The notes beneath the pieces were generated by a model that saw nothing but the letters and a program-made list of their open reading frames with translations, was not told the origin of the DNA and made no database searches. Positions 1 through 39,947 of a DNA stretch of 39,947 bases are shown here, piece by piece. The position numbers and the translations under genes were made by a program. Source of the DNA: Nitrososphaerota archaeon (lineage in GTDB: Archaea; Thermoproteota; Nitrososphaeria; Nitrososphaerales; Nitrosopumilaceae); contig JACZSC010000003.1 of the NCBI GenBank assembly GCA_022574415.1, forward strand, positions 1 to 39,947. Direction: 5' to 3'. The stretch's first letter is position 1. Each line of letters starts with the position of its first letter.

Positions 1-2
1 CA

Positions 3-2048
3 AAATCAATTCTCAAATCTTATGGAATCTCAGTACCTGATTATGCATTAGTTACTTCAACAAATGAAGCAGTTAAAGCTGCAAAAAAACTTGGATTTCC
101 ACTTGTAATGAAAGTAGTTTCACCACAGATTCTTCACAAGACCGATGTTGGCGGAGTTAAAGTAGGAATTGATAATGTTAACGATGTAAAGAAAACTTTC
201 AATGATATGTATGGTCGTCTTTCCAAGAAAAAAGGAGTTGATGTAAAAGGAATTTTACTTGAAAAAATGGTTCCAAAAGGAGTAGAGCTAATTGTGGGTT
301 TACAAAATGATCCACAATTTGGCCCGGTAATTATGGTTGGACTAGGTGGCATCATGACTGAAGTGATGAAAGATGTTGCATTTAGAATGCTACCAATTAC
401 AACTTCAGATGCAAAATCAATGATAGATGAACTCAAAGGATCGAAACTTCTCAAAGGATTCAGAGGAAGCAAACCAATTGATCTTAATATGGTTTCAAAA
501 ATGTTGGTTCAAATTGGAAAGTTGGGCATTGATCATGCATCTCACTTTGACAGTATTGACTTTAATCCAGTTGTAGTTTATCCAAAATCTTACGCGGTCG
601 TTGATGCAAAAATACTTTTAAGAAAATCTGTAAAGAAAAATTCCATTTCTAAAGCAAAACCCAACAAAGAACATATGGAGAAATTTTTCACTCCAAAAAC
701 AGTTGCACTAGTTGGGGCATCTTCAACTCCTGGTAAAATAGGAAACTCAATTCTTGATAGTCTTGTAAATTATGATTTCAAAGGCAAAGTCTACCCAATT
801 AATCCAAAAGCAGGCAAAATCTTTGGACTAAAATGTTATCCAACAGTTTCAGCAGTTCCTGGAAATGTTGATCTTGTTGTTATTTCAATTGATCTTTCTA
901 TAACTCCACCTGTCTTAGAAGACTGTGCCAAGAAAGGTGTTCACAGTGTTGTTATTGTTTCCGGTGGTGGAAAAGAGCTGGGTGGGGAACGTGCGGCATA
1001 TGAAGCTGAAATAAAGAGACTTTCTGCTAAACACAACATTAGAATTATTGGTCCAAATTGTATTGGAATGTTCAATGCAGCAAACCGTCTAGACTGTGCA
1101 TTCCAAGGACAAGAAAGAATGGTTAGAGCAAAACTAGGAGTTGTTGCATTTTTGTCACAAAGTGGAACAATGGGAATCAGCTTTTTGGAAAGTGCAGATT
1201 CATTTGGGTTATCTAAGATGGTCAGTTATGGAAACCGTTCTGATGTTGATGAAGCAGATATGATATGGTATCTTGCAAATGATCCTCAAACTAAAGTTAT
1301 TGCATTGTATGTTGAAGGATTTGGTGATGGACGTAAATTTATCAATACTGCTAAAAAAGTAATGAAAGAAAAGAAAAAGCCTGTTGTAATTTGGAAGAGT
1401 GGTAGATCTGTACTTGGTGCAAAACAAGCAGCATCTCACACCGGTTCACTTGGTGGGGCTAATGCCATTATTATGGGCGCATTCAAACAAGCAGAAATTA
1501 TCTCAGTTGATAGTTACCAAGAATTGGTTGCAGTAACGAAAGCACTTGCATGGCAACCCGCAGCTAAAGGAAACAGAGCTGGACTGTGTAGTAACGGCGC
1601 AGGACCTATGATTGGAGCAATTGATCACTTTGAAAGATTGGGCCTTTCACTTGCTAAAGTTTCTGAGAAGACAAAAAACAAAATGATAAAGCACTTCCCA
1701 CCAACATATGTAATTGGTAATGGAAACCCTGCTGATGTAACAGGTGGTGCAACTGCAGATGACTATAGATTTACAATTCAAGCTCACATGGATGATCCAG
1801 GTGTTGACATTCTCATGCCTTGGTTTGTTTTCGCAGATGATCCGCTCGAAGAAATAATAATTGATTATCTGGCAGCATTTTCCAAAAAGAAATCAAAACC
1901 TGTTTTAGTTGGTGCTAATGGCGGTCCATACACTCAAAAGATTTCAAAACTCATTGAAGAAAAAGGCGTTCCAGTTTATGATGACCTAAGAGATTGGTGT
2001 GCGGCAGCATCTGCTTTAGCTCAATGGGGAAAAATTAGTAAAAAATAG
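3..2048 (+). CDS. 3-hydroxypropionyl-CoA synthetase, ADP-forming (5' partial)
   Basis: This is an ADP-forming acyl-CoA synthetase with fused alpha and beta parts. It probably activates 3-hydroxypropionate in the thaumarchaeal 3HP/4HB cycle. The frame is open from base 3, so the start lies left of the window; the ATG at 108 is internal because ATP-grasp sequence ([12 protein letters not shown]) precedes it. Domain order is ATP-grasp first ([11 protein letters not shown]), then the CoA-binding Rossmann domain ([15 protein letters not shown], near 710-770), then the ligase domain (FLSQSGTMG). The phosphohistidine motif ASHTGSLGG lies near 1435-1455. The next gene is the dehydratase for the following cycle step, the same pairing I recall from Nitrosopumilus. 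A 4-hydroxybutyrate or acetate enzyme of this family would look alike, so substrate choice is inferred from the neighbour. About 20 N-terminal residues are probably missing. Confidence 0.85.
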
Positions 2049-2052
2049 ATAA

Positions 2053-2060
2053 CATTTAAG
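2053..2060 (+). promoter_or_regulatory. TATA-like box of the dehydratase gene
   Basis: CATTTAAG lies 25-32 nt before the ATG at 2085, in the short gap after the synthetase stop. This spacing fits an archaeal promoter giving a nearly leaderless transcript. The dehydratase may therefore have its own promoter in addition to read-through. It is a positional inference only. Confidence 0.4.
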
Positions 2061-2084
2061 TCCCACATAAATTCGGATCTTGTA

Positions 2085-2846
2085 ATGTCTCTAGTAACAA
2101 CATCAAAATCAGACGGTATATGCACTGTTAAAATCAACCGGCCAGATAAACTGAACGCAATGAACATGGATGTAGCTAAAGAATTAATCAAAACTTTTGA
2201 AACTCTTGGTAGGGATGACAATATCAAAGTAATCATTCTCACTGGAGAAGGTGAGAAGGCATTTTCTGCAGGTGCAGACATTGAGTACATGTCAAAAATT
2301 TCTCCTGACGAGTCTGTTGAATATGCAAAGCTTGGTCAGCTTGTAACTTCAACGGTAGAACTTGTAAAGCAACCAACCATTGCAGCAATAAATGGATTTG
2401 CATTAGGTGGTGGCTGTGAGCTAGCTATGTCTTGTGACATTAGACTTGCAGCCGACACAGCAAAGTTGGGTCAACCAGAAGTAACCATTGGAATTCCTCC
2501 AGGATGGGGTGGAACTCAACGATTAATGAGAATAGTTGGAATAGCAAAAGCAAAGGAACTTGTCTACACTGGAAGAATGGTCAAAGCTGAAGAAGCAAAG
2601 GAAATTGGATTAGTAAATCACGTCTATCCACTTGCATCTTTGCAAGAAGAGGCCCTGAAGATGGCGCAAGTAATTGCAAAAAACTCTCCGATGGGGGTAC
2701 AGATGTCAAAGATAGCAATCAACAAGGGCCGAAATGCTGATCTCGATACTGGCTTGGCAATTGAACTGTTAGCTTGGAGAAACTGTTTCACTCACCCAGA
2801 TAGAGAAGAAAGAATGAAAGCATTCTTAAACAAATCAAAAAAATAA
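2085..2846 (+). CDS. 3-hydroxypropionyl-CoA dehydratase / crotonyl-CoA hydratase
   Basis: A 253-residue enoyl-CoA hydratase/isomerase (crotonase) family protein of usual length. The oxyanion-hole segment AFSAGADI is at residues 59-66 and [12 protein letters not shown] at 104-115. Both catalytic glutamates of hydratases appear to be present, E112 and E132, with the 20-residue spacing known from rat enoyl-CoA hydratase. Lying 36 bp behind the 3-hydroxypropionyl-CoA synthetase, it is best read as the enzyme that makes acryloyl-CoA and also hydrates crotonyl-CoA in the 3HP/4HB cycle. That dual role is known for the Nitrosopumilus homologue and is transferred here by family and context. A general fatty-acid-type hydratase is the alternative. 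Confidence 0.85.
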
Positions 2847-2849
2847 GCT

Positions 2850-2893
2850 AACCCTAATTTTTCTTCTTATTTTATTGAATTACTCATAGGGTT
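2850..2893. other. AACCCTA/TAGGGTT inverted repeat around a T-rich stretch
   Basis: AACCCTA at 2850-2856 is matched by TAGGGTT at 2887-2893, and the 30-base loop holds T-rich sequence. It sits just after the dehydratase stop and just before the iscA-like promoter. It could act in 3' end formation or be fortuitous. The stem is only 7 bp, so confidence is low. Confidence 0.25.
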
Positions 2894-2907
2894 TGATGTG
2901 AAAAGGT

Positions 2908-2914
2908 TTTATAA
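2908..2914 (+). promoter_or_regulatory. TATA box of the IscA/HesB gene
   Basis: TTTATAA lies inside the near-palindrome GGTTTTATAACC (2905-2916). Its centre is about 27 nt before the ATG at 2938 and about 21 nt before the ATG at 2932. Archaeal TATA boxes sit about 26 nt before transcription starts, so the spacing favours a leaderless message beginning at 2938. Confidence 0.5.
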
Positions 2915-2937
2915 CCAATATCGAGATTCAAATGATA

Positions 2938-3288
2938 ATGGCAACTGAACAAACATCAAAAATTGTAACGGTCACTCCTAAAGCTGCAGAGAAGATCAAA
3001 GAGTTCATGAAAGAAGAAGATAGCAAAGCAGAATACCTTAGAGTTTATGTTCAAGGTGGTGGATGCTCTGGCCTTTCATATGGAATGGGTTTTGAAAAAG
3101 AAGCAGAAGAAGATGACATTGTAATTGAAGAACAGGGAGTTAAATTACTAATTGACAGCTACAGTCAAGATCACCTTAAAGGCGCTAACGTTGACTACAT
3201 TGAAAGTCTGATGGGCTCTGGATTCAAAATCAACAATCCAAACGTCACAAAGTCATGTTCTTGTGGTTCTTCATTCAGTACTGAGTAA
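2938..3288 (+). CDS. IscA/HesB (ErpA-like) iron-sulfur cluster carrier
   Basis: A 116-residue A-type carrier that binds an Fe-S cluster or iron and passes it to target enzymes in the cytoplasm. The three conserved ligand cysteines are visible: C43 in GGGCSGLSYGMGF, and C107 and C109 in SCSCGSSFS near the C-terminus. Length and pattern are standard for the family. The ATG at 2938 (MATEQTSK) is preferred to the in-frame ATG at 2932 because of TATA spacing. A stand-alone gene with its own promoter fits a housekeeping role, since 3HP/4HB and respiratory enzymes need many clusters. The recipient proteins cannot be named from sequence. Confidence 0.9.
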   Translation: MATEQTSKIVTVTPKAAEKIKEFMKEEDSKAEYLRVYVQGGGCSGLSYGMGFEKEAEEDDIVIEEQGVKLLIDSYSQDHLKGANVDYIESLMGSGFKINNPNVTKSCSCGSSFSTE

Positions 3289-3408
3289 GGTTTAAACCAT
3301 TTTTTCCATTTTTAGAATTTTTACCAATTTATGAGTAGAATGTGGAGATACGAACATATACCCAAAACTGAGATGAAAATTATTGTTATTTAAGGAGATG
3401 ATAAAATA
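3289..3408 (+). promoter_or_regulatory. Intergenic region: T-rich 3' end, GATACGAAC motif and dnaG Shine-Dalgarno
   Basis: After the IscA stop there is a GGTTTAAACC palindrome followed by two T-runs (about 3300-3313), a plausible 3' end signal. GATACGAAC at 3347-3355 matches the core of an element seen at four places near the right end of the window. GGAG at 3394-3397, followed by ATGATAAAATAT, positions the TTG start of dnaG at 3409. No gene was found here. Confidence 0.45.
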
Positions 3409-4551
3409 TTGCCTCAATCAGGAATTGTCAAGTATCACGTTAAGCTTTCCTACAATGTTGATGGACTCGTTGAGAGAGCAGATATAATCGGCGCCATCTT
3501 TGGTCAAACGGAAGGATTGCTGGGTCCAGAGATGAATCTCAATGAACTTCAACGTGTTTCAAAAATTGGACGTATAGAAGTTAATTCTAGATCAACTGCG
3601 AATACCACTACTGGTGAAGCAGTACTTCCCATGAGCACCGACATTGATACTTGTGCTTTAATTGCAGCAGCCATTGAAAGCATCGACAAAGTTGGTCCCT
3701 TTGACTGCAAATTCAAGTTGGATGCAATCGATGACGTCAGAGCTGCAAAAAAGGATGACATTGTAAAACGAGCTAAAGAAATCAAACAGATGTGGGCAAC
3801 AAAGACTGTAAGTGAAGGGGATACAATGTTGAAGGATGTACACGAAGGTACATCTGGTGAAGTTACAACTTACGGCCCTTCTAAATTACATTGCGGCTCT
3901 GGGGTTTTTGACTCTGATTGGATTATCTTAGTGGAAGGAAGAGCAGACATAATCAATCTTCTACGAGCTGGATACGATAACGCCATTGCAATAGAGGGTG
4001 CAAAAATTGATGAATCAATAAAAGACCTTTGCAGTTCTAAGAACAAAGTTGTTGCATTCCTGGACGGCGATAGATCTGGTGGATTCATCCTAAAGGAGCT
4101 TAAATCTGTTGTAAACTTGGATTATGAGTTACGAGCAGATACCGACGTTGAGGTGGAAGAGCTTACGCCACAAAGAATCGATGAAATTTTAAGGCCAGTA
4201 GCAGACGCTTTGTCAGGCAAAACTGCGCCAGCAACAATACGAAACGAGGATGATAAACCAATTGCCGACCTAGCCTCAAAAATTTATCCAAACCTAAATG
4301 AAACTCTTGAAGCAATCGCTCTTGATACTGATCAAAAAGAAATTTTTAAAGTTCCAATAAGTGAACTAGTTACAAAACTTTCAAGTCAATCAGGAATAAA
4401 ATATCTTATCTTAGACGGCATAATAACACAACGACTTCTTGAAAGCGCAAAAAATGTGGGAATCGAATGTGTTATCGGACACAGAGTTGCTAAACTAACA
4501 AATACATCTGGTTTAACTCTCAAGACATTTTCTGAACTTGGATTAGCTTAG
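3409..4551 (+). CDS. dnaG: Archaeal DnaG-type primase
   Basis: A 380-residue archaeal DnaG. The TOPRIM domain carries the metal and catalytic signatures ILVEGRAD (E176) and FLDGDRSGG (D219, D221). The N-terminal segment (GIVKYHVKLSYNVDGLVERADIIGAIFGQTEGLLG) is typical of the archaeal family, in which DnaG has also been linked to the exosome. The start is TTG at 3409, chosen for the Shine-Dalgarno-like GGAG about 11 nt upstream and because the family N-terminus begins there. The zinc-finger and helicase-binding parts of bacterial DnaG are absent, as expected for archaea. The riboflavin kinase gene follows after 5-8 bp, so the two are probably co-transcribed. Confidence 0.93.
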   Translation: MPQSGIVKYHVKLSYNVDGLVERADIIGAIFGQTEGLLGPEMNLNELQRVSKIGRIEVNSRSTANTTTGEAVLPMSTDIDTCALIAAAIESIDKVGPFDCKFKLDAIDDVRAAKKDDIVKRAKEIKQMWATKTVSEGDTMLKDVHEGTSGEVTTYGPSKLHCGSGVFDSDWIILVEGRADIINLLRAGYDNAIAIEGAKIDESIKDLCSSKNKVVAFLDGDRSGGFILKELKSVVNLDYELRADTDVEVEELTPQRIDEILRPVADALSGKTAPATIRNEDDKPIADLASKIYPNLNETLEAIALDTDQKEIFKVPISELVTKLSSQSGIKYLILDGIITQRLLESAKNVGIECVIGHRVAKLTNTSGLTLKTFSELGLA

Positions 4552-4559
4552 AATTTTTG

Positions 4560-5246
4560 ATGACTGACCTCAAAGTACAGCACATCCTAACACTAACATC
4601 TCTGTTATCAAAGGGAGCAAAGCACAAATTTGTTTCGATAACCACATCTACTCTTGGTGAAAGCATTAACAAATCACAACAGGCTGCTTCAAAACATCTT
4701 TTAGAATTAGAAACCGATGGCTTTATTGAACGTATGATGTCAGGACGAAATCTTTCTGTTAAAATAACCCCAAATGGATACTTGGAACTAGTAAAACTTT
4801 ACACAAACCTTCGCACAAGTTTAGATTCACTTCCATCCTACATTGAATTGAAGGGAACTCTTGTGTCTGGAATGGGAGAAGGTGCTTATTACATGTCATT
4901 GAAAGGATATACAAAACAATTCAAGAAAAAAATTGGCTACATTCCATTCCCTGGGACTCTAAACATCAGCCTTTCTAAAAGTGAGTACATTGAAGCTGTG
5001 AGGCAGTTCGATGCCCTTGACGGAGTAATGATAAATGGTTTTTCTGATGGAAAACGAACCTACGGATGGGTTAAATGCTTCAGGGCGAAGCTCAACAAGT
5101 CAGTCGACTGTCATCTTATTCGTTTGGAAAGAACACTTCATGACAAAACCATAATTGAATTAATTTCAAAACCGCATATTAGAAAAACAGCAAGACTATC
5201 TGATGGAAGCAAGGTAACAGTACGAGTAAATCTTAATTCAAAATAA
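4560..5246 (+). CDS. ribK: CTP-dependent riboflavin kinase with N-terminal HTH domain
   Basis: It phosphorylates riboflavin to FMN using CTP, the archaeal route. Residues 1 to about 80 form a winged-helix domain (INKSQQAASKHLLELETDGFIER). The kinase domain follows with GMGEGAYYMSLKGY and IPFPGTLNISL, hallmarks of the archaeal RibK family. The ATG at 4560 is preferred; a TTG directly before it at 4557 is also in frame. The HTH-kinase fusion is common in archaeal RibK and may mean the protein also acts as a regulator, which is inference. The gene ends exactly where the convergent FAD synthase gene ends, so both flavin-cofactor steps sit side by side. Confidence 0.9.
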   Translation: MTDLKVQHILTLTSLLSKGAKHKFVSITTSTLGESINKSQQAASKHLLELETDGFIERMMSGRNLSVKITPNGYLELVKLYTNLRTSLDSLPSYIELKGTLVSGMGEGAYYMSLKGYTKQFKKKIGYIPFPGTLNISLSKSEYIEAVRQFDALDGVMINGFSDGKRTYGWVKCFRAKLNKSVDCHLIRLERTLHDKTIIELISKPHIRKTARLSDGSKVTVRVNLNSK

Positions 5247-5864
5247 TTAAATTCCATGTATTGCTTCCCCATACTCTCTCTCTATTTCTGAACTAGAAAT
5301 TTCGGGAACTGGAGACTGTAATCTAGCAACTTTGACATCAAGATTTAATTTTCTACAACCATCTGTGATGAATTTTTCCTGATGGACCTGATCATACCCC
5401 AAAGCTATGATCTCAGGTTTTATTAGCTCAACAGTTTTGAAAATATCCCCCTCTTGACCGATAACGCACAAGTCAACCATGGATAGTGATCTGACCAAAT
5501 CTCTTCTTTGATTTTGTCCATGTAACGGTTTTCTCTTCTTTATTTTTTGTGCTGTAGTGTCAGTCGCCACTACAACAACCAAAACATCACCCAACGCTTT
5601 AGCAGAATTAAGAGTGTGAATGTGACCAGGATGTATTATATCAAAAACACCCCCTGCCAAAACTACTCGCAAAGAAGTCCTGCCAACTTCAGTCAAGTTT
5701 TTCTTGTCAGTTTCAATTAGGCCGTTTTTGATTAAATTTTCAATTCTATCATTGATGTATTGGTCTGTAAGATGTGTTTTTCCTTTTACGACATCTATAG
5801 GATCATTTCCTGTAAAGGAGGATGAGTAAATTGCTGATAGAATGAATTTATCAACTATTTCCAA
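5247..5864 (-). CDS. ribL: Archaeal FAD synthase (RibL-type cytidylyltransferase) with N-terminal winged helix
   Basis: It adenylylates FMN to FAD. The nucleotidyltransferase core begins near residue 66 (RVVLAGGVFDIIHPGHIHTL) with the HxGH motif at 78-81, and the ISSSEI motif lies near the C-terminus. The first 65 residues look like a small winged-helix domain (HLTDQYINDRIENLIKNGLIE), which is extra to the minimal archaeal RibL. The start is TTG at 5864; no ATG is in frame before the upstream stop. The closest alternative is a glycerol-phosphate or other HxGH cytidylyltransferase, but the abutting riboflavin kinase supports FAD synthase. It lies 43 bp downstream of dph5 on the same strand. 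Confidence 0.8.
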   Translation of the reverse strand: MEIVDKFILSAIYSSSFTGNDPIDVVKGKTHLTDQYINDRIENLIKNGLIETDKKNLTEVGRTSLRVVLAGGVFDIIHPGHIHTLNSAKALGDVLVVVVATDTTAQKIKKRKPLHGQNQRRDLVRSLSMVDLCVIGQEGDIFKTVELIKPEIIALGYDQVHQEKFITDGCRKLNLDVKVARLQSPVPEISSSEIEREYGEAIHGI

Positions 5865-5907
5865 TAGAATGTCTCTGTGTTACCCTTTCTTTAATTCATC
5901 TATAAGA

Positions 5908-6945
5908 TTACATTTTTGGTTCTAAACCTTTTGCAATTCTCAACGAATCAACTAACCCATCTGCATATCCAATACTAAGAATCGCCACTTCCTCTTTACC
6001 CTGTTCCAAGAATTTTTCTGCATCGCGAATATATAATTCCGCATTCTCCAGAACCTCTTGAAATTCCTTAGAATCCTTATAGTAAGGTCCTATTTCTTTG
6101 AGTGCCAGCCTCACCATTGGAACATATTTCTCCAGCATTTGTTTTGGAATATTTTTAATTTTATCAGAATTGTCAAATGGCTGATCTAGACATTTTGTCA
6201 AAATCTTAATCGCGTCTGCCTCGGTAAAATGCAGTTTTCCGGGGATGATGATAGTGTGTGGCGGCTTTCCAAAATCGCTTTTTACCAGCTTTGAAATTTT
6301 TCCAGCCATGATTGATTGGGTTTTTAACCCAATTCTGGAGGCAACAATTGCAAAAGTGGATGATGTGATCACATTTCTTTTTTGTTCTTTTTCCGTATCA
6401 AGTAATGCATTCAGTGCATTATTCGGTTTAAGGAAAAATTTTGAATCTTGATCGTATTCCAACAACAGCAAAGTGTGGTTGCCATCAATCAAGTTCTTGT
6501 AGATAATGTAGTATGGAGTAGCCATCGTTTTTAATTCCTGGACGATCGTTACAATTCGACCTACTTTGTAATAGTGTAGACCACTTTCTCCCACCAAAGA
6601 TGTAAGAGATGATGCCGCGTGAACCGTTTGTGTTTTGATTTTATTCTTTATAGCCCTGGTTCTTAGTTCAATATGAGTAGTAGCTATGTAGGGATCCCCA
6701 TAGGACAGTAAAACAACTTTTTTCTTTTTTGCGTTATCCAAAATTTCATTTCCGTCTTCAACTAGCCATCTTTTCGCAATTTTCAATTTTGATTTTGCAA
6801 GTTTTCTTATTTTAGAAATCTCTGCTGTAGAAATTGGGCTAGTGAACTGTTCCAGGTAAACTATGTTAGAATCTTTCAGAAGTTTTTGAGTTGCAACTGA
6901 AATGGAATCAATTCCAGAAATACCTAAACCAACAAACCATAACAT
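5908..6945 (-). CDS. dph5: Diphthine synthase fused to a C-terminal DUF357 domain
   Basis: An S-adenosylmethionine-dependent methyltransferase that methylates the modified histidine of elongation factor 2 during diphthamide synthesis. Residues 1 to about 255 match the tetrapyrrole-methylase fold of archaeal Dph5: MLWFVGLGISGIDSIS, LLSYGDPYIATTH, HAASSLTSLVGESGLHYYKVG. Archaeal Dph5 is normally about 260 residues. Here another 85 or so residues follow and resemble DUF357 (AELYIRDAEKFLEQGKEE, then SIGYADGLVDSLRIA). The start ATG at 6945 overlaps the lysK stop by one base (TAATG), so it is the tail gene of the lysine cluster transcript. The role of DUF357 is not known to me. Confidence 0.88.
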   Translation of the reverse strand: MLWFVGLGISGIDSISVATQKLLKDSNIVYLEQFTSPISTAEISKIRKLAKSKLKIAKRWLVEDGNEILDNAKKKKVVLLSYGDPYIATTHIELRTRAIKNKIKTQTVHAASSLTSLVGESGLHYYKVGRIVTIVQELKTMATPYYIIYKNLIDGNHTLLLLEYDQDSKFFLKPNNALNALLDTEKEQKRNVITSSTFAIVASRIGLKTQSIMAGKISKLVKSDFGKPPHTIIIPGKLHFTEADAIKILTKCLDQPFDNSDKIKNIPKQMLEKYVPMVRLALKEIGPYYKDSKEFQEVLENAELYIRDAEKFLEQGKEEVAILSIGYADGLVDSLRIAKGLEPKM

Positions 6946-8072
6946 TATTTCTTCTTTCTGTCATGAAGTCTTTTTAAATGGTGTAAGGTTTTCTTTAGGA
7001 CCTCAATTCCCCTCAGATATTCATCAATTGAAACACTTTCGTTGATGGTGTGCGATGCATGAGGGTCTCCAGGTCCATATGTGACTACTGGAATCTTGAG
7101 TCTGTTCCCAATTACGTTCATGTCTCCAGTTCCAGTTTTTCTTATCAATGTGGGCCGAGTATGTTCAATATCTAAAACCCCTAAAGTGAATGCTCTAACA
7201 AGTGCGGAGTTGTGTGCAGCCTCAAATGGTTCGGTTTCATCTAGTATTGAGTAGAACGCCTCGACGTTACGTTTTTTAGCAATCTCCTTAACCGAAGTTG
7301 CAATTTTCTCTTCTACCATTTTGCAGTTCATGTGCACAGGAATTCTAATGTCTAATGTAGACACACATTCTTTTGGAGTAATATTGTGGCTGGAACCCCC
7401 TTTGATTTCAGTAAGTGTCGCAGTCAACATCGTGCCCTTTGTTTTTTCTTTCTGATCTGCTTCTAACATATTTTTCAATTCCGTTGTGAATACTGCTGAT
7501 TCTTCAATTGCATTCTTTGAGAGCCACGGTGCACTCGCATGAGAGCTGTCGCCAACATTGATTCGCAGATTGATTGCAAGTCGTCCTTTGTATGCAATTG
7601 TAACTTGCTTCAAGCCGCTGGGCTCGCCAAATATCGCATAGTCAAAATCAAGATGATCCCTTACAAGACTTTTAATTCCTGTGGCGTTACCTTCCTCGTC
7701 TACAGCACCAACAAATGTCACTGTCCCATTGTTGTTCTGTACTGACGCAGCAGCAAACAGCATTGCTAACAGTGGAGCCTTTGCATCTGAAGCTCCTCTT
7801 CCAAACAGCGTGTCTCCTTCCTTTCTAACCTTTATTTTTCCAGGAACAGTATCCATGTGTCCGCACAACAGAATTTTTGGAGATCCAGAACCTTTCTTTG
7901 CAATCAAGTTTCCAACATCATCAATGTGTATGTCTTCGAATCCAAGATCGTCACACTTGTCTGCAAGAAATTCTGCTAAGGATTTTTCTTCAAGCGATGG
8001 AGTGTAAAGTCTTAGAGCTTTCTCTAGCATCTTAACTGCAAATCTAGGTGTTACCGTAAAACTAGTGTCCAA
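6945..8072 (-). CDS. lysK: [LysW]-lysine/[LysW]-ornithine hydrolase (M20 peptidase)
   Basis: A 375-residue M20 family metallohydrolase that releases lysine, and probably ornithine, from the LysW carrier protein. Metal-site motifs are visible: CGHMDTVPG, GRGASDAKAPL, DEEGNATG and FGEPSG. The start is TTG at 8072, two bases after the lysX stop. The first internal ATG (residue 15) would cut into the N-terminal helix, so TTG is preferred. The location behind homocitrate synthase, lysW1 and lysX supports this function over ArgE or DapE, which belong to the same superfamily. No second copy is seen next to the arginine half, so one LysK probably serves both pathways, as reported for Sulfolobus. Confidence 0.88.
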   Translation of the reverse strand: MDTSFTVTPRFAVKMLEKALRLYTPSLEEKSLAEFLADKCDDLGFEDIHIDDVGNLIAKKGSGSPKILLCGHMDTVPGKIKVRKEGDTLFGRGASDAKAPLLAMLFAAASVQNNNGTVTFVGAVDEEGNATGIKSLVRDHLDFDYAIFGEPSGLKQVTIAYKGRLAINLRINVGDSSHASAPWLSKNAIEESAVFTTELKNMLEADQKEKTKGTMLTATLTEIKGGSSHNITPKECVSTLDIRIPVHMNCKMVEEKIATSVKEIAKKRNVEAFYSILDETEPFEAAHNSALVRAFTLGVLDIEHTRPTLIRKTGTGDMNVIGNRLKIPVVTYGPGDPHASHTINESVSIDEYLRGIEVLKKTLHHLKRLHDRKKK

Positions 8073-8074
8073 TT

Positions 8075-8923
8075 CTAATTTCTAAAATTAATTGTGTAGT
8101 CTAACATCAGCGATGGAATATCTACTTCACAGACTCTAACCGTGTTCTTAAATTCTGTAGTATTGTTAACTTCATGAACCAACAATCCCCTATCTTCGCT
8201 TTCCATCAAATCTACACCAACTATTTGTCCCTGGACTGCATTTTTTGCCTTAATACATATTTCTTCCATCTCGTTTGTTATCTCACACTTCTCCGCTCTT
8301 CCTCCTAGAGCTATATTGGTCTTCCAATTTCCATTACCAGAATACCTGTAAATGGCAGCAACTATCTCATCCCCTACCATAATTGCTCTGATATCTCGCG
8401 GTGGCCTTTTTACGAATTCCTCTAGATAGTGAATCTGGTAGATTGGATACATTTTCTCCCTGCTTTCAATAATTCCCTCAGCAGAATCTTTATCATTAAT
8501 TTTTGAAATCATTCTGCCCCAGCTTCCAACCGTTGGTTTAATGATCTTTGGATATCCGACCTTTTCCAAGCTCTCTAGAGCCGCATCCCGTGAAAATGCT
8601 ACTGTTGCATGAGGGGTTGGAACACCTTCTTTTTTTAGCAACATGTGTGTATACAATTTGTTTCCAGCAAAAATTCCAGTCTTCAGACAATTAATTACGT
8701 CCACACCCATTCCTTCAAGCGCAGCGGTTGAGTGAACATTTCTGTAATAGCTTACACATCGCTGTAGTACAGTGCCATATCCATCTTTTTCTTTGTCAAG
8801 ATCTAAAAACAGTTTTTTGCAGTCTATCATCTGAATGTTGATGTTCTTTTTTTTACCAGCCTCTAGTAGAGCTTTTTCTTCCCAACGGATGGTATCATAA
8901 AGAACAGTGATGTCAGGAGTCAC
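8075..8923 (-). CDS. lysX: LysX, alpha-aminoadipate-LysW ligase
   Basis: A 282-residue ATP-grasp ligase of the RimK/LysX family that joins the alpha-aminoadipate amino group to the C-terminal side chain of LysW. Visible motifs are PKIIKPTVGSWGRMISKI (ATP binding), RPPRDIRAIMVGDEIVAAIYR and LLVHEVNNTTEFKN near the C-terminus (metal and substrate). The start is GTG at 8923, overlapping the lysW1 stop as GTGA, which implies translational coupling with its carrier. A paralogue (ArgX) lies at 13850-14707. This copy is assigned to lysine because it sits between homocitrate synthase and lysK; residue-level specificity was not established. Confidence 0.85.
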   Translation of the reverse strand: MTPDITVLYDTIRWEEKALLEAGKKKNINIQMIDCKKLFLDLDKEKDGYGTVLQRCVSYYRNVHSTAALEGMGVDVINCLKTGIFAGNKLYTHMLLKKEGVPTPHATVAFSRDAALESLEKVGYPKIIKPTVGSWGRMISKINDKDSAEGIIESREKMYPIYQIHYLEEFVKRPPRDIRAIMVGDEIVAAIYRYSGNGNWKTNIALGGRAEKCEITNEMEEICIKAKNAVQGQIVGVDLMESEDRGLLVHEVNNTTEFKNTVRVCEVDIPSLMLDYTINFRN

Positions 8924-9087
8924 TGCCCCCAGTCCTCGCCAACCGTTTGGGCTGGCTTTAGTTCAAAACCTTCTGCAGCTTTAACCAATTCAAAACTTGC
9001 ACCGCATTCTGGGCAAGTTACAATTTCCCCCTCTAAGGCATCACCTGGGACAGATATGTCAGCATCACATTCAGCGCATTTTGTCAT
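8920..9087 (-). CDS. lysW: LysW-type amino-group carrier protein, terminal Gln variant
   Basis: A 55-residue carrier whose C-terminus holds the substrate during lysine synthesis. Four zinc cysteines are present as CxxC pairs, C4/C7 (KCAEC) and C25/C28 (TCPECG). The acidic tail ends GEDWGQ. Known LysW proteins end EDWGE and attach the substrate to the terminal Glu side chain; here the last codon is CAG (8925-8923), giving Gln. ATG at 9087 overlaps the stop of the upstream homocitrate synthase (ATGA), and the stop overlaps the lysX GTG. The second copy at 14707-14874 has the normal ending. The family call is firm; whether this copy works as a carrier in the usual way is open. Confidence 0.9.
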   Translation of the reverse strand: MTKCAECDADISVPGDALEGEIVTCPECGASFELVKAAEGFELKPAQTVGEDWGQ

Positions 9088-10274
9088 TTTACTCTCTTCC
9101 TTTCCACATCTTTGTCATTAATTATCCTTTTTTCAAACCTGCCCTCTAACGGAATATCGATTAGGTCCCCCATCCTTAGACTCTTGAGACCTGATGCAAC
9201 AGCTTGTGCCCTTTCGTCATTTTTCTCTAGACCTAGAAGAGACATGAGGTAGGCAGCACCAGTCTTTCCTACTAATTCACCAAAGACGATTCTCCGTCTG
9301 TTTCCAACTACACGTGGAGGGATTGGCTCGTATGCAGCCGGGTTTCTTAGAATTGCCGCTAGGTGGGTTCCAGCTTTGTGTTTGTAAGCAGAAGAACCAA
9401 CAATTGGTTTTGAATCGTATGGTTTTATCGAAGTATAGTCTTCAATTAACCTTGAAAGATCCTGCAACATATCTAATCTAAAATCATTTGGAGACTTGTA
9501 CAAGTATGTTAATGCTACCGCAACTTCTGCAAGGGGAGGAATTCCAGTTCTTTCACCAATTCCATCAATAGTGGTGTGTATTTGATCAACACCAGCTTCG
9601 CATGCAGCAAACGCATTAGCTAATGCAAACCCAATGTCATTGTGAACATGCGCGTCAAGAGGAGTATCAATTTCATTGCGAACCTTTTTTACAAAATTAT
9701 ACATTCCAATGGGCCGTAGTATGCCAACAGTATCGGGTAAACTAATTCTATCCACACCAGCTTCTTCTAGCGAACTACAAACCTGCAACAAAAATTTTGG
9801 ATCAGCTCTGCTTCCATCTTCAACAGTGAATCTAATTTTCAGACCATGAGATTTTGCATATTCTACAGTCTCCACTGCTCTCTTGAGTGCCTCATCCCGT
9901 GAAATTCTAAGCTTATCTTTGAGATGAATGTCAGAAATTCCAAGATATATCGCTACCCATTTTGCATCGCATCTTAATGAAATATCAATGTCCTCCTTCA
10001 GTGCTCTACCATGTGATACAATGTCTGCCTTTAGCCCTTGCTTGATTATTGTTCTAGTAGATTCTTCATGATCTTTTGAAATTACTGGAGAAATTTCTAT
10101 CTGATCAACTCCAAAGTAATCTAGCATCCATGCAATCTGAATTCGTTGCTTGTTTGTAAACGAAACACCTGGATGCTGTTCACCCTCACGTAGAGTACTG
10201 TCTAGGACACGTATCTTCTTCGGCTTTTCATCGAACGCGTTGTAGATGTTTGCATAGTAATTCGGATCATTCAT
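9084..10274 (-). CDS. lysS: Homocitrate synthase (isopropylmalate/homocitrate synthase family)
   Basis: A 396-residue DRE-TIM aldolase. It probably condenses acetyl-CoA with 2-oxoglutarate, the first step of the alpha-aminoadipate route. The signature LDSTLREGEQHPGVSFT is at residues 24-40, and the metal HxH is in DAHVHNDIGFALANA. A C-terminal part follows (SSAYKHKAGTHLAAILRNP), typical of the homocitrate/citramalate group. Isopropylmalate and citramalate synthases are the alternatives; the next genes lysW1, lysX and lysK make homocitrate synthase most likely. A TATA-like box with an overlapping inverted repeat lies just upstream (10300-10315), so this gene probably starts its own transcript. 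Confidence 0.82.
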   Translation of the reverse strand: MNDPNYYANIYNAFDEKPKKIRVLDSTLREGEQHPGVSFTNKQRIQIAWMLDYFGVDQIEISPVISKDHEESTRTIIKQGLKADIVSHGRALKEDIDISLRCDAKWVAIYLGISDIHLKDKLRISRDEALKRAVETVEYAKSHGLKIRFTVEDGSRADPKFLLQVCSSLEEAGVDRISLPDTVGILRPIGMYNFVKKVRNEIDTPLDAHVHNDIGFALANAFAACEAGVDQIHTTIDGIGERTGIPPLAEVAVALTYLYKSPNDFRLDMLQDLSRLIEDYTSIKPYDSKPIVGSSAYKHKAGTHLAAILRNPAAYEPIPPRVVGNRRRIVFGELVGKTGAAYLMSLLGLEKNDERAQAVASGLKSLRMGDLIDIPLEGRFEKRIINDKDVERKRVK

Positions 10275-10299
10275 TACAGAAATCGATGCTAAATTAAAG

Positions 10300-10315
10300 G
10301 AATATAAACATATTC
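10300..10315 (-). promoter_or_regulatory. Inverted repeat over the TATA region of lysS
   Basis: GAATAT-AAAC-ATATTC is a perfect 6-bp inverted repeat. On the minus strand it contains the TATA-like GTTTATATT, 27-37 nt before the lysS start at 10274. An Lrp/AsnC-type regulator is encoded immediately upstream (10391-10810). The repeat is therefore a good candidate operator that would block TBP/TFB binding when occupied. The coincidence of repeat and TATA is seen directly; the regulator link is inference. Confidence 0.45.
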
Positions 10316-10390
10316 GTACAGATTTCGTCGAAAAATATTGTTTCTTGTACTGATATAGTTACTACAGCAAATTCTGTTTCGAATCTCGTT

Positions 10391-10810
10391 TTATGAAACG
10401 GTACGAAGAATTATGACCGTATTTGTGTCAATCACGCCAGAAATTTTTCGTAAGGCATCAATGCTGTTATTAATTTCAGCAATGTTTGGTGCGCTAATTA
10501 TGACAGTAATGTCGTACTGTCCTGTAATTTCATAGACTGTCTTCACGCCTTCGAGCTTTGTGAGTTTGTCTGATACCTTGGATGTGTCTATTGTCGAGTC
10601 AACTGATATCAACACAATTGCGCTTGTGGCGTTTTTATCTCCAACTTCTACAGTAAATTTTTTAATCGTACCGTTGTCCACCATGTTTCTCACTCTTCTT
10701 CGTACAGCTGACTCGGACAGCTTTAGTTTTTTTCCAATATCCACAAATGATTCTCTAGAGTCATTTCTCAGAAAATTTATAATTTTTTCATCGATCTTGT
10801 CGCTAAACAT
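10391..10810 (-). CDS. Lrp/AsnC-family regulator (LysM-like)
   Basis: A 139-residue DNA-binding regulator. An N-terminal winged helix (residues 4-55: DEKIINFLRNDSRESFVDIGKKL, then LSESAVRRRVRNMVDNG) is followed by a RAM ligand-binding domain of about 75 residues (YEITGQYDITVIISAPN). Its ATG overlaps the end of the aminotransferase gene by 8 bp, so it is co-transcribed with the arginine/lysine genes. Position and family recall LysM, the lysine-responsive Lrp protein of Sulfolobus lysine clusters. The candidate operator at 10300-10315 lies directly downstream, before lysS. The effector (lysine or arginine) cannot be read from sequence. Confidence 0.88.
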   Translation of the reverse strand: MFSDKIDEKIINFLRNDSRESFVDIGKKLKLSESAVRRRVRNMVDNGTIKKFTVEVGDKNATSAIVLISVDSTIDTSKVSDKLTKLEGVKTVYEITGQYDITVIISAPNIAEINNSIDALRKISGVIDTNTVIILRTVS

Positions 10811-11978
10811 TGTGCCGCTTTTCCTCCCTGGTCAGCAATATATCTAACGTTTCTAAAACCTTTGTGATGTCGTCTTTAGATATAACTAGGGGAGGTAAAA
10901 ACCTTAGAATATTCCTGCCAGAATAAAGTATTAGAACTCCATTCTTTATTCCATCCAAAATAATATCCTTTACTTGAAACTTTAGCTCCACTCCAATCAT
11001 AAGACCTTTGCCGCGAATTTCTCGAATAATCCTATGTTTTTCCTTTAGACGTTCCAAACCTTCACGTAGTCTTCGTCCCATCTTTTCTGCGTTTTCAATC
11101 AATCCATCCTGTGTTAAAGCTTGAAGTGTTGCAGTTCCAGCCGCACAAGAAAGAGGATTACCACCAAATGTAGAAGAGTGTTCACCTTTGCCCATTACTG
11201 CAAGTATTTCTGGTTTGACAAGAGTAGCGCCCATTGGAACTCCCCCGGCGATTCCTTTTGCAATGCACATTATATCCGGCGTTGTGTTCCAATGTTCAGA
11301 CGCCCACATTCGGCCTGTTCTACCTAATCCAGATTGAATTTCGTCAAAAACGAGAAGGATTCCTTTATCGTCACACATCTTTCGCACCTCCTGCAAAAAT
11401 CCATTCGGCGCAACGTGAATTCCACTCTCTCCTTGAATTGGTTCCAAGATAATAAAACCCGTATCATCGTCAACAGTTTCTCGCAATGATTCAATGTCAC
11501 CAAACTTTGCAAACGATGTTTTTTCTACCAACGGCTGAAACATTTTTCTATATTTTGGATTAAACGTCAAAGAAAGTGCACCCATCGACTTTCCATGGTA
11601 CGAACCATTCATTGCCACCATTCCTTTCTTTCCAGTAAACTTTCTAGCAAATTTTATAGCAGCTTCAACAGATTCAGCACCGCTGTTGTTAAGATGAACT
11701 TGCGTTAGACCCTGGGGCGCAACACCAATGAGAGTCTTTAGGAACTCCTCTCGAGTTTTGTTGTAGAGTGAGCTGTGAACAGTAATTATTTTTTCGAGCT
11801 GAGACTTTAATGCATTAACAACTCGTTCATTTCTGTGTCCCACTATAGCTACCCCATAACCGCCCATGCAGTCTATGTACTCTTTACCATCTACATCCCA
11901 AACATGAGAACCGAGTCCTTTTTCCACTGTAACAGGAAATCTCTGATACAGATTTCCCATAAATTCATCTTCAGTCAT
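10803..11978 (-). CDS. lysJ: LysW-bound semialdehyde aminotransferase (LysJ/ArgD)
   Basis: A 391-residue class III PLP aminotransferase that converts the LysW-linked semialdehyde to LysW-lysine or LysW-ornithine using glutamate. Visible motifs: NSGAESVEAAIKFAR (phosphate/substrate region), VFDEIQSGLGRTGRMWA (PLP Asp) and CIAKGIAGGVPMGA with the Schiff-base lysine. The ATG overlaps the LysZ stop as ATGA. Only one copy is visible, so it probably serves both lysine and arginine synthesis. Acetylornithine aminotransferase is the family alternative, but the LysW genes in the same operon decide the substrate form. Confidence 0.9.
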   Translation of the reverse strand: MTEDEFMGNLYQRFPVTVEKGLGSHVWDVDGKEYIDCMGGYGVAIVGHRNERVVNALKSQLEKIITVHSSLYNKTREEFLKTLIGVAPQGLTQVHLNNSGAESVEAAIKFARKFTGKKGMVAMNGSYHGKSMGALSLTFNPKYRKMFQPLVEKTSFAKFGDIESLRETVDDDTGFIILEPIQGESGIHVAPNGFLQEVRKMCDDKGILLVFDEIQSGLGRTGRMWASEHWNTTPDIMCIAKGIAGGVPMGATLVKPEILAVMGKGEHSSTFGGNPLSCAAGTATLQALTQDGLIENAEKMGRRLREGLERLKEKHRIIREIRGKGLMIGVELKFQVKDIILDGIKNGVLILYSGRNILRFLPPLVISKDDITKVLETLDILLTREEKRHNV

Positions 11979-12775
11979 TTTTTAATTACCGTACAGTTTT
12001 CGTGTGCAATGGCTGCTGATATTGGATTTTCTTTTTGTCCATTTGCTATTATCGCTTCTTTTACCCCCATCTCTAAGGCTTCTGTTGCAGCTAGGATTTT
12101 TTTTTCCATACCGAACCCAACCTTTGGTCGAATCTCTTTAGCTTCTGCTAAGGTCAAGTCCATAACAAGTTTTTCATCCATCAGCAAACCGTCTACATTT
12201 GTAATGAACAAAACTTTGTCCGCCTGAACTTTACCAGCAACGTACGCAGCCGCTCTGTCTCCGTCTACGTTAAGAAAATCATACTCCTCACTGATCGCAA
12301 TGGGCGAAATCACAGGAGTGTATCCTTGCTCTAAAAGAGACTTGATAAATTTCACATTTACCTCGGTAATTTTACCCGTATATCCTCCGTCAATTACCTG
12401 TTTTCGTCCTTTTTCGTTTACGATGATTAGCTTCTTTTTTCTTTCTGCCTGCAATATTTTGGCGTCAACGCCCGAGAGACCAATCGCATTAACTCCATTT
12501 TTTTGTAAAAGACGAACAATTGTTTTGTTGATCCTTCCAGACATTACCATTGTGAAAATTTCTGCAGTTTCTTGGTCGGTGTATCGACTTTTGATTCCAC
12601 TTGGAGAAACAACAAACTTTGGTTCCTTTCCAAGCTGTTTAGAAACTTTTGTAACCTCTTTTCCTCCACCGTGTACAAGAATCACTCCTTCACTTTCTAC
12701 TACTTTTTTGATATCGGAAATCGTAGTTGAATGTAGATTATCAACTACACTCCCACCAATTTTGATTGTGATCAT
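11975..12775 (-). CDS. lysZ: [LysW]-aminoadipate/[LysW]-glutamate kinase (LysZ/ArgB)
   Basis: A 266-residue amino-acid kinase family protein that phosphorylates the carboxylate of LysW-bound aminoadipate or glutamate. The N-terminal ITIKIGGSVVDN and VILVHGGGKEVTKV loops bind phosphate, and the C-terminal VLFITNVDGLLMDE and GFGMEKKILAATEALEMG complete the pattern. It starts at the ATG at 12775, two bases after the LysY stop, and overlaps lysJ by 4 bp. A normal acetylglutamate kinase has the same fold; the LysW context favours the carrier-bound substrate. Confidence 0.9.
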   Translation of the reverse strand: MITIKIGGSVVDNLHSTTISDIKKVVESEGVILVHGGGKEVTKVSKQLGKEPKFVVSPSGIKSRYTDQETAEIFTMVMSGRINKTIVRLLQKNGVNAIGLSGVDAKILQAERKKKLIIVNEKGRKQVIDGGYTGKITEVNVKFIKSLLEQGYTPVISPIAISEEYDFLNVDGDRAAAYVAGKVQADKVLFITNVDGLLMDEKLVMDLTLAEAKEIRPKVGFGMEKKILAATEALEMGVKEAIIANGQKENPISAAIAHENCTVIKK

Positions 12776-12777
12776 TA

Positions 12778-13824
12778 TTACACGGGTGTCAGTGGAGTAT
12801 ATTTAAGACCAGCCATTTCGTCAAAGCCAGCCATGATGTTCATGTTTTGTATAGCAGAACCCGCCGCACCTTTCATCAGGTTGTCAGATGCTGAAAGGAT
12901 AATCAATCTGTTGTTATCTTCATCCAGCTCAAAGCCGATATCGCAAAAGTTGGAACCAACTATGAACTTTGGATCTGGGAATTTGTATAAACCATTCTTG
13001 TCACGAATCAATCGAATGAACTTTTCTTCACCATAAGCTTGGCGATAAAGTTTCCACAATTCTTTTTCATCTATATGGTTTTTCATGAACGTGTGATTGG
13101 TACACAAGATTCCACGAACCACATCAACTGCATGTGGACTCATAGAGATATGAATTTTCTTTCCTGCAATCTCACTTAGTTCCTGCTCAATCTCACCAGT
13201 GTGTCTGTGTTTTGCTGGTTTGTACGGTCGAATAACCCCAGCTCGCATTGCGTGTGCAGTTCCTGAACCAGAACCTGCACCTGACGAACCAATCTTTGCA
13301 TCGACAATAATGTGTTCAGTGTCTATGAGATCGTTTCTAATAAGTGGCGCAAGTGCTAAGATAGAAGTAACTGCCATGCATCCTGGGCACGAAACTAGTT
13401 GCGCGTTTTTGATTTGTTCTCTGTGCATCTCTGGGATTCCAAAGACAGACTTGGGTAGGTAATCTGGGTGAGGATGTTTCCATCCGTACCACTTGTCATA
13501 ATCCTTAGGATCATGTAATCTATAGTCTGCACTCAAATCAATGATCTTGATGTCTCTATCGTATAGCGTCTTGACAATTTCTGTCGCGGTACCGTGTGGG
13601 ACTGCTGTGAAAACAAGATCGCACTTGTCAGACATTTTGTCATAGTCTAATTCAGAAAATGTTAGATCAGTGAATCCTTTCAAGCTGGGATGCACTCTGT
13701 GTATGTACTCCCCAGCATGTTGTCGTGATGTTACCATAGTGATCTCCACTTCTGGATGGTTTACCAAAAGTCGGAGCGTTTCTCCTCCCACATAACCTGA
13801 AGCACCTACTACGCCTATTTTCAT
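12778..13824 (-). CDS. lysY: [LysW]-aminoadipyl/glutamyl phosphate reductase (LysY/ArgC)
   Basis: A 348-residue NADPH-dependent semialdehyde dehydrogenase that reduces the acyl phosphate made by LysZ. The N-terminal Rossmann motif GVVGASGYVGGETLRLL lies at residues 3-19. The catalytic cysteine is in VSCPGCMAVTSILALAPL, and a conserved SPHAVDVVRGI follows in the catalytic domain. Length is standard for ArgC. It lies between argX (25 bp gap) and lysZ (2 bp gap), and is the only copy seen, implying shared use by lysine and arginine synthesis. Confidence 0.92.
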   Translation of the reverse strand: MKIGVVGASGYVGGETLRLLVNHPEVEITMVTSRQHAGEYIHRVHPSLKGFTDLTFSELDYDKMSDKCDLVFTAVPHGTATEIVKTLYDRDIKIIDLSADYRLHDPKDYDKWYGWKHPHPDYLPKSVFGIPEMHREQIKNAQLVSCPGCMAVTSILALAPLIRNDLIDTEHIIVDAKIGSSGAGSGSGTAHAMRAGVIRPYKPAKHRHTGEIEQELSEIAGKKIHISMSPHAVDVVRGILCTNHTFMKNHIDEKELWKLYRQAYGEEKFIRLIRDKNGLYKFPDPKFIVGSNFCDIGFELDEDNNRLIILSASDNLMKGAAGSAIQNMNIMAGFDEMAGLKYTPLTPV

Positions 13825-13849
13825 GATAAGTCTCCCTGAACAGTGTAAT

Positions 13850-14707
13850 TTATTTCCTAATGGAATTTACCGCGAACTCTATCATTTCTTTTGGAATGTT
13901 TTTTTTCGCAACTTTTACGAGTCCTTTGAATTCCACAGTATTGTTTACTTCATGAACTAACAGACCGCGCTTTTCATCTTCCATAAGATCCACTCCTAAA
14001 ATTCCACCACCCATGGCCTTTGAGGCCTTTTCAACCAAATCTTCCATTTCACTCGTAATCTCACACAGCTCTGGTTCTGCTCCAAGAGCTATGTTGGTCT
14101 TGAATCCACCATCAGACTTTCTGTACATTGCAGCGATTGCTCTACCTCCAATCGAAATCACTCGAATGTCTCTTGGTGGTCGGTTTATCAATTCCTGTAA
14201 GTAGTAAATTCTATCGTGAGGGCCATCGGTCAGCTCTCTTATCTCAATAATTGCATCAAGCGTATCCTTGTCTTTAATTTGCATCACTCCTCGACCCCAA
14301 CTTCCTATGACGGGTTTTATTACGAGTGGAAATCCAACCCTGTCTACATTTTCCATTGCACCGTCCTTTGAAAAAGAAAAATATGTCTTTGGGGTGGGAA
14401 TGTTATTTTTTTTCAGCAGCAATGACATGAATAGCTTGTTACCGCAGTTATTCGCCACATCAAACTTGTTGATTACAGGAACATCTAGGAACTCTAGACA
14501 TGCTGTAAAGTGCAGTCCTCTAAAGTAGCTCACACATCGTTCAAGAACTACGTCGCCAAAATCAAAATCACTTTTTTTACTGTCCGTGTTTATTTGAGTT
14601 ATCTTTGCATCCAGTACAGATGTTTCATTGCCCAGATCTTTTGCTTCTTTCTGTAGTAATTTTTCTTCCAACCTAAGTCGATCAAAAACGATACAAATCT
14701 TTGACAT
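13850..14707 (-). CDS. argX: ArgX, glutamate-LysW ligase (LysX paralogue)
   Basis: A 285-residue ATP-grasp ligase homologous along its length to the LysX at 8075-8923. Motifs include PLVIKPVIGSWGRGVMQI, RPPRDIRVISIGGRAIAAMYR and LLVHEVNNTVEFKG. It is assigned to the arginine branch (glutamate to LysW) because it lies between argG/lysW2 and the lysY-lysZ-lysJ genes. Its ATG overlaps the lysW2 stop by one base (TAATG), coupling ligase to carrier. Near the C-terminus it has EFKG where the lysine copy has EFKN, a possible specificity difference that I cannot confirm. If the assignment were swapped, the operon layout would be hard to explain. Confidence 0.8.
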   Translation of the reverse strand: MSKICIVFDRLRLEEKLLQKEAKDLGNETSVLDAKITQINTDSKKSDFDFGDVVLERCVSYFRGLHFTACLEFLDVPVINKFDVANNCGNKLFMSLLLKKNNIPTPKTYFSFSKDGAMENVDRVGFPLVIKPVIGSWGRGVMQIKDKDTLDAIIEIRELTDGPHDRIYYLQELINRPPRDIRVISIGGRAIAAMYRKSDGGFKTNIALGAEPELCEITSEMEDLVEKASKAMGGGILGVDLMEDEKRGLLVHEVNNTVEFKGLVKVAKKNIPKEMIEFAVNSIRK

Positions 14708-14874
14708 TACTCTCCCCAGTCTTCGCCTACGCTTTCTGCTTGCTTAAGCTCGACATTTGATCCTTCTTTTTTTGATATTTCAAAGTCAGCTCCGCAATCA
14801 GGGCAGGAAACTATTTCTCCAACCGAGGCATCGTCAGGGATGTTTAGACTCGCATCACATTCTGGGCAGTTCAT
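14707..14874 (-). CDS. LysW-type carrier protein, canonical EDWGE end (arginine branch)
   Basis: A 55-residue LysW protein too short for many ORF filters. Zinc ligands are C3/C6 (NCPEC) and C24/C27 (SCPDCG), and the tail ends GEDWGE with the terminal Glu that normally accepts the substrate. It starts at the ATG at 14874, 8 bp after the argG stop, and its TAA overlaps the argX ATG. With argX and argG next to it, it is probably the carrier for ornithine/arginine synthesis. It differs from lysW1 at many positions but has exactly the same length, so the two look like old duplicates rather than a recent copy. Confidence 0.92.
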   Translation of the reverse strand: MNCPECDASLNIPDDASVGEIVSCPDCGADFEISKKEGSNVELKQAESVGEDWGE

Positions 14875-14882
14875 GTTTCAGT

Positions 14883-16070
14883 TCACCTTTTCCTTTGTAA
14901 TTTATTAGCTTCTGTTGACTGCATTCCCCACAATTCAACGAAACCTTTTGCTAATTTTTGGTCAAATGTGGATCCTTTTCCATAAGTTGCAACCTTGTAA
15001 CTGTACAATGAGTATTTTGATTTTCGACCAACAACCCTCAAGCTTCCATTGTACAGTCTCATCTTGACCGTACCTGAAACCCGTTTTTGGGTTTGATCAA
15101 TGAATGCATCCAGATCCTTTCGTAGGGGATCCTCCCACAAACCAGAGTAGACCAGCCAGGACCACTCGTCATCTACGAGAGATTTAAATTTATTTTCGTG
15201 TTTTGTGTGAACCATTTTTTCAAGATCAGAATGTGCTTCAATCAAACAAGTAGCAGCGGGTGTTTCATAAACTTCACGAGATTTAATTCCCACAACCCTG
15301 TCTTCAATATGATCAACAATTCCTATTCCTGCAACTCCTGCCTTTTTGTTGATATACTCAATTAGAGAAATTGGATTTAGATTCTTTCCATCAACTGCAA
15401 CAGGCACGCCTTTCTCAAACTGTATTTTCAAATAGCTGGGATTTGTAGCCAAGTTTTTTGTCTTTACCCAGATGAAAGCATCACTAGGAGGCTCTTTGTA
15501 AGCATCCTCTAACACTCCTCCTTCAATTGCACGGCCCCAGAGATTTTGATCAATACTAAACTTTTTTGCCACGGAATCAATTTTAATTCCATGCTTCTTT
15601 GCAAACTGTAATTCTGTTTTACGATCCAAATTCAAATCCCTGATTGGTGCAATGATTGGTAGATTAGAACCAGAACTGAACGTTACATCGAACCGCACTT
15701 GGTCATTTCCCTTACCAGAGCAACCGTGTGCAAGTGCAGTTACCTTTTCTTTTTTTGCAATCTCCAGTACCTTTTTTGCAATTAGTGGTCGCGCGAGAGC
15801 TGTTGCCAAACAATATTTTTTTTGATAAAGTGAATTCGCTTTGATGGAAGGAAAAATAAAATCACTTACGAATTCTTTTTTCGCATCAACGTTGTAATGC
15901 TTTTTCACACCGAGCTTTTTTGCTTTTGCAGCAATCTTTTTTTGATCATCACCCTGTCCAACATCTACTGTAACTGTGACAACATCCATGTTGTATTTCT
16001 CCTGCAAGTACTTGACAACAACCGAGGTGTCTAAACCCCCAGAGAATGCAAGTATAGCTTTTTTGGACAT
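14883..16070 (-). CDS. argG: Argininosuccinate synthase
   Basis: It joins citrulline and aspartate with ATP in arginine synthesis. The N-type ATP pyrophosphatase loop AFSGGLDTSVVVKYL is at the N-terminus. Further family segments are GCSGKGNDQVRFD and APIRDLNLDRKTELQFAKKHGI, followed by a tetramerisation C-terminus. The protein is about 395 residues from the ATG at 16070, which puts MSKKAILAFSGG at the usual place. An in-frame GTG at 16082 would add four residues and is the alternative. It is the first gene of the arginine/lysine cluster. No argF or argH is in the window. Confidence 0.93.
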   Translation of the reverse strand: MSKKAILAFSGGLDTSVVVKYLQEKYNMDVVTVTVDVGQGDDQKKIAAKAKKLGVKKHYNVDAKKEFVSDFIFPSIKANSLYQKKYCLATALARPLIAKKVLEIAKKEKVTALAHGCSGKGNDQVRFDVTFSSGSNLPIIAPIRDLNLDRKTELQFAKKHGIKIDSVAKKFSIDQNLWGRAIEGGVLEDAYKEPPSDAFIWVKTKNLATNPSYLKIQFEKGVPVAVDGKNLNPISLIEYINKKAGVAGIGIVDHIEDRVVGIKSREVYETPAATCLIEAHSDLEKMVHTKHENKFKSLVDDEWSWLVYSGLWEDPLRKDLDAFIDQTQKRVSGTVKMRLYNGSLRVVGRKSKYSLYSYKVATYGKGSTFDQKLAKGFVELWGMQSTEANKLQRKR

Positions 16071-16216
16071 GATGGATCTCACTGACTATATTTTCAAATT
16101 TATCTTTTGTGTTATGTCGCCTCAATTTTTTTTGTCAACAAATTTCTGGCCTGAATTTTCTCATAGCTCAAGCTAAAATTCGAGTATTATTTATCCGCCT
16201 GCTATAACACTGTTTT
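16071..16216. promoter_or_regulatory. Divergent promoter region argG / ABC transporter
   Basis: On the plus strand TATTATTTA (16185-16193) starts 32 nt before the ATG at 16217, a good leaderless promoter. Upstream of it AATTTTC, AGCTC and AAGCTAA (16154-16176) form a module also found before nirK. On the minus strand AAGATAAATTTG (about 16096-16107) is a TATA candidate for argG, 26-37 nt before its ATG. No gene or RNA was recognised. Confidence 0.5.
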
Positions 16217-17236
16217 ATGAATTTTAGATCAGCGATAGCTGCAGGAATCATAGGCGTTGTAACAGTGTCAATAGCTCTTGCTGTATTTACCTCTGAACAG
16301 GACGACAAAGACAAAATTAGATTAGCATTTTTTCCCAACGTCGGTCACGTCGTTCCAATCATTGGTCTAGAACAAGAAATCTTTTATGAAAAACTTGGAA
16401 ACGAAACAATAGTTGAAAAAAAAATTTTTGATAGCGGCCCTCAAGTGATTGAATCTTTCTTTGCACGCGCCATTGACGTGGCGTATGTTGGTCCAGGTCC
16501 TGCCATTAACGGATTTTTGAAATCAGAAAACCACAATATTGTAATTTTAGCTGGTGCGGCTTCTGGTGGCGTAAGCTTTGTTGTACATCCTGACTCGGAC
16601 ATTCAATCCGCTGCTGATTTTTCTGGAAAAAGAATTGCCGCGCCACAAATTGCTAATACACAAGACGTCTCACTCCGTCACTACTTGTCCGAACATGGTT
16701 TTACCACAGCTGAAAAGGGCGGTTCTGTGGTTGTTTTGAATATTTCTAATCCTGAAATTTATACACTTTTTATAAAATCTGACATTGATGCTGCTTGGGT
16801 ACCGGAACCATGGGCAACTATTTTTGTTGACGAGCTTGGAGGTAAAAGATTATTCTACGAAGAGGAGCTTTGGCCGGAAAACAGATTCGCGTCAGTTCTG
16901 CTTGTTGCAAGAGCCGACTATGTCGAGAGCAATCCAGAAATTATTCAAAAATTATTGCAAGCACACTACGATACCATACAATGGATTAACTCTAATCCCG
17001 AACAAACTGGGAAAATTTTTAATGAATTTGTAAAAAGAGAACTTGGCAAAGCATTTCCTGATTATATTATTTCAGAAGCACTAACTCACATAGAGATTAC
17101 CTCCGACCCAATTCCAACCTCAATTCACATCTTTGCCGAGAGAGCTGACTCGCTTGGTTACTTGGGTAGAGATGGTTATAGTCTTGAAGGAATTTTTTAT
17201 GACACAACCCCTAATGAACAAAAGACAGAGGTTTAG
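16217..17236 (+). CDS. ABC transporter substrate-binding protein (nitrate/sulfonate/taurine type), membrane-anchored
   Basis: A 339-residue extracytoplasmic binding protein of the SsuA/TauA/NrtA fold. A single hydrophobic helix at about residues 5-26 (SAIAAGIIGVVTVSIALAVF) likely anchors it outside the membrane; no lipobox cysteine is seen. The binding fold shows RLAFFPNVGHVVPIIGLE, DVAYVGPGPAINGF and DAAWVPEPWA. An ATPase and a permease follow 7 bp later and then with overlap, making a complete importer. The ligand (sulfonate, nitrate or another small anion or organic compound) cannot be decided from sequence. Its promoter resembles that of nirK. Confidence 0.85.
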   Translation: MNFRSAIAAGIIGVVTVSIALAVFTSEQDDKDKIRLAFFPNVGHVVPIIGLEQEIFYEKLGNETIVEKKIFDSGPQVIESFFARAIDVAYVGPGPAINGFLKSENHNIVILAGAASGGVSFVVHPDSDIQSAADFSGKRIAAPQIANTQDVSLRHYLSEHGFTTAEKGGSVVVLNISNPEIYTLFIKSDIDAAWVPEPWATIFVDELGGKRLFYEEELWPENRFASVLLVARADYVESNPEIIQKLLQAHYDTIQWINSNPEQTGKIFNEFVKRELGKAFPDYIISEALTHIEITSDPIPTSIHIFAERADSLGYLGRDGYSLEGIFYDTTPNEQKTEV

Positions 17237-17243
17237 TTGAAAG

Positions 17244-18014
17244 ATGGTCAAGCTAGAGGCAAGAAACATTGTAAAATATTTTCAGCACGATGATTACAAG
17301 CTCAAAGCACTAGGTGGAGTAAACCTCAAAATTCAAGAGGGCGACTTTGTTTGTATTGTTGGACCTTCTGGATGTGGCAAGTCTACATTTCTTCGAATAG
17401 CAGCTGGATTAGAAAAACCTGAGGAAGGAGATATTCTCTTTGATGACAGACCTGTCACCAACACTGGTCCAGAAAGGATCATGGTTTTTCAGGAAGGTGC
17501 GCTGTTTCCATGGCTTAAGGTTATTGATAATGTAGAGTTTGGGCTAAAAATTGCAGGAATTCCATCAGACGAACGCTCACAAATCTCACAACGGTATCTC
17601 GACATGATGCAGCTTACAAGATTTGCAAACTCGTACACATATCAACTTTCAACTGGAATGAAACAGCGAGTTGCAATAGCGAGGGCTTTGGTATTGGATC
17701 CTGACGTTCTGTTGATGGATGAACCATTTGCGGCATTGGATGTACAAACACGAGAGCTATTATTGGTTGAGCTGCAGATTGTCTGGCAAAAAACAAAGAA
17801 GACTATTGTGTTTGTAACTCACAATGTTGCAGAGGCCGTAGTTCTCGGAACCAAAGTTGTTGTGTTTACTAACAGGCCAGCTGTTGTAAAAAAAGAGGTA
17901 TCGATTGATTTTCCTCGACCGAGACTTGTTGAAGATCAAAAACTTGTACCACAACAGCAGGAAATCCTTGCAGAACTAAAACCCGAAGTTAAAAAGAGGA
18001 TGGAATCAGAATGA
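17244..18014 (+). CDS. ABC transporter ATPase (nitrate/sulfonate/taurine type)
   Basis: A 256-residue ABC ATPase that powers the adjacent permease. Walker A GPSGCGKST is near residue 39-47, the Q-loop is VFQEGALFPW and Walker B is VLLMDEPFAALD, with the H-loop in VFVTHNVAEAV. The signature reads LSTGMKQRVAIARAL, so the usual LSGG is LSTG here. LSTG variants probably work but deserve note. The family is SsuB/TauB/NrtD-like. Its stop overlaps the permease ATG by 4 bp. Confidence 0.92.
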   Translation: MVKLEARNIVKYFQHDDYKLKALGGVNLKIQEGDFVCIVGPSGCGKSTFLRIAAGLEKPEEGDILFDDRPVTNTGPERIMVFQEGALFPWLKVIDNVEFGLKIAGIPSDERSQISQRYLDMMQLTRFANSYTYQLSTGMKQRVAIARALVLDPDVLLMDEPFAALDVQTRELLLVELQIVWQKTKKTIVFVTHNVAEAVVLGTKVVVFTNRPAVVKKEVSIDFPRPRLVEDQKLVPQQQEILAELKPEVKKRMESE

Positions 18015-18769
18015 GTAAGCATTTAACTGCAAAGAAAATCATTTTTTACGTTGCCATATTGGCGGTCTGGCAGGCAGTTGCAGATGCTAACTTTTGGCCA
18101 AATGAAATCTTTCCATCTCCGTGGGAGGTTATGCAAGACTTGGGGTACGGAGCAGCTGACGGAAGCCTATTCTACGGCATAGGCACTAGCATGTTGAGGC
18201 TGATTGTCGGTCTTGCAATTGCGATAGCTGGCGGAATCACTCTTGGAATTTTCATGGCTAGGATGGAAACGGTCAACCAAACAATTGGTTCACTAGTGCT
18301 AGGACTGCAGTCTATTCCATCAATTGCTTGGGTTCCATTGGCGTTAATTTGGTTCGGTGTGTCTGATGCAGGAATTATCTTTGTGACAGCGATTGGCGCA
18401 ATCTTTGCTGTTACAATCAATACGTATACAGGTGTGAAGAATATTGACCCGCACTATATTGAAGCAGCACAAAACATGGGTGCGAAAGGAAGTCAGCTCA
18501 TTACACTGGTTTTGATGCCAGCTGCGTTTCCCTACCTGATTTCAGGTTTTAAACAAGGTTGGGCGTTTGCATGGCGAGGTGTTATTGGTGCCGAGATTTT
18601 GTTTTCGTTCTTGGGATTAGGATTTTTGTTGAATGTTGGTAGACAGACAATTGATGTTTCTCAAGTGATTGCTGTAATGGTAGTAATAATGGGGATTGGC
18701 ATCTTGGTTGACGGCCTTGTTTTCAAGAGATTGGAAAACAAAGTCATGTCAAGATGGGGACTGCGGTAA
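18011..18769 (+). CDS. ABC transporter permease (SsuC/TauC-like)
   Basis: A 252-residue inner-membrane protein with about six transmembrane helices and the EAA-type cytoplasmic loop that contacts the ATPase (PHYIEAAQNMGAKGSQLITLVLMPAAFPYLISG). It completes the importer with the two preceding genes. The ATG overlaps the ATPase stop. Its last 21 bp overlap the end of the convergent MFS gene, an unusually tight arrangement without room for a separate terminator. Confidence 0.92.
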   Translation: MSKHLTAKKIIFYVAILAVWQAVADANFWPNEIFPSPWEVMQDLGYGAADGSLFYGIGTSMLRLIVGLAIAIAGGITLGIFMARMETVNQTIGSLVLGLQSIPSIAWVPLALIWFGVSDAGIIFVTAIGAIFAVTINTYTGVKNIDPHYIEAAQNMGAKGSQLITLVLMPAAFPYLISGFKQGWAFAWRGVIGAEILFSFLGLGFLLNVGRQTIDVSQVIAVMVVIMGIGILVDGLVFKRLENKVMSRWGLR

Positions 18770-19870
18770 TTCTTTTTTAATTTTTAACGAAACTGCAAAC
18801 GCGCACACAATTATTGCAATTGCAAAGTACATCACAGCAGTATAGCCGTACGAAAACGCAATTGCACCAGCTATTAGAGGTCCAACCACTGTAGCAATGG
18901 ACAGAGTAGAGCTGAATATTCCAGTTGAGGTTGACTTTGGGTTATGTGCCATCAGATGAAAGTTGCCACCTATGAACAAAAATGCCCATGTGCCTCCCAC
19001 CAACGCCATAAAGGGCATTGCCATCCACCATTCTGTAATGAAAACCAAACCAACAAACACGAAGGTTGTCATACCTATCCCAATCTTGAATTTTGTAACG
19101 TTTGCAATTCTGATTTTACTTGCCATCAAAGTCATTATCACAAAGGCTGTCACAGTATTGAAAACATACACAATTGAGATCTGGTAGAGCTCTGCGCCAA
19201 ACTGCTCCATTAGCATTATAGGCAAAATCATCCAGACGGAGCTTGCTCCGATATGACGTAATAACAGCGACAAGAACAGAAATTTGTTTTTAACAATTAT
19301 GCTTTTCATAGTTCCAGGTTTCAGCTCCTGTTTCGATGTAATGTTTGGCAGCTTTGCAGTTAGTACAAGTCCAACCAAAAACAAGCCGCTTGCAACCAAA
19401 AAGATGAGCTGAGTGTCATTTGCAAGACCTGCTGCTACTATTCCTGCCAGCCAACCAAGTGCTTGAAATGAAACCACGGAAGCTACTTTTCGTTTGTCTT
19501 CACCAGCTTCATATGAGTAGGCCAGCATTGCGGGAATCATTATTCCTGTTGTGATGCCTGCACCAATTCTTGCTAGTAAAAGCAACGAAACATCATCAGC
19601 AAAATAGTGCAGACCAAATGTTACTGCACAACCAATGAATCCAATTCGAATGAAGAGAAGCCGTTTTCCTTTTTTGTCAGACACTCGACCAAAGTAAAGT
19701 TCTGATAAAATCTGCGCAAAGGAAAATGATGCAACAATAACTCCAATCTCAAAAAGAGATTCTGTCACTCCCATTGCAATAATTGGCATAAAGACGAAGG
19801 TTATTGCAATTCCTGTGTGCTGGAAAAATGTAGTTCCTCTAACTAAATTATTAATACTAAATTGTTGCAA
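18749..19870 (-). CDS. Major facilitator superfamily transporter
   Basis: A 373-residue integral membrane protein with about 11-12 predicted helices. The MFS loop 2-3 motif appears as LYFGRVSDKKGKRLLFIRIGFIG, and an EAGEDKRKVASVVSFQALGWLAG segment follows. The start is TTG at 19870, since no ATG is in frame close by. It lies 43 bp behind the methionine synthase gene on the same strand and may share its transcript, which would make methionine or a related compound a possible substrate. Sequence alone gives no substrate. Its 3' end overlaps the ABC permease gene. Confidence 0.8.
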   Translation of the reverse strand: MQQFSINNLVRGTTFFQHTGIAITFVFMPIIAMGVTESLFEIGVIVASFSFAQILSELYFGRVSDKKGKRLLFIRIGFIGCAVTFGLHYFADDVSLLLLARIGAGITTGIMIPAMLAYSYEAGEDKRKVASVVSFQALGWLAGIVAAGLANDTQLIFLVASGLFLVGLVLTAKLPNITSKQELKPGTMKSIIVKNKFLFLSLLLRHIGASSVWMILPIMLMEQFGAELYQISIVYVFNTVTAFVIMTLMASKIRIANVTKFKIGIGMTTFVFVGLVFITEWWMAMPFMALVGGTWAFLFIGGNFHLMAHNPKSTSTGIFSSTLSIATVVGPLIAGAIAFSYGYTAVMYFAIAIIVCAFAVSLKIKKELPQSPS

Positions 19871-19913
19871 TTTGACTTCAACTATTTTATTTTTTTGCCT
19901 AATTTGAAATAAT

Positions 19914-20924
19914 CTACTTTAATTTCTGTCTTGCAAGCTCCGCTCCTTGTACGAGTGATTTAATTTTGTTAAAGGCAACAGTTCGAGTTCTTGTCCTCAA
20001 TCCACAATCTGGATTTACATAAATTTTTGTTGGATCACCCAATGCCTTAGATGCATACAAAATTCTATCGCGTACAAGTTCAGGAGATTCAATATCATTA
20101 ACATGTACGTCTGTGACTCCTATTCCAATCTCTCCCTTGAAGCCGTGTTCTTTGAAAAGTTTCAAAACTTGAAAACCTTTCCGTGCTTTGTCACTTGATC
20201 CTAAATTCCATGTGTCACGGTTTGCAAATTCCAGTGTATACTGCTGTACTTTTATTTCTGACATCTGTGGAGCTAAAACTTTGTAGTCATTTCCTGAAAA
20301 ACACGCGTGAACCACTATTTTTGCATTTATTCCTTTTACCGACTCGTTAATTGATTCTCTGAAAATATCCATCTCAGAAGGGTGTGACGTTCCAGCTGGT
20401 TCATCAATCTGGACAATCTTAGCTCCCAACTTTACAAGGTCCTTAATCAAAGGTCGAAGAACTTTTTTTGCTAGTGCAATTACCAATTCTTCCTTTGACT
20501 TATAATATTCATTATATGACCAATCAGCAAGAGTATATGCACCAGTAACAGGAACCTTGATCTCTTTTTTGGTGTTTTCTTTCACAAACTTGAATTCGTT
20601 TTTATAAAAATTTTTTTTATAATTAACTGGACCAATAATCCGCGCCTTATTGTAATACTTGTTGTCCCATGATCTTATTCTTCCAGCAAACTCAAATCCT
20701 TCAATGTATCGTACAGGTTCCTCATACATCTCGACTCTGCGAACCTCGCCATCATAAACAATGTCCAGTCCCAAATCTTCAAGGGCTTTTATGTTTTCTA
20801 GAGCCGCGTTGTTTCTTGCCTTGATTTTTTCTTTGTTAGATATGTCAGGACTTTTTACTGATTTTAACAACCAAGATGGTTTTTTCAAACTTCCAATCTC
20901 TTGTGTCGGAAATAATTTAGACAT
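19914..20924 (-). CDS. Cobalamin-independent methionine synthase, catalytic (MetE C-terminal-like) protein
   Basis: It transfers a methyl group to homocysteine. The zinc ligands of MetE are all present: H206 and C208 in VVHACFSGND, E232 in LEFANRD and C307 in NPDCGLRTR. At about 336 residues it corresponds to the catalytic half of MetE only, the 'core' type. The start is the ATG at 20924 because GAGGAG lies 6 nt before it; a TTG at 20942 would place that Shine-Dalgarno inside the gene. The preceding gene encodes a MetE N-terminal-like protein and overlaps it by 8 bp. The methyl donor (folate-type or a corrinoid protein) is not decided. Confidence 0.88.
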   Translation of the reverse strand: MSKLFPTQEIGSLKKPSWLLKSVKSPDISNKEKIKARNNAALENIKALEDLGLDIVYDGEVRRVEMYEEPVRYIEGFEFAGRIRSWDNKYYNKARIIGPVNYKKNFYKNEFKFVKENTKKEIKVPVTGAYTLADWSYNEYYKSKEELVIALAKKVLRPLIKDLVKLGAKIVQIDEPAGTSHPSEMDIFRESINESVKGINAKIVVHACFSGNDYKVLAPQMSEIKVQQYTLEFANRDTWNLGSSDKARKGFQVLKLFKEHGFKGEIGIGVTDVHVNDIESPELVRDRILYASKALGDPTKIYVNPDCGLRTRTRTVAFNKIKSLVQGAELARQKLK

Positions 20925-21843
20925 CTTTAACTCCTCTTGCAATTTCTCCTAGAACTAGGATTTTTTCATTAGCAAATTTTTTTGGTATATATTCCAAGTC
21001 AAAGTTAGTACTAACAAAGACCTCTCTTGGTCTCGTTTTAGAAACAATCTGATTAATCTCAGAAATGGATTTGTTTTTATTTTCAATTTTTGTTGTGTAA
21101 GAGTTTACTAATCCAATTGTAAGTGATTTTCCTGAAAAACTATGTTTCTTGATGGCAGAAATTGGAGTAGTTGTAGTATCAAATCCCAACCCAGAAACTG
21201 GTAAATCTAAAAGCTTATCAATTTTTTTGGAGACATCCCCAAAATAAAAATGAAGAATAGTTTTTGCCTTAACTCCACGTGTCAGTATGTCAAGTCCTTC
21301 TTTTACCAAATTAAAATCAATTTTATTGTTGTATGCTATGGATGGTCCAACAAGTTGGATTAGCTTAAAACCTGCTTTTACTAATGTTACTGCTTCTTTA
21401 TGGAGCATCTTTGCAAGCTCTAACACAAACTCATCTTTGTTTTTATGCTTTGAACTCAAATGTCTATCTGCAAAAGTATATGGTTCTGGCATACACACTG
21501 CCCTATTTTTTGGTAAAAGCGACATAGCCAAGTTTGATTTTATTATTTTTCCGCTAGTTGCAATTCCATTTTCAAAAGATAATTTCCTGTAAAATGTATT
21601 CATCTCGTAAATTCTATTTAGTGCAGCTGGTTTCACCGACTTTAATTGGGAAAATGGCCTGAAGATATCATCCCATCTCAAAAGCGGGTCGGACACATAG
21701 CCTAACTTCGCCTTTTTCTGTTGGGTTATGTACCCTTTTGTCTCCTTTTGAAAAAGAGATGAAAGATTTGATGTGTGCTTTCTTGTTGCTTCAATAAGTT
21801 CTTCTGATCTAGGATATATCCCCAACGTATAAGATGAAATCAA
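20917..21843 (-). CDS. MetE N-terminal-domain-like protein
   Basis: A 308-residue TIM-barrel protein related to the N-terminal half of MetE. The start (SYTLGIYPRSEELIEAT) and the segment LHFYFGDVSKKIDKLLDLPVSGLGFD resemble the bacterial MetE N-terminal barrel. None of the zinc-site cysteines of the catalytic half is present, so it is probably a partner and not an independent enzyme. It starts with TTG at 21843, overlapping the stop of the MTHFR-like gene (TTGA), and ends inside the ribosome-binding region of the catalytic gene. Together the two proteins equal a MetE split in two. Confidence 0.75.
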   Translation of the reverse strand: MISSYTLGIYPRSEELIEATRKHTSNLSSLFQKETKGYITQQKKAKLGYVSDPLLRWDDIFRPFSQLKSVKPAALNRIYEMNTFYRKLSFENGIATSGKIIKSNLAMSLLPKNRAVCMPEPYTFADRHLSSKHKNKDEFVLELAKMLHKEAVTLVKAGFKLIQLVGPSIAYNNKIDFNLVKEGLDILTRGVKAKTILHFYFGDVSKKIDKLLDLPVSGLGFDTTTTPISAIKKHSFSGKSLTIGLVNSYTTKIENKNKSISEINQIVSKTRPREVFVSTNFDLEYIPKKFANEKILVLGEIARGVKDV

Positions 21844-22598
21844 ATTGCTAACTTTGTAAGGGTTTTTTGGACCCCATTAAAATCATTTGGGGATGTGATG
21901 AGAACATTTGTTGTCAGGTCATGTATCTTTTTAATAAAATCAAATACATTTTCTTCATAATTTGACCAATCCAACTTTAGGAATTGCGCTGATTTCAAAT
22001 TCTTGTCGGATGGAAACAAAACAATTGGAATAATTTTGAAACCATGTGGTTTCAATAGAGACACAAGATTAGAAACTTGATCAACCGATTCAACAACTTG
22101 AGTTATAAAACCAATTGGTTTTGCATCAATCTTTTTCTGAATTTTTTTAAAGTCAGGATTTGCAGGCAAGGACAAGAAAAGATCAATTTTTTTATCAAGT
22201 TCTAATTCCTTCAAATGCTTCACTACCTGACTTGGTATCAAACCAGAGTCTTTTGAATTATCAGGAGATGCATCTCCTTTTAGAATTAAAACTCCATTCA
22301 CTCCCAGTGTTATCGCATCATTAACAATTTTTTCAATTTCGGTAAGATCATTATCTCTAACTCGAACACTGATAGTTATTTTCATATCTGGAAAATTTTT
22401 CTTAATTGATTTACTAGCTACAAGTGGGGAAACTCTTTTTGTTCCTAAAACTGAATCAGTAACATGAACACCATCACAACTTTTACTTATTTCAGATATT
22501 CTTTCGTTTAATTTTTCAAGTAAATTTTCACGTTCATCGTCAGATAGAGTCTTGTCTTTTGGTAATTTGGGAGGATTTACCTCGTAAATTATTGTCAT
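21840..22598 (-). CDS. Methylenetetrahydrofolate reductase-like protein
   Basis: A 252-residue TIM barrel resembling MetF. The N-terminal YEVNPPKLPKD corresponds to the FEFFPPK segment with the conserved glutamate, and GVNGVLILKGDASPD corresponds to the loop with RGD in MetF. It probably makes the methyl donor for the methionine synthase pair encoded directly downstream. It is shorter than typical MetF (about 290 residues). A TATA-like GTTTTAATC (about 22620-22628) lies 22-30 nt before the ATG. The true one-carbon carrier (folate or a methanopterin-like compound) is unknown. Confidence 0.75.
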   Translation of the reverse strand: MTIIYEVNPPKLPKDKTLSDDERENLLEKLNERISEISKSCDGVHVTDSVLGTKRVSPLVASKSIKKNFPDMKITISVRVRDNDLTEIEKIVNDAITLGVNGVLILKGDASPDNSKDSGLIPSQVVKHLKELELDKKIDLFLSLPANPDFKKIQKKIDAKPIGFITQVVESVDQVSNLVSLLKPHGFKIIPIVLFPSDKNLKSAQFLKLDWSNYEENVFDFIKKIHDLTTNVLITSPNDFNGVQKTLTKLAI

Positions 22599-22619
22599 GA
22601 AGATTTTTCAAATTTACTT

Positions 22620-22629
22620 GATTAAAACC
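22620..22629 (-). promoter_or_regulatory. TATA-like box of the methionine gene cluster
   Basis: On the minus strand GGTTTTAATC lies 22-31 nt before the ATG at 22598, spaced as in leaderless archaeal promoters. The gene on the other strand starts at 22674 or 22635, so the two divergent promoters share a very small region. Positional inference only. Confidence 0.4.
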
Positions 22630-22673
22630 TTTGAATGATAAACTCAATAAACAATCAGTGTTCTTTATCCGTT

Positions 22674-23231
22674 ATGACACTAGAAGAAATTAGATCATTA
22701 TTATCCACCGATTTATCCCCAAAACTAAACCATGATGGTTCCAACCTTGCTTCTGTTTTAGTTGTAATTCATGGGACAGTGCCCAAAGTTTTGATGACAA
22801 AAAAATCTAAAATATTAAAAATTCACGCTGGAGAAGTTTCGTTTCCAGGTGGAAAACTGGATAAATCAGATGATGATCTTCTATCTACTGCTTTAAGAGA
22901 AACAAAAGAGGAAATTGATCTTGAAATTAAACGAGAACAAATTACAGGACAATTAAACTCGGTGCATACACTAAATTCTGATTTCACAATCACTCCTTTT
23001 GTAGCAGTAGTTGATGACCTAACCACTCTAAAACAAAATTTTGAAGTAGAATCTATCTTAAACATCCCAATTATTCCATTTTTAAAAACATTGGAAGATG
23101 ATCCAGACACAAATCATAAATCAATTCAAGAAATGCATATTTTCAAATTCAATGAATACATTATCTGGGGCGCATCAGCTAGAATCTTAAAACAAATTGT
23201 AGATATTTTCAAAAATAATAAATTGATTTGA
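22674..23231 (+). CDS. Nudix hydrolase, CoA-diphosphatase-like
   Basis: A roughly 185-residue Nudix enzyme. The Nudix box GGKLDKSDDDLLSTALRETKEEIDL carries the RExxEE catalytic core, and the preceding HAGEVSFPGGK resembles NudL-type CoA pyrophosphatases. It may hydrolyse CoA derivatives or other nucleoside diphosphates in the cytoplasm. The ATG at 22674 (MTLEEIRSLLS) is preferred because it leaves 75 bp for back-to-back promoters with the MTHFR-like gene. An in-frame ATG at 22635 would add 13 residues. It is not obviously linked to the ribosomal genes that follow. Confidence 0.85.
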   Translation: MTLEEIRSLLSTDLSPKLNHDGSNLASVLVVIHGTVPKVLMTKKSKILKIHAGEVSFPGGKLDKSDDDLLSTALRETKEEIDLEIKREQITGQLNSVHTLNSDFTITPFVAVVDDLTTLKQNFEVESILNIPIIPFLKTLEDDPDTNHKSIQEMHIFKFNEYIIWGASARILKQIVDIFKNNKLI

Positions 23232-23267
23232 TATTCAAATACAATTTTTTAGTTTCAATCTGAGGTT

Positions 23268-23278
23268 CATTTAAAAAG
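23268..23278 (+). promoter_or_regulatory. TATA box of the eL39-eL31 operon
   Basis: CATTTAAAAAG lies 23-33 nt before the eL39 ATG at 23301, with no Shine-Dalgarno between, which fits a leaderless message. The rest of the 69-bp gap after the Nudix gene is AT-rich with a T-run at 23245-23250. Confidence 0.5.
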
Positions 23279-23300
23279 AGCTTGACCGACCTGAATTTTT

Positions 23301-23459
23301 ATGGCTGCACGTAAATCGTCTCCGAGGAAAATTCGACTCATAAAAAAACAAAAGCAAGCCTCAGCTGTTCCAGCGTGGATAATTCTTAGAACAAAAAGAG
23401 CAGTTAGAACAAACCCAAAAAGAAGAGCTTGGAGAAAAACTGACGTGGAGGTAGGTTAG
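23301..23459 (+). CDS. rpl39e: Ribosomal protein eL39
   Basis: A 52-residue, very basic large-subunit protein that lines the exit tunnel. Family landmarks are KIRLIKKQKQASAVPAWIILRTKRAV followed by RTNPKRRAWRKTDVEV, close to the universal eL39 pattern with the NPKRRxWR core. It is too short for the usual length cut-offs but its identity is clear. The stop is followed at once by the TTG of eL31, and the last codons (GGAGGT at 23447-23452) supply the Shine-Dalgarno of the next gene, so the two are translationally coupled. Confidence 0.96.
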   Translation: MAARKSSPRKIRLIKKQKQASAVPAWIILRTKRAVRTNPKRRAWRKTDVEVG

Positions 23460-24197
23460 TTGTCACAAGAACTAGAAAGGGTTTACACAATTAACTTAGG
23501 CAAAGTTTTACTTTCTCCAAATAATCGACGCTCGAAAAGAGCAATAAACATGATTAGAGAATTTGCTCGACATCATATGAAAACTGAAGATGTTAAAATT
23601 GATGAAGAATTAGCTCATCAAATATGGAAACGAGGAATTAGGCATCCTCCTAGAAAAATTAGAGTAATGATGACAAAAACAGATGAAGGCTTTGTGTTAA
23701 TTTCACCATACGAAGAAGAAGAATTAGAAACTAAAGTTGAACCAAAAGAGAAATCAAAGAAAACTACTGCTAAAGAAAAGCTAGCAGAGAAATCAAAGAA
23801 AACTACTGCTAAAGAAAAGCTAGCAGAGAAACCAAAGAAAACTACTGCTAAAGAAAAGCTAGCAGAGAAACTAAAGAAAGCTACTGCTAAAGAAGAGCCA
23901 GCAGAGAAACCAAAGAAAGCTTCTGCTAAAGAAGATCTAGTAGAGAAACCAAAGAAAGCTTCTGCTAAAGAAGAGCTAGTAGAGAAACCAAAGCTTGCCG
24001 ATTTTGTAGACCCAAAGAAAGGTACACAACACTATATTGATAGATACAACAAAGAAAAAAAGTACAAAGCTTGGTTTGACAAAAACTATCCAAACTTAAC
24101 CATTGAAGAAGCTGTTGGATTGAAACCAACAAAAACAAAAGAAAAACCCAAAAAAGCACCAACTAAAGAAGAAAAACCAAAAAAGAAATCTAATTAA
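23460..24197 (+). CDS. rpl31e: Ribosomal protein eL31 with long Lys-rich repeat tail and C-terminal domain
   Basis: Residues 1 to about 88 are a normal eL31 (RVYTINLGKVLLSPNNRRSKRA, HQIWKRGIRHPPRKIRVMM). The archaeal protein is usually about 80-100 residues. Here the frame continues to 245 residues. Six 13-residue repeats of the type EKPKKTTAKEKLA span about residues 97-174. Then comes a compact segment, LADFVDPKKGTQHYIDRYNK and KAWFDKNYPNLTIEEAVGL (about 178-222), and a last Lys-rich tail. TTG at 23460 is the start, with GGAGGT 7 nt upstream. The tail could bind rRNA, membrane or another factor; I do not know a function for it. Confidence 0.92.
   Translation: MSQELERVYTINLGKVLLSPNNRRSKRAINMIREFARHHMKTEDVKIDEELAHQIWKRGIRHPPRKIRVMMTKTDEGFVLISPYEEEELETKVEPKEKSKKTTAKEKLAEKSKKTTAKEKLAEKPKKTTAKEKLAEKLKKATAKEEPAEKPKKASAKEDLVEKPKKASAKEELVEKPKLADFVDPKKGTQHYIDRYNKEKKYKAWFDKNYPNLTIEEAVGLKPTKTKEKPKKAPTKEEKPKKKSN
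23748..23981 (+). repeat. Six tandem 39-bp repeats inside the eL31 tail
   Basis: Units begin at 23748, 23787, 23826, 23865, 23904 and 23943, and a partial seventh starts at 23982. Each encodes 13 residues with an EKxKK..AKE core. Units 1 and 2 are identical in protein and 4-6 have diverged (TT to AT to AS), which suggests growth by slippage followed by drift. Being in-frame, copy number may vary between strains. Confidence 0.95.
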
Positions 24198-24205
24198 AAG
24201 TTATT

Positions 24206-25159
24206 TTATTCTAATTGATATAAATCAAAATTGCAGTTAATGCTGCATTCTGGATCATCCCAGTCAAGTTGATTTTCTTTTGGAATCATACCCAGAGGAT
24301 CATACTTGTCAAATTTAGTTTCTCCTTGAACAGTTGAAAGCATTACTACTCTCGACTCTTTAGATGAAACAGTTGACATCTCGATTTGTGCTCCTTGTTC
24401 GTTCAAAACACTGCTAGAAATGTCAGCAATACTGTTTAACATGCCCACTGAAGCATTGTTTCCTCCAATTACATACAAAATTGAATGTTTAACGCTGTTT
24501 GGAGGCATATTTTCATAGAGCATCTTCATGGAATCCTTCAACGAGGTTTCTAAATCTATCTCTGTTTTGCCTGTAGTTAAGAGCAGTGTTTCTTTAGAGA
24601 TTGATGACTGTTTTAATGAATCAACCACATGTAACATTGCAGAGTTGGTAATTTCATAGCAATCATCTAGTACTATGTTTGGATTACTTTGTAGCAAACC
24701 ATCATTGTCAACAACAATTGTGCAATGTGAATTTGCGCTAAGTCTCTTTAGGGCAATTCCAGAATTAAAAATTCGATCTTTTTCATATTTGAAAGGCATT
24801 ATTGCAAAGGAGAACACGTTTTTGTTGGCCTCCTTACATAACTGAGAAATTATTGGTGCCATTGCAGAACCTGATTTTCCTGCTAGATTGGCGAAAAGAA
24901 TCACCGTGGAATACTTTGAAACTTCAGCCATTATTTCAGATTCAGATTGTGTAGTTGCGCCCCTAATCAGCTGAACTGTAGGATTGATTATTGGTTTTGT
25001 AGAAACATGGATCGAGGGGCAATCTGAACTAAGATCATTCTGGTCATTACTCACTATTAGACAATGGGCATTGAGAGACTTTGTGGCTTTCTTTGCTAGC
25101 TTTGAACCTGCTCCACCTATACCCACAATTAAGATTGGCTCGGAAAACTCAAAACTCAT
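24206..25159 (-). CDS. Divergent FtsZ/tubulin-superfamily protein
   Basis: A 317-residue FtsZ-like protein. Recognisable parts in order: the T1 loop IVGIGGAGSK (11-20), T2 SNDQNDL (37-43), a T4 region FANLAGKSGSAMAP (89-102), T5 FAIMPFKYEKDR (118-129) and TIVVDNDGLL (147-156). The tubulin signature GGGTGTG has become AGKSGSA. The T7 segment NxDxxD appears as EIDLET (200-205), so the second catalytic aspartate seems lost. Thaumarchaea divide with Cdv proteins and keep an FtsZ whose role is unclear, which fits a degraded GTPase. It converges with eL31 with only 8 bp between stops and has a TATA-like box just upstream. Confidence 0.8.
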   Translation of the reverse strand: MSFEFSEPILIVGIGGAGSKLAKKATKSLNAHCLIVSNDQNDLSSDCPSIHVSTKPIINPTVQLIRGATTQSESEIMAEVSKYSTVILFANLAGKSGSAMAPIISQLCKEANKNVFSFAIMPFKYEKDRIFNSGIALKRLSANSHCTIVVDNDGLLQSNPNIVLDDCYEITNSAMLHVVDSLKQSSISKETLLLTTGKTEIDLETSLKDSMKMLYENMPPNSVKHSILYVIGGNNASVGMLNSIADISSSVLNEQGAQIEMSTVSSKESRVVMLSTVQGETKFDKYDPLGMIPKENQLDWDDPECSINCNFDLYQLE

Positions 25160-25178
25160 TTCTATCCTTTTCTATTTT

Positions 25179-25188
25179 GTATAAAAAA
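25179..25188 (-). promoter_or_regulatory. TATA box of the FtsZ-like gene
   Basis: On the minus strand TTTTTTATAC lies 20-29 nt before the ATG at 25159. AAAGGAT follows it near 25164-25170 and could act as a Shine-Dalgarno in a short leader. The remaining 40 bp up to the methylthiotransferase stop show nothing recognisable. Confidence 0.5.
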
Positions 25189-25229
25189 CCTTCTTACGTA
25201 GCTTTAATCAGATCTAGGATCTAAAAATT

Positions 25230-26498
25230 TTAGCTTGCGATCTTTCCAAGAAGACTGTGAGTAGTGGCGTCAACAATTTCTACAGAATGTTTTTCACCAA
25301 TTTCCACAGACTCCTTTACAAATATCGGTTTGTAGGCAAAGTTTCTACCCTTGATGGCTCTATCGGTACGTTCATCAAATAGAACATCGCCATTCCAACC
25401 AATCCAGTCTTGATTATTTTTCAGAGAGATTCTCTCAATAAGATCAGATAGTATTTTGCTTCTACGCTTGACCTCTGAAACCTCAACCTGATCCCATTCT
25501 GCAGCATCTGTTCCAGGCCTCCTGCTATACCTAGACAGGTTCACTATATCTGGCTCGGTCCCTTCCAAAAGCTCTACAGTTTTTTGAAAATCATCCTCGG
25601 TTTCAGTTGGAAAACCAACAATGATGTCTGTTGAAACGGTAAATTTGGGGAATTTAGTTCTAAATTTTGTTATAATATCTCTAAAGGTTTCTGACGTGTG
25701 ACCTCTTTTCATTTCATTTAGAACTCTATCACTTCCACTTTGTACAGGTACATGTAAGAACTTGAAGACTTTGTCATCCTCAAATGATGTTAGTAATCCA
25801 TCACGAATCCTTGGCATATACATAGGGTTCATCATGCCAACTCTTACTTTGAAGTCTTTGGCAATCTCACAAACAGAGTTAATCAGTAACGGCAAGTCTG
25901 CACCAATATCAAATCCATAACAACCATTATCTGTAGATGTAAGCCAAACTTCTTTACACCCATCATCAATTTCACTTTTTACTTGTCGAACGATATCTCC
26001 AATTCTGTAACTTGTTAAATCACCTTTGGAAAGTTTGGTCTGACAAAAGGTGCATTCACTCATGCAACCATTAGAAATCTCCACAATCCCAATTGTAGGG
26101 TTTAGTCTGACCTTAGGAAGACCAACTTTGGAAACATCGATATCATCAAGAGCTACTACCCTCTTTCCTTTCAAAGTTGAATTGATAACATCTAGTGTTT
26201 TCCCTAAGGAATTTGGACCCAGTAGGCTTGCTTCTTGTGTAAGTTTTTCAACTGTGGTTCTTTCAGCTTTTGGGAAACAGCCAGCCACCACGAGTGGTTT
26301 TGATTTTAGGCTCTTGATGCGATGGATCATCTTGTTAGCAGTAACATCTTTCACAGAACATGTTACAACAAGATTCAAGTCTGATTCAGATGAGCTATCT
26401 GCAAGTGTGTGACCTCCATTAACCAGTAGACCAGAAATCATCTCTGAATCTGCAAAGCTTGCAGAACAACCGTATGCTTCTACCCAAATTTTTGCCAT
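25230..26498 (-). CDS. tRNA threonylcarbamoyladenosine (t6A37) methylthiotransferase, archaeal MtaB/CDKAL1 type
   Basis: A 422-residue radical-SAM methylthiotransferase that likely converts t6A37 of tRNA to ms2t6A. Three parts are seen: the N-terminal UPF0004 domain with WVEAYGCSASFADSEM, VTCSVKD and VVAGCFPKA supplying the first cluster; the radical SAM CxxxCxxC in NGCMSECTFCQTKL; and a C-terminal TRAM-like domain (GRNFAYKPIFVKESVEIGEK). Length fits the archaeal e-MtaB group better than bacterial MiaB or RimO. The ATG is 3 bp after the fumarase stop, so the two are co-transcribed. Confidence 0.88.
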   Translation of the reverse strand: MAKIWVEAYGCSASFADSEMISGLLVNGGHTLADSSSESDLNLVVTCSVKDVTANKMIHRIKSLKSKPLVVAGCFPKAERTTVEKLTQEASLLGPNSLGKTLDVINSTLKGKRVVALDDIDVSKVGLPKVRLNPTIGIVEISNGCMSECTFCQTKLSKGDLTSYRIGDIVRQVKSEIDDGCKEVWLTSTDNGCYGFDIGADLPLLINSVCEIAKDFKVRVGMMNPMYMPRIRDGLLTSFEDDKVFKFLHVPVQSGSDRVLNEMKRGHTSETFRDIITKFRTKFPKFTVSTDIIVGFPTETEDDFQKTVELLEGTEPDIVNLSRYSRRPGTDAAEWDQVEVSEVKRRSKILSDLIERISLKNNQDWIGWNGDVLFDERTDRAIKGRNFAYKPIFVKESVEIGEKHSVEIVDATTHSLLGKIAS

Positions 26499-26501
26499 GT
26501 C

Positions 26502-27863
26502 TTATTTGAAAAGAGAATCCACTTGTTTGTTTGTCAAGAGTTTTTTTGAAACAACTAGTTGCCGAATAGTTTTACCAGTTTTGAGAGATTCTTTAAATAA
26601 CTCGGCTGATTTTAGGTATCCAATTTTAGGCGCAAGTAGGGTTACAATTACAGGGCTGATTTCAATATCTTTTTGTAATTTTTTCTTATTTGAAGAAATC
26701 CCATCAATCAAATTTGCAGAAAAGATCGGCAAGAAATTTTTCAACATGTCTGTGGATTCTAAAACACACTTGGCCATTCCTGGCAACATTACATTCAGTT
26801 CAAACTGTCCGCCTTGGGCTGCATGAGCAACTGCAGTATCATTTCCTATGATGTTAAAACAGATCATGTTCATACATTCCGCAAGAGAAGGGTTTACTTT
26901 TCCTGGCATTATTGATGAACCTGCGTGAACTGCTGGAATTTCAATTTCTGCCAGACCTGCGATGGGACCTGAAGCCATTAATCTAATATCATTTGCAAGT
27001 TTGTTTATTTCCAGAGCCAAGTTTCTAAGAGTAGCAGATAGATTTGAGACTGCAAATTTACTTTGTAGTGCATACTGCATATCTTTTTCTGGTTTAAGTG
27101 GTAGCTTTGAAATTTTTGCGAGTTCTGTAATTGCAACTTTTCTATATCCTCTAGGCGTATTTGCACCTGTACCAACCGCAGTCCCACCTAGTGCAACGCT
27201 TAGTAATTCATTTTTAGCATCAGCAATTGCATTACGTGCTTTAGAAATAGATGTAGAGTAAGCTGCAAACTCACTTCCTAATGTGACAGGAAGAGCATCC
27301 ATGAGATGAGTTCTTCCTATTTTTTTATAAGTTGAGAATTGTTTAGCTTTTTTATTTAATGATTTTATCAAGCCATCAATTGCTGGAATTGTTTCTTTTA
27401 GGTTAATCAAAATTGCAACATGCATTGCAGTTGGAAAAGTATCGTTACTTGACTGTGACATATTCACATGATCATTTGGATGCAAAAACTGGTACTGACC
27501 TTTCTTTTTGTGAAGAACTTGAAGAGCAACATTTGAAACAACTTCGTTTGTATTCATATTGAATGCAGTACCTGCTCCTGAGTTGATAGCATCAACAACA
27601 AACTCGTTTAGATATTTACCTGAAAGAATTTTATCACAAGCTTGTACAATCGCCCTTCCACGTTTTTTGTCAATTGCACCTGCTTTGATGTTTGCAACTG
27701 CTGCAGAATGTTTAATCATTACAAATGATTTTATTAAATTTGGATGAGCCGTGTTTCCAGTAACACGATAATATTTTATCGCTCTACCAGTGAATGGCCC
27801 ATAATACCTATCAGCTGGAATTTTGACTTTGCCAAGAGAATCTTTGTCTGTTCTAAACTTCAT
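26502..27863 (-). CDS. fumC: Fumarate hydratase class II
   Basis: A 453-residue fumarase/aspartase superfamily enzyme interconverting fumarate and malate. FLHPNDHVNMSQSSNDTFPTAMH and GRTHLMDALPVTLG match FumC; aspartases have TQLQDAVP and SNDAYPT there. The substrate loop GSSIMPGKVNP (signature of the superfamily) is intact. In ammonia-oxidising archaea fumarase works in the incomplete or anabolic citric acid cycle. Aspartate ammonia-lyase is the main alternative, judged less likely from these residues. It is divergent from nirK, with 111 bp between starts. Confidence 0.85.
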   Translation of the reverse strand: MKFRTDKDSLGKVKIPADRYYGPFTGRAIKYYRVTGNTAHPNLIKSFVMIKHSAAVANIKAGAIDKKRGRAIVQACDKILSGKYLNEFVVDAINSGAGTAFNMNTNEVVSNVALQVLHKKKGQYQFLHPNDHVNMSQSSNDTFPTAMHVAILINLKETIPAIDGLIKSLNKKAKQFSTYKKIGRTHLMDALPVTLGSEFAAYSTSISKARNAIADAKNELLSVALGGTAVGTGANTPRGYRKVAITELAKISKLPLKPEKDMQYALQSKFAVSNLSATLRNLALEINKLANDIRLMASGPIAGLAEIEIPAVHAGSSIMPGKVNPSLAECMNMICFNIIGNDTAVAHAAQGGQFELNVMLPGMAKCVLESTDMLKNFLPIFSANLIDGISSNKKKLQKDIEISPVIVTLLAPKIGYLKSAELFKESLKTGKTIRQLVVSKKLLTNKQVDSLFK

Positions 27864-27974
27864 TTCGACTTTGATATTTTTTACTAGTATTCATTCTTTT
27901 TTGAGGCGGTTCAAATTTTCACAGCTCGAAGCTAAGAGGAGCTATTATATACTGTATTTTGATCTCAGATCGCA
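27864..27974. promoter_or_regulatory. Divergent promoter region fumC / nirK
   Basis: For nirK, TATTATAT (27943-27950) starts 32 nt before the ATG at 27975. AATTTTC, AGCTC, AAGCTAA and AGGAG (27914-27941) precede it and resemble the block before the ABC transporter gene at 16217. For fumC on the other strand a weaker AAAAATATC lies about 10-20 nt before its ATG. No gene is present. Confidence 0.55.
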
Positions 27975-29378
27975 ATGAATAAGCGTTACACAATGATATT
28001 TTCCGTTGTTGCAGTCGCAATAATGGGAGCAACGCTATTCGGAAGCACATACACACAAACCCAAATCACAGGAACTACACTCGATGTTTCTAAAATGGAC
28101 GTCGATGTAATGCAACAGATCCGTGATATGGGTGGACTAAGACTTGTAATGCCACAAGCATTTGCAGAAACTGATTGCGCTATACTTGAAGCATCTGGAC
28201 GAAATGTTGTCGAATTCAACGTAACTGGTGAAAGTGTTGAGCTACAAATCCTAGGTGGAAAAACGTACTCAGCTATGACATTTAACCAACAGGTTCCAGG
28301 CCCAACCCTAAGAGTTACTCAGGGCGACGTCGTAAAAATGACACTAACCATTCCAGCTGATGAAGTTACTGGACACGGTAATGATATGCACGCATCACAG
28401 ATAAGTTCAACAAACTTTGGCTCCGTTATGCCTGGAGAATCAAGGACATTCTGTTACATTGCTGAATCTGCTGGTGTCTTCAAATACCACTGTTCTGGTA
28501 TCGACTTGATTGGAATGGACCAACATGTTCTTTCGGGCATGTATGGAATTGCCATTGTTGATCCCGCTAAAGGATACAAGAAACTAATGGTAGAGAAGAC
28601 TAGTGGCAGCGGTGTGATAGACAGACAATTCTACGATGCTGATGCATTAGAGTTTACAATACAATACAATCAGCTATACTTGACTGACGACGGCCTTTAT
28701 GATCAAGGAGCAATGTTCAAACATCACAACACAGCAACAGTTGTCAACGGACAGCAATTTGGATACTTGCCAAATATGCTCCACAACAAACTTGTGAATG
28801 GTGATGAAAACATAAACATTGTAAAAGTAATACAACCATGGAACGATCTTGACTTGATGCAATACCAATCACAACCACTCTATGTAGAGACAGGTCAACA
28901 TGTGAGGTTCTTTATTGAAAATCAAGGTAACGAACCAGTATTTTGGCACGTTGTTGGAGAAATCATTGACAGGGTCTCACAAGGAAACAGAGTACAATCA
29001 GCAGCTACTGAGACATGGTTACTTGGCGGTTCACAAAACATGATAGTAGATATGGTGTTTGATGAACCAGGAGTCTACATAATGGTAAACCATGACTATG
29101 CAGCCATATACACAGGCGCAGCTACAGTAATTGTTGCAGGTGATCCATTTGGGTTGAATCCAACATTGGTTGATTTAGGTATAATTCCAGAACCAGTTAC
29201 TTCATACGCATATGTGTTAGGTAATCCAAGTGATGCTGTCCCACCAATGGGAATGAATAGCATTGCACACCCAGCAGTAAATATTCACGGTGTGTTCACT
29301 AACGAAGTTGCTTCTGAATTGAAAGCAGATGGTGTAATCCCATTATGGGAAGTTATACCAACACTACCAATCTGGTAG
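27975..29378 (+). CDS. nirK: NirK-type multicopper protein (putative nitrite reductase)
   Basis: A 467-residue exported cupredoxin protein with the copper ligands of two-domain nitrite reductases. Type 1 copper: H134, C173, H184 and M189 (YHCSGIDLIGMDQHVLSGMYG). Type 2 copper: H139, H172 and H373 (MVNHDYAAI). Catalytic residues also seem present: D137 (HGNDMH) and H325 (VFWHVVGE). A hydrophobic signal segment covers residues 7-24, and a second cleavage-like site AFA-ET lies at 62-66. The thaumarchaeal homologue is abundant in ammonia oxidisers and is discussed as producing NO or oxidising hydroxylamine with nitrite; the physiological role is unsettled. The leaderless promoter and T-rich 3' end suggest a single-gene, highly expressed unit. 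Confidence 0.9.
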   Translation: MNKRYTMIFSVVAVAIMGATLFGSTYTQTQITGTTLDVSKMDVDVMQQIRDMGGLRLVMPQAFAETDCAILEASGRNVVEFNVTGESVELQILGGKTYSAMTFNQQVPGPTLRVTQGDVVKMTLTIPADEVTGHGNDMHASQISSTNFGSVMPGESRTFCYIAESAGVFKYHCSGIDLIGMDQHVLSGMYGIAIVDPAKGYKKLMVEKTSGSGVIDRQFYDADALEFTIQYNQLYLTDDGLYDQGAMFKHHNTATVVNGQQFGYLPNMLHNKLVNGDENINIVKVIQPWNDLDLMQYQSQPLYVETGQHVRFFIENQGNEPVFWHVVGEIIDRVSQGNRVQSAATETWLLGGSQNMIVDMVFDEPGVYIMVNHDYAAIYTGAATVIVAGDPFGLNPTLVDLGIIPEPVTSYAYVLGNPSDAVPPMGMNSIAHPAVNIHGVFTNEVASELKADGVIPLWEVIPTLPIW

Positions 29379-29405
29379 CCCACTTTTTTCTTTTTCTTTT
29401 TTTAT
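29379..29405 (+). terminator. T-rich terminator after nirK
   Basis: Directly after the nirK stop the plus strand reads CCCAC and then an almost pure T tract broken by single C residues (29384-29405). Archaeal RNA polymerase ends transcription at such T-runs without a hairpin. This is the clearest terminator in the window. Confidence 0.6.
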
Positions 29406-29413
29406 CTCATAAT

Positions 29414-29423
29414 GATTATATTC
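29414..29423 (+). promoter_or_regulatory. TATA box of serA
   Basis: GATTATATTC lies 22-31 nt before the ATG at 29445, spaced for a leaderless message. Together with the T tract before it, this separates serA from nirK. Confidence 0.5.
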
Positions 29424-29444
29424 CATGAATAAAGGCAGATTTGC

Positions 29445-30377
29445 ATGAGCTTTAATGAATCAGTTTTAATTTGTGATGAAGTAGCTCCACTGCTAAACAA
29501 AATTTTGAAAGATAATGGTTTGAAAGTTACATACGAACCTGCAATTACATCAGATCAAATTAAAGAAAAGATTAGCCAGTACAATATTGTCATAGTTCGA
29601 GGCAGAACAAAACTCACTAAAGAATTAATTGAAAAAGCAGACAATTGTAAAATTATTGCGCGAGTTGGAGTTGGCCTAGATAACATTGACGAAGACGCTG
29701 CAAAAGCAAAGAACATTCGAGTCATCAATGCAGTTGAAGCAGCAATGACAGCTGTTGCTGAACTTGTTTTAGGTTTAATGCTTGCACTGGCAAGACAAAT
29801 TCCAAGAGGCAATAACGGAATACGAAATGGTGAATGGTTGAAAAAAGAACTAAAGGGAACTGAGCTAAAGGGAAAGTATCTTGGACTAATTGGATGTGGA
29901 AACATAGGTAAACGACTAGGTAGATTGGCAAGAGGCCTCAACATGAACATAATTGGGTATGATGTAATACCTATTGATGAAGAGTTTTCAAAAGAAGTAG
30001 GATTAATGAAAACTGATTTGGACACGCTTCTACAAAGTGCTGACTATGTTTCAATGCATGTTCCATTGTTAGATTCTACACACCACATGATTGATGCCAC
30101 AAAATTGTCATTGATGAAAAAAACTGCTAGAATCATTAACACGTCAAGAGGTGGAGTGATCGACGAAGATGCACTTTATGAGGCAATTAAGAACGGAAAT
30201 TTAGGAGGGGCTGCACTAGATGTATTTGAAAATGAACCTGCTACTAACACAAAACTTGCCACTCTTGATAACGTAATTTTGACTCCTCATATTGGCGCTC
30301 AGACAAAAGAAGCTCAGTCCTTAGCTGCAAATGTTATAGCAGAAAAGATAATACAGATTCTTAGAGGTGTGATTTAG
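29445..30377 (+). CDS. serA: D-3-phosphoglycerate dehydrogenase (short form)
   Basis: A 310-residue D-2-hydroxyacid dehydrogenase that probably begins serine synthesis. The NAD-binding LGLIGCGNIGKRLGRLARG is near residue 145-163. Catalytic regions are INTSRGGVIDEDALYEA, DVFENEPA and LTPHIGAQTKEAQ (the Arg, Glu and His triad). It lacks a C-terminal ACT domain, so serine feedback through ACT is not expected. The length and HIGAQTKEAQ motif favour SerA over other hydroxyacid dehydrogenases such as glyoxylate reductase. The next gene starts 2 bp after the stop. Confidence 0.85.
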   Translation: MSFNESVLICDEVAPLLNKILKDNGLKVTYEPAITSDQIKEKISQYNIVIVRGRTKLTKELIEKADNCKIIARVGVGLDNIDEDAAKAKNIRVINAVEAAMTAVAELVLGLMLALARQIPRGNNGIRNGEWLKKELKGTELKGKYLGLIGCGNIGKRLGRLARGLNMNIIGYDVIPIDEEFSKEVGLMKTDLDTLLQSADYVSMHVPLLDSTHHMIDATKLSLMKKTARIINTSRGGVIDEDALYEAIKNGNLGGAALDVFENEPATNTKLATLDNVILTPHIGAQTKEAQSLAANVIAEKIIQILRGVI

Positions 30378-30379
30378 TA

Positions 30380-31144
30380 ATGATTCAGAAAATAATGCTA
30401 TCTATGATTGCACTTGTTATATTATCTCCAGCCTATGCGTTTGCTGCGCCAGGAACGATTGCAGTTGATTTGGATGGAATCTCTGTTGATGTTAGTTATG
30501 ACGCTGATGGTGTTGAAGTTTTAAGTGTTCAATCTGATTTAGAATTTATCTCACTACTTTTTCAAGTTAAAGTAACTGGCTCACCAGGAATTCTGGAAAT
30601 AACTTTGGATAGAAACTTTTTAGATGCAACATTTGAAGGCGTGGATGATGAATTTTTTATAATCACCGATGGTTTTGATGAACCTACATTTGAAGAGGTT
30701 GAAACTACCTCAGAACTTCGTACTTTGAGAATTGTATTAGCACCTGGAACTGAAGACCTTGAAATATTTGGTACAGTATTTGGTGAACCGGAATCAGCAC
30801 CAGAAGAGGTTACAGAAGAACCAGAAACAGTGGTTGAAGAACCAGAAGAGGTTACAGAAGAACCAGAAACAGTGGTTGAAGAACCAGAAGAGGTTACAGA
30901 ACCTAAAACGCAGTGTGGTCCTGGAACCGTTCTAAAGAATGGAGTCTGTGTTTTAGAGGACAAATGTGGTCCTGGAACAGTACTTCAAGATGGTGTATGT
31001 GTACTAACAGCTAGTTCATCAACAAGCGGTTCAATTGTATCTAGAGACTTTATTGTTGGTGCTGGAGCAGCTTTGGGCATTGCACTACTTTTGATAATTA
31101 TCTTTGCAGCAATTGGAAGAGCTAACAGAGAAAAACAGTCTTAA
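30380..31144 (+). CDS. Exported, C-terminally membrane-anchored repeat protein
   Basis: I do not recognise a function. The 254-residue protein has a signal peptide (about 1-22, ending YAFAAP) and a beta-rich domain to about residue 135 (ITLDRNFLDATFEGVDDEFF and LRIVLAPGTEDLEIFGTVFG). An acidic linker holds two EVTEEPETVVEEPE repeats. Two 17-residue Cys repeats follow (CGPGTVLKNGVCVL). A transmembrane helix near 225-246 precedes a basic tail. The beta domain resembles the protein encoded at 31728-32216 on the other side of eL15. It probably sits on the outer face of the cytoplasmic membrane. It starts 2 bp after serA. Confidence 0.8.
   Translation: MIQKIMLSMIALVILSPAYAFAAPGTIAVDLDGISVDVSYDADGVEVLSVQSDLEFISLLFQVKVTGSPGILEITLDRNFLDATFEGVDDEFFIITDGFDEPTFEEVETTSELRTLRIVLAPGTEDLEIFGTVFGEPESAPEEVTEEPETVVEEPEEVTEEPETVVEEPEEVTEPKTQCGPGTVLKNGVCVLEDKCGPGTVLQDGVCVLTASSSTSGSIVSRDFIVGAGAALGIALLLIIIFAAIGRANREKQS
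30806..30889 (+). repeat. Two tandem 42-bp repeats (acidic linker)
   Basis: Two near-perfect 42-bp units start at 30806 and 30848, each encoding EVTEEPETVVEEPE, and a partial third starts at 30890. They extend the linker between the beta domain and the Cys repeats of the exported protein. Perfect identity implies recent slippage. Confidence 0.9.
30911..31012 (+). repeat. Two 51-bp units encoding Cys repeats
   Basis: Units with the protein pattern CGPGTVLxxGVCVL occur twice with a 51-bp period (first cysteine codons at 30914 and 30965). DNA identity is moderate, so the duplication is older than that of the acidic linker. The cysteines likely form disulfides outside the cell. Confidence 0.8.
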
Positions 31145-31266
31145 TTGAAATTTCTATTTTAAAATTAAATTACTTCAAACCAATTCTTTAATAAAAACTA
31201 AAAAAGTGATCAGAAAAACGAGTAGATTCATGTACAGATATTAAAGGGGAATTTGGAAATGCCGAT
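31145..31266 (+). promoter_or_regulatory. Leader and promoter region of eL15
   Basis: Two TATA candidates are seen: CTTTAATAAAAAC at about 31186-31198, which would give a leader of about 45 nt, and GATATTAAA at 31237-31245, which would give a leaderless message. AAAGGGG (31243-31249) could be a Shine-Dalgarno. An out-of-frame ATG at 31259 opens a 12-codon reading frame that overlaps the eL15 start at 31267. No gene is otherwise present. Confidence 0.4.
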
Positions 31267-31725
31267 ATGCCTTCTAGTAGGGAAAAAGTTTGGTTGAAAC
31301 TTTTGCACGAAAATGCTCCGGAGATACGAGACAGAGTTGTACAATGGAGAAAACAAAATGCTGTCACGAGAATTGACAAACCTAGCCGTATCCAAAGAGC
31401 TAGAAGACTTGGCTACAAAGCAAAACAGGGAATTATTGTCATTAGAATGCGTGTAGGAACAGGAGGCATGAGAAGGAAAAGGCCTAGAAGTGGTCGAAGA
31501 CCTAAGCATCTTGGTGTTACTAGAATTAAAGCAGATGTTAGTATGAAGCAAGTAGCTGAAAATAGAGTTTTAGAAAGATATCCAAACATGAAGTTACTGG
31601 GTTCATATTTTGTTTACAAAGATGGAATGCATTATTGGTTTGAAGTTATTTTAGCAGATCCCTCTCATCCAAGCATTGCCAAGGATAAGGAACTTCGTAA
31701 AAGAGTTCTTCTAAGTGTAGCATAG
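31267..31725 (+). CDS. rpl15e: Ribosomal protein eL15 (short form)
   Basis: A 152-residue large-subunit protein. Core landmarks: VQWRKQNAVTRIDKPSRIQRARRLGYKAKQG, GGMRRKRPRSGRRPKHLGV, VAENRVLERYPNMKLLGSYFV and HYWFEVILADPSHPSI. Euryarchaeal eL15 has about 190 residues; here the protein ends right after KELRKRVLLSVA and lacks the usual basic C-terminal extension of about 40 residues. No frameshifted continuation is seen, because the next gene starts 2 bp after the stop. Start ATG at 31267. Confidence 0.93.
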   Translation: MPSSREKVWLKLLHENAPEIRDRVVQWRKQNAVTRIDKPSRIQRARRLGYKAKQGIIVIRMRVGTGGMRRKRPRSGRRPKHLGVTRIKADVSMKQVAENRVLERYPNMKLLGSYFVYKDGMHYWFEVILADPSHPSIAKDKELRKRVLLSVA

Positions 31726-31727
31726 AG

Positions 31728-32216
31728 TTGAAGCTAACTGTATTATTCATAATTTTACTAGTTCTACCATTTTCTCCTATCGCTTTTGCACTACTTGGAG
31801 ATAAAACTGGCTTTGTGCAACGCCTATCAATAGAAACAGGTGGTTACAATTTTGAGGTGAAGACGGTTTCAAGTTTTGACATAACAGATTACGAATTCAA
31901 CAGTGATGAGAAAAGATTAACAATGTTCATTTCAAGCACAGTACAAAATAATTTGGTCGAAATTCAAATTCCAAAGAATTTGATAAGTGGTAATTTTACA
32001 TTTTATCTAAATGATGAACAAATAGAAGCTGATGTAAAAGGTAATGAACGAATTTCTTTTATCATGCTAGAATTCCCAGGTGATGGTTTTCACAAACTTG
32101 ACATCATCGGAACCACGTATTTGCCAGAATTTTCTACTATTGCATCCCTAATTTTAGCAACCTCTCTGATTGGGATCCTATTTTTAAAAAAAATCAATAA
32201 AAGAATTATTTATTAA
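31728..32216 (+). CDS. Exported protein with PEFG-CTERM-like membrane anchor
   Basis: A 162-residue protein with a signal peptide (MKLTVLFIILLVLPFSPIAFA) and a beta-rich domain (LVEIQIPKNLISGNFTFYLND, then FHKLDIIGTTY) that parallels the domain in the 30380-31144 protein. The C-terminus reads LPEFSTIASLILATSLIGILFL followed by KKINKR. That is the layout of the PEFG-CTERM sorting signal of thaumarchaea, with Ser in place of the Gly. The start is TTG at 31728. Its last 11 bp overlap the convergent TlpA-like gene. Surface localisation is likely; function is unknown. Confidence 0.75.
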   Translation: MKLTVLFIILLVLPFSPIAFALLGDKTGFVQRLSIETGGYNFEVKTVSSFDITDYEFNSDEKRLTMFISSTVQNNLVEIQIPKNLISGNFTFYLNDEQIEADVKGNERISFIMLEFPGDGFHKLDIIGTTYLPEFSTIASLILATSLIGILFLKKINKRIIY

Positions 32217-32865
32217 CTAAAGATTGAATCATTGGCTCTACATTCCCTTGACCACCAAATGAAATATCTCTGAGAATGCCTTTTCTGTCCACAATTATGG
32301 ACGAAGGTGTTCCTTGTAAAGAATACATTTCAAAAGTTTCTGCCTCATACTCTTTTGAATTCATATGGTCTTTCGTTCGCTGAATGATTTGTTTTTTGTA
32401 GTCATCTGGCTGAGAATCAAAATTTGGAATCTGATTGTAGATGAATTCCATTATTCTTTCCTGGTTGATGTCTTCTGCTGTTTTTTTGAGCGAGTCCATA
32501 CCAACCGGGAACGGAATTTTGTATTGCAGCTTACTGTCATCTAATTTGCCATATTGAATTAGTGCCTGTTTTGTATCACCAATCACTTCCCCTGTTTGAA
32601 GCAGGAGTTTGAGATTGTCTAGTGTATTTTTATCAAAATCTTCAAAGGCGGTTGCAACTCCCAAGACTCTAACCCCATCATCTTTGAATTTGTTATAGAT
32701 ATTGATGGCTTCTGGGATGCCATGTAAAAAGCATCCAGGACAATTTACTTGAAAGACTTCGACCAGAACAACATGATCCTTCTCTTGATCAAAGTTAGTT
32801 TCTAATCCTTGAACCCATTCAGACACTTTGAGATTGGGTGCTTTTTCACCAATTTTTACCCTCAT
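32206..32865 (-). CDS. TlpA/AhpC-type thioredoxin-fold protein
   Basis: A 219-residue thiol-disulfide protein. The N-terminal KIGEKAPNLKVSEW and the redox site VNCPGC (C42/C45) are followed by an all-helical insertion of about 100 residues, then GTPSSIIVDRKG with the cis-proline. No signal peptide is present, so it should act in the cytoplasm. CxxC suggests a thioredoxin-like reductase rather than a one-Cys peroxidase. Partner and substrate are unknown. Its upstream region carries a copy of the GATACGAAC element. Confidence 0.8.
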   Translation of the reverse strand: MRVKIGEKAPNLKVSEWVQGLETNFDQEKDHVVLVEVFQVNCPGCFLHGIPEAINIYNKFKDDGVRVLGVATAFEDFDKNTLDNLKLLLQTGEVIGDTKQALIQYGKLDDSKLQYKIPFPVGMDSLKKTAEDINQERIMEFIYNQIPNFDSQPDDYKKQIIQRTKDHMNSKEYEAETFEMYSLQGTPSSIIVDRKGILRDISFGGQGNVEPMIQSLVNK

Positions 32866-33042
32866 GTATTAATTTGACAAATTTTGTATTAAAAAGATAG
32901 CGAAGTAGTTACGTTTTCATTATCAGAATTAACAGTTCGTATCAAATGTAATTCAGGTCTAAACGAATTTATCGATAGAGTAAAAAGAGAACCCTCCTCG
33001 TCGTCGTCTTAAAATGTGATATAACTAGCCTTATGATGTGAA
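32866..33042 (-). promoter_or_regulatory. 177-bp intergenic region with GATACGAAC element and TATA-like box
   Basis: In the sense of the TlpA-like gene the order is: ACATTTGATACGAACTGT (32932-32949), 27 nt, TTCGCTA (32898-32904), then TTTTTAATA (about 32888-32896), then about 22 nt to the ATG. The same bipartite arrangement is found at the right edge of the window. GTCGTCGTC-like triplets near 32996-33008 lie between it and the receiver gene. No gene or RNA was recognised. Confidence 0.5.
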
Positions 33043-33423
33043 TTAATTTGCTCTTACTTCAAGAGTGTCCATTATAGTTTCTAGTTTCTCAGGTTCGTAC
33101 GGTTTTGGAAAATATTCACGTGCTCCAAGTTCGAATAACCTCTTAATACCACTTTCATTTTGATTTGCTACCGTTTCTACTATCACCTCTGTGCCAGGAT
33201 GGATCTCAAGAATTTTCTTTAAGACCACCGGTGCATCGAGGTCTGGTAAATAATAGTCCAAGAAGACAACAGGCACAATACCTGATTCAACCAGTTCTTG
33301 AAATTTCTGTAATCCTAAAGTGCCATTCTCGCAACAGTGAATTTTTCGATAACCAAGTTTTTTCAAATAGTCAGTAAGCAAAAGTGCTAGAGGCTTTGCG
33401 TCTTCGATAATTAAAACATCCAT
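33043..33423 (-). CDS. Stand-alone response-regulator receiver domain
   Basis: About 126 residues of a CheY-like REC domain: VLIIEDAKPLALLL (acidic pair), the phospho-acceptor Asp in VVFLDYYLPDLDAP, the Thr/Ser position in VIVETVANQ and the conserved Lys in YFPKPYEPEK. No output domain follows, so it acts through protein contacts. The ATG at 33423 puts the acidic pair at the normal distance from the N-terminus. An ATG at 33444 and a TTG at 33525 are in frame and would add 7 or 34 residues that are not REC-like. No histidine kinase is adjacent. Upstream lie strong inverted repeats (33551-33608). Confidence 0.85.
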   Translation of the reverse strand: MDVLIIEDAKPLALLLTDYLKKLGYRKIHCCENGTLGLQKFQELVESGIVPVVFLDYYLPDLDAPVVLKKILEIHPGTEVIVETVANQNESGIKRLFELGAREYFPKPYEPEKLETIMDTLEVRAN

Positions 33424-33550
33424 GTCATGTAGGCTTTTCAGCATGCGGGTGTTACACACAACAGAAACATAACAAGTATGGAATTTTTTGTCCAAAATTG
33501 GTTCCAAAACGGAAAAATACAGCAAAATCAGGTTCTATTTTCAACCGTGT

Positions 33551-33608
33551 GCGTAATCATTACTAAGATTACGCAGTCTCAGTGACAGCTCGTATCATAT
33601 CTTAGTAA
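33551..33608. other. Overlapping inverted repeats / candidate structured element
   Basis: GCGTAAT (33551-33557) pairs with ATTACGC (33568-33574) around a 10-nt loop. TTACTAAGAT (33560-33569) pairs perfectly with ATCTTAGTAA (33599-33608), extended inside by TACG (33570-33573) with CGTA (33591-33594) across a 4-nt bulge, and by GTC with GAC. The two folds share 33560-33574, so they exclude each other. A variant of the GATACGAAC element lies inside (minus strand GATACGAGC). It lies upstream of the receiver gene, in a 220-bp region from its ATG to the SHOCT-gene stop. Confidence 0.5.
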
Positions 33609-33664
33609 AAAAGCGGCTAATCCAGGATTTTTTTCTATTTATCACTATTTTATCAGCGACGTAC

Positions 33665-34105
33665 TTAGATTCCCTTTAGTAATTCCCTTTTCTTTTTTTG
33701 AAATTCTTTTTCTGTGATAACACCAGTCTTTCTCAAGAGTCCTAGCTTTTCTAGTATTAGAATAGTCTCCTTGCGGGACGAAGATCTTATTTTTACAGTA
33801 GCTATCTTTTCTTTAATTTTTTTTCTGCTTTCGTTTTTCAAGCGGTTTGCTTCTTTTTCGGCCTGTTTTTGTAATTGCTTGACTTGAATTTGTGCCACCT
33901 TTCTGTATCTCTGAGCTTCTTTCTTTGCTTGTTTTGTAGAAATTATTCCTAAATCTATTCCAACATCAAGAGCTTCATCGGCTTTTTTGATTCCTTCTTG
34001 AAATACTTTGTCTGCATTCTTTATACCGGCACCAATGGCCTCATCAGCTTTTTTCAAAAATTTACTGATATATCCTCGTTTTATTGGTTTTTTGTGTTTT
34101 ACCAT
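33665..34105 (-). CDS. Coiled-coil protein with C-terminal SHOCT-like domain
   Basis: A 146-residue, strongly basic hypothetical protein. Residues about 10-100 are helical with repeated patterns (KKADEAIGAGIKNADK, FQEGIKKADEALDVGID) and a Lys/Glu/Gln-rich coiled coil. The end, LEKLGLLRKTGVITEKEFQKKK, fits the SHOCT short C-terminal domain often found in membrane- or DNA-associated proteins. The ATG at 34105 (MVKHKKPIKRGY) is preferred over a TTG at 34114. A GATACGAAC element lies upstream. No function is known to me. Confidence 0.7.
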   Translation of the reverse strand: MVKHKKPIKRGYISKFLKKADEAIGAGIKNADKVFQEGIKKADEALDVGIDLGIISTKQAKKEAQRYRKVAQIQVKQLQKQAEKEANRLKNESRKKIKEKIATVKIRSSSRKETILILEKLGLLRKTGVITEKEFQKKKRELLKGI

Positions 34106-34220
34106 GTATCTCAAATCATTCTTGCAGCATGAAATTATTTAATGATGATCATTTTTGGACCCATTAACGGTTCGTATCAAATGTAAATAAAAAAGAAAAG
34201 TTTGCTAAACTAGCTAGCGA
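34106..34220 (-). promoter_or_regulatory. Intergenic region upstream of the SHOCT gene
   Basis: On the minus strand ACATTTGATACGAACC (34169-34184) lies about 65 nt before the ATG at 34105, followed by a TATA-like ATTAAATAATTT near 34133-34144. The region also contains the 3' end of the rad50 transcript. No gene is seen. Confidence 0.45.
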
Positions 34221-36314
34221 CTAAACTGGGACCACATTTGTTCCATGCTCAGTTGATTCAAATTTATAGATTTTTTCAACAGAAGAGCCTTCAAAAATTT
34301 CAGCGTCATGAGTAATTATGATAAACTGCAAGGGTGCCCGAGAATTTGTTTTTGTGATATCTGATAACTGTGACAGCACAGAGACAAGTGATTTTCGCCT
34401 TTCTTCATCAAGATGGGCTGTAGGTTCATCTAAAATTACAAAATTAAGATTTGATGCCCCAAGTAACTGTGCCATGCCAAGTCTTAATCCTAATGCAACG
34501 ATTACCTGCTCTCCACCACTTAAAGAATCAATATCCAACATAACGTTTCTTGAATAACATGTAATTGAAACGTCTCTTGCTTTTTCTGACAGCGAAATTC
34601 TTTGAATTTTAGTGTTCAACTTGATCAAATAATCAGAAGCTTTTTCAGAAATTGTTCTAAGGGCCCATGAACGAAGACTTGTTGCCACTGGCCCATCACG
34701 ACTGAAAACTTTCTGCTGTATCCTATCAAGCTCAGAAACATACTGTCTCACTAGCTCAAGTTCCTTTAAAATTGAAGAAGATTTCTTAATCTGCTCTGCG
34801 CCTGTTTTTATTTTTTCAGAAATAGCACCAAACTGTTGGTCTATATCACTTAATTCGTTACGTTTTTGTTCTACAGAGTTTTTCAATTTTTTAAATTCAT
34901 TAGGATCAAATCCTTTAGTCTCATTTTCTAATCCAATAATTTTATCATACATCATTTTTGCATGAGAGTCTATTGATGAAACTGTGATTAATTTTCCAGA
35001 ATCCACTGATATTGGAATTTTTTGAATATGTGTTTTTTGAACTAGAGTCTTTTCCTTTATGAGATCAAGGTCTTTAGAATTTGTGATGGAATGAGCTAAT
35101 AGTGTGGTTTCGGCTTTGATGGCTTTTTCAAGTATGATAGCAAATTCACTCTTCCGTTTCTGAATTTTTGTTTTTTTCTTTTCTAAGCTTTTTACCTCAT
35201 CATTTAACGATGTTATTTCTTGTTCAAGATGCTCTAATTGGAATAAAGGATTAAGGTGATCAATTTTGGAATCACACACTGGACATTTTCCATCTTTTAA
35301 TTCTAATTTTTTCGATAATGCTTTTTGCTCTTCGAGTTTTCCTATTTGTTGTGAATGTTTTTGGATTTTTGCGTTAATTGATTCGATATCAAATTCGATT
35401 TTTTCAAGATGTTTTTCTGTTTCATTTTTGGCATTGGCGAATTCAAAGCATCCTTCACAATCCCTTATTTTACGCTCATTTCCTGCAATTTCATTCTGAA
35501 TTGACAAAATCGCTTCTTTGGCATACTTGAACAAATCAGTTCTTCTAACTTCCAATTCATTCAACTTGGATTCTTTCGGTAACTCGATTTCGAGTTTTTC
35601 TTGAAGTGATATTATATCTTTATCACATGCGATTTTTTTTGATGACAGCTCTTTCTTTAATGGCTCTGCATCTTTAATCTCATCTTCTAGATTTGATAAA
35701 TCATGTTTCAAAATTTCAATATGCGTATCATCATAACCCACTTTCTTTTGAATTGATTCACGAAAGTTTCGTTGAATATTCTTCATGAAATCAAAAGCAG
35801 TATCTAGTTTGTTAATTCCAATGATGGCATTCAGTAATTCTTTAAATTCTCTTGGCTGAGCTTTGATTATGGAATTTAATTCACCTTGTTGAATTATTGA
35901 TGCTATCTTTAGTTTTTCAAAATCTAAACCAATCCTAGATTCTATTTCCTTTGTCATTGATTCCCCAAACTGTTTTCGTTCTCCTACTGCAAGCGGGATC
36001 AGTTTGTCGCCTTGTATTTCTGAAAATGTTGCTGCCAAGGTTCCTTTGGAATCGATTTTTCTAACTGCCTCGTAAGACTTTCCATTTATTACAAAGTTAA
36101 CTTTGGAATATCCTTGATTTGTTCCTCTACGAATCAGGCTCTTGTTAGATTTTTTGCTTCGAGTATGTTTACCAAACAAGGCAAATGTTATGGCATCAAT
36201 TATGCTAGATTTTCCTGATCCATTTGGTCCAACAAAAACAGTAACCCCTTCATCAAAATCTAACTTGGTTGAGGAATGTGAAAGAAAATTTACTAATTCT
36301 ACTGATGTAATCAT
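34221..36314 (-). CDS. rad50: Rad50 ATPase (DNA double-strand break repair)
   Basis: A 697-residue SMC-like ATPase that works with Mre11. Walker A is GPNGSGKSS at residues 29-37. Long coiled coils flank the zinc hook KCPVCDSK with C344 and C347. The signature LSGGEQVIVALGLRLG and Walker B NFVILDEPTAHLDEE are near the C-terminus. It is shorter than most archaeal Rad50 (about 850-900), so the coiled-coil arms are shorter; all catalytic parts are intact. The ATG overlaps the mre11 stop by 4 bp. Confidence 0.95.
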   Translation of the reverse strand: MITSVELVNFLSHSSTKLDFDEGVTVFVGPNGSGKSSIIDAITFALFGKHTRSKKSNKSLIRRGTNQGYSKVNFVINGKSYEAVRKIDSKGTLAATFSEIQGDKLIPLAVGERKQFGESMTKEIESRIGLDFEKLKIASIIQQGELNSIIKAQPREFKELLNAIIGINKLDTAFDFMKNIQRNFRESIQKKVGYDDTHIEILKHDLSNLEDEIKDAEPLKKELSSKKIACDKDIISLQEKLEIELPKESKLNELEVRRTDLFKYAKEAILSIQNEIAGNERKIRDCEGCFEFANAKNETEKHLEKIEFDIESINAKIQKHSQQIGKLEEQKALSKKLELKDGKCPVCDSKIDHLNPLFQLEHLEQEITSLNDEVKSLEKKKTKIQKRKSEFAIILEKAIKAETTLLAHSITNSKDLDLIKEKTLVQKTHIQKIPISVDSGKLITVSSIDSHAKMMYDKIIGLENETKGFDPNEFKKLKNSVEQKRNELSDIDQQFGAISEKIKTGAEQIKKSSSILKELELVRQYVSELDRIQQKVFSRDGPVATSLRSWALRTISEKASDYLIKLNTKIQRISLSEKARDVSITCYSRNVMLDIDSLSGGEQVIVALGLRLGMAQLLGASNLNFVILDEPTAHLDEERRKSLVSVLSQLSDITKTNSRAPLQFIIITHDAEIFEGSSVEKIYKFESTEHGTNVVPV

Positions 36315-37453
36315 TTTTGTTTCTCCTTTTTGAAGTGTTCAAAATTTTCAATTATCAATTGATTTGCCTGATCAATCTGACTTGCTGAAAGGATTGGAAG
36401 AAGATCCTTAACTGCAAAGATTGCTAGTTTTTCAGATTTTAGAGAATTAACCGCAAGTTTGAAAAGTTCTTCATCTATTCTAGCTGGTCTATCTGAAAGA
36501 ACTGACGAATCAGAATCTTGCTTTTGAACAAGCTTCCATGAACAGTGTAGTGTGTGGGGAATTAAGCGTGAAATTTGGGCCTGAATGATCTCTTGTTCAA
36601 CATTTTCGCTTTCTATTTTTAGCTCCACTATGGGTTTTTTCGGATTTGATTTCATTTTTTCAAGTATCTCATCAATGGTTTTTGAAATGTTTGTGGATGT
36701 TGTTTTTATGGAAAACTGTGGTCTTGTGTTTAATTCAATCCATGATGGTTTTGCTTCTGTTGAAGAAATATCTACTTGATAAAATCCTTTTTTCGTTTCT
36801 TTAATCCCCTCACTGTTTGTCAGTTCAATCGAACCTGGATATGCAACCGGACCTCCAAGGTGGTTGAAATTTTTAACAACGTGATCATGCAGGTGACCCA
36901 TTGCATAGTAGGTAAAGTTTTTTGGAAGATCCGTTGAATTTAATTCGCCAGCGAATTTGTTAATCTCATTGATACCTTGGTGCATGACAAGAATTCTGTG
37001 ACCTTGGTGTTTTTCTGCAATGTCATCAATTTCCTCAAATCGTTTTTCAAAAGAATCCATCTCATTCCTTCTTATCTTATCAAATCCCACAAGCAGTAAA
37101 TTCTTGTAATAAACTGGTTCTCCTTGACCAATATACTTTGAAAATTCTAAGTTATGAAAAACATATGGCACTGGCGTCCCACGAATTCTACTGATATCAT
37201 GTTCACCAAGAATAAAAAAAGAATCAATGTTGTTCTGTTTAAGAAGTTTTAATGCATTAGCCATATGTATTATTGCTGTCCCCCTTGGAGTTGGAATATG
37301 AAAAATGTCTCCAGCAAATATTACAAAATCAACGTGATCCTTAATGGAAATGTCAATGGCTTGGTGAAAAGCATCGTAAATGTCAAGTTCTCTTTCTTCA
37401 GAATTGTATTGAACTAATCCTAAATGAATATCAGAGATATGTGAAAAAAGCAT
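36311..37453 (-). CDS. mre11: Mre11 nuclease
   Basis: A 380-residue metallophosphoesterase that processes DNA ends with Rad50. Motifs: SDIHLG (D8, H10), AGDIFH (D49), GEHD (83-86), MHQGIN and GHLHDH. The third motif is normally GNHD; the Asn that binds metal in Pyrococcus Mre11 (N84 there) is Glu here, at the same residue number. The capping and Rad50-binding C-terminus is present. It begins 1 bp after the herA stop, in the operon nurA-herA-mre11-rad50. Confidence 0.93.
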   Translation of the reverse strand: MLFSHISDIHLGLVQYNSEERELDIYDAFHQAIDISIKDHVDFVIFAGDIFHIPTPRGTAIIHMANALKLLKQNNIDSFFILGEHDISRIRGTPVPYVFHNLEFSKYIGQGEPVYYKNLLLVGFDKIRRNEMDSFEKRFEEIDDIAEKHQGHRILVMHQGINEINKFAGELNSTDLPKNFTYYAMGHLHDHVVKNFNHLGGPVAYPGSIELTNSEGIKETKKGFYQVDISSTEAKPSWIELNTRPQFSIKTTSTNISKTIDEILEKMKSNPKKPIVELKIESENVEQEIIQAQISRLIPHTLHCSWKLVQKQDSDSSVLSDRPARIDEELFKLAVNSLKSEKLAIFAVKDLLPILSASQIDQANQLIIENFEHFKKEKQK

Positions 37454-37454
37454 C

Positions 37455-38981
37455 TTACTTCATTAAGAGATCTTTTTGAATTAATTCCTGAGTTGATTCT
37501 TTTGCAACTTTTTCCAGTTTATGATTTAGGGCCCACTCGCCTACAGCATTTTGATCCGAGCCTATGGCCCTGCCTTTTACCTCTTCAATGTGCACAATTG
37601 AAGGTAAATTCACCCATTGGCCCACCAAAACTGCATCTCCAACATTGAGGGACGTTAGCTGAGAAATCAAATCCTTGCTAATGGATTCAGCCGCTGAAGA
37701 AATTTGCTGTTGATCATCTTCTTGAACAATTTTCATTATTGCAAGAGACCCCATTTGACTCAAAATGTTTGAATCAATACTTCTTGGTCTTTGTGATACA
37801 ATTCCAAGACCTAAACCAAACTTTCTTCCCTCTCTTGCAATTTTTGATGCCCAGTATTTTGCATGAGTGTCTTCTCCTTTTGGAATAAAGACATGAGCTT
37901 CTTCAATTATAACAAAGATTGGTGACTCAAAACGATGTCGCTTTTTTGATTTGGTTTTTGCATTTTTTGCAAGTGTTGCAATTTTTTTATCATTAAGTAA
38001 TTCTTGTAGATAGTACGCAAGTGCGACATTTGCTTGTTTTTCACTAAGCTCAGAAATATTTAGTACATTTACTCTTCCCTCTTTGATCAATCCAATTGGA
38101 TCCATGACATCAGGATCTAAGATATCAGCAAATCTGTGCCTAGCATCATCAATCTTGTCACGAACTCTATCTGCCGAATGTCTATCCTCTTTTCGTTCTG
38201 GATTTGCTCCAACGAGGGCAACATTCTCATCTAGAATATCCCAAAACTGCTTTGCCTCTTTTACTTCTGGTGTAAATGCCAAGCGAAGAATTCTTTGTTG
38301 AACGTCAGCATTTTCACGAATTTCTAAAACGTCTGCCAAAGTACTTGCATCTAAAAGCCTAGGATTAATTTTTGCATCAATTACATTGATTTTTGGAATT
38401 GCCATGTCAGCATAATCATTATGGTAATCAAACAATACTAGTGTGCCATCCAGTTTTGAAATTTGTTTTGCAATTAATGAAACAAAATTACTTTTGCCCA
38501 TTCCAGTCATTGCGAGAATTGCCAGATGTCTTGATACAATTTTGTTGAGATTGATTTTTGCGTTAATCGAAGTGTTTCTTAGTAGAGAACCAATTTTAAT
38601 CCATTCTGGTTGGTCTGGATCAAAAATCACGTCTAAATCCTGCTTTGTTGCCTCTAAAATTGACGTTCCAGGTAAAGGCGGAACTGCAGGAATCATAGCT
38701 TTTCCTTTTTGTAATTGTTCCAAATATCCGAGGATTCCAATTTTTGATGTGAAACTTTTATCTCTACTGTTCATGTCTGCAATCTCTTTGCTTTCAACAG
38801 TCTCTTCAAAATTATGAACTCCCGTTAATGCTGCACTTGAAACGAATGATCTTTCAACCAAACCAAGAAGTTTTCCACCATCAGAGTCAATTACAACATA
38901 CTCTCCAACAGATAACGATCTTGCAGTTTGAGCAGAGATCATTGTTGGTTTTGACTCTCCTACTACAAATCCAATTGTCAT
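37455..38981 (-). CDS. herA: HerA bipolar DNA translocase
   Basis: A 508-residue hexameric FtsK/HerA-type ATPase that partners NurA in DNA end resection. An N-terminal HAS barrel (about 1-50: SVGEYVVIDSDGGKLLGLVER) precedes Walker A AMTGMGKSN (157-165). Walker B is IFVIIEEAHVFIP, and a conserved SQRPRSIDSNILSQ follows. The ATG overlaps the nurA stop by 4 bp. Order and overlap imply one transcript with mre11 and rad50. Confidence 0.94.
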   Translation of the reverse strand: MTIGFVVGESKPTMISAQTARSLSVGEYVVIDSDGGKLLGLVERSFVSSAALTGVHNFEETVESKEIADMNSRDKSFTSKIGILGYLEQLQKGKAMIPAVPPLPGTSILEATKQDLDVIFDPDQPEWIKIGSLLRNTSINAKINLNKIVSRHLAILAMTGMGKSNFVSLIAKQISKLDGTLVLFDYHNDYADMAIPKINVIDAKINPRLLDASTLADVLEIRENADVQQRILRLAFTPEVKEAKQFWDILDENVALVGANPERKEDRHSADRVRDKIDDARHRFADILDPDVMDPIGLIKEGRVNVLNISELSEKQANVALAYYLQELLNDKKIATLAKNAKTKSKKRHRFESPIFVIIEEAHVFIPKGEDTHAKYWASKIAREGRKFGLGLGIVSQRPRSIDSNILSQMGSLAIMKIVQEDDQQQISSAAESISKDLISQLTSLNVGDAVLVGQWVNLPSIVHIEEVKGRAIGSDQNAVGEWALNHKLEKVAKESTQELIQKDLLMK

Positions 38982-39817
38982 CCTAGTACCTCCCTTGAAC
39001 CTATCTCAGTTTTCAATCCGTAAAGGCTTACTAGCTTGACTAAATCACTGTTACTAATTTTACAATTATTGTGCGCCAATTTTAGTACGTGAGGGTAGCC
39101 GCCAACACTGTTCTTATGCAATTTATCTAAAACAGATTTAATTTCATCTTCAGAATGATCCTTGCCTAAAAATTCTAATTTTATGAGTGGTGTAGAATCA
39201 CTTAGTCTTGCAAATATTGAAGCAATTATTCTGTCACTACCATATTTAGGATCCAAAAATAATTTGCTAAATCCAGGTTTTCGTGTAGCATGATTATAAT
39301 AGAAAATATCTCCAGCAGTAGAGTCCATGTCAACAAATTGCATTCTTGTATTTGATGTCTTTGATACAAAAATTACATTTTCCTTTTTTCTCATGGTTTT
39401 CAAAAGAGTTGACGAAAGTGTAGACTGTCTTGTCATAAATTGCGAATAAAGTGAACCATCCATCAAAATCAATTCAGCTTGATCAACACTCGCGTCGCAA
39501 GCGTCAATCTCCATTTTACTAGCCATTGACGACAAATCAATTTCTGGATATCCAAGTCCATGTTCATGAAGATCTTTTATTATTTGACCATTGGATTTTA
39601 CCGAAACAGCAGTTACCACCCAAAGTTCCATTCCTTGAAATTTTGTGCTGTTAAAACTACTATCAATTCCTGCAGTGACAACGTCTTTTTTTTTGGGTGA
39701 ATAATCTACCCAGTTTTGCCTCGCTTTTTGAACAATTTGCTCAAATTTGGGACCTTTAATCATTGAAAGTGTTTTTTCGCGTCTTTGAATTGCGTCTTTA
39801 TAAACAGTATTCAGCAC
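38978..39817 (-). CDS. nurA: NurA 5'-3' nuclease
   Basis: A 279-residue RNase H-like nuclease of the NurA family. Metal ligands are suggested by AGIDSSFNS (D52) and LILMDGSLYSQF (D120). It forms a complex with the HerA encoded next. It starts with GTG at 39817, with AAAGGAT about 6 nt upstream as a possible Shine-Dalgarno. It is the first gene of the repair operon. A TATA-like AGTATAACC lies near 39851-39859. Confidence 0.9.
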   Translation of the reverse strand: MLNTVYKDAIQRREKTLSMIKGPKFEQIVQKARQNWVDYSPKKKDVVTAGIDSSFNSTKFQGMELWVVTAVSVKSNGQIIKDLHEHGLGYPEIDLSSMASKMEIDACDASVDQAELILMDGSLYSQFMTRQSTLSSTLLKTMRKKENVIFVSKTSNTRMQFVDMDSTAGDIFYYNHATRKPGFSKLFLDPKYGSDRIIASIFARLSDSTPLIKLEFLGKDHSEDEIKSVLDKLHKNSVGGYPHVLKLAHNNCKISNSDLVKLVSLYGLKTEIGSREVLG

Positions 39818-39947
39818 ACGAATCCTTTGTCGCTATGAATAAAATCTTTAGGTTATACTGATCATACACTAGAACATTACAAAGAATAAACACACTACAT
39901 TTGATACGAACTGTCTAAGATCTGATTTATCTAAAATTACTTCGCTA
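39818..39947 (+). promoter_or_regulatory. Right-edge intergenic region with GATACGAAC bipartite element
   Basis: ACATTTGATACGAACTGT (39897-39914) is followed 26 nt later by TTCGCTA (39941-39947), the same pair as upstream of the TlpA-like gene, where a TATA box and gene follow. By analogy a plus-strand gene should begin just beyond the window, divergent from nurA. The nurA promoter must also lie in this stretch. Confidence 0.45.

Follow-up and report, generated by a model that had tools for sequence, protein, structure and literature searches.

The window, the whole 39,947-nucleotide stretch of DNA analysed here, carries on its minus strand a lysine and arginine biosynthesis cluster in the gene order argG, argW (ending in Glu), argX, lysY, lysZ, lysJ, an Lrp-like regulator, lysS, lysW (ending in Gln), lysX, lysK and a DphB-like gene. 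The cluster holds two ligases and two carriers, but LysK and the middle enzymes are each encoded there once only. The gene of the lysine-branch amino-group carrier, lysW (8920..9087), lies directly downstream of a lysS-like homocitrate/isopropylmalate synthase gene (9084..10274), with which it overlaps by 4 nt, and shares a further 4 nt with lysX (8075..8923), encoding an ATP-grasp ligase with a GSWGR motif (133-137) and a TIGR02144 score of 326 bits (cut-off 275.6). It is followed by lysK (6945..8072), which encodes an M20-type [LysW]-lysine hydrolase (TIGR01902, 271.8 bits, cut-off 163.1; match to the [LysW]-lysine hydrolase 5xoy at 1e-50) and is the candidate LysW-Gln deamidase discussed below. 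Upstream are the lysJ/argD aminotransferase gene (10803..11978, the cluster's sole copy), the lysZ/argB [LysW]-aminoadipate/[LysW]-glutamate kinase gene (11975..12775; NF010662, 302 bits, cut-off 194), the lysY/argC reductase gene (12778..13824; TIGR01850), the arginine-branch ligase gene argX (13850..14707; GSWGR present), the arginine-branch carrier gene argW (14707..14874) and an argG-like argininosuccinate synthase gene (14883..16082), which adjoins argW, was identified by sequence reading and is a conserved neighbour. The substrate signatures of the two ligases, EFKNT in LysX (alpha-aminoadipate type) and EFKGL in ArgX (glutamate type), fit alpha-aminoadipate and glutamate, respectively, if the Asn-Thr/Gly-Phe rule for ligase substrate preference reported for Sulfolobus (PMC10433800) is applied. 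The Lrp/AsnC-like regulator gene (10391..10810), also identified by sequence reading, keeps its place between lysJ and lysS in almost every related cluster, and its product may be the operon's sensor of lysine or arginine.

Both carriers are 55 aa long and score above the 75-bit cut-off of NF041070, the NCBIfam model of archaeal LysW/ArgW carriers, with 89.1 bits for LysW, covering profile positions 3-57 of 57, and 92.1 bits for ArgW. The window LysW is like the carriers of this model and of the PDB (it matches the LysW chains 3vpb_E, 3wwl_A and 5k2m_E) in its size, its zinc-ribbon cysteines (CAEC and CPEC, in columns that are invariant or Cys/His across 128-129 carriers) and its EDWG tail, and its gene stands in an operon with those of LysX, LysZ, LysY, LysJ and LysK, as expected of the carrier family. 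The difference lies in the last residue. Studied LysW and ArgW proteins have a C-terminal Glu, with the substrate attached to its side chain (PMC10433800), whereas the 3' end of the window lysW (minus strand, 8940-8920) reads GGC GAG GAC TGG GGG CAG TGA, giving GEDWGQ, in which CAG (8923..8925) encodes Gln. The argW 3' end reads GAA GAC TGG GGA GAG TAA, giving GEDWGE. An earlier note on this DNA had pointed to both endings, and its minus-strand readings and coordinates are exact. By descent and layout, as far as these can be read from sequence, the window LysW is a member of the carrier family, yet it is not Glu-ended as encoded.

The third base of the terminal CAG is also the G of the lysX GTG start (CA-GTG-A). 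Such overlaps of carrier stop and ligase start (CAGTGA, TAATG) are present at 8920-8923 and 14707 in the window and at three further loci (L144, L372 and L373). With a TGA stop, the third base of the terminal Gln or Glu codon is fixed to G (or to A with an ATG start), and CAA appears with TAA or TAG stops. What the lysX overlap determines is the third base of the codon and not the residue, because GAG-TGA yields the same GTG start and is present in 19 Glu carriers. Hence, the overlapping lysX start was rejected as the cause of the Gln: it accounts for CAG before TGA, not for Gln itself.

Spread of the Gln ending

The earlier note had listed a base error among its options and proposed looking for GAG in close relatives, which mostly turn out to have CAG. 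In the other three sampled species of the genus the carrier likewise ends in CAG and the paralogue in Glu (Gln in 4/4 species), and a terminal CAG for Gln was found in 27/27 further family members compared. Among 400 sampled genomes of the class, most of them drafts, the GEDWGQ-stop pattern occurs in 262, compared with 0/400 for a backwards control pattern. The window's family (f1) accounts for 196 of these (196/221 sampled), f2 for 6 and f3 for 60 (60/62 sampled), and the pattern is absent from f4-f24 within the 400 genomes. It is also carried by named assemblies without a MAG label, among them Nitrosopumilus salaria BD31, Nitrosotenuis chungbukensis MY2 and Nitrososphaera sp. AFS. Given that hundreds of independently sequenced relatives share the same terminal Gln, a base error or single-isolate oddity can be dismissed with near certainty, and the note's option of a real biochemical variation is right: the Gln is recurrent and conserved among relatives.

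Named records with the Gln ending include Nitrosopumilus, Nitrosarchaeum, Nitrosopelagicus, Nitrosotalea, Nitrosotenuis, Cenarchaeum, Nitrososphaera, Nitrosocosmicus, Nitrosopolaris and Nitrosocaldus. Judged by these names, the Gln-ended carrier spans the ammonia-oxidising archaea, nearly all of which encode it. The textbook chemistry of these carriers rests on a C-terminal Glu; one of Earth's most abundant microbial groups encodes Gln in its lysine carrier. A Gln-ended LysW is not mentioned in the open papers that we searched (LysW glutamine, deamidation, Thaumarchaeota, Nitrososphaera). Several hits of the GEDWGQ-stop pattern in non-archaeal genomes (Anaerolineae, Idiomarina, Streptacidiphilus and others) have no zinc ribbon and are chance matches, as is the match in G456, whose real LysW ends in Glu.

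Pairing each carrier with the ligase beside it brings out every combination of endings. LysW-Gln alongside ArgW-Glu prevails in the window's family, in the Nitrosocaldus-like g23 and in G292. Both carriers end in Gln in G297, G289, G353 and G364, and both end in Glu in five genomes of the window's family (G147, G148, G113, G169 and G161), in G305 and in basal lineages. The states are swapped in G300, on the C338 contig of G403 and in G323 (two contigs). The earlier note was correct about Gln in this lysine-branch LysW, but Gln is peculiar neither to this organism nor to the lysine branch, as several Nitrososphaeraceae-like genomes have it in the arginine branch, part of them with Gln in both carriers and part with the states swapped. 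Conversely, both carriers have turned to Glu in a few Nitrosopumilus-like genomes. A restriction to Nitrosopumilales is ruled out by Gln endings in other lineages. Outside the window's order, in a survey that mainly covers Thermoproteota, the Gln state occurs in f32 (all six g90 genomes sampled with the pattern; 2/5 g117 genomes), f37, f55, f58 and Ca. Jordarchaeia, and in f55 even genus mates differ (Gln in G546, Glu in G511).

A LysX/ArgX tree was built quickly from 130 carrier-ligase pairs and has long branches outside the order; parsimony places on it 15 changes between Glu and Gln at the terminal residue, of which at least 8 are forced by well supported branches. The terminal site takes two states only, compared with 4-5 states at each of the other LysW sites with 14-16 changes, and the EDWG preceding it shows 0 changes on the tree. 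Every one of 264 distinct carriers ends in EDWGE or EDWGQ; this set was partly selected by pattern, and the set from protein searches agrees with it. Both CAG and CAA are used as terminal Gln codons.

Genomes with Gln-ended carriers only

Some species encode Gln in all their carriers. In three single-contig genomes (G288, G293 and G296), which match records named Nitrosocosmicus by sequence, whole-genome LysW-query searches found one carrier each, Gln-ended in all cases. Both LysX (EFKNT) and ArgX (EFRGA) are present in these genomes, and argX comes directly after argG with no argW between. A fourth single-contig genome (G297) has two carriers, both ending in Gln, and a single Gln carrier is found in G443 (single contig) and in six g90 genomes. 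No Glu-ended carrier was detected in the Gln-only genomes by the whole-genome LysW-query searches, for which two different queries were used on G288. The single-carrier, two-ligase layout of Gln-only genomes (g24, f32) is the same as in Sulfolobus, where a common LysW goes with separate LysX and ArgX. However, the Sulfolobus LysW ends in Glu, and the window has two carriers, Gln-ended for lysine and Glu-ended for arginine.

Alternative routes through DAP or ArgJ were considered and rejected, as DapB was not found in the 12 AOA genomes tested (including G288, G293, G296 and G297) and ArgJ was not found in the 16 AOA genomes tested. Judged by their gene content, Gln-only cells appear to make lysine with a Gln-encoded carrier, and probably make arginine with one too. 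Gln-only genomes keep LysX, and usually ArgX, in the absence of DapB and ArgJ, and therefore the Gln form is not simply a non-carrier. A non-carrier role had been another option of the earlier note, and it is contradicted by G288, G293, G296, G443 and the six g90 genomes. For the window one could suppose that only the Glu-ended ArgW acts as a carrier and supplies LysX as well as ArgX, given that the window genome does encode a Glu-ended carrier and that Sulfolobus uses one LysW for the two branches, according to the account of Ouchi 2013 given in PMC6038301. However, Gln-only species retain both ligases, and the terminal residue has switched in both directions in each branch, swapped and both-Gln genomes among them. 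In addition, the Gln forms keep the EDWG motif and the cysteines, and lysW-Gln is still coupled to lysX through the gene overlap. The non-carrier reading is removed for the Gln-only genomes and unlikely for the window itself, and a supply of both of its ligases from ArgW is highly unlikely.

Nitrososphaeraceae-like genomes (G288, G293, G296, G297 and others) also encode a LysA-like decarboxylase, which scores 235-254 bits, below the cut-off of 297.9, and occurs without DapB. It is possibly another decarboxylase of that family.

Proposed maturation of the Gln carrier

Replacing the terminal Glu of Natrinema ArgW with Ala abolishes arginine synthesis (PMC10433800), and therefore the terminal side chain matters. 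The earlier note had argued that with Gln in this place normal LysX chemistry needs prior deamidation or another attachment point, which we consider right: there is either an unnoticed maturation step in archaeal lysine/arginine synthesis or a different attachment chemistry. Our preferred reading, with a probability of roughly 0.6, is that LysW-Gln is a pro-carrier that would be deamidated once to Glu before LysX acts, most likely by LysK. Taken separately, deamidation by some enzyme is likely, and the assignment to LysK in particular is an even call. LysW would be translated as the pro-carrier and its C-terminal Gln hydrolysed once to Glu; LysX would then use ATP to activate the gamma-carboxylate of mature LysW-Glu and link alpha-aminoadipate to it through its amino group. 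LysZ, LysY and LysJ would process the LysW-bound substrate, and LysK would release lysine and regenerate LysW-Glu, with Glu as the presumed working, cycling form of mature LysW. LysK is the most likely deamidase because hydrolysis of the gamma-amide of the terminal Gln would be the same reaction as hydrolysis of LysW-gamma-lysine, except that ammonia would leave in place of lysine. Hence, a carrier needing activation is the best supported of the options left from the earlier note, although it stops short of a demonstration.

LysK scores above its family cut-off in 47/47 genomes, with one such copy in nearly all and two in G538. Its catalytic residues are intact: H72, D96, E126, E127, E150 and H341, assigned as metal ligands on the basis of the M20 family, are invariant across Gln lineages, Glu lineages and TtLysK (Thermus). 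The presence of LysK does not discriminate a deamidase role, because it is equally present in Glu-only genomes. As a counterpoint, LysK has a lysine-binding site, and hydrolysis of a bare amide is for this enzyme a candidate activity only. Deamidation might instead be carried out by another amidase or glutaminase, or by LysX itself, considering that Dop of the Pup system is a ligase homologue and not a metallo-hydrolase (PMC8599861), and that no experimental result singles out LysK. We nevertheless consider a different deamidase unlikely, since several origins of Gln in distant lineages are easiest to explain with a pathway deamidase that was already everywhere, as LysK is.

The ligases give no sign of having followed the carrier. 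Whether the partner ends in Gln or in Glu, LysX/ArgX show no difference in GSWGR (the motif that recognises the EDWGE tail), RDIR, the signature motif or the near-invariant residues, and over 8 independent pairs we found no ligase column that tracks the terminal residue, the best reaching approximately 3.6 of 8 in one direction. Adaptation of the ligase to Gln was rejected on this basis, and an unchanged ligase active site is what is expected if the ligase always meets Glu. A rival possibility is that LysX takes the Gln carrier directly, either at the terminal alpha-carboxylate or by amide-oxygen activation with release of ammonia, so that no Glu form exists. Gln is strictly kept across most of the clade, as if used as such, and for Dop acting on PupQ there is a proposal that ATP activates the amide (PMC8599861). 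However, use of the alpha-carboxylate needs neither Glu nor Gln, yet only these two occur, and a shifted substrate would have to suit LysZ, LysY, LysJ and LysK. By chemical reasoning, an amine and an activated amide would moreover give an amidine and not the normal product, and with no matching change in the ligase we regard direct use of Gln as improbable.

In archaea, Gln-tRNA is formed from Glu-tRNA-Gln. This intermediate is an existing mischarged tRNA, and in its unamidated form it could in principle insert Glu at the Gln codon during translation, without any deamidase. Mistranslation is, however, not codon-specific, and CAG and CAA both occur at this site. It would also be an inefficient source of an essential carrier, which makes this route scarcely credible.

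The deamidation of a pro-carrier has a counterpart in the Pup system. The encoded Pup terminus is Gln in many actinobacteria and Glu in others, and Dop carries out deamidation as well as depupylation, two reactions described as chemically equivalent (PMC8223512; PMC8599861). Like LysW, Pup is a small protein that is joined via the gamma-carboxyl of its last residue, which is Gln or Glu depending on lineage. Dop both cleaves the conjugate and makes Glu from Gln, and by analogy LysK may have such a double role here. The two systems differ in other respects: Pup and LysW are unrelated proteins with unrelated folds, and no homology is claimed; Pup goes onto protein lysines, whereas LysW goes onto free amino acids; Dop is a glutamine-synthetase relative, whereas LysK is a metallo-hydrolase; and deamidation is established for Pup but inferred for LysW.

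Within the window's family, lysW retains Gln (about 196 genomes versus 5) and argW retains Glu, with hardly any exceptions. Cost-free deamidation predicts a near-neutral site, so the kept Gln/Glu difference implies selection beyond simple maturation. It is possible that the difference distinguishes the two carriers or gates one branch. A more specific version, which we put forward tentatively and hold to be doubtful, is that Gln acts as an encoded lock: LysW would come off the ribosome inactive and be switched on by LysK, the enzyme that closes this very pathway, and lysine-branch supply would be gated apart from the Glu-ended arginine carrier. If true, the Pup/Dop arrangement would have been invented a second time, in an unrelated system and with several origins among archaea. 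For annotators, caution is advised, given that LysW models and metabolic models presume a terminal residue that is not encoded here.

Other carrier arrangements

Carriers without an adjoining LysX/ArgX, either extra or solitary, are present at L132 (G046:C37, 5210-5383), at L134, L136 and L138 of the Cenarchaeum-like g21 and at L186 (G009:C1). The g21 loci that were fetched have no argX-lysY-lysZ-lysJ block, and the last residue of their solitary carrier is Gln at L134 and L136 and Glu at L138. Two loci of the Nitrososphaeraceae-like genus g41 (L156 in G336:C55 and L153 in G403:C22) have no ArgW/ArgX between argG and lysY, and carry one LysW only, Gln-ended and accompanied by a LysX of the alpha-aminoadipate type. 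In Ca. Jordarchaeia, a distant archaeal group, a run of lysW(Gln), lysX, lysY, lysZ, lysJ and lysK is found at L211 and L260 and is an independent case of the Gln ending.
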